Below the pieces are notes generated by a model. It worked only from the letters and a program-made list of their open reading frames with translations. It ran no database searches and was not told the origin of the DNA. From Fimbriimonadaceae bacterium (GTDB lineage: Bacteria; Armatimonadota; Fimbriimonadia; Fimbriimonadales; Fimbriimonadaceae): 32,199 nucleotides of DNA. The stretch is from positions 1 through 32,199 of the forward strand of contig JAPUDU010000001.1 in the NCBI GenBank assembly GCA_027492935.1, read 5' to 3'. The translations under genes and the position numbers were made by a program. Positions 1-32,199 of the stretch are shown in pieces (positions within the stretch are counted from its first letter, which is position 1; each line of letters starts with the position of its first letter).

Positions 1-506
1 CCATATAGGAGAGTGCTTTCGGAATCACTTATGACGTAGTTGTGTGCGTCTTCTTCTTGCAAATGGTGAGCGCGGATTGGAAGAATTTCGTATCCCCCAT
101 GCTGGAAACGTTCAAAACTTTTTGTTGTGCGCATTTCCACTGGCCATTCAGGGAATTTTTCGAGAATGCGTCGACAGATTTTAAGGTTAGCGTAAACAAC
201 GAATCCTGCGAATTCGAAATCGTTAAACGGGTAAAGCGTGTACATCAACTCATCGGGTGCGAAATGATCCGCATCTGAGTGAGTAAATAGGAGAGCTGTC
301 CAGTCACGTGCATCAAGCCCTTCCCGAGCCATTTGGCTCCACGTATCTGGTCCGAGATCGATTTTAAGGCATTCGTCAACGAGGCCGCTGCTTCGGGATC
401 GGATATCGCGTCCACCGTGCAAGCGAGCGTACTGACTCACACGAGAATCGCTATAAAGCCCAGGAACGCCGTCCGCTCCGCCCGTGCCTAGCAATCGAAT
501 ATTCAT
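1..506 (-). CDS. MBL-fold metallohydrolase (PhnP-like), 3' end off the window
   Basis: This open frame runs from an ATG at 506 to the left edge without a stop (168 codons visible), so the protein is incomplete at its C-terminus. It begins MNIRLLGTGGADGVPGLYSD, the first strand and glycine-rich turn typical of metallo-beta-lactamase-fold enzymes. The zinc signature HxDxDH is present as LFTHSDADHFAPDEL at about residues 75-89, and a later RAHHL segment could supply a further histidine ligand. The family includes PhnP-type cyclic phosphodiesterases and other phosphoesterases; the substrate cannot be told from this part. The start overlaps the stop of the upstream DUF1015 gene as ATGA, implying translational coupling in one operon. 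Confidence 0.85.
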   Translation of the reverse strand, partial: MNIRLLGTGGADGVPGLYSDSRVSQYARLHGGRDIRSRSSGLVDECLKIDLGPDTWSQMAREGLDARDWTALLFTHSDADHFAPDELMYTLYPFNDFEFAGFVVYANLKICRRILEKFPEWPVEMRTTKSFERFQHGGYEILPIRAHHLQEEDAHNYVISDSESTLLY

Positions 507-1789
507 GCCTCAAAATCCTTGAGCGACCACATCACCATCCCGCTCAGAAGTTTGGGATAGTAATAGGTGCTTTTTTGCGGCATAAAGTCACCGCCAATAG
601 CGATTCGACGCATGTCATCAACGGTTGGTGGATTCATCAAGAAAGCGGCAGGGGCTCCGTTTTCGACAGAGTCGAGGGCTTCTTGCTCTAATCGCGTATA
701 TGTAAAGAAGTCGTGCCCGGTTAAGCATAAAAGTTTGGCAAAAATATAACCGTGAAGGATGGACACATCAAGTCGCTGAAGGTCTTGACCACCTGTACCG
801 GCCATCTCAGCAACTAATGCGTCAAGGTTGCGAACTTCAGCAAGTAGCCCTGTGCCACCTGGCAGTGCTATTCCAAATGCTCTGCCCCCTTTCTTTTCGA
901 TTCGTTGCAATTCACCCATCAAGTCACTATTAGTAAGTTCGCGAACATCAAACTGTTCCTTGAGTCGGTCTTTTAGCTCATCTGTCGAGATCGACATTGA
1001 CTTTAGAATCCGGTGGGTCGGCAGTAAAACTAGGCCGGGATCGCTGATGCTGCACAGAGCCATCATCATAAAGTCCTCGGCGATGAGATCAGCTTTCTCA
1101 CCGAGATTTTCTCTAAAAGCTAATGCGGTTTCGTACCGATGGTGGCCGTCGGCGATCCAGACGGACTTGGCTTCCATTGCCTTTGTAATTTGCTCAACCG
1201 CTTCGATGTCGGTTATTCGCTCAAAGCGATGTTCAATGCCATCATCGCTGGTCGTGATATCGCAGAGTTGCTCGCCTGGTGAAGCGGTGATTAAAGAGTG
1301 AAGTGATTGATCAGGATCTTCGTAAAGGCCAAAAATACATTCTAGGTGACTGCGGGTCGCCTCAAGAATCCGCATTCGGTCTTCCTTATGTTTTGGGAAG
1401 GTTTGTTCGTGAGGAAGGACGACTTTCTTATCGTAGGGTTCGACCTTGATTGTGGCTAAGAGTTTGGTGCGCTCGAATACTTCATTGGTTCCGGGAACAG
1501 AGAACTTTTGGGTGTACCGGTAATAAGCTGGCTGATCTTCAAGCTCGATTTCACCGCCGCGGCGCCATTCTTCAAGTTGGCTGGCACTCCGCGCATACTT
1601 AATAAATTTGCTGCGGTCGTCGGAATTCTGCTCTGGAAGAGTTAGTCGAACAACATTGAGTTGGTCTTGGTTGGCGAGCGTTTCGCGTTGGGCAGGCGAG
1701 ATAACATCGTAGGGTGGAGCGACTATTTTCGCTAAACGATCAGGATCGACGTTGAACCGTAAGCCTCGAAAGGGCCGAATCGTTGCCAT
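503..1789 (-). CDS. DUF1015 family protein (COG4198)
   Basis: A 428-residue cytoplasmic protein of the DUF1015 family, whose biochemical role is not established. It starts MATIRPFRGLRFN and carries family hallmarks: APPYDVIS at residues 24-31, HKEDR, and WIADGHHRYETAL in the middle. I take the ATG at 1789 as start. A GTG at 1801 would add four residues that do not look like the family's N-terminus, and the ATG lies 10 nt after a possible -10 box. It is the first gene of an operon with the MBL-fold hydrolase, overlapping it by 4 bp. The family is often found near metabolic enzymes, but no substrate is implied here. Confidence 0.9.
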   Translation of the reverse strand: MATIRPFRGLRFNVDPDRLAKIVAPPYDVISPAQRETLANQDQLNVVRLTLPEQNSDDRSKFIKYARSASQLEEWRRGGEIELEDQPAYYRYTQKFSVPGTNEVFERTKLLATIKVEPYDKKVVLPHEQTFPKHKEDRMRILEATRSHLECIFGLYEDPDQSLHSLITASPGEQLCDITTSDDGIEHRFERITDIEAVEQITKAMEAKSVWIADGHHRYETALAFRENLGEKADLIAEDFMMMALCSISDPGLVLLPTHRILKSMSISTDELKDRLKEQFDVRELTNSDLMGELQRIEKKGGRAFGIALPGGTGLLAEVRNLDALVAEMAGTGGQDLQRLDVSILHGYIFAKLLCLTGHDFFTYTRLEQEALDSVENGAPAAFLMNPPTVDDMRRIAIGGDFMPQKSTYYYPKLLSGMVMWSLKDFEA

Positions 1790-1799
1790 GATGCATCGC

Positions 1800-1827
1800 A
1801 CGTTACCGCACGGTTAATCTGAAACAA
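1800..1827 (-). promoter_or_regulatory. Possible promoter of the DUF1015 gene
   Basis: On the minus strand TTGTTT (1822-1827) is separated by 16 bp from TAACGT (1800-1805). The -10-like box ends 10 nt before the ATG at 1789 and no Shine-Dalgarno sequence is evident, so the transcript would be leaderless or nearly so. The boxes are imperfect. Confidence 0.35.
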
Positions 1828-1875
1828 TGGGCCGATTCACCGGGACTTCGAACCTGATGCTCCTCAAAAACCCGC

Positions 1876-1884
1876 TGGTACACT
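1876..1884 (+). promoter_or_regulatory. Possible extended -10 promoter of the polyprenyl synthetase gene
   Basis: TGGTACACT is an extended -10 element (TG, one base, then TACACT at 1879-1884). It ends 6 nt before the GTG start at 1891, which would place transcription initiation at or next to the start codon. I see no good -35 hexamer and no Shine-Dalgarno sequence. Confidence 0.35.
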
Positions 1885-1890
1885 GCCTTT

Positions 1891-2769
1891 GTGCCTGGCG
1901 AACTCATCCTGCAACAATTCCGCGAGCAGGTGGATACACGACTGAGTGAACTTCTTTCGCCGGCGGATTTGATGCCAACCGAGTTGCATGAAGCGATGCG
2001 TTATTCGGCACTAGCACCCGGCAAACGACTTAGGCCGGTTATGACGATGGTGGCGGCAGAGGCCGTTGGTTCTAATCCTTCGATTGCGTTGGATGCGGGT
2101 TGTGCCACAGAGTTAGTGCATTGTTTTAGTCTTATCCACGATGACTTGCCAGCAATTGATAACGATGATTTGAGACGAGGCCGCCCAACTTGCCATAAAG
2201 TTAATGGTGAAGCAATGGAGATTTTGGAGGTTGATGCGCTCTTAGCTCTGGCGTTTGATGTGGTTTCTCAGTGCCATATTGATGCTAATAAGGTCGTCGC
2301 ATGCGTTCGGTCGCTGGCGCACTCTACGGGTTCACACGGCTTGGTTGGGGGTGAGGTTTTGGATATTTTGTCGGAGGGGGTTGAGGGGGATATGGTGCTT
2401 CTGCAGACGATTCATGCACGAAAAACGGGCGCGCTATTGGGGGCGTGCTGTGAGATCGGGGGAATTTTAGGGGGCGCAGACGCGCATTCCAGGGGTGTTT
2501 TAAGGGAGTTTGGGAATAAAGTGGGATTGGCTTTTCAGGTGGCGGATGATGTGCTTAACGAGACTTCGACGGCGGAGCAACTTGGTAAGGCGGTAGGGAG
2601 TGATTCGGAACTGAATAAGTTGACGTATCCGAGGTTAATCGGTTTGGAAGAAAGCAAAAGCTTGGCTCAGCAGATTTCTGACGAAGCGGTTGCTTTGCTG
2701 GAACCGTTTGGTGAGCGAGCCCATCACTTGCGGGGGCTTGCGGAGTATGCGGTTAATCGGGATTGGTGA
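1891..2769 (+). CDS. Polyprenyl (farnesyl/geranylgeranyl) diphosphate synthase
   Basis: A 292-residue trans-isoprenyl diphosphate synthase that condenses isopentenyl diphosphate with an allylic diphosphate to make C15-C20 isoprenoid precursors. It shows PGKRLRPV (43-50), the first Asp-rich motif HDDLPAIDNDDLRRGRPT (83-100), VGGEVLD (152-158), the second Asp-rich region FQVADDVLN (215-223) and GKAVGSD followed by KLTYPRL. In IspA-like enzymes the last motif normally reads DDxxD; here the third Asp is Asn223. The start is GTG. Product chain length cannot be fixed from sequence alone. Its stop lies 4 bp from the stop of the convergent membrane-protein gene. Confidence 0.9.
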   Translation: MPGELILQQFREQVDTRLSELLSPADLMPTELHEAMRYSALAPGKRLRPVMTMVAAEAVGSNPSIALDAGCATELVHCFSLIHDDLPAIDNDDLRRGRPTCHKVNGEAMEILEVDALLALAFDVVSQCHIDANKVVACVRSLAHSTGSHGLVGGEVLDILSEGVEGDMVLLQTIHARKTGALLGACCEIGGILGGADAHSRGVLREFGNKVGLAFQVADDVLNETSTAEQLGKAVGSDSELNKLTYPRLIGLEESKSLAQQISDEAVALLEPFGERAHHLRGLAEYAVNRDW

Positions 2770-2773
2770 GGAT

Positions 2774-3193
2774 TTAGATCGCATTCTTGGTGCTAGATTT
2801 AATTTTTGTATTGATGGCATGAGCACTAGATATAGTAACCATTGTCGCAATACCTACCCGAAGGCTAACTAACAAAAAGAGTGGCCCCGTGACAAAATTC
2901 AACTGCTTTACTATTACGAAGAAATACACAATGATTACAAACAGGATCGCAGACACAACACTGCCGATCATGAATTCTGCAAACTTGCTCTTAATCTCGA
3001 GCCAGTTCAAAGTCGAATACATGATCACCATGATGAGTGTTGACCGCGTTACGATTGAGTATATCGTTGAAAACCGGTAATCAACTGGATATCCCTGGAG
3101 TGCATCCTGCAATCCAGCAAGGGCAAATTGCAAGGTGGCATTGAGCACGATTGCAATCAAGAGTCCAACAATAAATACTTTTTGTATTTTCAT
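2774..3193 (-). CDS. Hypothetical four-helix membrane protein
   Basis: A 139-residue protein of no family I recognise. Hydrophobic stretches at about residues 5-27, 43-64, 70-96 and 100-125 predict four transmembrane helices, with a basic C-terminal tail rich in Lys and Ser. Its ATG overlaps the prepilin stop by 4 bp (ATGA), so it is translated from the same operon and may be linked to pilus function. No catalytic motif is visible. The ORF is real by coupling and hydrophobicity pattern, not by homology. Confidence 0.7.
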   Translation of the reverse strand: MKIQKVFIVGLLIAIVLNATLQFALAGLQDALQGYPVDYRFSTIYSIVTRSTLIMVIMYSTLNWLEIKSKFAEFMIGSVVSAILFVIIVYFFVIVKQLNFVTGPLFLLVSLRVGIATMVTISSAHAINTKIKSSTKNAI

Positions 3194-3795
3194 TTGGCAA
3201 GTTCTTCGCCCTTATCTGCGAACAACATTACTGCTGTTCGACCTTCTCCTCCATCAAAGTTAGCACTGTAATGATTACGAACTACAACAGCAGAGTCAAA
3301 GAGCAATCGGCGATATACACCATTTGAGAAAAGTAATCCCCTCGCATCAGATGAAAATTCTGATCGGCTCAAATCAACCAGCCAGCCTCCTCCGTCACTT
3401 TCAATGACTTTTCTTTGCATAACAGGTGAAATTTCCCACTCCAGAAACCCTCCATAACTTAGTTTGTAATCTGTAAGCGGTGGGGCTCCACCATTGTAGT
3501 TTCCAATAATGGCCATGTTGCCAAGTCCTTTCTCGGACAAATCATTTGCATTTCTCAGAAGTTCCTTGGGAACTAATTTTGCATCGACTAAGTACCGCGC
3601 AGAACCAGGCCAGGCACCACTTGATTCACTATAAATGTTTGCGGCCTGACCCAATTGTCGCATGTTGGATAAAGATTCAACATCCTTCGCGGACTTTTTT
3701 GATTGGGTGTATACGCCAAGCAGTATTGCCGATAGTACAACGACAATTCCGACGGCAACAAGAAGCTCAATGAGTGTAAAGGCTTTAGTTAACAT
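3190..3795 (-). CDS. Prepilin-type N-terminal cleavage/methylation domain protein
   Basis: A 201-residue pilin-like protein. The N-terminus MLTKAFTLIELLVAVGIV is a class III (prepilin) signal with the conserved Glu at mature position 5 and a hydrophobic helix. The residue before the cleavage site is Ala instead of the usual Gly. The following SNMRQLGQAANIYSES segment is the extended alpha-1 helix common to type IV pilin and type II secretion pseudopilin families. The soluble C-terminal domain is not recognisable. I chose the ATG at 3795 because it puts the signal at the very N-terminus. It overlaps the upstream stop as TAATG and the next gene by 4 bp. Confidence 0.88.
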   Translation of the reverse strand: MLTKAFTLIELLVAVGIVVVLSAILLGVYTQSKKSAKDVESLSNMRQLGQAANIYSESSGAWPGSARYLVDAKLVPKELLRNANDLSEKGLGNMAIIGNYNGGAPPLTDYKLSYGGFLEWEISPVMQRKVIESDGGGWLVDLSRSEFSSDARGLLFSNGVYRRLLFDSAVVVRNHYSANFDGGEGRTAVMLFADKGEELAK

Positions 3796-4121
3796 TACTC
3801 TGACGGTGCACAAGAATTATCAGGGCACGCCTCGCGGTGGTAGGTGTGGCATATGCCGGGATCTTGATCATAGCAAACCCAAGTGTGACCATGTTGATAG
3901 ATTCTCTTTTTCTTGTAATGTGAATAAGCCCTGTATATCTGCCCCAACTCTGTCTCGTGACAGTTTTCCGCATCCACTGTTGTCGCGTTTGTAACTGGCC
4001 CATATGTAATGCTGTTAAAAGATTCACCACACAATGGAAGTGGTGGAGTCAGCTGAAATGTTCCGGCAACCGATTGCCTTGACTTACTCGTAGTCAAGGC
4101 AAATTCTTCAGTGGGGTTCAT
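3795..4121 (-). CDS. Hypothetical Cys-rich protein upstream of the prepilin
   Basis: A 108-residue ORF with six cysteines, mostly in the C-terminal third (CYDQDPGICHTYHREACPDNSC), suggesting an extracytoplasmic disulfide-bonded protein. I recognise no family. It has a good Shine-Dalgarno sequence (AGGTGG, 7 nt before the ATG) and its TAA overlaps the prepilin ATG (TAATG). As read it has no signal peptide, but a signal-peptide-like micro-ORF ends exactly at its start. One extra base near GGTGG (about 4126-4130) would fuse the two into a single secreted protein reading ...SLATLGG-WNVMNPTEEF. It may therefore be the distal part of a frameshifted gene. Confidence 0.55.
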   Translation of the reverse strand: MNPTEEFALTTSKSRQSVAGTFQLTPPLPLCGESFNSITYGPVTNATTVDAENCHETELGQIYRAYSHYKKKRIYQHGHTWVCYDQDPGICHTYHREACPDNSCAPSE

Positions 4122-4186
4122 TACGTTCCACCTAGGGTTGCCAAACTAACGCTCAATGCGAAGAAAGTTGAGAAGATATTCTTCAT
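4121..4186 (-). CDS. Signal-peptide-like micro-ORF, 21 residues
   Basis: ATG at 4186 opens a 21-codon ORF beginning MKNIFSTFFALSVSLA, which looks like a Sec signal peptide with one Lys, a hydrophobic core and SLA before a possible cleavage site. It ends at a TAA overlapping the ATG of the Cys-rich ORF (TAATG). A near-ideal promoter lies 7 nt upstream, so translation would start at the mRNA 5' end. It is either a true leader peptide coupled to the next gene, or the 5' part of a frameshifted secreted-protein gene. Confidence 0.45.
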   Translation of the reverse strand: MKNIFSTFFALSVSLATLGGT

Positions 4187-4193
4187 ACATATC

Positions 4194-4222
4194 TGTATAT
4201 TACAGAACTTACTCTTCGTCAA
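4194..4222 (-). promoter_or_regulatory. Strong promoter of the pilin operon
   Basis: On the minus strand TTGACG (4217-4222) is followed after exactly 17 bp by TATACA (4194-4199), and the ATG at 4186 starts 7 nt further on. This predicts initiation at or beside the ATG, giving a leaderless mRNA. The -35 box overlaps the TGA stop of the upstream M48 protease gene. The -10 region also lies in a CTGTA-ATA-TACAG dyad that could be an operator. Confidence 0.65.
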
Positions 4223-5088
4223 GATTTTTTCGAATAATTTCCGCTGAGGATACGGCCGTAGGCGCCACTTTCGTACCAATGTTCTAACTGTTGAACTCGG
4301 TGGACGGGCATCGGGTGGGTAGACCCCATTCCATAGAACATGAAGACCATCATTTTGCCAATGGAGTCAAGAAAATTCATGTCTTGGTAGGTTCGGGCTT
4401 GGTCGAGAAATTGGGCTTCGTTGGCTTCGTGGGAGAGCCGATTTGGGCCGCCTGTGAGCATGAGGTTTGCACTGGCTGAGGTAGAAAAATTTTGGGAACA
4501 AAGGAGACCGGCTCGGTCGGCGGTGATTTCAGCTTGGCGCGACCATTCAAAAAACGCAGAAGCCAATGCTATTTGGGCAACATCGCCGAGTCCGAGGGTT
4601 CGGCGTCCGAGCATTTCCAGCAAAGGCATGAGGACGGCGGCGACTGATTTATAGAGGACATGTCCAGCTTTGATGTGACCGAGTTCGTGTCCGATGAGGT
4701 GATACAGTTGTTCGTCGCTAAGAGTATCAACAATGCTTGAGCGGAGAGTGATATACGGACGGTCGACTCCACCGGTATGAGCATTGGGGAAAGGATTGCT
4801 TGTTAAATATATTTCAGGGGTAGGAACATCAAGTATTTCGCTGCATTCCTGTGCAATTGAGTAAAGGGTGCCGTATTGCTTGGGCCCGCACCGCACACTC
4901 ATAGCCATATTCCAGCAGTAAATCCATCGGTCAAATCCTGATTCGTGGAATTTTGTAATGACGGCCGGAAGCAAGGGGATTTTTTGAAGTGCAGCTAACG
5001 CTTTGCGATCTGTATCCGCGACAAATGCATCGACACTAATGTCGGGAAATCGCGTTCGTGCCACCTCAGTTTTTTTGCGTTGAGCCAT
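4219..5088 (-). CDS. M48 family zinc metalloprotease
   Basis: A 289-residue peptidase of family M48 (HtpX/Ste24-like). The zinc motif HELGH (134-138) sits in LIGHELGHIKAGH and the third ligand is in the EITADRAG motif (Glu187), the usual M48 arrangement. A hydrophobic segment around 147-180 could be membrane-associated, but the N-terminus is hydrophilic and I see no signal peptide. SNPFPNAHTGG before the active site is typical of the family. These enzymes act in protein quality control; the substrate here is unknown. The gene is divergent from the PhzF-family gene, with a Fur-box-like dyad directly before its start codon. Confidence 0.88.
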   Translation of the reverse strand: MAQRKKTEVARTRFPDISVDAFVADTDRKALAALQKIPLLPAVITKFHESGFDRWIYCWNMAMSVRCGPKQYGTLYSIAQECSEILDVPTPEIYLTSNPFPNAHTGGVDRPYITLRSSIVDTLSDEQLYHLIGHELGHIKAGHVLYKSVAAVLMPLLEMLGRRTLGLGDVAQIALASAFFEWSRQAEITADRAGLLCSQNFSTSASANLMLTGGPNRLSHEANEAQFLDQARTYQDMNFLDSIGKMMVFMFYGMGSTHPMPVHRVQQLEHWYESGAYGRILSGNYSKKS

Positions 5089-5089
5089 G

Positions 5090-5104
5090 TGATAATGATT
5101 ATTA
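5090..5104. promoter_or_regulatory. Fur-family box-like inverted repeat
   Basis: TGATAATGATTATTA matches the 7-1-7 Fur consensus TGATAATnATTATCA at all but one defined position. It lies immediately upstream of the M48 protease ATG (5088, minus) and about 40 bp upstream of the PhzF-family ATG (5145, plus), where it would overlap promoter elements. AT-rich dyads can arise by chance, so regulator and metal are not established. Confidence 0.35.
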
Positions 5105-5144
5105 CGGTGGAGCGACGATTGAGTTGCTACCGTAAGTCCAGGTT

Positions 5145-5930
5145 ATGCCAAATTCCGCACCGTTTGCATTAGTTGAAGCATTTTGCTCTGAGTTATCGGG
5201 ATCTGGGAACCCAGCCGGAGTTGTTCTTCTTGATGAATGGCTGAGTGATTCGGCTATGCAACGGATCGCTAACACGGTGAACCAAGCGGAAACAGCTTTT
5301 ATCGGTCCGGATGAAAAAGGAATACGGATTCGATGGTTTACACCGGGGGTTGAAGTCGATTTATGCGGGCATGCCACATTAGCATCAGCGGCTTTCTTAT
5401 CCACTCAGCAACCTGAGAAATTGGGATTTCAGTTTGAGTCTCGATCTGGCTGTTTAAAAGTTTCAAAGCAAGGAGATCAGTTTGCATTGGACTTTCCTTT
5501 AATATTGTCAGAGCCCTTTGACAGCGCATTTGTCAAGGAAGTTATTCCGAATGCATCTGAGGTTTTTAAAACTAGGGACGACTGGATGGTTGTTATGCCG
5601 AGCCAGCAATCGATTGAGGAGTTTGTTCCTGACTTCGATTGGATTTCTTCTCTCGGTATGAGGGGGCTTGCGTTAACTTCGCAAGGAACTCAAACTGATT
5701 TTTGCTGTCGCTTTTTCGCTCCACAATCAGGTGTAGCGGAAGATCATGCTACGGGTTCAGCCCAAACTTATCAAGTTCCATTTTGGGCGGATCGGCTCGG
5801 GAAAAATAGACTCACTTGCGTTCAACTGTCACCTCGCAAAGGGGTGTTGGAAAGTGAACTGGTCGGAGACCGAGTCGCAATTGCGGGAATTGCTCGTATT
5901 TTAGTGACGGGTCAAATCGAGATTAATTAA
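5145..5930 (+). CDS. PhzF family isomerase/epimerase
   Basis: A 261-residue protein of the PhzF phenazine-biosynthesis-like fold (two diaminopimelate-epimerase-like halves). The catalytic Glu of the family is present as Glu49 in NQAETAF. The other signatures are RWFTPGVEVDLCGHATLA (63-80) and RFFAPQSGVAEDHATGSA in the second half. No phenazine genes lie nearby, so a different isomerase role is likely; most family members have unknown substrates. An AGG Shine-Dalgarno element precedes the ATG at close spacing. A bidirectional terminator follows. Confidence 0.9.
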   Translation: MPNSAPFALVEAFCSELSGSGNPAGVVLLDEWLSDSAMQRIANTVNQAETAFIGPDEKGIRIRWFTPGVEVDLCGHATLASAAFLSTQQPEKLGFQFESRSGCLKVSKQGDQFALDFPLILSEPFDSAFVKEVIPNASEVFKTRDDWMVVMPSQQSIEEFVPDFDWISSLGMRGLALTSQGTQTDFCCRFFAPQSGVAEDHATGSAQTYQVPFWADRLGKNRLTCVQLSPRKGVLESELVGDRVAIAGIARILVTGQIEIN

Positions 5931-5937
5931 AGATAAT

Positions 5938-5972
5938 AAAGGCGTGAAGAGGGGGATCAACCTCACGCCTTT
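5938..5972. terminator. Bidirectional terminator between phzF-like and cheX
   Basis: AAAGGCGTGA (5938-5947) pairs with TCACGCCTTT (5963-5972) in a 10-bp stem. It is followed by T residues on the plus strand and flanked by an A-rich run (5931-5940) that gives U residues on the minus strand. The two genes converge on it. Confidence 0.8.
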
Positions 5973-5987
5973 TATCCGATTTGTTTT

Positions 5988-6470
5988 TTACGCAGCGACA
6001 ACTTTGCGTTGCCGCAAGCTGACCGCGATTTCAAACTCGCCAACGCCGGCAACGTTAAGCGGAATTACCAAGGTTGGAATATCAAAATTTGTCATTGAGA
6101 TATTCGGGCCCTTTACGATTGTTGGGGGAGTGATGTCGGTTTTAAATCCCGATTGAAAGAGTTGGTTTGAAGAACCACCACTTATCATATTTCCCAATTC
6201 TGCGATAGCGGAGGCCGCTAGTTGATCAAATTCCTTCACTTCTTGCCCGCCGAGCATTTTGCTCGCCATGTTCTTTGCTGTCATCATCGACATGCCGTAA
6301 ATCACCTGGCCTTCGATTTCGCCAGTGATTCCACAAACAATGTTGACTTGCTGTGACGTGAACATTTGGGGTCGAGCCGACAATTTGCCACGTTCTGGGC
6401 TGATTCCGATCAATGTCTGAATCACGCTGGCAGAAGCGTTAACAAATGGAGTTACATACTCAACCTTCAT
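5988..6470 (-). CDS. cheX: CheX-type CheY-P phosphatase
   Basis: A 160-residue member of the CheC/CheX/FliY family. The single phosphatase helix is visible as SAIAELGNMISG, with the Glu91/Asn94 pair of the ExxN signature that inserts into the CheY active site. One such helix and a length of about 160 residues fit CheX better than CheC, which has two. It is the last gene of the chemotaxis operon, 28 bp after cheY. An AAGGTG ribosome-binding site precedes the ATG. It would remove phosphate from CheY. Confidence 0.88.
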   Translation of the reverse strand: MKVEYVTPFVNASASVIQTLIGISPERGKLSARPQMFTSQQVNIVCGITGEIEGQVIYGMSMMTAKNMASKMLGGQEVKEFDQLAASAIAELGNMISGGSSNQLFQSGFKTDITPPTIVKGPNISMTNFDIPTLVIPLNVAGVGEFEIAVSLRQRKVVAA

Positions 6471-6498
6471 TGCACCTTTCCTTTACCGATGCACACTT

Positions 6499-6864
6499 TT
6501 AGGCAGCGAGCAATTTGCCCACGGCCTCCAAGACGCGGTCGGGTTGGAACGGCTTAACAATGAAGTCTTTTGCGCCGCTTTGGATTGCTTCAACAACCAT
6601 ATTCTTCTGCCCCATAGCGGTGCACATCACAACCTTTGCGTTCGCATCAGCGGCTCTGATTTGCTTTAGAGCCTCCAACCCGTCCATTTCTGGCATGGTG
6701 ATGTCCATCGTGACAAGATCCGGTTTTAACTCCGAATACATTTTCACTGCTTGTGCGCCGTTTTCTGCTTCTCCAACAACCTCATAGCCGTTTGAGCTCA
6801 GAATGTTTTTTAAAGTGACACGCATAAAAAGCGCGTCGTCCGTTATTAGGATGCGTTTCGCCAT
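6499..6864 (-). CDS. cheY: CheY-like chemotaxis response regulator
   Basis: A 121-residue stand-alone receiver domain. The acidic pocket is Asp9/Asp10, the phosphorylation site is Asp54 in TMDITMPEMDG, the switch Thr is Thr82 and the conserved Lys is Lys104 in FIVKPF. There is no output domain. It overlaps the end of cheR by 19 bp and is followed by cheX, a natural partner that would dephosphorylate it. The kinase that phosphorylates it is not in this window. Confidence 0.92.
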   Translation of the reverse strand: MAKRILITDDALFMRVTLKNILSSNGYEVVGEAENGAQAVKMYSELKPDLVTMDITMPEMDGLEALKQIRAADANAKVVMCTAMGQKNMVVEAIQSGAKDFIVKPFQPDRVLEAVGKLLAA

Positions 6865-7661
6865 TCTCTATCCCCCGTGATGGGCTTTTGGTAATAAAAC
6901 GGCTTGGCCGTTTTAAAACCGATCTCTTCCGATCGGGAAATCCGTTCGGTGCTTCCTACAAAGAGGATGCCTCCCGGTTTTAATGATCGGAAAAACTTTT
7001 CGTACAACTCATCTTTTGCCTGTTCTGTGAAATAAATCACAACATTTCGACACATGATGAGGTCAAAACCGGTGTCAAACCGGTCGCCCAGAAGGTTGCA
7101 CTTCTGGAATGATAGGTATTTTCGGAGCTTAGTATCGGCGACAAATTCGTCCCCTTCGCTCTTTAAGTAATTTTTGTATTCGGCCGGGATACATCGGATA
7201 TCGTTCTTGCTAAATCGTCCCGATTTGGCTTGATTGAGGGCCGCGGTGTCGATATCTGAGCCGATGATTCGATGATTTCCGGCAAATTTTTTATCCAAGA
7301 TCATCGCGAGAGTGTGGGCTTCTGCACCGTAGCTACAACCCGCACTCCAGATTTTCAAATTTGTGTTTTTGTCGAGGAGATTAGGGAGAATTTCCTTTTC
7401 CATTTCCATCCATTTTTCAGGATTGCGGAACAGCTCGCTGACATTGATTGCCAGGCGGTCTAGGAACCACTCAGTATTTGCGGGCGACTTTGCTAACCAA
7501 CTTGAAAACTCGTCGAGGCTTGAACAAGATTGCTGAGCAACCATGGAGATGATTCGCCGTTGAAGCTGGTTGGCTTTGTATAGAGAGAGGTCAAGGCCAG
7601 TTTTGCGCTTGAAGAGCGCGTAAAACTCTTGCCACTCGGTGGGCTTAGGAAGCACGCGCAA
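6846..7661 (-). CDS. cheR: CheR chemoreceptor methyltransferase
   Basis: A 271-residue SAM-dependent methyltransferase that methylates receptor glutamates. It has the N-terminal helical CheR domain, NVSELFRNPE (73-82), and the SAM-binding motif IWSAGCSYGAEAHTLAM (104-120). Many CheR proteins read STGEEPY at this last site, so this is the SYGAEAH variant. FDLIMCRNVVIYF follows in the second half. It overlaps cheB by 17 bp upstream and cheY by 19 bp downstream, indicating tight coupling. No TPR domain or receptor-binding tail is visible. Confidence 0.92.
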   Translation of the reverse strand: MRVLPKPTEWQEFYALFKRKTGLDLSLYKANQLQRRIISMVAQQSCSSLDEFSSWLAKSPANTEWFLDRLAINVSELFRNPEKWMEMEKEILPNLLDKNTNLKIWSAGCSYGAEAHTLAMILDKKFAGNHRIIGSDIDTAALNQAKSGRFSKNDIRCIPAEYKNYLKSEGDEFVADTKLRKYLSFQKCNLLGDRFDTGFDLIMCRNVVIYFTEQAKDELYEKFFRSLKPGGILFVGSTERISRSEEIGFKTAKPFYYQKPITGDREWRNAS

Positions 7662-8676
7662 CCCTCCCAGTTAGATTCGCAACAATTGCTGCGGCCATTT
7701 CATTTAATTCAAATTCCATTGTTATTCCACCGGCTTCCTTGGCGGCTTTTGGCATGCCGTAGATGACACAACTTGATTCGGCTTCACCGAGAACGGTGGC
7801 ACCCGCTTTCTTTAGCGCGACCGCTCCAGCGGCTCCATCGCGACCCATCCCAGTCAAGACCACGCCAAGAGCGCGTGAACCGAGATACTTCGCGCCCGAT
7901 TCAAAGAGGTAATCAGCGGCTGGTTTGACCCCGTGGATTTTTGCATCATCAGTCATTCGCAAGTGGAGTTGAGAATCAAGGATGATGTGTTGTCCGGCGG
8001 GAGCGATATAAGCCTGACCTGGAATCAATGGATCGCCGTTGAATGCTTCACGGCATGGCACCGTGCCAGCAGAATCTAATCGTTTTGCAAGCGAGGCAGT
8101 AAAGCCAGGTGGCATATGCTGAACGATAACGATTGGGGCGGGAAATCCTACAGGTAAAGCTTCCCACAGAGTGCGCAATGTTGATGGTCCGCCAGTTGAA
8201 CTGGCGATCAAAACAACCCGATCCGTCTTTCCTTTCGGTCGACTTACGGGGATTGCGATTGGCTTGGGATCGGTATTTTGGATGTAACGAGCAGCTCGAA
8301 TTTTGTCGAGGGTTTCGTTTTTGCATTCAATGAACTTTAAACTGGTCGCGTTATTCGGCTTCGTTACGAAGTCGAATGCACCGACTTCGAGAGCTTGAAG
8401 GGTTGCGGTGGCGCCTTGTTGAGTAATGGAAGAAACCATCAATACTTTCGCGCCTGTTTTAAGCAGGTGGGGCAAGGCTTCTAGTCCTGACATTACCGGC
8501 ATTTCAACATCGAGGGTGACGAGATCTGGTCGATGCTCTTTAGCGAGGGCGACCCCCTCCTCTCCGTTTTTCCCGATTCCCACGACTTCCATATCGGGTT
8601 GTTCGCTGATCCAATCGATCAACATTCTCCGTACGAAGGGAGAGTCATCAACGACTACAATTCTTTGTTTTCTCAT
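7645..8676 (-). CDS. cheB: CheB protein-glutamate methylesterase/glutaminase
   Basis: A 343-residue response regulator with an N-terminal receiver (phospho-acceptor Asp56 in LVTLDVEMP) and a C-terminal methylesterase. The catalytic triad is visible as Ser160 (ASSTGGP), His187 (VQHMPPGFT) and Asp280 (TGMGRDGA). It would remove methyl groups from receptors when phosphorylated, opposing CheR. Its ATG overlaps the HDOD gene stop by 4 bp, and its own end overlaps cheR by 17 bp. Confidence 0.94.
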   Translation of the reverse strand: MRKQRIVVVDDSPFVRRMLIDWISEQPDMEVVGIGKNGEEGVALAKEHRPDLVTLDVEMPVMSGLEALPHLLKTGAKVLMVSSITQQGATATLQALEVGAFDFVTKPNNATSLKFIECKNETLDKIRAARYIQNTDPKPIAIPVSRPKGKTDRVVLIASSTGGPSTLRTLWEALPVGFPAPIVIVQHMPPGFTASLAKRLDSAGTVPCREAFNGDPLIPGQAYIAPAGQHIILDSQLHLRMTDDAKIHGVKPAADYLFESGAKYLGSRALGVVLTGMGRDGAAGAVALKKAGATVLGEAESSCVIYGMPKAAKEAGGITMEFELNEMAAAIVANLTGRVARAS

Positions 8677-9536
8677 GCTGCCATCTCCGTAAAGAGGGTT
8701 TCATATTCTTCAAATTTTTCTACAAACTCGTCAGTTACAGCATCGACTTGGTTGGTTGTGATTCCCAAACGGTCGAGGCTCGTTTCATCAAATCGGTACA
8801 ACATTCCATCACCGCCAAGTCCAAAACCCATTGCCGAGCAAATGTAGTCGCCGACATGCACACAATCGACAATTCCGTGATGCACTGTTGCTTGAGCAGG
8901 GTTGTGGTGATGAAGGGCAGCTTCGCAAAGTTCTTCGGGGAGATTCCAGTTGGTTGCCAGGTGATAACCGACTTGGCAGTGGTCGTATCCGAGAACTCGG
9001 CGCTCCGCTTCATCAAATGAAATCTCTTCGCGCCCCGCGTAGAGGAGGATCGCACCCATTTTGTTTTCTATCCAAACACTGAGAGCGACTTTGCCAAGAT
9101 CGTGCAGAAGTCCAGCGGTAAATGCGACGTCTTCACTTGCTTTTCCGCTTACGCGAGCGATTATTTGACTTGCTACAGCCGTTCCGAAGGCGTGTCTCCA
9201 CATTTCTTCGGGTCCAAGGCAATAACCTGTTACGGGTCGTTGCATCCATGGGTAAGTTCCGGCGACAAGAGCAAGATTCTTGACTGACTTCATACCAAGA
9301 ACAACGACAGCCTCGGGCAGATCGACAATTCTCCGGCTAAGACCGTAATATGCACTGTTGGCAAGACGCAGAACGCGAGCACTCAACGCTTGATCAGTAA
9401 CGATGATTTTTGCAACTGAGGCAGCACTTGAGCTTGACGATTGCGTTTCCCGCATGACCTTGATAGCCGCAGCAGGGATGGTTGGCAAATCTGTCGTTTT
9501 TGCGACGATTTGCTCGATTGTGATTGTGTGGCTCAT
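8673..9536 (-). CDS. HDOD domain protein
   Basis: A 287-residue protein with an HDOD domain, a relative of HD phosphohydrolases that is usually regulatory. The N-terminal half has LPTIPAAAIKVMRE and LSARVLRLANSAYYGLSRRI, and the HD-like core is FTAGLLHDLGKVAL. The HD pair is retained, but other metal ligands cannot be judged without alignment. It is embedded between cheD and cheB with 4-bp overlaps on both sides. HDOD proteins beside chemotaxis genes are often signalling outputs or cyclic-di-GMP-linked regulators; the exact role is unknown. Confidence 0.9.
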   Translation of the reverse strand: MSHTITIEQIVAKTTDLPTIPAAAIKVMRETQSSSSSAASVAKIIVTDQALSARVLRLANSAYYGLSRRIVDLPEAVVVLGMKSVKNLALVAGTYPWMQRPVTGYCLGPEEMWRHAFGTAVASQIIARVSGKASEDVAFTAGLLHDLGKVALSVWIENKMGAILLYAGREEISFDEAERRVLGYDHCQVGYHLATNWNLPEELCEAALHHHNPAQATVHHGIVDCVHVGDYICSAMGFGLGGDGMLYRFDETSLDRLGITTNQVDAVTDEFVEKFEEYETLFTEMAA

Positions 9537-10063
9537 GCCGCTAACCTCTTTGCAGATCGTTTAAGGCTACAAATCGTTTTTTCACCGCTGTGGACGGTTC
9601 TCACTTTTACTTCACCGTCTTCGGCGTTGACTATAACGGTTCGGCCACTTGATCCCCCAATGTCGTACGCGAGAACCCGCGCGCCGAGAGATTTAAGAAT
9701 TTTTGTTACAGCATCGCCGTTTCTAGCTCCGACATCGAGTCGAGAGCTACTGTCTGATCCGAATTTAAAAACTTGAGCTCCGCCGGCGTAGGCCATGATC
9801 ATGCGACTCTTAGAGGCCCCTAGTTTCTCCATCTGACTTAACAATTCAGGAATTCCGGTGTCGGCGAACTTCCCTGGTTTGTCCACAGGTTTATCCTTGA
9901 ATGCTTCTGGCAGCATGATGTGAATCATTCCGCATACATCTGCTTGCTCATCAATTGCGACAAGGCCAATACATGAACCCAGACCCAAGCAAGTGAATAT
10001 TGCTGGCCCTTTTGCGACTTTTATTTCGGACATACCGACAAGAAGTTGATTTCCTACCGGCAC
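9533..10063 (-). CDS. cheD: CheD chemoreceptor glutamine deamidase
   Basis: A 176-residue CheD, which deamidates receptor glutamines and is inhibited by binding CheC. The catalytic Cys is Cys31 in LGLGSCIGL and the catalytic His is His48 in GMIHIMLP, 17 residues later as in Thermotoga maritima CheD. The T. maritima catalytic Thr sits six residues before the Cys. That position is Cys25 here, with Thr24 one residue earlier, so the third active-site residue is altered or shifted. It lies 2 bp after cheC and overlaps the HDOD gene by 4 bp. Confidence 0.92.
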   Translation of the reverse strand: MPVGNQLLVGMSEIKVAKGPAIFTCLGLGSCIGLVAIDEQADVCGMIHIMLPEAFKDKPVDKPGKFADTGIPELLSQMEKLGASKSRMIMAYAGGAQVFKFGSDSSSRLDVGARNGDAVTKILKSLGARVLAYDIGGSSGRTVIVNAEDGEVKVRTVHSGEKTICSLKRSAKRLAA

Positions 10064-10065
10064 AG

Positions 10066-10695
10066 TTAGGCAGCCTCCGGAATACCGAGTGCATTGAACA
10101 GTTTTTTCAGGCCACCCATGGTGGGTACGCAGAGGAAGTAGCCCGTTGTATCTAAATCATCAAGCCCGTAGAGACGGGTTTCGAGAGCGAGGGCAACGGC
10201 ATCTTCCATCTCAGCTTCGGCAACAATGGATGCGGCAATTGTATAAACGATATCCACCGAAACCATAGGGGGTGTTGCGTGCAGTTTAAGTCCGGACATA
10301 TCGGAAATCGCATTGAGGAAACTGGAAGAGACGATGTTGCCGATTTCAAGCATCGCGGAAGCACTTAGCTCATCAATTTCTTCAGGGCTTTCTGGGGCAT
10401 AGCCAATGAGCATTCGCCAGAGGTTTTGAGCACTTGCCCACGGAAAAATGAAAGCGGTGTGACCATTAATATCCCCGCTGATTGGCATACAAATGCCGAC
10501 AGCCATTTCTTCAGGGTCACCAAACATTAGCGGAACACGTTCGAAAGCCACCGTTTCAACGTTCGGGATTTCCATGTTGAAGGCTTTGCCTGTTACTGTA
10601 GCCAAGGCAGTAGTTGAATGCCCTAACCCTATATTTGCCATTTCTCGAATGGCAGACATTTCCATTAGTCCAAAATTTTGTTGACCACTGTCCAT
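10066..10695 (-). CDS. cheC: CheC CheY-P phosphatase
   Basis: A 209-residue CheC with two phosphatase helices: IREMANIGLGHS (Glu18/Asn21) and AMLEIGNIVSSS (Glu117/Asn120). Both ExxN pairs are intact, so both sites should be active. CheC dephosphorylates CheY and binds CheD, and cheD follows immediately. It is the first gene of the adaptation operon. A GAGG ribosome-binding site lies 5 nt before the ATG. No convincing promoter is seen directly upstream. Confidence 0.92.
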   Translation of the reverse strand: MDSGQQNFGLMEMSAIREMANIGLGHSTTALATVTGKAFNMEIPNVETVAFERVPLMFGDPEEMAVGICMPISGDINGHTAFIFPWASAQNLWRMLIGYAPESPEEIDELSASAMLEIGNIVSSSFLNAISDMSGLKLHATPPMVSVDIVYTIAASIVAEAEMEDAVALALETRLYGLDDLDTTGYFLCVPTMGGLKKLFNALGIPEAA

Positions 10696-11047
10696 CGGTG
10701 CCTCAGTTTCTTCCCCGTGTTAATGATCGGAAGCTGATAACCTGGACTCCAGGTGGGATTACAGGTTTTTGTGACCCCAATAGGGGTCTATTCTTGCGAA
10801 GATTTTGCAAAAATATCGATATTGTTGGTTTTTTCCTTCAGGGTCCTGTTACAATACGTCTGCGAGTCAAGGGTTTCGACAGCTGGATTTAATATCTCAG
10901 CAGGACGAAATTCAACAGACTCCTCCCAAAATTTGGGATGCAACGTTGCTCCTCTCCAGTTGCGTCCCACTTTTTTATTTAAGCCCTTTGAAATTGGGGA
11001 TGTTTAGATGGAGTTTGAGCTACGGCGGTAAACTTGTCGTTAAGATT
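10696..11047. other. Intergenic region between cheC and the AccB-like gene, with several dyads
   Basis: This 352-bp stretch contains no convincing gene. It holds CCTGGA-C-TCCAGG (10741-10753), a hairpin GACCCC-AATA-GGGGTC (10773-10788), the palindrome AATATCGATATT (10812-10823), a -10-like TACAAT (10850-10855) and the 15-bp dyad TCCCAAA-A-TTTGGGA (10924-10938). If TACAAT is the promoter, the AccB-like mRNA has a leader of roughly 190 nt containing the last dyad. The cheC promoter must also lie here, but I could not place it. Confidence 0.5.
10850..10855 (+). promoter_or_regulatory. Possible -10 box of the accB-like/accC operon
   Basis: TACAAT follows a T-rich stretch, and a 12-bp palindrome lies about 26 bp upstream near the -35 position. 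No good -35 hexamer is present, so activation by a bound regulator is possible. The assignment is tentative. Confidence 0.3.
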
Positions 11048-11446
11048 ATGAAGCCGCTCGATTCTGAATCAATCCGAAAAGCCCTTACCTCGGCACGAGA
11101 TGGTGGCTTTCGAAGCATTAAGCTTCGGGCGGGTGATTCTGTTTTTCAAGCCACTCTCAGTGAAGAGGCTCTTTCTTGGGGTGATACTTGGTCAGAAGGC
11201 GAAGAGATTTCGGCTGGCCCGACGGTTGAGGCAGTCTGTTCACCAGTCGTTGGATACGTTAAATGGTTACCCGATATAGTGAAAGTCGGCACCGAAGTCA
11301 AAAATGGTCAAACGATTGGAGAAGTCCTTGCTTTAGGAATTTCAAACGAAATTGTTGTTAATTGCACAGGGAAAATTGTTAAAGTAAACGTAGAAGATGG
11401 GGCTCCGGTTGAATTTGGCAAGAACCTGTTGGAGGTCGAAGTTTGA
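11048..11446 (+). CDS. AccB-like (BCCP-like) protein lacking the biotinyl lysine
   Basis: A 132-residue homologue of the biotin carboxyl carrier protein of acetyl-CoA carboxylase. The C-terminal hammerhead domain is clear (PVVGYVKWLPDIVKVGTEVKNGQTIGEV...ISNEIVVNCTGKIVKVNVEDG). At the biotinylation loop, where BCCPs read AMKxMNEI, this protein reads ALGISNEI: the acceptor Lys is Gly97 (codon GGA, 11336-11338) and both flanking Met residues are changed. It cannot be biotinylated there. This resembles plant BADC proteins, biotin-less BCCP homologues that restrain acetyl-CoA carboxylase. I use the ATG at 11048; an in-frame ATG at 11000 would add 16 residues. No clear Shine-Dalgarno sequence precedes either. 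Confidence 0.82.
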   Translation: MKPLDSESIRKALTSARDGGFRSIKLRAGDSVFQATLSEEALSWGDTWSEGEEISAGPTVEAVCSPVVGYVKWLPDIVKVGTEVKNGQTIGEVLALGISNEIVVNCTGKIVKVNVEDGAPVEFGKNLLEVEV

Positions 11447-11823
11447 TGGATAGAACTCGCGGGAATAGCTTGGTCGGCATATTGGTTGCCGTAGCGGTTC
11501 TGATTCTGGCCGTACTCTTTTTTACAACAGGCGGAAAGTTTATGGGAGGTCAGGCGGCTGAACGAGCCGATGGCAAAGGTGAAACGATCATCGGGAAAGG
11601 CATTTACCGGGGGAAGGATGCAACCTGCATGAGCAATATTCAACAGCTTCGTGGAGCGATTTCCATTGCGACTGATCAAGTGGAAAATACTTTCCCACAA
11701 GAACTAGAAGAAACAAAGATAGGAGCTCAGTTCTACTCTTGCCCTGTTGGTGGTGAGCGGTACGAGTACGATCCTACAACTGGCACGGTTAAATGCCCGC
11801 ACAAAGGACACGAAAAGTACTGA
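11446..11823 (+). CDS. Pilin-like protein (atypical prepilin signal, C-terminal Cys motif)
   Basis: A 125-residue protein starting MDRTRGNSLVGILVAVAVLI, a short basic leader ending in Gly followed by a hydrophobic helix as in prepilins. The usual Glu at mature position 5 is Gly. The C-terminal part has CMSNIQQLRGAIS, then CPVGGERYEYDPTTGTVKCP ending in HKGHEKY, a pattern like the C-terminal Cys region of ComGC-like and pseudopilin-like proteins. It overlaps the AccB-like stop by one base (TGATG) and the accC start in the same way. GGAGG lies 10 nt upstream. A pilin-like gene inside an acetyl-CoA carboxylase operon is unexpected. Confidence 0.78.
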   Translation: MDRTRGNSLVGILVAVAVLILAVLFFTTGGKFMGGQAAERADGKGETIIGKGIYRGKDATCMSNIQQLRGAISIATDQVENTFPQELEETKIGAQFYSCPVGGERYEYDPTTGTVKCPHKGHEKY

Positions 11824-13184
11824 TGTTCAAACGAATTTTAATTGCGAACCGAGGCGAGATTGCCTGTCGAGTTATTCGTGCTTGCCATGAACTCGGAATT
11901 GAAGCGATTTCGGTTTACAGCCAAGCGGATAAGGATTCGCGGCATGTTGATATGGCGGATGAAGCGATTTGCATTGGCGCAGGAACAAATACTGAGAGCT
12001 ATTTGAACTTGGCCAATGTTCTTTCTGCGTGTGAAATCACGGGAGCCGAAGCTGTCCACCCAGGTTTTGGTTACTTTAGCGAGCGCCCAAGTTTTGCTGA
12101 GGCACTGGCTTCAATGGGAATCAAGTTTATTGGCCCCTCGGTTCCAGCAATTGAATCGATGGGTGACAAAGCGAAAGCGAAAGAAGCGGCAATAAAAGCG
12201 GAATGTCCGGTTGTTCCGGGTTCGACCGGGCCAGTACCGACCGAACAGGATGCGATGGAGTGGGCTGAGAAGATTGGCTATCCTGTGCTTCTTAAGGCAG
12301 TAGCGGGTGGCGGTGGACGCGGGATTCGCCGCGTGGATTCTAAGGAAGAACTTTCCCATGCCTTTAAGACAGCTCAGGCTGAGGCTCAAGCTAGTTTTGG
12401 TAACGGGGACATGTTGGTTGAAAAATGTGTTATTCGACCGCGACACGTTGAAATTCAGATTCTCGGTGATGAGCACGGAAACGTGCTCCATATCGGTGAG
12501 CGTGAATGCTCAGTTCAAAATTTGCGCCATCAGAAGATTGTTGAAGAAGCACCATGCGTTGTTTTGACTCAAGATTTGCGAGATCGAATGGGAGCAGCGG
12601 CAGTCCGTGTGGCTAAAGAAGTTGGTTATTCTAACGCGGGCACAGTTGAATTCTTGCTCGACGCTTCGGGCGAGTTTTACTTCCTTGAAATGAACACTCG
12701 AATCCAAGTAGAGCACCCGGTTACAGAAATGGTCAGTGGCTTGGATCTTGTTCAATGGCAGATTCGAATCGCGGCGGGTGAGAAGTTGCCCATGACTCAA
12801 AGTGACATTCAGCTTAAAGGCCACTCAATTGAGGCACGAATAACTTCGCAAGACCCGGACAAAGATTTTGCTCCTTGCACAGGGAAAATTGCTCGATGGG
12901 ATCCGCCAGGATTCCGAGGTGTACGGCTAGATACCCACGTTTATGCTGGCTTCACAGTTTCCCCATACTACGACCCGATGATCGCCAAGTTGATTGTTAC
13001 GGCAGAAACTCGTGAGCTCGCCGTTCGGCGACTGCAGGTAGCACTTGATGAATTCAATGTCGAGGGGATTCAGACCAATATTCCGTTTCTTCGACGCCTC
13101 GTTCGGCATCAGCGATATGTGACGGGCGATGTGAGCACGGCCTTTGTTGGTGAGTTCCTTCAAGAGGCTTCTGCGCATGTCTGA
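11823..13184 (+). CDS. accC: Biotin carboxylase subunit of acetyl-CoA carboxylase
   Basis: A 453-residue ATP-grasp biotin carboxylase that carboxylates BCCP-bound biotin, the first step of fatty-acid synthesis. Visible motifs are FKRILIANRGEIACRVIRAC at the N-terminus, HPGFGYFSE, the glycine-rich ATP loop AGGGGRGIR, IGERECSVQNLRHQKIVEEAP and the catalytic EMNTRIQVEHPVTEM. The SVQNLRHQK segment is one residue longer than SMQRRHQK of the E. coli enzyme. The ATG at 11823 overlaps the pilin-like stop (TGATG). The substrate carrier would have to be a genuine BCCP encoded elsewhere, because the AccB-like protein two genes upstream lacks the biotin site. Confidence 0.95.
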   Translation: MFKRILIANRGEIACRVIRACHELGIEAISVYSQADKDSRHVDMADEAICIGAGTNTESYLNLANVLSACEITGAEAVHPGFGYFSERPSFAEALASMGIKFIGPSVPAIESMGDKAKAKEAAIKAECPVVPGSTGPVPTEQDAMEWAEKIGYPVLLKAVAGGGGRGIRRVDSKEELSHAFKTAQAEAQASFGNGDMLVEKCVIRPRHVEIQILGDEHGNVLHIGERECSVQNLRHQKIVEEAPCVVLTQDLRDRMGAAAVRVAKEVGYSNAGTVEFLLDASGEFYFLEMNTRIQVEHPVTEMVSGLDLVQWQIRIAAGEKLPMTQSDIQLKGHSIEARITSQDPDKDFAPCTGKIARWDPPGFRGVRLDTHVYAGFTVSPYYDPMIAKLIVTAETRELAVRRLQVALDEFNVEGIQTNIPFLRRLVRHQRYVTGDVSTAFVGEFLQEASAHV

Positions 13185-13782
13185 AACTGCGCCGAGTAAT
13201 CAGAGCCATTCTCGCCGCCTTGCACGTGAAGTGGCTTTCCAAAGCCTCTACATGCAACGTGTCGGTAACCCTGATATGGAATCGGCAATTGCAGCGGCGA
13301 CTTCACGTCATGTGCTCTCAGGCGTAGCCACAGAGTTTGTCCGGACGATTGTCGAAGGGATTAACAAAACGTACGAGGAACTTGATGCGAAAATTGAGCC
13401 GCTCCTTGCTGGGGGTTGGACATTGGCGCGTATTGCTATTTCGGATTTGATCGTATTGCAGATTGCCGCATACGAACTTTTTCACTTGGAAGATATGCCC
13501 CCCAAGGTCACAATTTCGCAAGCAGTTGAACTCGCCAAGCGATTTGGGACATCCGAGAGCGGAGCTTTTGTGAATGGCGTACTTGGTAACTTGCTTCTTC
13601 AATCCCCTAAAGCAGACTGGGAGGCACCTATTTTGGTTGACCCTGAGCCAGAGGAAGATAATGTCATCGTTTTGCATGACCCGGATGAAGAAAAGCCCGA
13701 AGAAGAGAGCCAAGAAGTAGTCGTGGGAAGTTGGGTCATCAAAAACGAAACTGAAGAGCCAGCAGAAGATGAGCCTATTTGA
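13177..13782 (+). CDS. nusB: Transcription antitermination protein NusB with acidic C-terminal tail
   Basis: A 201-residue protein with an N-terminal NusB fold: SRRLAREVAFQSLYMQ, GGWTLARIAISDLIVLQIAAYEL, and PPKVTISQAVELAKRFGTSESGAFVNGVLGNLL. NusB works with NusE (S10) in rRNA antitermination. Typical NusB is 130-150 residues; here about 55 further residues follow, very rich in Glu and Asp (for example DPEPEEDN and DEEKPEEESQE). The start at 13177 lies within the accC end (8-bp overlap), giving MSETAPSNQSHSRR. It overlaps rarA by 14 bp. Confidence 0.92.
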   Translation: MSETAPSNQSHSRRLAREVAFQSLYMQRVGNPDMESAIAAATSRHVLSGVATEFVRTIVEGINKTYEELDAKIEPLLAGGWTLARIAISDLIVLQIAAYELFHLEDMPPKVTISQAVELAKRFGTSESGAFVNGVLGNLLLQSPKADWEAPILVDPEPEEDNVIVLHDPDEEKPEEESQEVVVGSWVIKNETEEPAEDEPI

Positions 13783-15091
13783 TCCTGGCGATCGCGGAAT
13801 TAATCCGGCTGACCTTCCGTTGGCTAGCCGAATGCGGCCCCAATCCCTGGAAGACTATGTTGGTCAAGAACATTTGCTTGCACCCGGTTCGGCGATTGAA
13901 CAAGCGATTCGACAAGGCAAATTGGGCTCGGTTGTGCTTTGGGCGCCGCCCGGGTGTGGCAAAACGACCTTGGCCAATATCATTGCGCATTATTCCGACT
14001 CAGTTTTGGTGAGCATGAGTGCGGTAACTGCTGGGGTTGCCGACATTCGTAAAGCAGCGTCAGAGGCTAAATCACGGTATCAGTTAACTCAGAAAACAAC
14101 ACTTTTGCTTGTTGATGAAATTCATCATTTTAATAAATCTCAGCAAGATTCTCTGTTAGGGTATCTAGAAGACGGCACCTTCCGCTTTATAGGAGCGACA
14201 ACCGAGAACCCTTACTTTGCTCTGAACGATGCTTTGCTTTCTCGGGCGAGGGTTCTGCCCTTAAAACCACTTGAACCGAGTCATTTGGAGGACTTGATTC
14301 AAGCGGCCTTGACAGACGACGTGCGAGGAGTTGGGAGCGCAGAATGCACGATAGAACCGGAAGCAGTTGAATTCCTGTTGCAAATTAGTAACGGAGATGC
14401 GCGCTTGTTGTTAAACGCTCTCGAAACTGGCGTAATGATGACCCAGCCAGGAACCACGGTTACGTTAGCGACCCTTGAACAGGTTTTGCAGCGGCAATCG
14501 ATTCGGTACGACAAGAAAGGAGATAGCCACTACGATACGATTAGTGCGTTTATTAAAAGTGTGCGCGGGTCGGATTCAGATGCGGCCCTGCATTACTTGG
14601 CGCGTATGATTGAAGCGGGCGAGGATCCGAGATTTATTGTTCGACGATTGATTATTCTGGCGAGCGAAGACATTGGCAACGCTGAACCGCAAGGGTTGAT
14701 CCTCGCGAGCGCGGCTTTGACAGCGGTTGCTACGGTGGGAATGCCGGAAAGCAGAATAATTCTGGCTCAACTGGTTACGTTCTTGGCCGAAGCACCCAAG
14801 AGTAATCGGGCTTACCTGGCAATTGATAAAGCTATTGGAGATATTAAAGCCGGCAAACTACCGCCGGTGCCGCTTCATTTAAGAAATGCGGCACATTCCG
14901 GAATGAAGGAGCATGGATACGGTTTAGGCTATAAATATCCTCACGATGATCCGCGTGGCTGGGTGGAAGCCGACTATTTGCCAGAAAATTCTGGGCTCTC
15001 CACTCCTTACTACCAGCCGAGTGATCATGGTTACGAGGCAAAAATGGGTGAGCGCCGTATTCGGCGGAAGCAAAAAAAGTCTGGCGAGTAG
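13769..15091 (+). CDS. rarA: Replication-associated recombination protein A (RarA/MgsA)
   Basis: A 440-residue AAA+ ATPase of the RarA/MgsA/WRNIP1 family acting at stalled replication forks. It begins with the family's LASRMRPQSLEDYVGQEHLL. Walker A is APPGCGKT (59-66), Walker B is LLLVDEIHHF, and GATTENPYF carries sensor 1. The C-terminal MgsA domain includes LIILASEDIGNAEP and a basic tail. It is the last gene of the plus-strand operon. Its final codons lie inside the hairpin that terminates the convergent rpsI operon. Confidence 0.95.
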   Translation: MSLFDPGDRGINPADLPLASRMRPQSLEDYVGQEHLLAPGSAIEQAIRQGKLGSVVLWAPPGCGKTTLANIIAHYSDSVLVSMSAVTAGVADIRKAASEAKSRYQLTQKTTLLLVDEIHHFNKSQQDSLLGYLEDGTFRFIGATTENPYFALNDALLSRARVLPLKPLEPSHLEDLIQAALTDDVRGVGSAECTIEPEAVEFLLQISNGDARLLLNALETGVMMTQPGTTVTLATLEQVLQRQSIRYDKKGDSHYDTISAFIKSVRGSDSDAALHYLARMIEAGEDPRFIVRRLIILASEDIGNAEPQGLILASAALTAVATVGMPESRIILAQLVTFLAEAPKSNRAYLAIDKAIGDIKAGKLPPVPLHLRNAAHSGMKEHGYGLGYKYPHDDPRGWVEADYLPENSGLSTPYYQPSDHGYEAKMGERRIRRKQKKSGE

Positions 15092-15113
15092 CTTCCGCTT
15101 CTCGCCAGACTTT
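15072..15113 (-). terminator. Rho-independent terminator of the rpsI operon, inside the rarA 3' end
   Basis: AAAGTCTGGCGAG (15076-15088) pairs with CTCGCCAGACTTT (15101-15113) in a perfect 13-bp stem with a 12-nt loop. The A-run at 15072-15078 becomes a U-tract for minus-strand transcripts leaving rpsI. On the plus strand only three T residues follow, so it is weaker for rarA. The left arm encodes the last rarA residues. Confidence 0.85.
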
Positions 15114-15134
15114 GGAAAAGGATTCGTACTGCGC

Positions 15135-15536
15135 TCAGCGCTTGACGAACTGGAAGCCACGTCGGGCTTTCTTTCGACCGTATTTCTTTCGTTCTTTGAC
15201 TCGTGCATCACGGGTAAGGAATCCACCGGCTCGAAGTGATTTTCGGAGATTTTCGTCTCGTTGAACCAAAGCACGGGATATTCCCAACTTAATGGCACCA
15301 GCTTGACCAACTACGCCGCCACCCTTTACAAGAGCTTTCACGCTGTATTGACCATCAGAATCAATAGCGGTCAATGGGCTTTTAACCAAGATTTCAAGAA
15401 CCGGTCGGCAAAGATAAGCTTTGAATTCTCGACCGTTGATGGTGATGCTTCCATCACCTGGCTCTAGCCAAACGCGAGCAATTGCGCTCTTGCGTCGGCC
15501 CGTGCCGTAGGATTGATTGGGGTTTGCAAATCGCAT
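15135..15536 (-). CDS. rpsI: 30S ribosomal protein S9
   Basis: A 133-residue S9/uS9. It has [21 protein letters not shown] near the N-terminus, [18 protein letters not shown], and the basic C-terminal tail [20 protein letters not shown] that reaches toward the P site. The common ending QFSKR is QFVKR here. It follows rplM with a 5-bp gap, the standard L13-S9 pair, and is the last gene of the operon before a strong terminator. Confidence 0.97.
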
Positions 15537-15541
15537 TTAGG

Positions 15542-15973
15542 TTACTTGACCTCCAACGGGGTCGGGTTTTGTGCAGCGTGTGGATGCTCGCTACCAGCAT
15601 AAACTTTCAGTTTCTTGATGCTTTGTCGTCCAAGCCGACCTTTTGGAGACATGCCCCAAACAGCTTTTTCAACGAGGCGAACTGGGTTCTTTTCTCGAAG
15701 GTCGCCGCGACTAATGTTGCGGATTCCACCGGGCCAACCCGTGTGCCAGTAGATCAATTCTTTTGCTTTGGTGCCGGTCAATTCGACCTTTTCAGCATTA
15801 ATAATGATTACAAAATCGCCGTTATCGATATGATAAGCGAAATTTGCTTTGTGTTTTCCTCGGATTACTTGCGCGACCTGTGCGGCGAGGCGACCCACTG
15901 AGATGCCTGATGCATCCACAATGTGCCACTTTCGCTCGACATCTGCCGGCTTTGTCGTCGTCGTTCTATTCAT
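15542..15973 (-). CDS. rplM: 50S ribosomal protein L13
   Basis: A 143-residue L13/uL13, an early-assembling 23S rRNA-binding protein. Recognisable segments are RKWHIVDASGISVGRLAAQVAQVIRGKHK, DNGDFVIIINAEKVELTG, YWHTGWPGG, and AVWGMSPKGRLGRQSIKKLKVYAG followed by EHPHAAQNP. It pairs with rpsI (5 bp apart) and follows truA by 15 bp, the rplQ-truA-rplM-rpsI order common in bacteria. Confidence 0.97.
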   Translation of the reverse strand: MNRTTTTKPADVERKWHIVDASGISVGRLAAQVAQVIRGKHKANFAYHIDNGDFVIIINAEKVELTGTKAKELIYWHTGWPGGIRNISRGDLREKNPVRLVEKAVWGMSPKGRLGRQSIKKLKVYAGSEHPHAAQNPTPLEVK

Positions 15974-15988
15974 ACTTGTCCTTTTCCT

Positions 15989-16822
15989 TTATTCATTTTG
16001 CGCCGATTGCTCGTCGCGGTTTTCAAATCTGTGATCAGAAGGATTTCGCCCGTAACTCACTTTTATGAGAGTGAGTCCGCATGCCGGCAGTACCGGTGGC
16101 CAATCTATTGAGCTTTTTTCTTTTGCGGCCAGGAGTTCATCAATCCATTCAACGGGCCGCTGCCCTCTTCCTATTTCTAATAGGCTTCCGGCAATTCTCC
16201 GCATCATCCCACGAACAAATGCCGTGCCGTGAACATTGAGGAAAATTTCATCTTCTGTCTTGTGGATGTTTACTCGGAATAAGGTTCGCACCATATTCTT
16301 TTCTTCTTCTAATTCTTGGCTAAAAGCAAGAAAATTGTGTTCTCCGACAAGTTTTTGACTCGCCTCGTACAATCGCTGCATGTCGATTTCACGATGAAAA
16401 TAGTGCGCGAATCTCATGCGATGGGGATCTCGATTCTTATGAAGAATTCGATATCTGTAATGTCGCTTTCTTGCCATAAACCTAGAACTGAAGTCTGGGC
16501 TGACGGCCTCTGCTTTCATTACGGAAACATCTTTTGGCAAGAGTTTATTCATTGCTCGTGGCCAGTTCTCAATGGGGATGGCGACGGGGCAATCAAAGTG
16601 ACACACCTGACCCAAGGCATGTGCGCCACCATCTGTACGGCTTGCGCCATAAAGCTCAACCTCTTCACCGATTACTCGGCAAAGTCCTTCTTTCAATGTG
16701 CTTTGGACAGCTCGCTGTCCAATCTGCGGCGCCCAGCCACAGAAGTCAGAACCGTCGTAAGCGACGGTTAACTTAACTCGTTGATTAGTCGACAAGTTCG
16801 AGGACTGCGGTTTCGGCCGCAT
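15989..16822 (-). CDS. truA: tRNA pseudouridine(38-40) synthase TruA
   Basis: A 277-residue pseudouridine synthase acting on the tRNA anticodon stem-loop. The core begins KLTVAYDGSDFCGWAPQ, and the catalytic Asp is Asp64 in GASRTDGGAHALGQV (most TruA read GRTDAGVHA). ARKRHYRYRI and FLNVHGTAFVRGMMRRIAGS follow. The ATG at 16822 lies 38 bp inside rplQ with a GAGG just before it. An in-frame TTG at 16795 is an alternative that would trim the unconserved N-terminus. Charged residues after about 262 form a short tail. Confidence 0.94.
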   Translation of the reverse strand: MRPKPQSSNLSTNQRVKLTVAYDGSDFCGWAPQIGQRAVQSTLKEGLCRVIGEEVELYGASRTDGGAHALGQVCHFDCPVAIPIENWPRAMNKLLPKDVSVMKAEAVSPDFSSRFMARKRHYRYRILHKNRDPHRMRFAHYFHREIDMQRLYEASQKLVGEHNFLAFSQELEEEKNMVRTLFRVNIHKTEDEIFLNVHGTAFVRGMMRRIAGSLLEIGRGQRPVEWIDELLAAKEKSSIDWPPVLPACGLTLIKVSYGRNPSDHRFENRDEQSAQNE

Positions 16823-17234
16823 CTCCTCGCCGTTGACCGGTTCGAGTCAATCGGGTGTAGCCGCCGTTGCGAGTCGCGAATCGCGGAGCAACGTGATCGA
16901 ACAGGTGCTGAACAAGGTCTTCACCATTGATCAAGCTTTTATCGACCAAAATCTGCAATTTTTCAGCATCGCTCTTACCGGCCAAAAGCTTTGTCGGCTT
17001 CGGGCTACTGGCAGAGTGTCCAACCAAAATCTTTCGCGCTTCGCGTCGTGAAGCGAGGGTGTTTTTCTTGCCAAGCGTAATCAATCGCTCAACAATTCTA
17101 CGAAGCTCCTTGGATCGACCAAGGGTCGTGTGAACATAGCCGTGCCGGATGAATTGGCGGGCTAAGTTTGTCAAAAGAGCCTTGCGCTGATCGCTCGGCA
17201 ATCCTAATTTACGTCGGTCAACCTTATGTCGCAT
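16785..17234 (-). CDS. rplQ: 50S ribosomal protein L17
   Basis: A 149-residue L17/bL17. The N-terminus MRHKVDRRKLGLPSDQRKAL and the C-terminal GGYTRLTRTGQRRGDAAETAVLELV are characteristic. A segment of about 30 residues rich in Ser, Lys and Pro lies between, making it longer than the 116-127 residues of many L17 proteins. It follows rpoA by 11 bp as in most bacteria, and its end overlaps truA by 38 bp. Confidence 0.97.
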   Translation of the reverse strand: MRHKVDRRKLGLPSDQRKALLTNLARQFIRHGYVHTTLGRSKELRRIVERLITLGKKNTLASRREARKILVGHSASSPKPTKLLAGKSDAEKLQILVDKSLINGEDLVQHLFDHVAPRFATRNGGYTRLTRTGQRRGDAAETAVLELVD

Positions 17235-17245
17235 TTCGTTTCTCC

Positions 17246-17569
17246 TTAAAAGTCCTCGTCTTCTAGTGCGTCGAGGTTGATGTAGCCGCCCTTACTGGGC
17301 TTGAGATCAATGCCATGCTCGGCAAGTCGATCTCGGACTTCGGTAAGGGACTTCTTACCGAAGCCACGAATACCGTTCAAATCCATTTCTGTTACGAGCG
17401 CCAATTGGCGCAAGTTCAAGATTCCAGCGCGGCGAAGGCAGTTAAACGTTCGCTGGCTGAAGTCTAATTCTTCAATTTTAATATCTGGAACGTTGCTGGT
17501 TTCTTCTTCTAACGCAACGCCCTCTTCCATCAGCTCTTCTGCACTGGCTCGACCAAGATCAAAGAACAT
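17246..17569 (-). CDS. rpoA: RNA polymerase alpha, C-terminal part (after an in-frame stop)
   Basis: This frame encodes the end of the alpha N-terminal domain, the acidic linker and the alpha C-terminal domain (IEELDFSQRTFNCLRRAGI, GIRGFGKKSLTEVRDRLAEHG). It is in the same frame as the N-terminal part, and the frame is open right up to the TAA at 17660-17662: the segment before this ATG reads IIEVWTNGALSPNDSVTQ and continues through ILDRYFR. That segment is normal alpha sequence, so the ATG at 17569 is an arbitrary first Met with no Shine-Dalgarno sequence. Reading the TAA as one residue restores a 327-residue alpha of normal length. As written it is a gene fragment. Confidence 0.85.
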   Translation of the reverse strand: MFFDLGRASAEELMEEGVALEEETSNVPDIKIEELDFSQRTFNCLRRAGILNLRQLALVTEMDLNGIRGFGKKSLTEVRDRLAEHGIDLKPSKGGYINLDALEDEDF

Positions 17570-17659
17570 TCGGAAGTAGCGATCAAGAATTTGTGCTGCT
17601 TGGGTTACCGAGTCGTTCGGGGAAAGAGCACCGTTTGTCCAAACTTCGATGATAAATAT

Positions 17660-17662
17660 TTA
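17660..17662 (-). other. In-frame TAA interrupting rpoA
   Basis: On the minus strand the alpha sequence runs ...VGKRTDY, stop, IFIIEVWTNG, where homologues read TDYDKL followed by the same strand. The nine bases TAAATATTT stand where codons for Asp-Lys-Leu would be expected, with no change in length. They lie in a perfect 10-bp palindrome, TAAATATTTA. Confidence 0.9.
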
Positions 17663-18229
17663 GTAGTCAGTTCGTTTACCAACACCAGTCGCTTCAACGA
17701 TGTAGTTGACTTTCTTGACTGGAGTGAATTGGCTTCCTGTGGTGAGGATGCCGATCATGCCTTTGTATTTTTCTTGCTTTTCAGGAAGAACGTAACCTGA
17801 GCCCCAGCTAGCGTAAAGCTCAGCAACGAGGCTGGAACCTTTTTCGCTAATCGTTGCAAGGTAGCAGTCGGAGTTGACAATTTCGACGCCTTCAGGGCAT
17901 TCGATGTCAGCACCAGTTACTCGGCCAGGGCCCTTAACATCCAACTTAAGAATTATTTCTTCGGGGATTGCCATGTCGGGATCGACGGCAATAGCCAAAT
18001 CCTTGAGGTTCAGCAAAAATTCGGTGGCATCTTCTTTAAGGCCAGGAATTTCTGAAAATTCATGGAACACTTTTTCGATTCGGACAGCGGTGACGGCAGC
18101 ACCAGCAATTGAGCTGAGCAAAACACGTCGCAGAGCATTACCAATCGTTTGTCCGTAACCGCGCTCAAGCGGCTCTAGAACGAACTTTGCGTAATCCTTT
18201 TCGAGTTCCAGGGTTTGAATGTGGGGCAT
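17660..18229 (-). CDS. rpoA: RNA polymerase alpha, N-terminal part (interrupted)
   Basis: 189 residues of the alpha N-terminal domain, which dimerises and binds beta and beta'. Recognisable are FVLEPLERGYGQTIGNALRRVLLSSIAGAAVTAVRI, HEFSEIPGLKEDATEFLLNLK, and VKKVNYIVEATGVGKRTDY. It stops where the last strand and dimerisation helix should begin, so the product as written would lack part of its fold. rpoA is essential. This implies a sequencing or assembly error, suppression or readthrough, or a second intact copy elsewhere. It follows rpsK by 24 bp, with no rpsD between them. Confidence 0.9.
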   Translation of the reverse strand: MPHIQTLELEKDYAKFVLEPLERGYGQTIGNALRRVLLSSIAGAAVTAVRIEKVFHEFSEIPGLKEDATEFLLNLKDLAIAVDPDMAIPEEIILKLDVKGPGRVTGADIECPEGVEIVNSDCYLATISEKGSSLVAELYASWGSGYVLPEKQEKYKGMIGILTTGSQFTPVKKVNYIVEATGVGKRTDY

Positions 18230-18253
18230 AATTTTTCAGTTGGGGAGAAAATG

Positions 18254-18646
18254 TTAGACACGTCGCTTCTTAGGCGGACGGCAACCGTTGTGTGGAACGG
18301 AGGTTACGTCGCGCAAAGATTTGACTTCGAGGCCGTTTTGGTGCAGTGAGCGAATTGCAGTTTCGCGTCCACCACCGGGGCCAGAAACAAAAACGTCCAC
18401 AGATTGCATTCCGTGGGCACCGGATTTTTTAGCAGCACTTTCTGCTGCAAGCTGAGCAGCAAACGGAGTGCCTTTTCGACTCCCTTTGAAGCCAACGTGG
18501 CCTGCACTTGCCCAGCAAAGAGTGTTGCCTTGCGGATCAGTAATTGTAACAATTGTGTTGTTAAAAGTTGCGTGGATAAAGGCTTGGCCGTGAGCGACTT
18601 GTCGCTTGTCTTTCGCCTTGCTGGTTTTGGTGTTCTTTCGTGCCAT
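18254..18646 (-). CDS. rpsK: 30S ribosomal protein S11
   Basis: A 130-residue S11/uS11 located on the 30S platform. [64 protein letters not shown], and the C-terminal [18 protein letters not shown] are canonical. It follows rpsM by 15 bp and precedes rpoA directly. rpsD, which sits between rpsK and rpoA in many bacteria, is absent here. Confidence 0.98.
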
Positions 18647-18661
18647 ATCTGACTAAATCCT

Positions 18662-19039
18662 TTACTTCTTGGCCTTTTTCTTACCGGCAACGGTCTTGGC
18701 TTTACCTTTTCGGGTTCTTGCGTTAAATCGGGTTCGTTGGCCTCGGACAGGAAGGCCGCGGCGATGGCGAATTCCGCGGTAGCAACCAATTTCCATGAGA
18801 CGGCGAATGTTTGAGAAGATTTCTCGGCGCAGATCCCCTTCAACCTGATAGTCTTCGTCGATGATATTACGCAACGCTCCAACTTGCTCTTCAGTCAGAT
18901 CACGCACCTTCGTACGAGCGTCCAAACCAGACTTCTCAATAATTTCCGTAGCTTTCTTTGGGCCAATGCCAAAGATGCTTTGGATGCCGTAATAGACGGC
19001 CTTGTCTCTTGGTAGGTCTACACCTGCAATACGCGCCAT
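18662..19039 (-). CDS. rpsM: 30S ribosomal protein S13
   Basis: A 125-residue S13/uS13 of the 30S head. It starts [30 protein letters not shown] and has [11 protein letters not shown]-like sequence ([18 protein letters not shown]). The rRNA-binding [22 protein letters not shown] is followed by a Lys-rich tail. It lies 38 bp downstream of rpmJ, the usual L36-S13-S11 order. Confidence 0.98.
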
Positions 19040-19077
19040 TTTCGTTTACTCTGTTTGATTCCTTTAATTGATCCCAA

Positions 19078-19191
19078 TTAGCCCTGACGTTGTTTATGCT
19101 TGGGGTTGATGCAGATAACCCGCACCACGCCTTTTCGCTTGATGATCTTGCACTTGTCGCACATTTTTTTTACACTGGCCCGAACTTTCAT
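19078..19191 (-). CDS. rpmJ: 50S ribosomal protein L36
   Basis: A 37-residue L36/bL36 beginning [20 protein letters not shown] and ending in NPKHKQRQG. The zinc-binding residues are visible: Cys11 and Cys14 in CDKC, then ICINPKH with Cys and His. This zinc-containing form contrasts with the Cys-free form of zinc-starved cells. It is the first gene after an internal promoter and is followed by rpsM. Confidence 0.97.
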
Positions 19192-19295
19192 AATTGAGTC
19201 ACCATCCGCTGTGAATCGTTTGCTTAGCCGACTTCGTCAAGATAAGCAAGCGGTAGGTTTGCGTATAGGCCAAAGCTGGCCCGACGCAAGGGAGA

Positions 19296-19301
19296 ATTAT
19301 A
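19296..19301 (-). promoter_or_regulatory. Internal promoter for rpmJ-rpsM-rpsK-rpoA-rplQ
   Basis: Read on the minus strand, TGGTATAAT is a perfect extended -10 element (TATAAT at 19296-19301). It lies in the 228-bp gap between infA and rpmJ, about 105 bp upstream of rpmJ. No strong -35 hexamer is present at 17 bp, as is usual for extended -10 promoters. The gap otherwise shows only weak dyads. Confidence 0.65.
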
Positions 19302-19419
19302 CCAATGTCGGTTGCAAACTGCCCGACATCCCCCAATTTCGGGAGTAAGGACCCGAGGCTTTTTTAAATACTGACCTTTCGGCCGTTGTTTGCTGGGAAA
19401 ACGCCCTAATCTGAATGGC

Positions 19420-19722
19420 CTATTTGTGTCGATAAACGATTCGACAACGCTCCATATCATATGGAGAAAATTCGACGGTCACTTTGTCGCCCGTCATGAT
19501 ACGAATCCAGTGGCGGCGCATTTTTCCACTGACGTAAGCTAAGACTTCTTGCTCGGTTTCGACGAGCTGAACACGGAATTGTTGATTCGGAAGGTTTTCA
19601 ATAACAATTCCTTCTAACTGAATACCCTCTTCCTTTGTCGATTCTTCGACTGGCTTGCCAGCTTTATTGCGGCTACCGCCTCGTCCACCGCGTCCGCGGC
19701 CACCTTGATATCGTCTCGCCAT
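19420..19722 (-). CDS. infA: Translation initiation factor IF-1 with RG-rich N-terminal extension
   Basis: A 100-residue IF-1. Residues from about 32 on match the OB-fold: [42 protein letters not shown], and [16 protein letters not shown]. Ordinary IF-1 is about 72 residues and begins at KEE. Here about 30 residues precede it, starting [18 protein letters not shown] with several RGG/RG repeats. No ATG, GTG or TTG lies near the usual start, and AGGA lies 4-5 nt before the ATG at 19722, so the extension should be translated. It follows map by 11 bp, the usual map-infA order. Confidence 0.93.
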
Positions 19723-19733
19723 AAATTCCTGTG

Positions 19734-20486
19734 CTACTCCTGGCTGGTAAGGATCAGTGGGCCATCGGCCGTAACTGCTACCGTGTGCTCGAAGTGTGCA
19801 GACAGTTTACCGTCTTCAGTGACAACCGTCCAGTCATCATCAAGAGTTAGGACGCGCGCAGTACCTTCATTCACCATCGGCTCGATACAAAAGGTCATTC
19901 CGCCTTTGAGAACAGGGCCCTTGCGGGGCTTACCAAAATTGGGGACATTTGGTTCTTCGTGAAGATTTTGGCCGATCCCGTGTCCAACAAGATCACGAAC
20001 AATTGAATAGCCGTTTTTCTCCACGTAGGTTTGCACGGCGTTAGCAATATCACCAATGCGATTGCCTATTTTCGCTCGGGCGATTCCTTGATAAAGCGAT
20101 TCTTTGGTTACGTTCATTAAGCGTCGAGCATTATCGCTTACTTCGCCTACGGGGAATGTCCAGGCGGAATCTGCATGCCAGCCATCCCAAATCACACCGA
20201 AGTCAAGAGAAACGATATCCCCTTCTTGAACGACGTATTCATCTGGAATCCCGTGAACTACTCGATCGTTGACACTGATGCAGGCACTAGCGGGAAATCC
20301 TCGGTAGCCTTTGAAACTAGGGATGCCTCCTTCAGCAAGGATTATTTTGTTAGCCAACTCATCAAGATCAATCAGACGTGACTTACCCGCAACCATTGAC
20401 CCGCTTACTTCCTTCATTGTTTTAGCAAGGATTTTGCCGGCCAAACCCATTTTTGCGATTTCTGATCCGTTCTTTAAGTGAATCAC
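19734..20486 (-). CDS. map: Methionine aminopeptidase, type I
   Basis: A 250-residue metallopeptidase removing the initiator Met from nascent proteins. The five metal ligands are visible: Asp95 (SLDFGVIW), Asp106 (DGWHADSAW), His169 ([13 protein letters not shown]), Glu202 (IEPMV) and Glu233 (AHFEHTVAV). His78 in RVVHGIPD is the conserved substrate-side His. It is a short type Ia form with no N-terminal zinc extension. Its ATG overlaps the adk stop by 4 bp (ATGA), the classic secY-adk-map order. Confidence 0.97.
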
Positions 20487-21136
20487 TGTATTAGCTTATC
20501 CTTTATCTCTGAATAAACAACTTCCGGGTCACGGCTTGCCTCAACTCTTATCAACTTGCCTTGGGTTGCATAGTGGTCAACAACAGGTGCGGTGTTTTCC
20601 CTAAACACCCTTAACCTTTCCCGGATTGTTTCCGGATTATCATCCTCGCGGATGATAACGGGGCTGTTGCAGTTATCGCAGAAGCCGTCTCGTTTGGGAG
20701 GCTTATTAATTCGGTGGTAGATGGCGCCGCACTTAGTACAGCCGAGTCGTCCAGAAAGCCTTTCGATGATTACCGCATCTTCGACTTCTAAAGATACGAC
20801 CGCGTCGAGTTCAATTTGCGCTTTCTTTAGCTCTTCGTCGAGCGCTTCTGCCTGTCGTACAGTTCTGGGAAATCCATCCAGAATGAATCCTCGTTGCTGA
20901 ACTTCTGAGGTTCGGATGCGCTTGAGCATCATTTGGATCGTTACCCCGTTAGGAACAAGCTCGCCTCGATCAATGTAACTTTTTGCCAATTCTCCCAAAT
21001 CAGTCTGCGCATCAATTTCGGCCCGAAAAATCACGCCGGAAGAGAGAGGTTTTGGCCCGAGTCGGTTCTCAATCAAAGCTGATTGAGTTCCTTTCCCCAC
21101 ACCGGGCGGGCCAACTAAGATCAGGCGGACGGGCAA
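20483..21136 (-). CDS. adk: Adenylate kinase (long form with zinc LID)
   Basis: A 217-residue kinase interconverting ATP + AMP and 2 ADP. The P-loop is GPPGVGKGT (9-17), the AMP-binding region includes FILDGFPRTVRQAEAL (84-99), and the LID has a four-Cys zinc site, Cys133/Cys136 (CTKC) and Cys153/Cys156 (CDNC). The NMP-site sequence SSGVIFRAE differs from the common STGDMLRA. It lies 3 bp after secY and overlaps map by 4 bp. Confidence 0.97.
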   Translation of the reverse strand: MPVRLILVGPPGVGKGTQSALIENRLGPKPLSSGVIFRAEIDAQTDLGELAKSYIDRGELVPNGVTIQMMLKRIRTSEVQQRGFILDGFPRTVRQAEALDEELKKAQIELDAVVSLEVEDAVIIERLSGRLGCTKCGAIYHRINKPPKRDGFCDNCNSPVIIREDDNPETIRERLRVFRENTAPVVDHYATQGKLIRVEASRDPEVVYSEIKDKLIQ

Positions 21137-21139
21137 GAA

Positions 21140-22489
21140 TTACCCCTCGTACTGCTTGGTAATCAAGTTTGCTTCGAGCTGGCGCATCGTTTCCAGTGCA
21201 ACACTGACCATGATCAGAAGCGATGTACCGGCGATAAGACCAATTCCTTGCAAGCGAACAACTAAGGGCAGAATGAACTGGGTCATAGCGGCAACAGCTA
21301 AGAATGACGCTCCAATAAATGTGATTCGAGAAACGACGCCGTTCAAGAAGTCCCGCGTTTGTCGACCTGGGCGAATTCCTTGAATGTAACTCCCGCCTTT
21401 CTTCAGGTTGTCGGCGATGTCTTCGACGTTGTATTGAAGAGCCGTCCAGAAGTAGGTGAAGGCAAAGATCATGCCCATGTAAATGAACGCACCGAGATAG
21501 CCCTTGGGCCTGGTGAAATCTGGCGACAGCAAATCTGATATGGCAGCAAGTACATTGTGCGGGGCACTATCGGGCGGAAACATTGCCATAAATTGCTGTG
21601 GCATGTAGATTAATGTAATCGCGAAGATGATCGGGATGACGCCAGCCATCGCTACAGCGATTGGCAAGTAACTAACTTGACCGCCTACCGACTTGGTACC
21701 GAAGTTCCGACGCATGTGCTGAATTGGAATTCGTCTTTGAGCAATGGTGAACAGAACAACAAACCATGTTGTTGCAAAGAATATTAACGCAAGCAGAACG
21801 ATGCGCCACCATTCAATCAGCCCGTCAGTTACACCACCACCGATTTGTTGGAGAATTCCTGGAAGGGAGATGATGATCCCGGCAAAAATGAGAATTGAAA
21901 TCCCGTTGCCAACGCCACGCTCACTTACTTGCTCACCCAACCAAAGTAGTAGCATTGATCCGGCAGTCCAGAAAAGGATAATCATTGCCTTATGGAAAGG
22001 CAAGACACCGCCAACCGCGCTTGACATGGCGGTCAACAAGCCCATCCCCTGGAAGATGCATAGACCAACAGTAAGGAATCGAGTTCGTCGGTTTTGTTGA
22101 CGACGAGCATATTCCCCACCTTCTTTCATTTCTTCTTTCCAGCCCGGAATAGCGTATGTGCCGACCTGGAGAATAATTGAAGCAACAATGTAGGGATTCA
22201 AGCCCAAAGCGAAGATGGAGATGCGCTTGAAGGCACCACCACCAATTGTATTAATGATTTGAAAAACTGGATTGTTTTTAACAAGATCTTCAATAGCTGC
22301 CGGGCTAATGCCTGGAACCGGGACAGGAACATTTACACCCAGCGCGTAAACCGCGAGGATGAGCAGGATGAACTGGAGTCGACCGCGAAGATCTTCGTCC
22401 GCCCATGCGAGTCGCAAGGTCTGAATTAATGAAAATCGCAGTCCTTTATCGCCCGCACCCTTGCCTGCGCCTGACCCGGTATAGCTCAC
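21140..22489 (-). CDS. secY: Protein translocase subunit SecY
   Basis: A 449-residue polytopic membrane protein forming the SecYEG channel, with the expected ten hydrophobic segments. Recognisable regions are the first helix followed by [46 protein letters not shown], and the cytoplasmic loop [33 protein letters not shown] lies at the C-terminus. It overlaps rplO by 4 bp. secA is in the same window, about 6 kb away. Confidence 0.97.
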
Positions 22490-22926
22490 AGGTTAACGAC
22501 CTCGCCGCCAGCTTTTTCGATAGCCGCGATTGCCGTTTTGCTGAATTTGTTCGCCTTTACGGTGAGCTTAATTTTGAGTTCGCCGAAAGCAAGAACCTTC
22601 AAGCCATCTTTGAGGTCGCTCATGACGCCTCGTTCAACGATTGTTTCTGGAGTGACGGTTTCGCCAGCCTTAAAATGCTTTTCAAGGTCATCCAAGTTAA
22701 CAATTGCGTATTCCTTGTGGTTGATGTTGCGGAAACCCTTCTTGACCGGAAGTCGGCGGTGGATTGGGGTTTGACCACCTTCAAACCAGTTCGGGATTTG
22801 GCGTCGTGCCTTTTGCCCTTTGGTTCCTCGGGTAGCCGTCTTTCCCATTCCGCTACCAATACCGCGAGCGATTCTACGCTTGCGCTTGGTTGAGCCCGGA
22901 TTAGGGGTGAGATCATTCAAATTCAT
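22486..22926 (-). CDS. rplO: 50S ribosomal protein L15
   Basis: A 146-residue L15/uL15. The N-terminus [19 protein letters not shown] and [21 protein letters not shown] are characteristic, followed by [20 protein letters not shown] and the C-terminal [13 protein letters not shown]. It is 2 bp downstream of rpmD and overlaps secY by 4 bp, the standard L30-L15-SecY order. Confidence 0.98.
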
Positions 22927-22928
22927 GA

Positions 22929-23345
22929 TTAAGCCTCGTCAGATTTCTTTTTTGTCGTGCGCTTTGGTTTTTCCTCAGCGGTGGTCTTCTTTGCTGGTGC
23001 CTTTTTGGCAGGAGCTTCTTTCTTAGCCGGTGCAGCGGCAGCAACCTTTTTAGCAGGCTTCATCTCGGAAGAAGTTTTGGGCTTAGCAGCAGTTGCTTTG
23101 CCAGCGGCTTTACTTGCTCGCTTTTCGCTTGCAGCCTTGCCATCTTGTCGACGTCGCGTTACTGTGCCGCCTTCAATTTCTTCTACTTTCAGAAGGTGCT
23201 TTACCTTGTGAATCATGCCGCGGACGACCGCGCTATCTTCAAAGGTGTTGGAGCTACTGATTTTGTTCAAACCAAGGGCCTTAATGGTCGCACGGTTTGC
23301 CGGGGTATTGCCGATTTTGCTCTTAACAAGAGTTACCTTAAGCAT
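22929..23345 (-). CDS. rpmD: 50S ribosomal protein L30 with long Lys/Ala-rich tail
   Basis: The first ~60 residues are L30/uL30 ([32 protein letters not shown], then [20 protein letters not shown]). Ordinary bacterial L30 ends there at about 60 residues. Here the 138-residue product continues with about 75 residues of low complexity, rich in Lys, Ala, Thr and Pro, including [19 protein letters not shown]. This resembles histone-H1-like or rRNA-binding tails. The frame is continuous and ends 2 bp before rplO. It overlaps rpsE by 8 bp. Confidence 0.93.
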
Positions 23346-23913
23346 GATCTGCCTCCTCTTTACGCGCCTTGGCTAACCAAGGCACAAGATCGTTTACATC
23401 GGAGCCGCGTCGCTTAGCTGCTGCTTCAGGCGCTTCCATTTCGCGGAATGCCTTGATCGTAGCGTAGGCCAAGTTAACACCGTTTCGGCTACCCAAGCAC
23501 TTTGCGAGCACGTTGTGCACGCCAGCAGCTTCGAGGCATTGCCGAACAGCGGAACCAGCTTTAACACCGGTACCAGGAGAAGCAGGACGAAGGATGACTC
23601 GAGCGGAACCGTGTTCGGCTTCAATTGCATGAGGAATGGTTTCCCCAATCAACTGAACATCGAACATGTTCTTTCGAGCGGCTTCTTCAGCTTTTCGCAA
23701 TGCATCCGGGATGTTGCGCGCTTTACCAAGACCGAGACCAACTTTGCCCTTGTTGTCACCAACAACGACGGTCATTGACCAGGAAGCGGTTTTACCACCC
23801 TTGTGTGTCTTGAAAACCTTGTTTGAACGAATGACACGCACGTCATATTGCGGCCCATCCGTATTTCTTAGTGCCGACTGTCGTCGGCCAACGATTCGTG
23901 GTCCTCTTGCCAT
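23338..23913 (-). CDS. rpsE: 30S ribosomal protein S5
   Basis: A 191-residue S5/uS5. RSNKVFKTHKGGKTASWSMTVVVGDNKGKVGLGLGKA and the C-terminal domain segments ILRPASPGTGVKAGSAVR and CLGSRNGVNLAYATIKAF are canonical. I choose the ATG at 23913 (MARGPRIVGRRQ). It has GGAG 7 nt upstream and lies one base after the rplR stop. An upstream ATG at 23994 would add 27 unconserved residues overlapping rplR. It overlaps rpmD by 8 bp. Confidence 0.96.
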   Translation of the reverse strand: MARGPRIVGRRQSALRNTDGPQYDVRVIRSNKVFKTHKGGKTASWSMTVVVGDNKGKVGLGLGKARNIPDALRKAEEAARKNMFDVQLIGETIPHAIEAEHGSARVILRPASPGTGVKAGSAVRQCLEAAGVHNVLAKCLGSRNGVNLAYATIKAFREMEAPEAAAKRRGSDVNDLVPWLAKARKEEADHA

Positions 23914-23914
23914 A

Positions 23915-24268
23915 TTAGAACTCCAAGCCGCCTTCTCGGGCGCCGTCGGCGAGGCTTGCAATGGTTCCGTGGTATTGGAAACCGCCTCGATCAAAGACCA
24001 CTCGCTTAACGCCCTTTTCAGTTGCGCGCTTAGCTAGAGCTTGACCAACAGTCTTCGCCCCTTCCACCGTATCGGTAGCCTTCAAATCTTTTTCGGTTGT
24101 GCTGGCTGCGGCCAACGTAACGCGATTCACATCATCAATCAACTGTGCGTACAGGTGCTTGCTACTGCGGAATACTGCCAGGCGCGGTCGCTCAGGAGTG
24201 CCCGCAAGATGCTTGCGAATGCGCACGTGACGTGCTTTACGCATATAACTTCGTGGTTTAACTGCCAT
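23915..24268 (-). CDS. rplR: 50S ribosomal protein L18
   Basis: A 117-residue L18/uL18, the 5S rRNA-binding protein. [37 protein letters not shown], then [23 protein letters not shown] and [12 protein letters not shown] at the end, are characteristic. It lies 15 bp after rplF, with an AAGGAA ribosome-binding site, and one base before rpsE. Confidence 0.98.
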
Positions 24269-24283
24269 CTTGGGTGTTCCTTA

Positions 24284-24838
24284 TTACTTACCGGCCCTCT
24301 TACCCGGTCGCAACCGAACGACTTCGCCTTTGTAGCGCACGCCTTTACCCTTGTAAGGATCTGGCTTGCGGCTTTTGCGGACGTCGGCGGCAATTTGTCC
24401 GACAAGAGCTTTATCAATTCCGCTCACGTGGATCGTGAGGGCTTGACCTTTTTCTTGTTGGGGTACTTCAAACTGGATTCCATCGGGAGCGGCGATTTCG
24501 ACGGGGTGGCTGTAACCAACGCTGAGGACAAGGTTTTTGCCTTGAACAGCAGCGCGGTAACCAACACCGTGCACTTCCAGCATTTTCTTGTGCCCTTCGG
24601 TCACACCAATGATCATATTGCTGATCAAAGTGCGAGCAAGGCCGTGCTGGGATCGATTTTCGCGATCGTTGTTCGGACGCTCAACTCTTAATTCTTTTTC
24701 ATCTTGCACTACAGTAAGCGCCGGATGAATGTGTTGCTTCAATTCGCCTTTCGGACCCTTGACAGTAACGATGGAATCTTTAACTTCAATCGTGACTTTA
24801 TCAACGGCGGGGATCGGCTTTAAACCAATTCTAGACAT
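24284..24838 (-). CDS. rplF: 50S ribosomal protein L6
   Basis: A 184-residue L6/uL6. It starts MSRIGLKPIPAVDKVTIEV and has VKGPKGELKQHIHPAL, HGLARTLISNMIIGVTEGHKK, GVGYRAAVQGKNLVLSVGYSH, and the C-terminal KPDPYKGKGVRYKGEVVRLRPGK. It follows rpsH by 12 bp and precedes rplR. Confidence 0.98.
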   Translation of the reverse strand: MSRIGLKPIPAVDKVTIEVKDSIVTVKGPKGELKQHIHPALTVVQDEKELRVERPNNDRENRSQHGLARTLISNMIIGVTEGHKKMLEVHGVGYRAAVQGKNLVLSVGYSHPVEIAAPDGIQFEVPQQEKGQALTIHVSGIDKALVGQIAADVRKSRKPDPYKGKGVRYKGEVVRLRPGKRAGK

Positions 24839-24850
24839 CTGATTAGCTCC

Positions 24851-25246
24851 TTAATGCACCTGGCAAAGCACTTCACCACCGATCTTGCGTCGGCGTGCTT
24901 CCCGGTCGGACATGACTCCCTGACTTGTGGTCAGAACCAGAGTGGCAAGACCGCTTCGCACTGGGCGAAGATCGGACGCAGCTCGGTAAACGCGAAGTCC
25001 AGGTGTGCTGATCCGCTTAATATTGTGGATCACCGGCTTTCGGCGTGAGTCGTACTTCAAATGAACTCGCAGGACGGGGAACTTACCTTCGGTAAGCACT
25101 TCGTGCGAGCTAACAAATCCTTCTTGTTCGAGAATCTTGACGATCTCAACCTTAATCGTGCTCATCGGAACATCCACGTGCATGTGGCTTGCGTGGAGAC
25201 CGTTGCGAATTCGGGTCAAGAGGTCAGCAATTGGATCGCTATGCAT
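24851..25246 (-). CDS. rpsH: 30S ribosomal protein S8
   Basis: A 131-residue S8/uS8. MHSDPIADLLTRIRNGLHAS, LKYDSRRKPVIHNIKRISTPGLRVY, and VLTTSQGVMSDREARRRKIGGEVLCQVH are characteristic. S8 binds helix 21 of 16S rRNA and in E. coli also represses the spc operon through an mRNA site in rplE. That gene is missing here, so this control would need another site. Confidence 0.98.
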   Translation of the reverse strand: MHSDPIADLLTRIRNGLHASHMHVDVPMSTIKVEIVKILEQEGFVSSHEVLTEGKFPVLRVHLKYDSRRKPVIHNIKRISTPGLRVYRAASDLRPVRSGLATLVLTTSQGVMSDREARRRKIGGEVLCQVH

Positions 25247-25266
25247 AGTTCAATCACTCCGTGCTG

Positions 25267-25569
25267 TTACCAGCTGGACTTTTTCACTCCCGGCAAGTGA
25301 CCAAGGTGAGCTTTTTCCCGGAGCACTTGGCGGCAAACACCGAAATATCGGTAGTAACCCTTAGCGCGACCCGTTTCAGAGCATCGGTTGTACCGACGCG
25401 TCTTGTAGAGACGATTCTTGATGCGTGATTCTTCGAGAGCTTCAAGAGCTTGCGCTCGTTGATCTTTGTTTAAGCTCTGATCGTTTAGAATCGCATCTTT
25501 GCGGCTTTCATGCTCGGCCCAGCGAGCTTCCAGCTTTTTATGTTTTGCAATGAGACATTCTTTGGCCAT
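25267..25569 (-). CDS. rpsN: 30S ribosomal protein S14
   Basis: A 100-residue long-form S14/uS14. It starts [20 protein letters not shown] and ends [34 protein letters not shown]. The two CxxC zinc pairs of the short form are absent, so this is the zinc-independent type. I choose the ATG at 25569; a GTG four codons upstream is less likely. It is the first gene of this ribosomal operon, where rplE would normally precede it. The start region GGTGGG can be sequestered in a hairpin. Confidence 0.96.
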
Positions 25570-25576
25570 GTGTTCA

Positions 25577-25609
25577 CCCACCGTTCCCAGACTGGTTTGA
25601 TCGGGTGGG
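25577..25609 (-). promoter_or_regulatory. Possible start-site hairpin in the rpsN leader
   Basis: On the minus strand CCCACC (25604-25609) can pair with GGTGGG (25577-25582). The second arm is the only purine-rich sequence close to the rpsN ATG and lies 7 nt from it, so pairing would hide the ribosome-binding region. A second small hairpin (CTCTG/CAGAG) lies at 25655-25669 in the same leader. Confidence 0.3.
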
Positions 25610-25679
25610 CCTTAGCAAGCACCTTCACACCTGGTCTGTGGTTCAGTTGTTAGCCTCTGACATGCAGAGACAGGCACGA

Positions 25680-25685
25680 ATAATA
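25680..25685 (-). promoter_or_regulatory. Promoter of the rpsN-led ribosomal operon
   Basis: On the minus strand TGGTATTAT is an extended -10 element with TATTAT at 25680-25685, in the divergent gap between rpsN and the TPR gene. It would give a leader of about 100 nt. Its TGGTAT core is shared with the rpmJ promoter. No good -35 box is visible. Confidence 0.5.
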
Positions 25686-25772
25686 CCACCCCAGTGATCG
25701 ACCTCATTGAGCTTGGGTGAATAGTGAGCAAGGGGTCCCGTCAAAAAGTCGCAGGTGCCCTCTTAAAATTGT

Positions 25773-25802
25773 TTGGTATTGGGGCTAAAGTTCTACTACA
25801 AT
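25773..25802 (+). promoter_or_regulatory. Promoter of the triplicated TPR gene
   Basis: TTGGTA (25773-25778) is followed after 18 bp by TACAAT (25797-25802). The ATG at 25812 starts 9 nt later and has no Shine-Dalgarno sequence, so the mRNA is predicted to be leaderless or nearly so. Confidence 0.6.
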
Positions 25803-25811
25803 GCTTTTGGG

Positions 25812-27881
25812 ATGCAATCAATCGAAGAAAGGATCGAGCTAGGGCAATCAAAACTCGACCAGGGTGACTATCAATCAGCCCACCAATTATTTACGGAAGT
25901 TATCACTGAAAATGCTGAGAAATGGATGGCTTGGCGAGGTTTAGGTTTCGCAAACATTGAACTTGGCAATATTGATGATGCGATTAAAGCGTTTGGGAAA
26001 GCAACTTTAATCCGAACCGATGATGTTAAGAGCCAATACGGATATGGTGTTGCTTATCAGAAGGCAGGTGATAATGCAAAAGCAATTAAGGCTTTTGAAG
26101 AAGCATTACGTCACGATCATAAACACGCAGATTCAAAACAAGCCATTTCTGTATCGTTGATGGCGCAAGTTCAGCACATGCGCGATATTGGAAACCTGCT
26201 TGCAGTTGAAGAATATTTAGAGAAAGCTCATAAGTTTGATCCCGCGAACGAGGACGTTACGATTCAACTTTTTCGTTACTACGAAAAAACGGGGCAAGGG
26301 ACGAAGCTTGATGTTGCGATGACGGAAATGAAGCGGCACGAGATTCCTATTCCTGATCGTGAAGCTTATGCTCCCGAGGTGATCGTGGATGATTCAGCTG
26401 ACATCCCGACGACACTGCCTGAATTGAAGGCTCTTGTGGCGGAGAAAAGTGATAAGTGGATGGCATGGAGAGCTATTGGAAGCCTGGAACTGGAATCTGG
26501 GAATGCTCAGGCGGCTCATGACGCTTTTAAGACGGCGACGGTTATTCGTTCTGATGACGTTGAAAGTCAATTTGGGTTTGGTCGTGCCTTGCAAGAGCTT
26601 GGTGACCATAGCCATGCGATTCGGGCTTTTGAAGAAGCTTTACGCCATGACAAGCAACACGATGCATCAAAGAAAGCTTTGAACAAATCGCTTATGGCTT
26701 ACGTGGACAGCATGCGGCAAATTGGGAACTTGCTTGCAGTTGAGCAGTACCTGGAAAGAGCCCACAAAAATGATATTGCTGATGAGAGCATTACAGCTCA
26801 GTTGATGGGCTATTACGAGGAAACTGGTCAAGAAGGCAAAAAGCACACTGTCATTAAGGATTTAGAGCTTCACGGCCTGGCAGTTCCTGAGGCTAGTGCA
26901 GCGGGAATCGTTTCCCAGATGCCTTCCCAGCAAGCGAGTGAGGTACTTGATGTTGAACTTCATTCGATTCAGGAGTTGACTGCCCACCTTGAATCTCATG
27001 CTGAAGATTGGCGACATTGGAGGCAGTTGGGTTTTGCCTACATTGATTCCAATGAACCGGAAAAGTCAAGGGATGCTTTTAAGAGAGCAACGGTTATTCG
27101 GATTGATGATCCGGATTCCCAGTACGGCCTTGGGCTTAGTTATCAAATGGTTGATGATCATGCAGGAGCCATCCACCCACTTGAAGCCGCTCTCAATCAA
27201 GATAGGAATCACACGAAAGCACGTGAAGCCTTAAAGTTGAGCTTGTTGGGATATAGCGACCATATGCGCGAAATCGGCAATTTGCTTGCGGTGGAACAGT
27301 TTCTTGAGAAAGCTCATAAGTGTGATCCAGCGGATGAGGATACGGCTCGAAAATTGTTGGATTATTATCGCGAGACAGGACAAGGCACTAAGAGCGCGAA
27401 GATCGCAACGGAAATGGGTTTTACGTTCACTGAAGAAGATGAAGTCCCCGAGGATAAAGACAATACTGGGGCGGATCTCTTGCTTCCGGCAGAACGACTT
27501 TATCAGCAGGAGGTCGCTGATGGATCGGAAACGGTTGGCATTACCGGAGGGATGAATCAGCACTCGGGACAATTGCAGCCACAAGAAGGTTCCCGATCTG
27601 CGGGGCAACAACCCGTTTATGAGGGAGAAATTCCAGCGATGTTGCCTTGCCCAGCTTGTAAGCAGATGATGCCAAGCCGTTCTCGTCTTTGTCCACACTG
27701 CGCAAAAATGGTTGATGCGATTGGCGGCGGAATCATGACTCGTGGCAATGAGCAAGATATTAAAGCCAGTAAGTCCGGACGCGAGACAGCTAAGAAAGGA
27801 GCTGGTTGTGGGAGCGTTATGTTGACCTTTATATTGCTTGCGATCACGGTGATTGGGCTGATGATTTCTAGCGGCGGTTAG
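25812..27881 (+). CDS. Triplicated TPR protein with C-terminal zinc ribbon and membrane anchor
   Basis: A 689-residue protein. Three homologous units of about 178-184 residues follow each other, starting at 25920, 26454 and 27006. Each has a WxxWRxxG segment, TPR motifs (AIKAFEEALRHD type) and a nearly invariant MR(D/Q/E)IGNLLAVE(E/Q)(Y/F)LE(K/R)AHK block. After a linker rich in Gln and Gly comes a zinc-ribbon-like CPAC...CPHC (about 27647-27703), then a hydrophobic segment at the extreme C-terminus (VMLTFILLAITVIGLMI). The protein should therefore be cytoplasmic and tail-anchored. The ATG at 25812 is preferred over the in-frame start at 25773, which lies upstream of the predicted promoter's -10 box. 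Function is unknown; a scaffold role is likely. Confidence 0.88.
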   Translation: MQSIEERIELGQSKLDQGDYQSAHQLFTEVITENAEKWMAWRGLGFANIELGNIDDAIKAFGKATLIRTDDVKSQYGYGVAYQKAGDNAKAIKAFEEALRHDHKHADSKQAISVSLMAQVQHMRDIGNLLAVEEYLEKAHKFDPANEDVTIQLFRYYEKTGQGTKLDVAMTEMKRHEIPIPDREAYAPEVIVDDSADIPTTLPELKALVAEKSDKWMAWRAIGSLELESGNAQAAHDAFKTATVIRSDDVESQFGFGRALQELGDHSHAIRAFEEALRHDKQHDASKKALNKSLMAYVDSMRQIGNLLAVEQYLERAHKNDIADESITAQLMGYYEETGQEGKKHTVIKDLELHGLAVPEASAAGIVSQMPSQQASEVLDVELHSIQELTAHLESHAEDWRHWRQLGFAYIDSNEPEKSRDAFKRATVIRIDDPDSQYGLGLSYQMVDDHAGAIHPLEAALNQDRNHTKAREALKLSLLGYSDHMREIGNLLAVEQFLEKAHKCDPADEDTARKLLDYYRETGQGTKSAKIATEMGFTFTEEDEVPEDKDNTGADLLLPAERLYQQEVADGSETVGITGGMNQHSGQLQPQEGSRSAGQQPVYEGEIPAMLPCPACKQMMPSRSRLCPHCAKMVDAIGGGIMTRGNEQDIKASKSGRETAKKGAGCGSVMLTFILLAITVIGLMISSGG

Positions 27882-27894
27882 TTAGAGGTGAGTG

Positions 27895-27945
27895 ATATCC
27901 CGGGTCCATGCAAACCCTGACCCGGGATATGCGTTTATCTTTTTA
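27895..27945 (+). terminator. Rho-independent terminator after the triplicated TPR gene
   Basis: ATATCCCGGGTC (27895-27906) pairs with GACCCGGGATAT (27919-27930) in a perfect 12-bp stem with a 12-nt loop, followed by a T-rich run (TTTATCTTTTT). It separates the two TPR genes and argues that the frame upstream of 27961 is not coding. Confidence 0.8.
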
Positions 27946-27960
27946 AGGGCATTAAAGAGC

Positions 27961-28560
27961 GTGGTTACACACTTAGCGCAAGCAAAAGATTTATTTCATC
28001 ACGGTGACTTTGCGAAAGCGGTCTTAAGTTTCCGACAGGCTCACATTGAAGCTCCGGACAGTATCGAGGCAATTTTAGGATTAGGTTTTGCCCTCCATGC
28101 TTCTGATCGAGCAAATGAAGCAATTGTGGTGTTTCAACAAGGGATTAACCATTGCCCTAACCATGCTGAGTTGCATTTTGGCTACGGTCTTTCTCTGATG
28201 ACAACAGGAGATGAGTACCGAGCGATTCGCGAGTTCAAACGAACGCTTGAGCTGGAACCAAAGCACCCGCTCTGTCCAGCCCTTTTAATGAAGGCACTCC
28301 GCATCCATACTGATCATCTTTTGAAAGAAGGCAATTTTGTGTGGGCTGAGCAGATGATTGAAAGTCAACTGTCGCTGGATGAACACTCACCCGATGCTTT
28401 AGCGCAGTTGATCCAATTGAAGAATCGATTGGCGGAATACGACGAGGCAAAACGCCTTTTCCGAGTTTTGAACGAATCAAAGCCCGATTATCCAGGTATT
28501 CAAGATTTGGCGAAAGTTCTGGGCTTGATTCGACACCGAGAAAGAGGCTGGCTCTACTAA
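27961..28560 (+). CDS. Second TPR protein
   Basis: A 199-residue soluble protein made of TPR repeats (LFHHGDFAKAVLSFRQAHIEAPDS, AILGLGFALHASDRANEAIVVFQQGI, AELHFGYGLSLMTTGDEYRAIREFKRTLELEPKHP). A C-terminal helical part follows. It has no signal peptide, membrane segment or zinc site. I choose the GTG at 27961, because longer forms in this frame would start inside the upstream terminator and the only nearby ATG (27929) opens a 5-codon frame. It resembles the neighbouring TPR protein only in its repeats. Function is unknown. Confidence 0.78.
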   Translation: MVTHLAQAKDLFHHGDFAKAVLSFRQAHIEAPDSIEAILGLGFALHASDRANEAIVVFQQGINHCPNHAELHFGYGLSLMTTGDEYRAIREFKRTLELEPKHPLCPALLMKALRIHTDHLLKEGNFVWAEQMIESQLSLDEHSPDALAQLIQLKNRLAEYDEAKRLFRVLNESKPDYPGIQDLAKVLGLIRHRERGWLY

Positions 28561-28598
28561 AAATAGCTCCCTGGTTTAACCAAGGAGCTATTTTTTTT
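28561..28598. terminator. Bidirectional terminator between the second TPR gene and secA
   Basis: AAATAGCTCC (28561-28570) pairs with GGAGCTATTT (28584-28593), with an inner TGG/CCA extension. Eight T residues (28591-28598) follow on the plus strand, and a short A-run at 28559-28563 serves the minus strand. The two genes converge here. Confidence 0.88.
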
Positions 28599-28612
28599 CA
28601 TGTTAACCGAAG

Positions 28613-31600
28613 TTAGATTTTTCCAGCAGCTCTCAGCTCTGGGTAATGACATTGTTTGAACTTTTTGCCGCTACCGCAGGGGCACGTGTCGTTTCTACCG
28701 ACTCGGCTCCAGTCAATTGAATCGACATCAACTTCCTTCATTACAAGCTCCTCTTCGAGCGCAACCATTGCCATGGGCGCATCGGATGAGGTTGCCTCAA
28801 CCGCAACTTCTTGAGGTTGTTCGGTTCGAATTTGGGCGTAGAACACCATTTTAACGGCTTGATCTCGGATCTGCTTCAATGTGTGCTGGAACAAGTCGAA
28901 TGTTTCTTTTTTATACGCAACGAGTGGATCGGTTTGACCATAACCGCGTAATCCAATACCCTCTCGGATATAGTCGATCATTTTAAGGTGCTCCATCCAG
29001 GAATCGTTAACGGCACGAAGCATAACTTGTCGTTCCAGTTCTTGGAACATTTCGTCGCCATTCTTTGAACGCTTCGCTTCATATTCATCACCAGCAATAG
29101 CGGTGAGTTGTGAAACCATTTCTTGACCGTACGGAATCTCATTGAATTCGCTGGGCGAAATGTGGTCGATCAGCGGCATCATTTCGTTGAGTCGCTCGTA
29201 GACTTTTTCGTGATCGAAATGCGTTTCACCGGTGTCAAAGTCCATTGTCCGACCTGACTCTACGGTTTCCGCAATGAATGCACCAATTCCTTTTGTGATC
29301 TCATCACGGCACGGCTTACCGAGAAGAATTTCTCGACGCATTCCGTAGATGTGTTCGCGCTGAGCATTGAGGACATCATCGTATTCGAGGATGTGCTTTC
29401 TTGCTTCAAAGAAGTGGTTTTCAATGCGTTCCTGGGTTTTGAGGATCATCCCACTAATGAACTTAGCTCTGACTTCTTCCATCTCTGGCCAAGCCTTAAG
29501 AACCGGATTGTCCATCATGTTTTTATTGAAGATGGCCCACAATTCGTCTTCAAGGGAAACGAAGAATCGGCTTTCACCCGGATCACCTTGGCGGCCGGCT
29601 CGACCCCGAAGTTGGTTATCAATTCGACGGCTTTCGTGCCGCTCGGTACCGAGAATAAAGAGTCCGCCGAGTTCACGAATCTCTTCAGCTGCGGCGCGGC
29701 GTTCCGTATCATCAAGTGGCAACGGCGGGGCCGCGCGCTCTTTTCCGCCTCGTCGGAAGGAAATGAATGTGTCATCGTAATCATTGATCACACCGCCTTC
29801 TTCGTGGTCTCGCTGGCGTGCGCTGGCGACTTCGGCGTCTTGCACGCGACCGCCAAGCAAAATATCGACACCGCGACCGGCCATGTTGGTAGCAATCGTA
29901 ACTGCACCCTTCCGACCAGCTTCACTTACGATCAACGCTTCTTTTTCGTGGAATTTCGCATTGAGAACGTTATGAGGCACACCGTGTCCAAGTGCTTCCT
30001 TGAGCATTTCTCGGCCATCTTTCAGATCGTGCTTAGAAAGGAATGCATCAAAAATTTCATTTGCATAGGGGTCGGTCGGAAGAGCAGCACCTGTCAACAC
30101 GTTTTTAATCGTTTGCATTTTCAGATCAACAAGCGATGTTGAGAAGAGAACCTCCGATTCTTTTTTCAGTGAGCCAGTCGACTTTTCGTTCGTGATTTTG
30201 TCAAGAACATAGTCGGTCAAGACTAACTTTTGAAGCATTTCCGGTTCAAGGCGCTTTGATACAACCTCTGTTGTTTCAATGGAGCGCGTACCAACCAAGG
30301 TCGGTTGTTGCTTTGTATAGAGGCGCAAGATTTCACGAGCGACGCCTCGGTACTTAGCGTCCGTTGACTTGTAGACGATGTCTTCTTGATCTTTACGAAT
30401 CATTGGGCGGTGCGTCGGAATAGCGACAACTTCAAGACCGTAGATTTTTCTAAATTCGTCTTCTTCTGTTTTGGCAGTACCTGTCATTCCCGCAAGCTTG
30501 TTGTACATTCGGAACAAGTTTTGGAAGGTGATGACGGCGACAGTTTGACTTTCGCGTTGAACAGCGACTCCTTCTTTTGCCTCGAGCGCTTGATGCAAGC
30601 CATCGCTGTATCGACGACCGAACATCATGCGGCCAGTATTCTCATCGACGATAACAACCTCGCCGTTGCGTACGACGTAGTGAACGTTCTTTTCGAACAA
30701 GCTGTAAGCTTTTATGGAAGCGCCGGCGTGATGGAAGAGGAGCGGTTCTTCAGCAATGTTTTCAATTTCAAGAGCCTCTTCTAAATAGTCCATCCCTTCT
30801 TCGGTAAAGCTTGCCGAGTGGCTTTTTTTATCGAAAGTGTAATGCTCTTCCGGAACCATGTCCTTGACGATCTTGTTCACCTGCGAATAGACGGTTACGT
30901 CTTCGTGGCTTGGGCCGCTGATGATGTGCGGAGTTCTGGCTTCATCGATCAGGATGGAGTCAACTTCGTCAATCAAGGCGTAGTTCAACTCGCGCATTGA
31001 GAGTTGATCTTTTTCGAATGCCATATTGTCTCGAAGGTAATCGAAACCGAACTCGTGGTTTGTTCCGTAGGTGATGTCGCACAGATATGCTTCACGTCGA
31101 GTACATGGTCGTAGATTCATGTAACGAGGATCGGCATGTTCATGGCCGGGATCGTAGATAAAGCTTCCGCCGAGTTCGTCGGAGTCTGCTCCTTGGCCCT
31201 GGACGATGCCGAGGCTCAAGCCCATTGAGTGATAAATCGGCCCCATCCAAACGGCGTCGCGTCGAGCAAGGTAATCATTTACGGTAACAAGACTTGCACC
31301 TTTGCCTCCGAGAGCGTTTAGAACCATTGGAGCGACAGCGACGAGGGTTTTTCCTTCACCCGTCCGCATTTCTGAAATTTTGCCTTGATGAAGGACAATT
31401 CCACCAATTAACTGGACATCAAAATGTCGCATGCCGAGCGTTCGTCGGGAGACTTCTCGGACGCAGGCAAATACTTCAGGAAGTATTTCTTCAAGAGTTT
31501 CACCATTGATGATTCGGCCGCGGAAGCTCGGCCCTTTTTCTTTCAGTTCTTCGTCGCTTAGTTTTTCAAATTCGGGTTCAAGCAGGTTGATTTTTTCAAC

Positions 31601-31666
31601 CGTTGGCATAGTGTTGGCAACTTCTTTATTGCTCGAATCAAGGAGCTTTCGCAAATATTTCAGCAT
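28613..31666 (-). CDS. secA: Protein translocase ATPase SecA
   Basis: A 1017-residue preprotein translocase motor working with SecYEG. Walker A is MRTGEGKT (about 100-107), Walker B is LIDEVDSILIDEARTP, with AGMTGTA, ATNMAGRGVDILLGG, NQLRGRAGRQGDPGES, and a C-terminal SecB/zinc motif CPCGSGKKFKQCH. It is longer than E. coli SecA (901) because of insertions after GIVQGQ, between the TTEVVSKRL and GVPHNVLNAKFHEKEA segments (about 80 residues), and after DILLGG (about 50). The start at 31666 (MLKYLRKLL) is chosen on family resemblance; an upstream ATG at 31735 adds an unconserved stretch. No clear ribosome-binding site is seen. Confidence 0.95.
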   Translation of the reverse strand: MLKYLRKLLDSSNKEVANTMPTVEKINLLEPEFEKLSDEELKEKGPSFRGRIINGETLEEILPEVFACVREVSRRTLGMRHFDVQLIGGIVLHQGKISEMRTGEGKTLVAVAPMVLNALGGKGASLVTVNDYLARRDAVWMGPIYHSMGLSLGIVQGQGADSDELGGSFIYDPGHEHADPRYMNLRPCTRREAYLCDITYGTNHEFGFDYLRDNMAFEKDQLSMRELNYALIDEVDSILIDEARTPHIISGPSHEDVTVYSQVNKIVKDMVPEEHYTFDKKSHSASFTEEGMDYLEEALEIENIAEEPLLFHHAGASIKAYSLFEKNVHYVVRNGEVVIVDENTGRMMFGRRYSDGLHQALEAKEGVAVQRESQTVAVITFQNLFRMYNKLAGMTGTAKTEEDEFRKIYGLEVVAIPTHRPMIRKDQEDIVYKSTDAKYRGVAREILRLYTKQQPTLVGTRSIETTEVVSKRLEPEMLQKLVLTDYVLDKITNEKSTGSLKKESEVLFSTSLVDLKMQTIKNVLTGAALPTDPYANEIFDAFLSKHDLKDGREMLKEALGHGVPHNVLNAKFHEKEALIVSEAGRKGAVTIATNMAGRGVDILLGGRVQDAEVASARQRDHEEGGVINDYDDTFISFRRGGKERAAPPLPLDDTERRAAAEEIRELGGLFILGTERHESRRIDNQLRGRAGRQGDPGESRFFVSLEDELWAIFNKNMMDNPVLKAWPEMEEVRAKFISGMILKTQERIENHFFEARKHILEYDDVLNAQREHIYGMRREILLGKPCRDEITKGIGAFIAETVESGRTMDFDTGETHFDHEKVYERLNEMMPLIDHISPSEFNEIPYGQEMVSQLTAIAGDEYEAKRSKNGDEMFQELERQVMLRAVNDSWMEHLKMIDYIREGIGLRGYGQTDPLVAYKKETFDLFQHTLKQIRDQAVKMVFYAQIRTEQPQEVAVEATSSDAPMAMVALEEELVMKEVDVDSIDWSRVGRNDTCPCGSGKKFKQCHYPELRAAGKI

Positions 31667-31747
31667 TGTTTTGTGATTTGTTGTGTTTAAGGGGCGCGCT
31701 AACGCCAGGAAGATAAATGATTGGGCGGATACCACCCTAGATTCAAT

Positions 31748-32035
31748 TTAAGAAAGGTTAGTTGGTCCGTCGCGGGTTAGATCTGATGAAGCCGTGTACG
31801 GCTTTTGCACCTTACCAACGACAACATCTATTGGATTGCTGGAGTTGACGAGTAGATAATCTGATTTGCCTTTTGAAGCAAGAAAAAAGTTTGAAACTTC
31901 CGGTTCAGCAGTTGACTCTTCCCATTGAGCAACAAGTTGAATCATCCGCACCATATCGTGTGGGTGAACAGTTGCTATCGAACCACTTGCCCCTTGGGTA
32001 AGCAGAACGAGTAAGACGGGAATCCAATTCGGCAT
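31748..32035 (-). CDS. Hypothetical small exported protein
   Basis: A 95-residue protein with a probable signal peptide (MPNWIPVLLVLLTQGASGS); I recognise no family. I choose the ATG at 32035, because a strong -10 box overlaps the alternative ATG at 32053 and excludes the longer form. The mature part is short and polar, with the segment SDYLLVNSSNPIDVVVGKV. It lies 81 bp upstream of secA on the same strand and may be cotranscribed with it. No terminator is seen between them. Confidence 0.55.
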   Translation of the reverse strand: MPNWIPVLLVLLTQGASGSIATVHPHDMVRMIQLVAQWEESTAEPEVSNFFLASKGKSDYLLVNSSNPIDVVVGKVQKPYTASSDLTRDGPTNLS

Positions 32036-32051
32036 CGCTTTCGCTAACCCC

Positions 32052-32079
32052 ATTATAGACTTCTGGCCTAGGAATTCAA
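32052..32079 (-). promoter_or_regulatory. Promoter of the small exported protein gene (and perhaps secA)
   Basis: On the minus strand TTGAAT (32074-32079) is followed after 16 bp by a perfect TATAAT (32052-32057). Initiation about 7 nt downstream gives a leader of about 10 nt before the ATG at 32035. Confidence 0.65.
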
Positions 32080-32116
32080 TGGGGCGCAACTTTAGGCGTA
32101 ACATTTACCGTTCTTC

Positions 32117-32199
32117 ATGTCAATGATTTCTGCTCGACCTTACAGGCTTTGCTTGATAACTGTTTTCGCTTTATCTGCTAACGTATTTGCCTTTGGTGT
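32117..32199 (+). CDS. Start of an exported protein, cut by the right edge
   Basis: ATG at 32117 opens a frame that stays open to the edge (27 codons), beginning MSMISARPYRLCLITVFALS and ending with ANVFAFG. The basic start, hydrophobic core and VFA before a possible cleavage site look like a signal peptide. A second ATG at 32123 is also possible. TAACAT at 32099-32104 may be its -10 box. Too little is visible to name the protein. Confidence 0.45.
   Translation, partial: MSMISARPYRLCLITVFALSANVFAFG

Follow-up and report, generated by a model that had tools for sequence, protein, structure and literature searches.

To our knowledge, non-catalytic paralogues of BCCP (AccB) are known from plants only. 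The plant BADC proteins (Arabidopsis BADC1-3) are BCCP homologues without a biotinylation motif that occur alongside functional BCCP. They share 25-30% identity with BCCP, have neither the AMKL motif nor its Lys, bind both biotin carboxylase (BC) and BCCP, promote assembly, and are proposed to cap the thumb side (PMC11926652). Inhibition by BADC through BC binding has been reported (PMC7712654); the authors of NMR work on the plant proteins find an inhibitory model inconsistent with their own data (PMC11926652). In E. coli BCCP, according to PMC11926652, which cites Broussard 2013, the BC-contacting face lies opposite the thumb.

Here we describe a bacterial AccB paralogue that carries no biotin-accepting Lys, and we refer to it as pseudo-BCCP. 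The small “glue” subunits of bacterial acyl-CoA carboxylases are epsilon-type proteins of a different enzyme class and are not BCCP homologues. Such subunits are cited in PMC11926652, and the pseudo-BCCP would resemble them as a small, non-catalytic protein that helps assemble a carboxylase. In plants, the carboxyltransferase is docked by membrane proteins called CTI (PMC7712654). The middle gene of the operon described below likewise encodes a small single-TM protein, which can be likened to CTI loosely and only through its gene position; it is pilin-like, whereas CTI is a coiled-coil protein. No description of a bacterial Lys-less BCCP was found in the literature searched, most subscription papers being outside it, and novelty is provisional.

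The pseudo-BCCP gene and its operon

The gene lies in a stretch of 32,199 nucleotides (the window) from a Fimbriimonadaceae bacterium of the phylum Armatimonadota. The features of the locus are as follows:

11048..11446, + strand: pseudo-BCCP, AccB paralogue without the biotin Lys, 132 aa (translation and profile matches)
11048..11167, + strand: AccB-type N-terminal domain, residues 1-40; conserved, with A16 invariant and L13, G20, F33 and A35 nearly so
11168..11230, + strand: variable linker, residues 41-61; mean column entropy 3.3 bits vs 1.8 in the domain
11231..11440, + strand: hammerhead (biotinyl-like) domain, residues 62-131, with a conserved VEYGQ-type strand
11255..11287, + strand: thumb region of BCCP, short by ∼5 residues relative to canonical AccB (alignment gap against the canonical copy L098 and other canonical copies)
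11330..11353, + strand: former biotin hairpin ALGISNEI (translation and alignments)
11446..11823, + strand: middle gene, pilin/pseudopilin-like protein of 125 aa with a single TM segment and a prepilin signal that is degenerate here
11823..13184, + strand: accC, biotin carboxylase, 453 aa; TIGR00514 at 633 bits, above cut-off, with ATP-grasp and active-site motifs present
13177..13782, + strand: nusB, overlapping the end of accC by 8 nt; TIGR01951 at 112.6 bits, above cut-off

Translation of 11048-11446 gives 132 residues, including ...GEVLALGISNEIVV..., and confirms the original prediction that the biotinylation motif reads ALGISNEI. The Lys is replaced by Gly97 (codon GGA at 11336-11338), and the Met residues on either side of it have become Leu and Ile. 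Homology to AccB extends over the full length, N-terminal domain included: a profile of the pseudo-BCCP family matched E. coli BCCP (4hr7_B) with an E value of 3.9e-20, aligning profile positions 4-134 to 4hr7_B residues 21-176. The protein is organized like AccB, its N-terminal domain being followed by a variable linker and then by a biotinyl-type hammerhead with VEFG as the final strand, and PF00364 matched it at 33 bits, above cut-off. The BCCP model TIGR00531 matched it with an E value of 7e-13 and 49.3 bits, below the equivalog cut-off of 115.2 bits, a cut-off that most canonical AccB copies of Armatimonadota also miss. The hammerhead, which had been predicted to be intact, is not fully so: its sequence is present, but in alignments ∼5 thumb residues of canonical AccB are absent. 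The pseudo-BCCP thus shares the domain plan and the gene place of bacterial AccB but differs from it in having no biotinylatable Lys and no thumb, in its profile score, and in belonging to a separate clade (SH-aLRT 97). An AlphaFold model of the protein, calculated from three alignment rows, reached a pLDDT of 36 and was too poor for use.

The usual bacterial gene order is accB-accC-nusB. In the window, pseudo-accB is followed by the pilin-like gene, accC, and nusB. The pseudo-BCCP gene occupies the position of accB and lies, as predicted, two genes from accC, with a single gene (11446-11823) in between. Both junctions are TGATG overlaps, one joining the pseudo-BCCP stop to the middle-gene ATG (11444-11448) and the other joining the middle-gene stop to the accC ATG (11821-11825). 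The order of pseudo-BCCP, pilin-like gene, and accC is conserved in relatives, and same-strand linkage to accC was found in 118/118 loci whose fetched stretch held both genes, which answers the question of whether operon position is kept. The middle gene is conserved in 120 cassette loci across most of Armatimonadota (homologues in L013-L170). No middle gene was found in families f3 and f30 or in part of f13; of these, f13 and f30 still carry an AccB-like copy beside accC. The prepilin motif PF07963 scores 31.7 bits in the middle-gene homologue of locus L146 and is degenerate in the window.

Searches near the operon found no regulatory RNA family, and promoter matches at the operon did not rise above chance. 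Upstream of it, on the minus strand (7645-10695), lies a divergent cluster encoding a CheB-like response regulator and HDOD-like, CheD-like, and CheC proteins; CheC was confirmed by Pfam, and the others were read from the sequence.

Canonical AccB and other carboxylase genes of the genome

A true AccB had been predicted to be encoded elsewhere, and a search of the genome’s contigs (a 3.1-Mb draft, 92% complete) located it: contig C176 carries a canonical, thumb-bearing AccB with the motif EAMKVFNEI. The pseudo-BCCP is therefore not the only BCCP of its genome, and a Lys-less homologue occurs together with a functional-looking BCCP, as in plants with BADC. A separate carrier with EAMKM on contig C307 adjoins an HMG-CoA-lyase-like gene, and the biotin protein ligase family has one match in the genome. 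The sole ACC-type accC is that of the window; a second biotin-carboxylase ORF of 516 aa scored below the accC cut-off. Because there is a single ACC-type accC, we infer that the AccC of the window, the pseudo-BCCP's neighbour, must also serve the canonical AccB. accD was not found in this genome, and accA is cut by a contig end, both of which we put down to draft assembly.

Including this one, canonical Lys-bearing AccB was read out in 54 genomes (30/30 in the phylum sample, 20/20 in the order sample, and 3 further drafts). It was not found in two cassette-holding draft genomes, G043 and G067. The accA of a closed relative was matched as two pieces in different frames (G086:C1:745535-746487), which suggests a frameshift or an assembly error.

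Gly97 in the order and Lys loss across Armatimonadota

In the order, 108/113 genomes were matched, the best match in some being canonical AccB. The 89 order-wide cassette loci, closed genomes among them although most genomes compared are drafts, carry Gly at the former Lys site in 88 cases, Thr in 1, and Lys in 0. Within the window’s own family, Gly97 is invariant in 80/80 aligned members, as is the structural Gly69. Few segments are as well conserved as the former biotin hairpin (1.2 bits vs a domain mean of 1.84), which, after Lys loss, is kept as ALG[IL]xN[DE]. Between close pairs of Lys-less copies, dN/dS is 0.04-0.14, so that the gene is conserved and under selection. Within the genus, the pseudo-BCCP nevertheless diverges faster than its partners (65% identity, vs 73% for canonical AccB and 90% for AccC, in G086).

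These results leave next to no probability for a local mutation, a sequencing error, or a decaying pseudogene, a reading that a single missing Lys codon in a draft genome might invite and that the relatives already refute. Error or chance is excluded by Gly in 80/80 family members and 88/89 order homologues, and the start, frame, and overlaps are intact with dN/dS far below 1, in keeping with the original view that this is not simply a decayed gene. Relatives that keep Lys had been named as a sign of such an artifact. None of the 89 order members keeps it, but some other families of the phylum do, which shows that Lys was lost by evolution and not by sequence error.

All Armatimonadota genomes searched (237/237) matched the profile, canonical copies counted in, and nearly every genome of the phylum has a copy adjacent to accC. 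Of the 40 cassette loci from outside the order, 23 retain Lys, typically as ESMKLMND, and in the other 17 it is replaced by G (7), R (4), D (2), N (1), H (1), T (1), or S (1). The Lys-bearing and Lys-less cassette copies represent one paralogue, since a single branch (SH-aLRT 97) separates the phylum's canonical AccB from all of them. On a tree of 57 AccC proteins, which by itself cannot separate Lys gain from loss, Lys status changes at least 7 times, with 6 changes forced by well-supported branches. We read the changes as losses because repeatedly regaining exactly this Lys is implausible. The sequences thus point to loss of Lys at least about six times in the phylum (to G, R, N, D, H, T, or S), and a single loss in the phylum ancestor was rejected on the 23/40 Lys-bearing loci and the at least 6 changes that the AccC tree needs. 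Where Lys is kept, the cassette copy may be a working second BCCP.

Two relatives of the same family (G068 and G069, with reduced genomes of 1.5 Mb) yielded neither AccB type nor an ACC-type accC, and their AccA- and AccD-like matches fall in one fused ORF; malonyl-CoA synthesis there may have been lost or taken over by another carboxylase. Three plasmid relatives, when read out, proved to carry ordinary Lys-bearing AccB. In the HQK loop of AccC (window 12520-12540), most Armatimonadota have one extra residue (QNLRHQK vs QRRHQK), and loci with QRRHQK or QRRNQK mostly also retain Lys in the cassette copy. The correlation is not clean, and we rejected the idea that the extra residue tracks Lys loss.

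A broad sample outside the phylum was also covered; 41 of its genomes, picked because they gave either a second match or a high score, went through another search in which the matches were read out. Since these genomes were chosen by match, the counts give no prevalence. Seven families have a Lys-less AccB-like protein directly beside accC, with no pilin-like middle gene, and a canonical Lys-bearing AccB elsewhere (loci L268, L284, L247, L250, L252, L228, L240, and L241). The residue at the Lys site is G in f157, f58 (two genomes), f186, and f63; S in f149; D in f105; and E in f70. An Asn version occurs in f153, with no accC within the stretch fetched. Armatimonadota AccC forms one clade (99), apart from the AccC of these loci, which gives no support to a common origin of the Lys-less copies in Armatimonadota and in other phyla. 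Origin was judged on the AccC tree, the AccB tree being too short and long-branched to decide.

Proposed role of the pseudo-BCCP in the carboxylase

With no Lys, the pseudo-BCCP cannot carry CO2. We consider it probable that it is a non-catalytic AccB paralogue with a structural role, promoting assembly as one of the subunits of the biotin-carboxylase subcomplex. A fixed subunit of this kind is the simplest reading of a gene that is kept and coupled beside the only ACC-type accC and that is absent along with ACC in G068 and G069. Operon structure, conservation, and the BADC analogy suggest that the protein would physically bind AccC or AccB and affect activity. The missing thumb need not prevent BC binding, because the BC-contacting face of E. 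coli BCCP lies on the opposite side (PMC11926652, citing Broussard 2013).

In the scenario that we favor, accB would have been duplicated before the radiation of Armatimonadota. The biotin-carrying copy would have moved away, retaining Lys and thumb, and the copy remaining in front of accC would have lost the thumb and, repeatedly, the Lys. Co-translated with AccC, the pseudo-BCCP would join the biotin-carboxylase subcomplex and fill AccB positions without carrying CO2, and it may in this way set the biotinylated AccB content of the complex.

The first model proposed for plant BADC was an inhibitory decoy, and the same could be imagined here: the pseudo-BCCP would lower ACC activity by competing against biotinylated AccB for AccC, possibly with its Gly hairpin docked in the active site. 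This hairpin, the part that would reach into the BC active site, indeed stays highly conserved after Lys loss, which keeps this model alive, as does the inhibition via BC binding reported for plants. Nevertheless, we regard it as rather unlikely. Presence in essentially every ACC-bearing genome examined, together with TGATG coupling, is more what one would expect of a fixed subunit than of a tunable inhibitor; Gly at the tip of a β-turn can be a purely structural preference; and the plant NMR data, as their authors read them, speak against inhibition. Universality and co-translation thus favor assembly, although sequence cannot separate the two roles.

Two further possibilities take the protein away from complex assembly. 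In E. coli, AccB is reported to control accC operon expression through its N-terminal part, and a pseudo-BCCP that is the first gene of an accC-nusB operon and has a well-conserved AccB-type N-terminal domain might likewise sense free AccC or biotinylation state and act as an autogenous regulator. This is improbable, given that the hammerhead is conserved just as strongly and that the searches for regulatory RNAs and promoters gave nothing above chance. It is also distinctly improbable that the pseudo-BCCP has left ACC to serve another complex, for example with the pilin-like protein at the membrane. The conservation of a pilin- or pseudopilin-like middle gene in 120 cassette loci would suit such a role, but families f13 and f30 keep a copy beside accC where the middle gene was not found (in f13, in part), f3 likewise yielded no middle gene, and the Lys-less copies outside the phylum sit directly beside accC without it.

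The assembly-subunit reading would make the pseudo-BCCP most likely a functional analogue of plant BADC that evolved independently. The differences are that it is bacterial, lies inside the accC operon, has a shortened thumb, and has lost Lys several times within its own lineage. Common descent with BADC is unlikely, and convergence is far more likely, because Lys status changed repeatedly inside Armatimonadota; the “bacterial counterpart” of the original prediction is thus to be read as convergent. A wider proposal, which we offer tentatively and with more doubt than conviction, is that Lys-less AccB paralogues are a widespread, unrecognized subunit of bacterial ACC that has arisen many times: after accB duplication, the copy beside accC would tend to lose both thumb and Lys and to turn into a subunit of the BADC type with a role in assembly or regulation. 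In Armatimonadota it would be joined by the pilin-like membrane protein, a possible anchor of the complex.

In plants, it is still argued whether BADC inhibits ACC or helps to assemble it (PMC11926652 and PMC7712654). A whole-phylum bacterial version in the accC operon, with sister families that keep the Lys, provides natural examples from both before and after the loss, as well as a simple recombinant system in which the question of inhibition vs assembly could be settled. It is also a warning for annotation, in that a gene adjoining accC need not be a functional accB.
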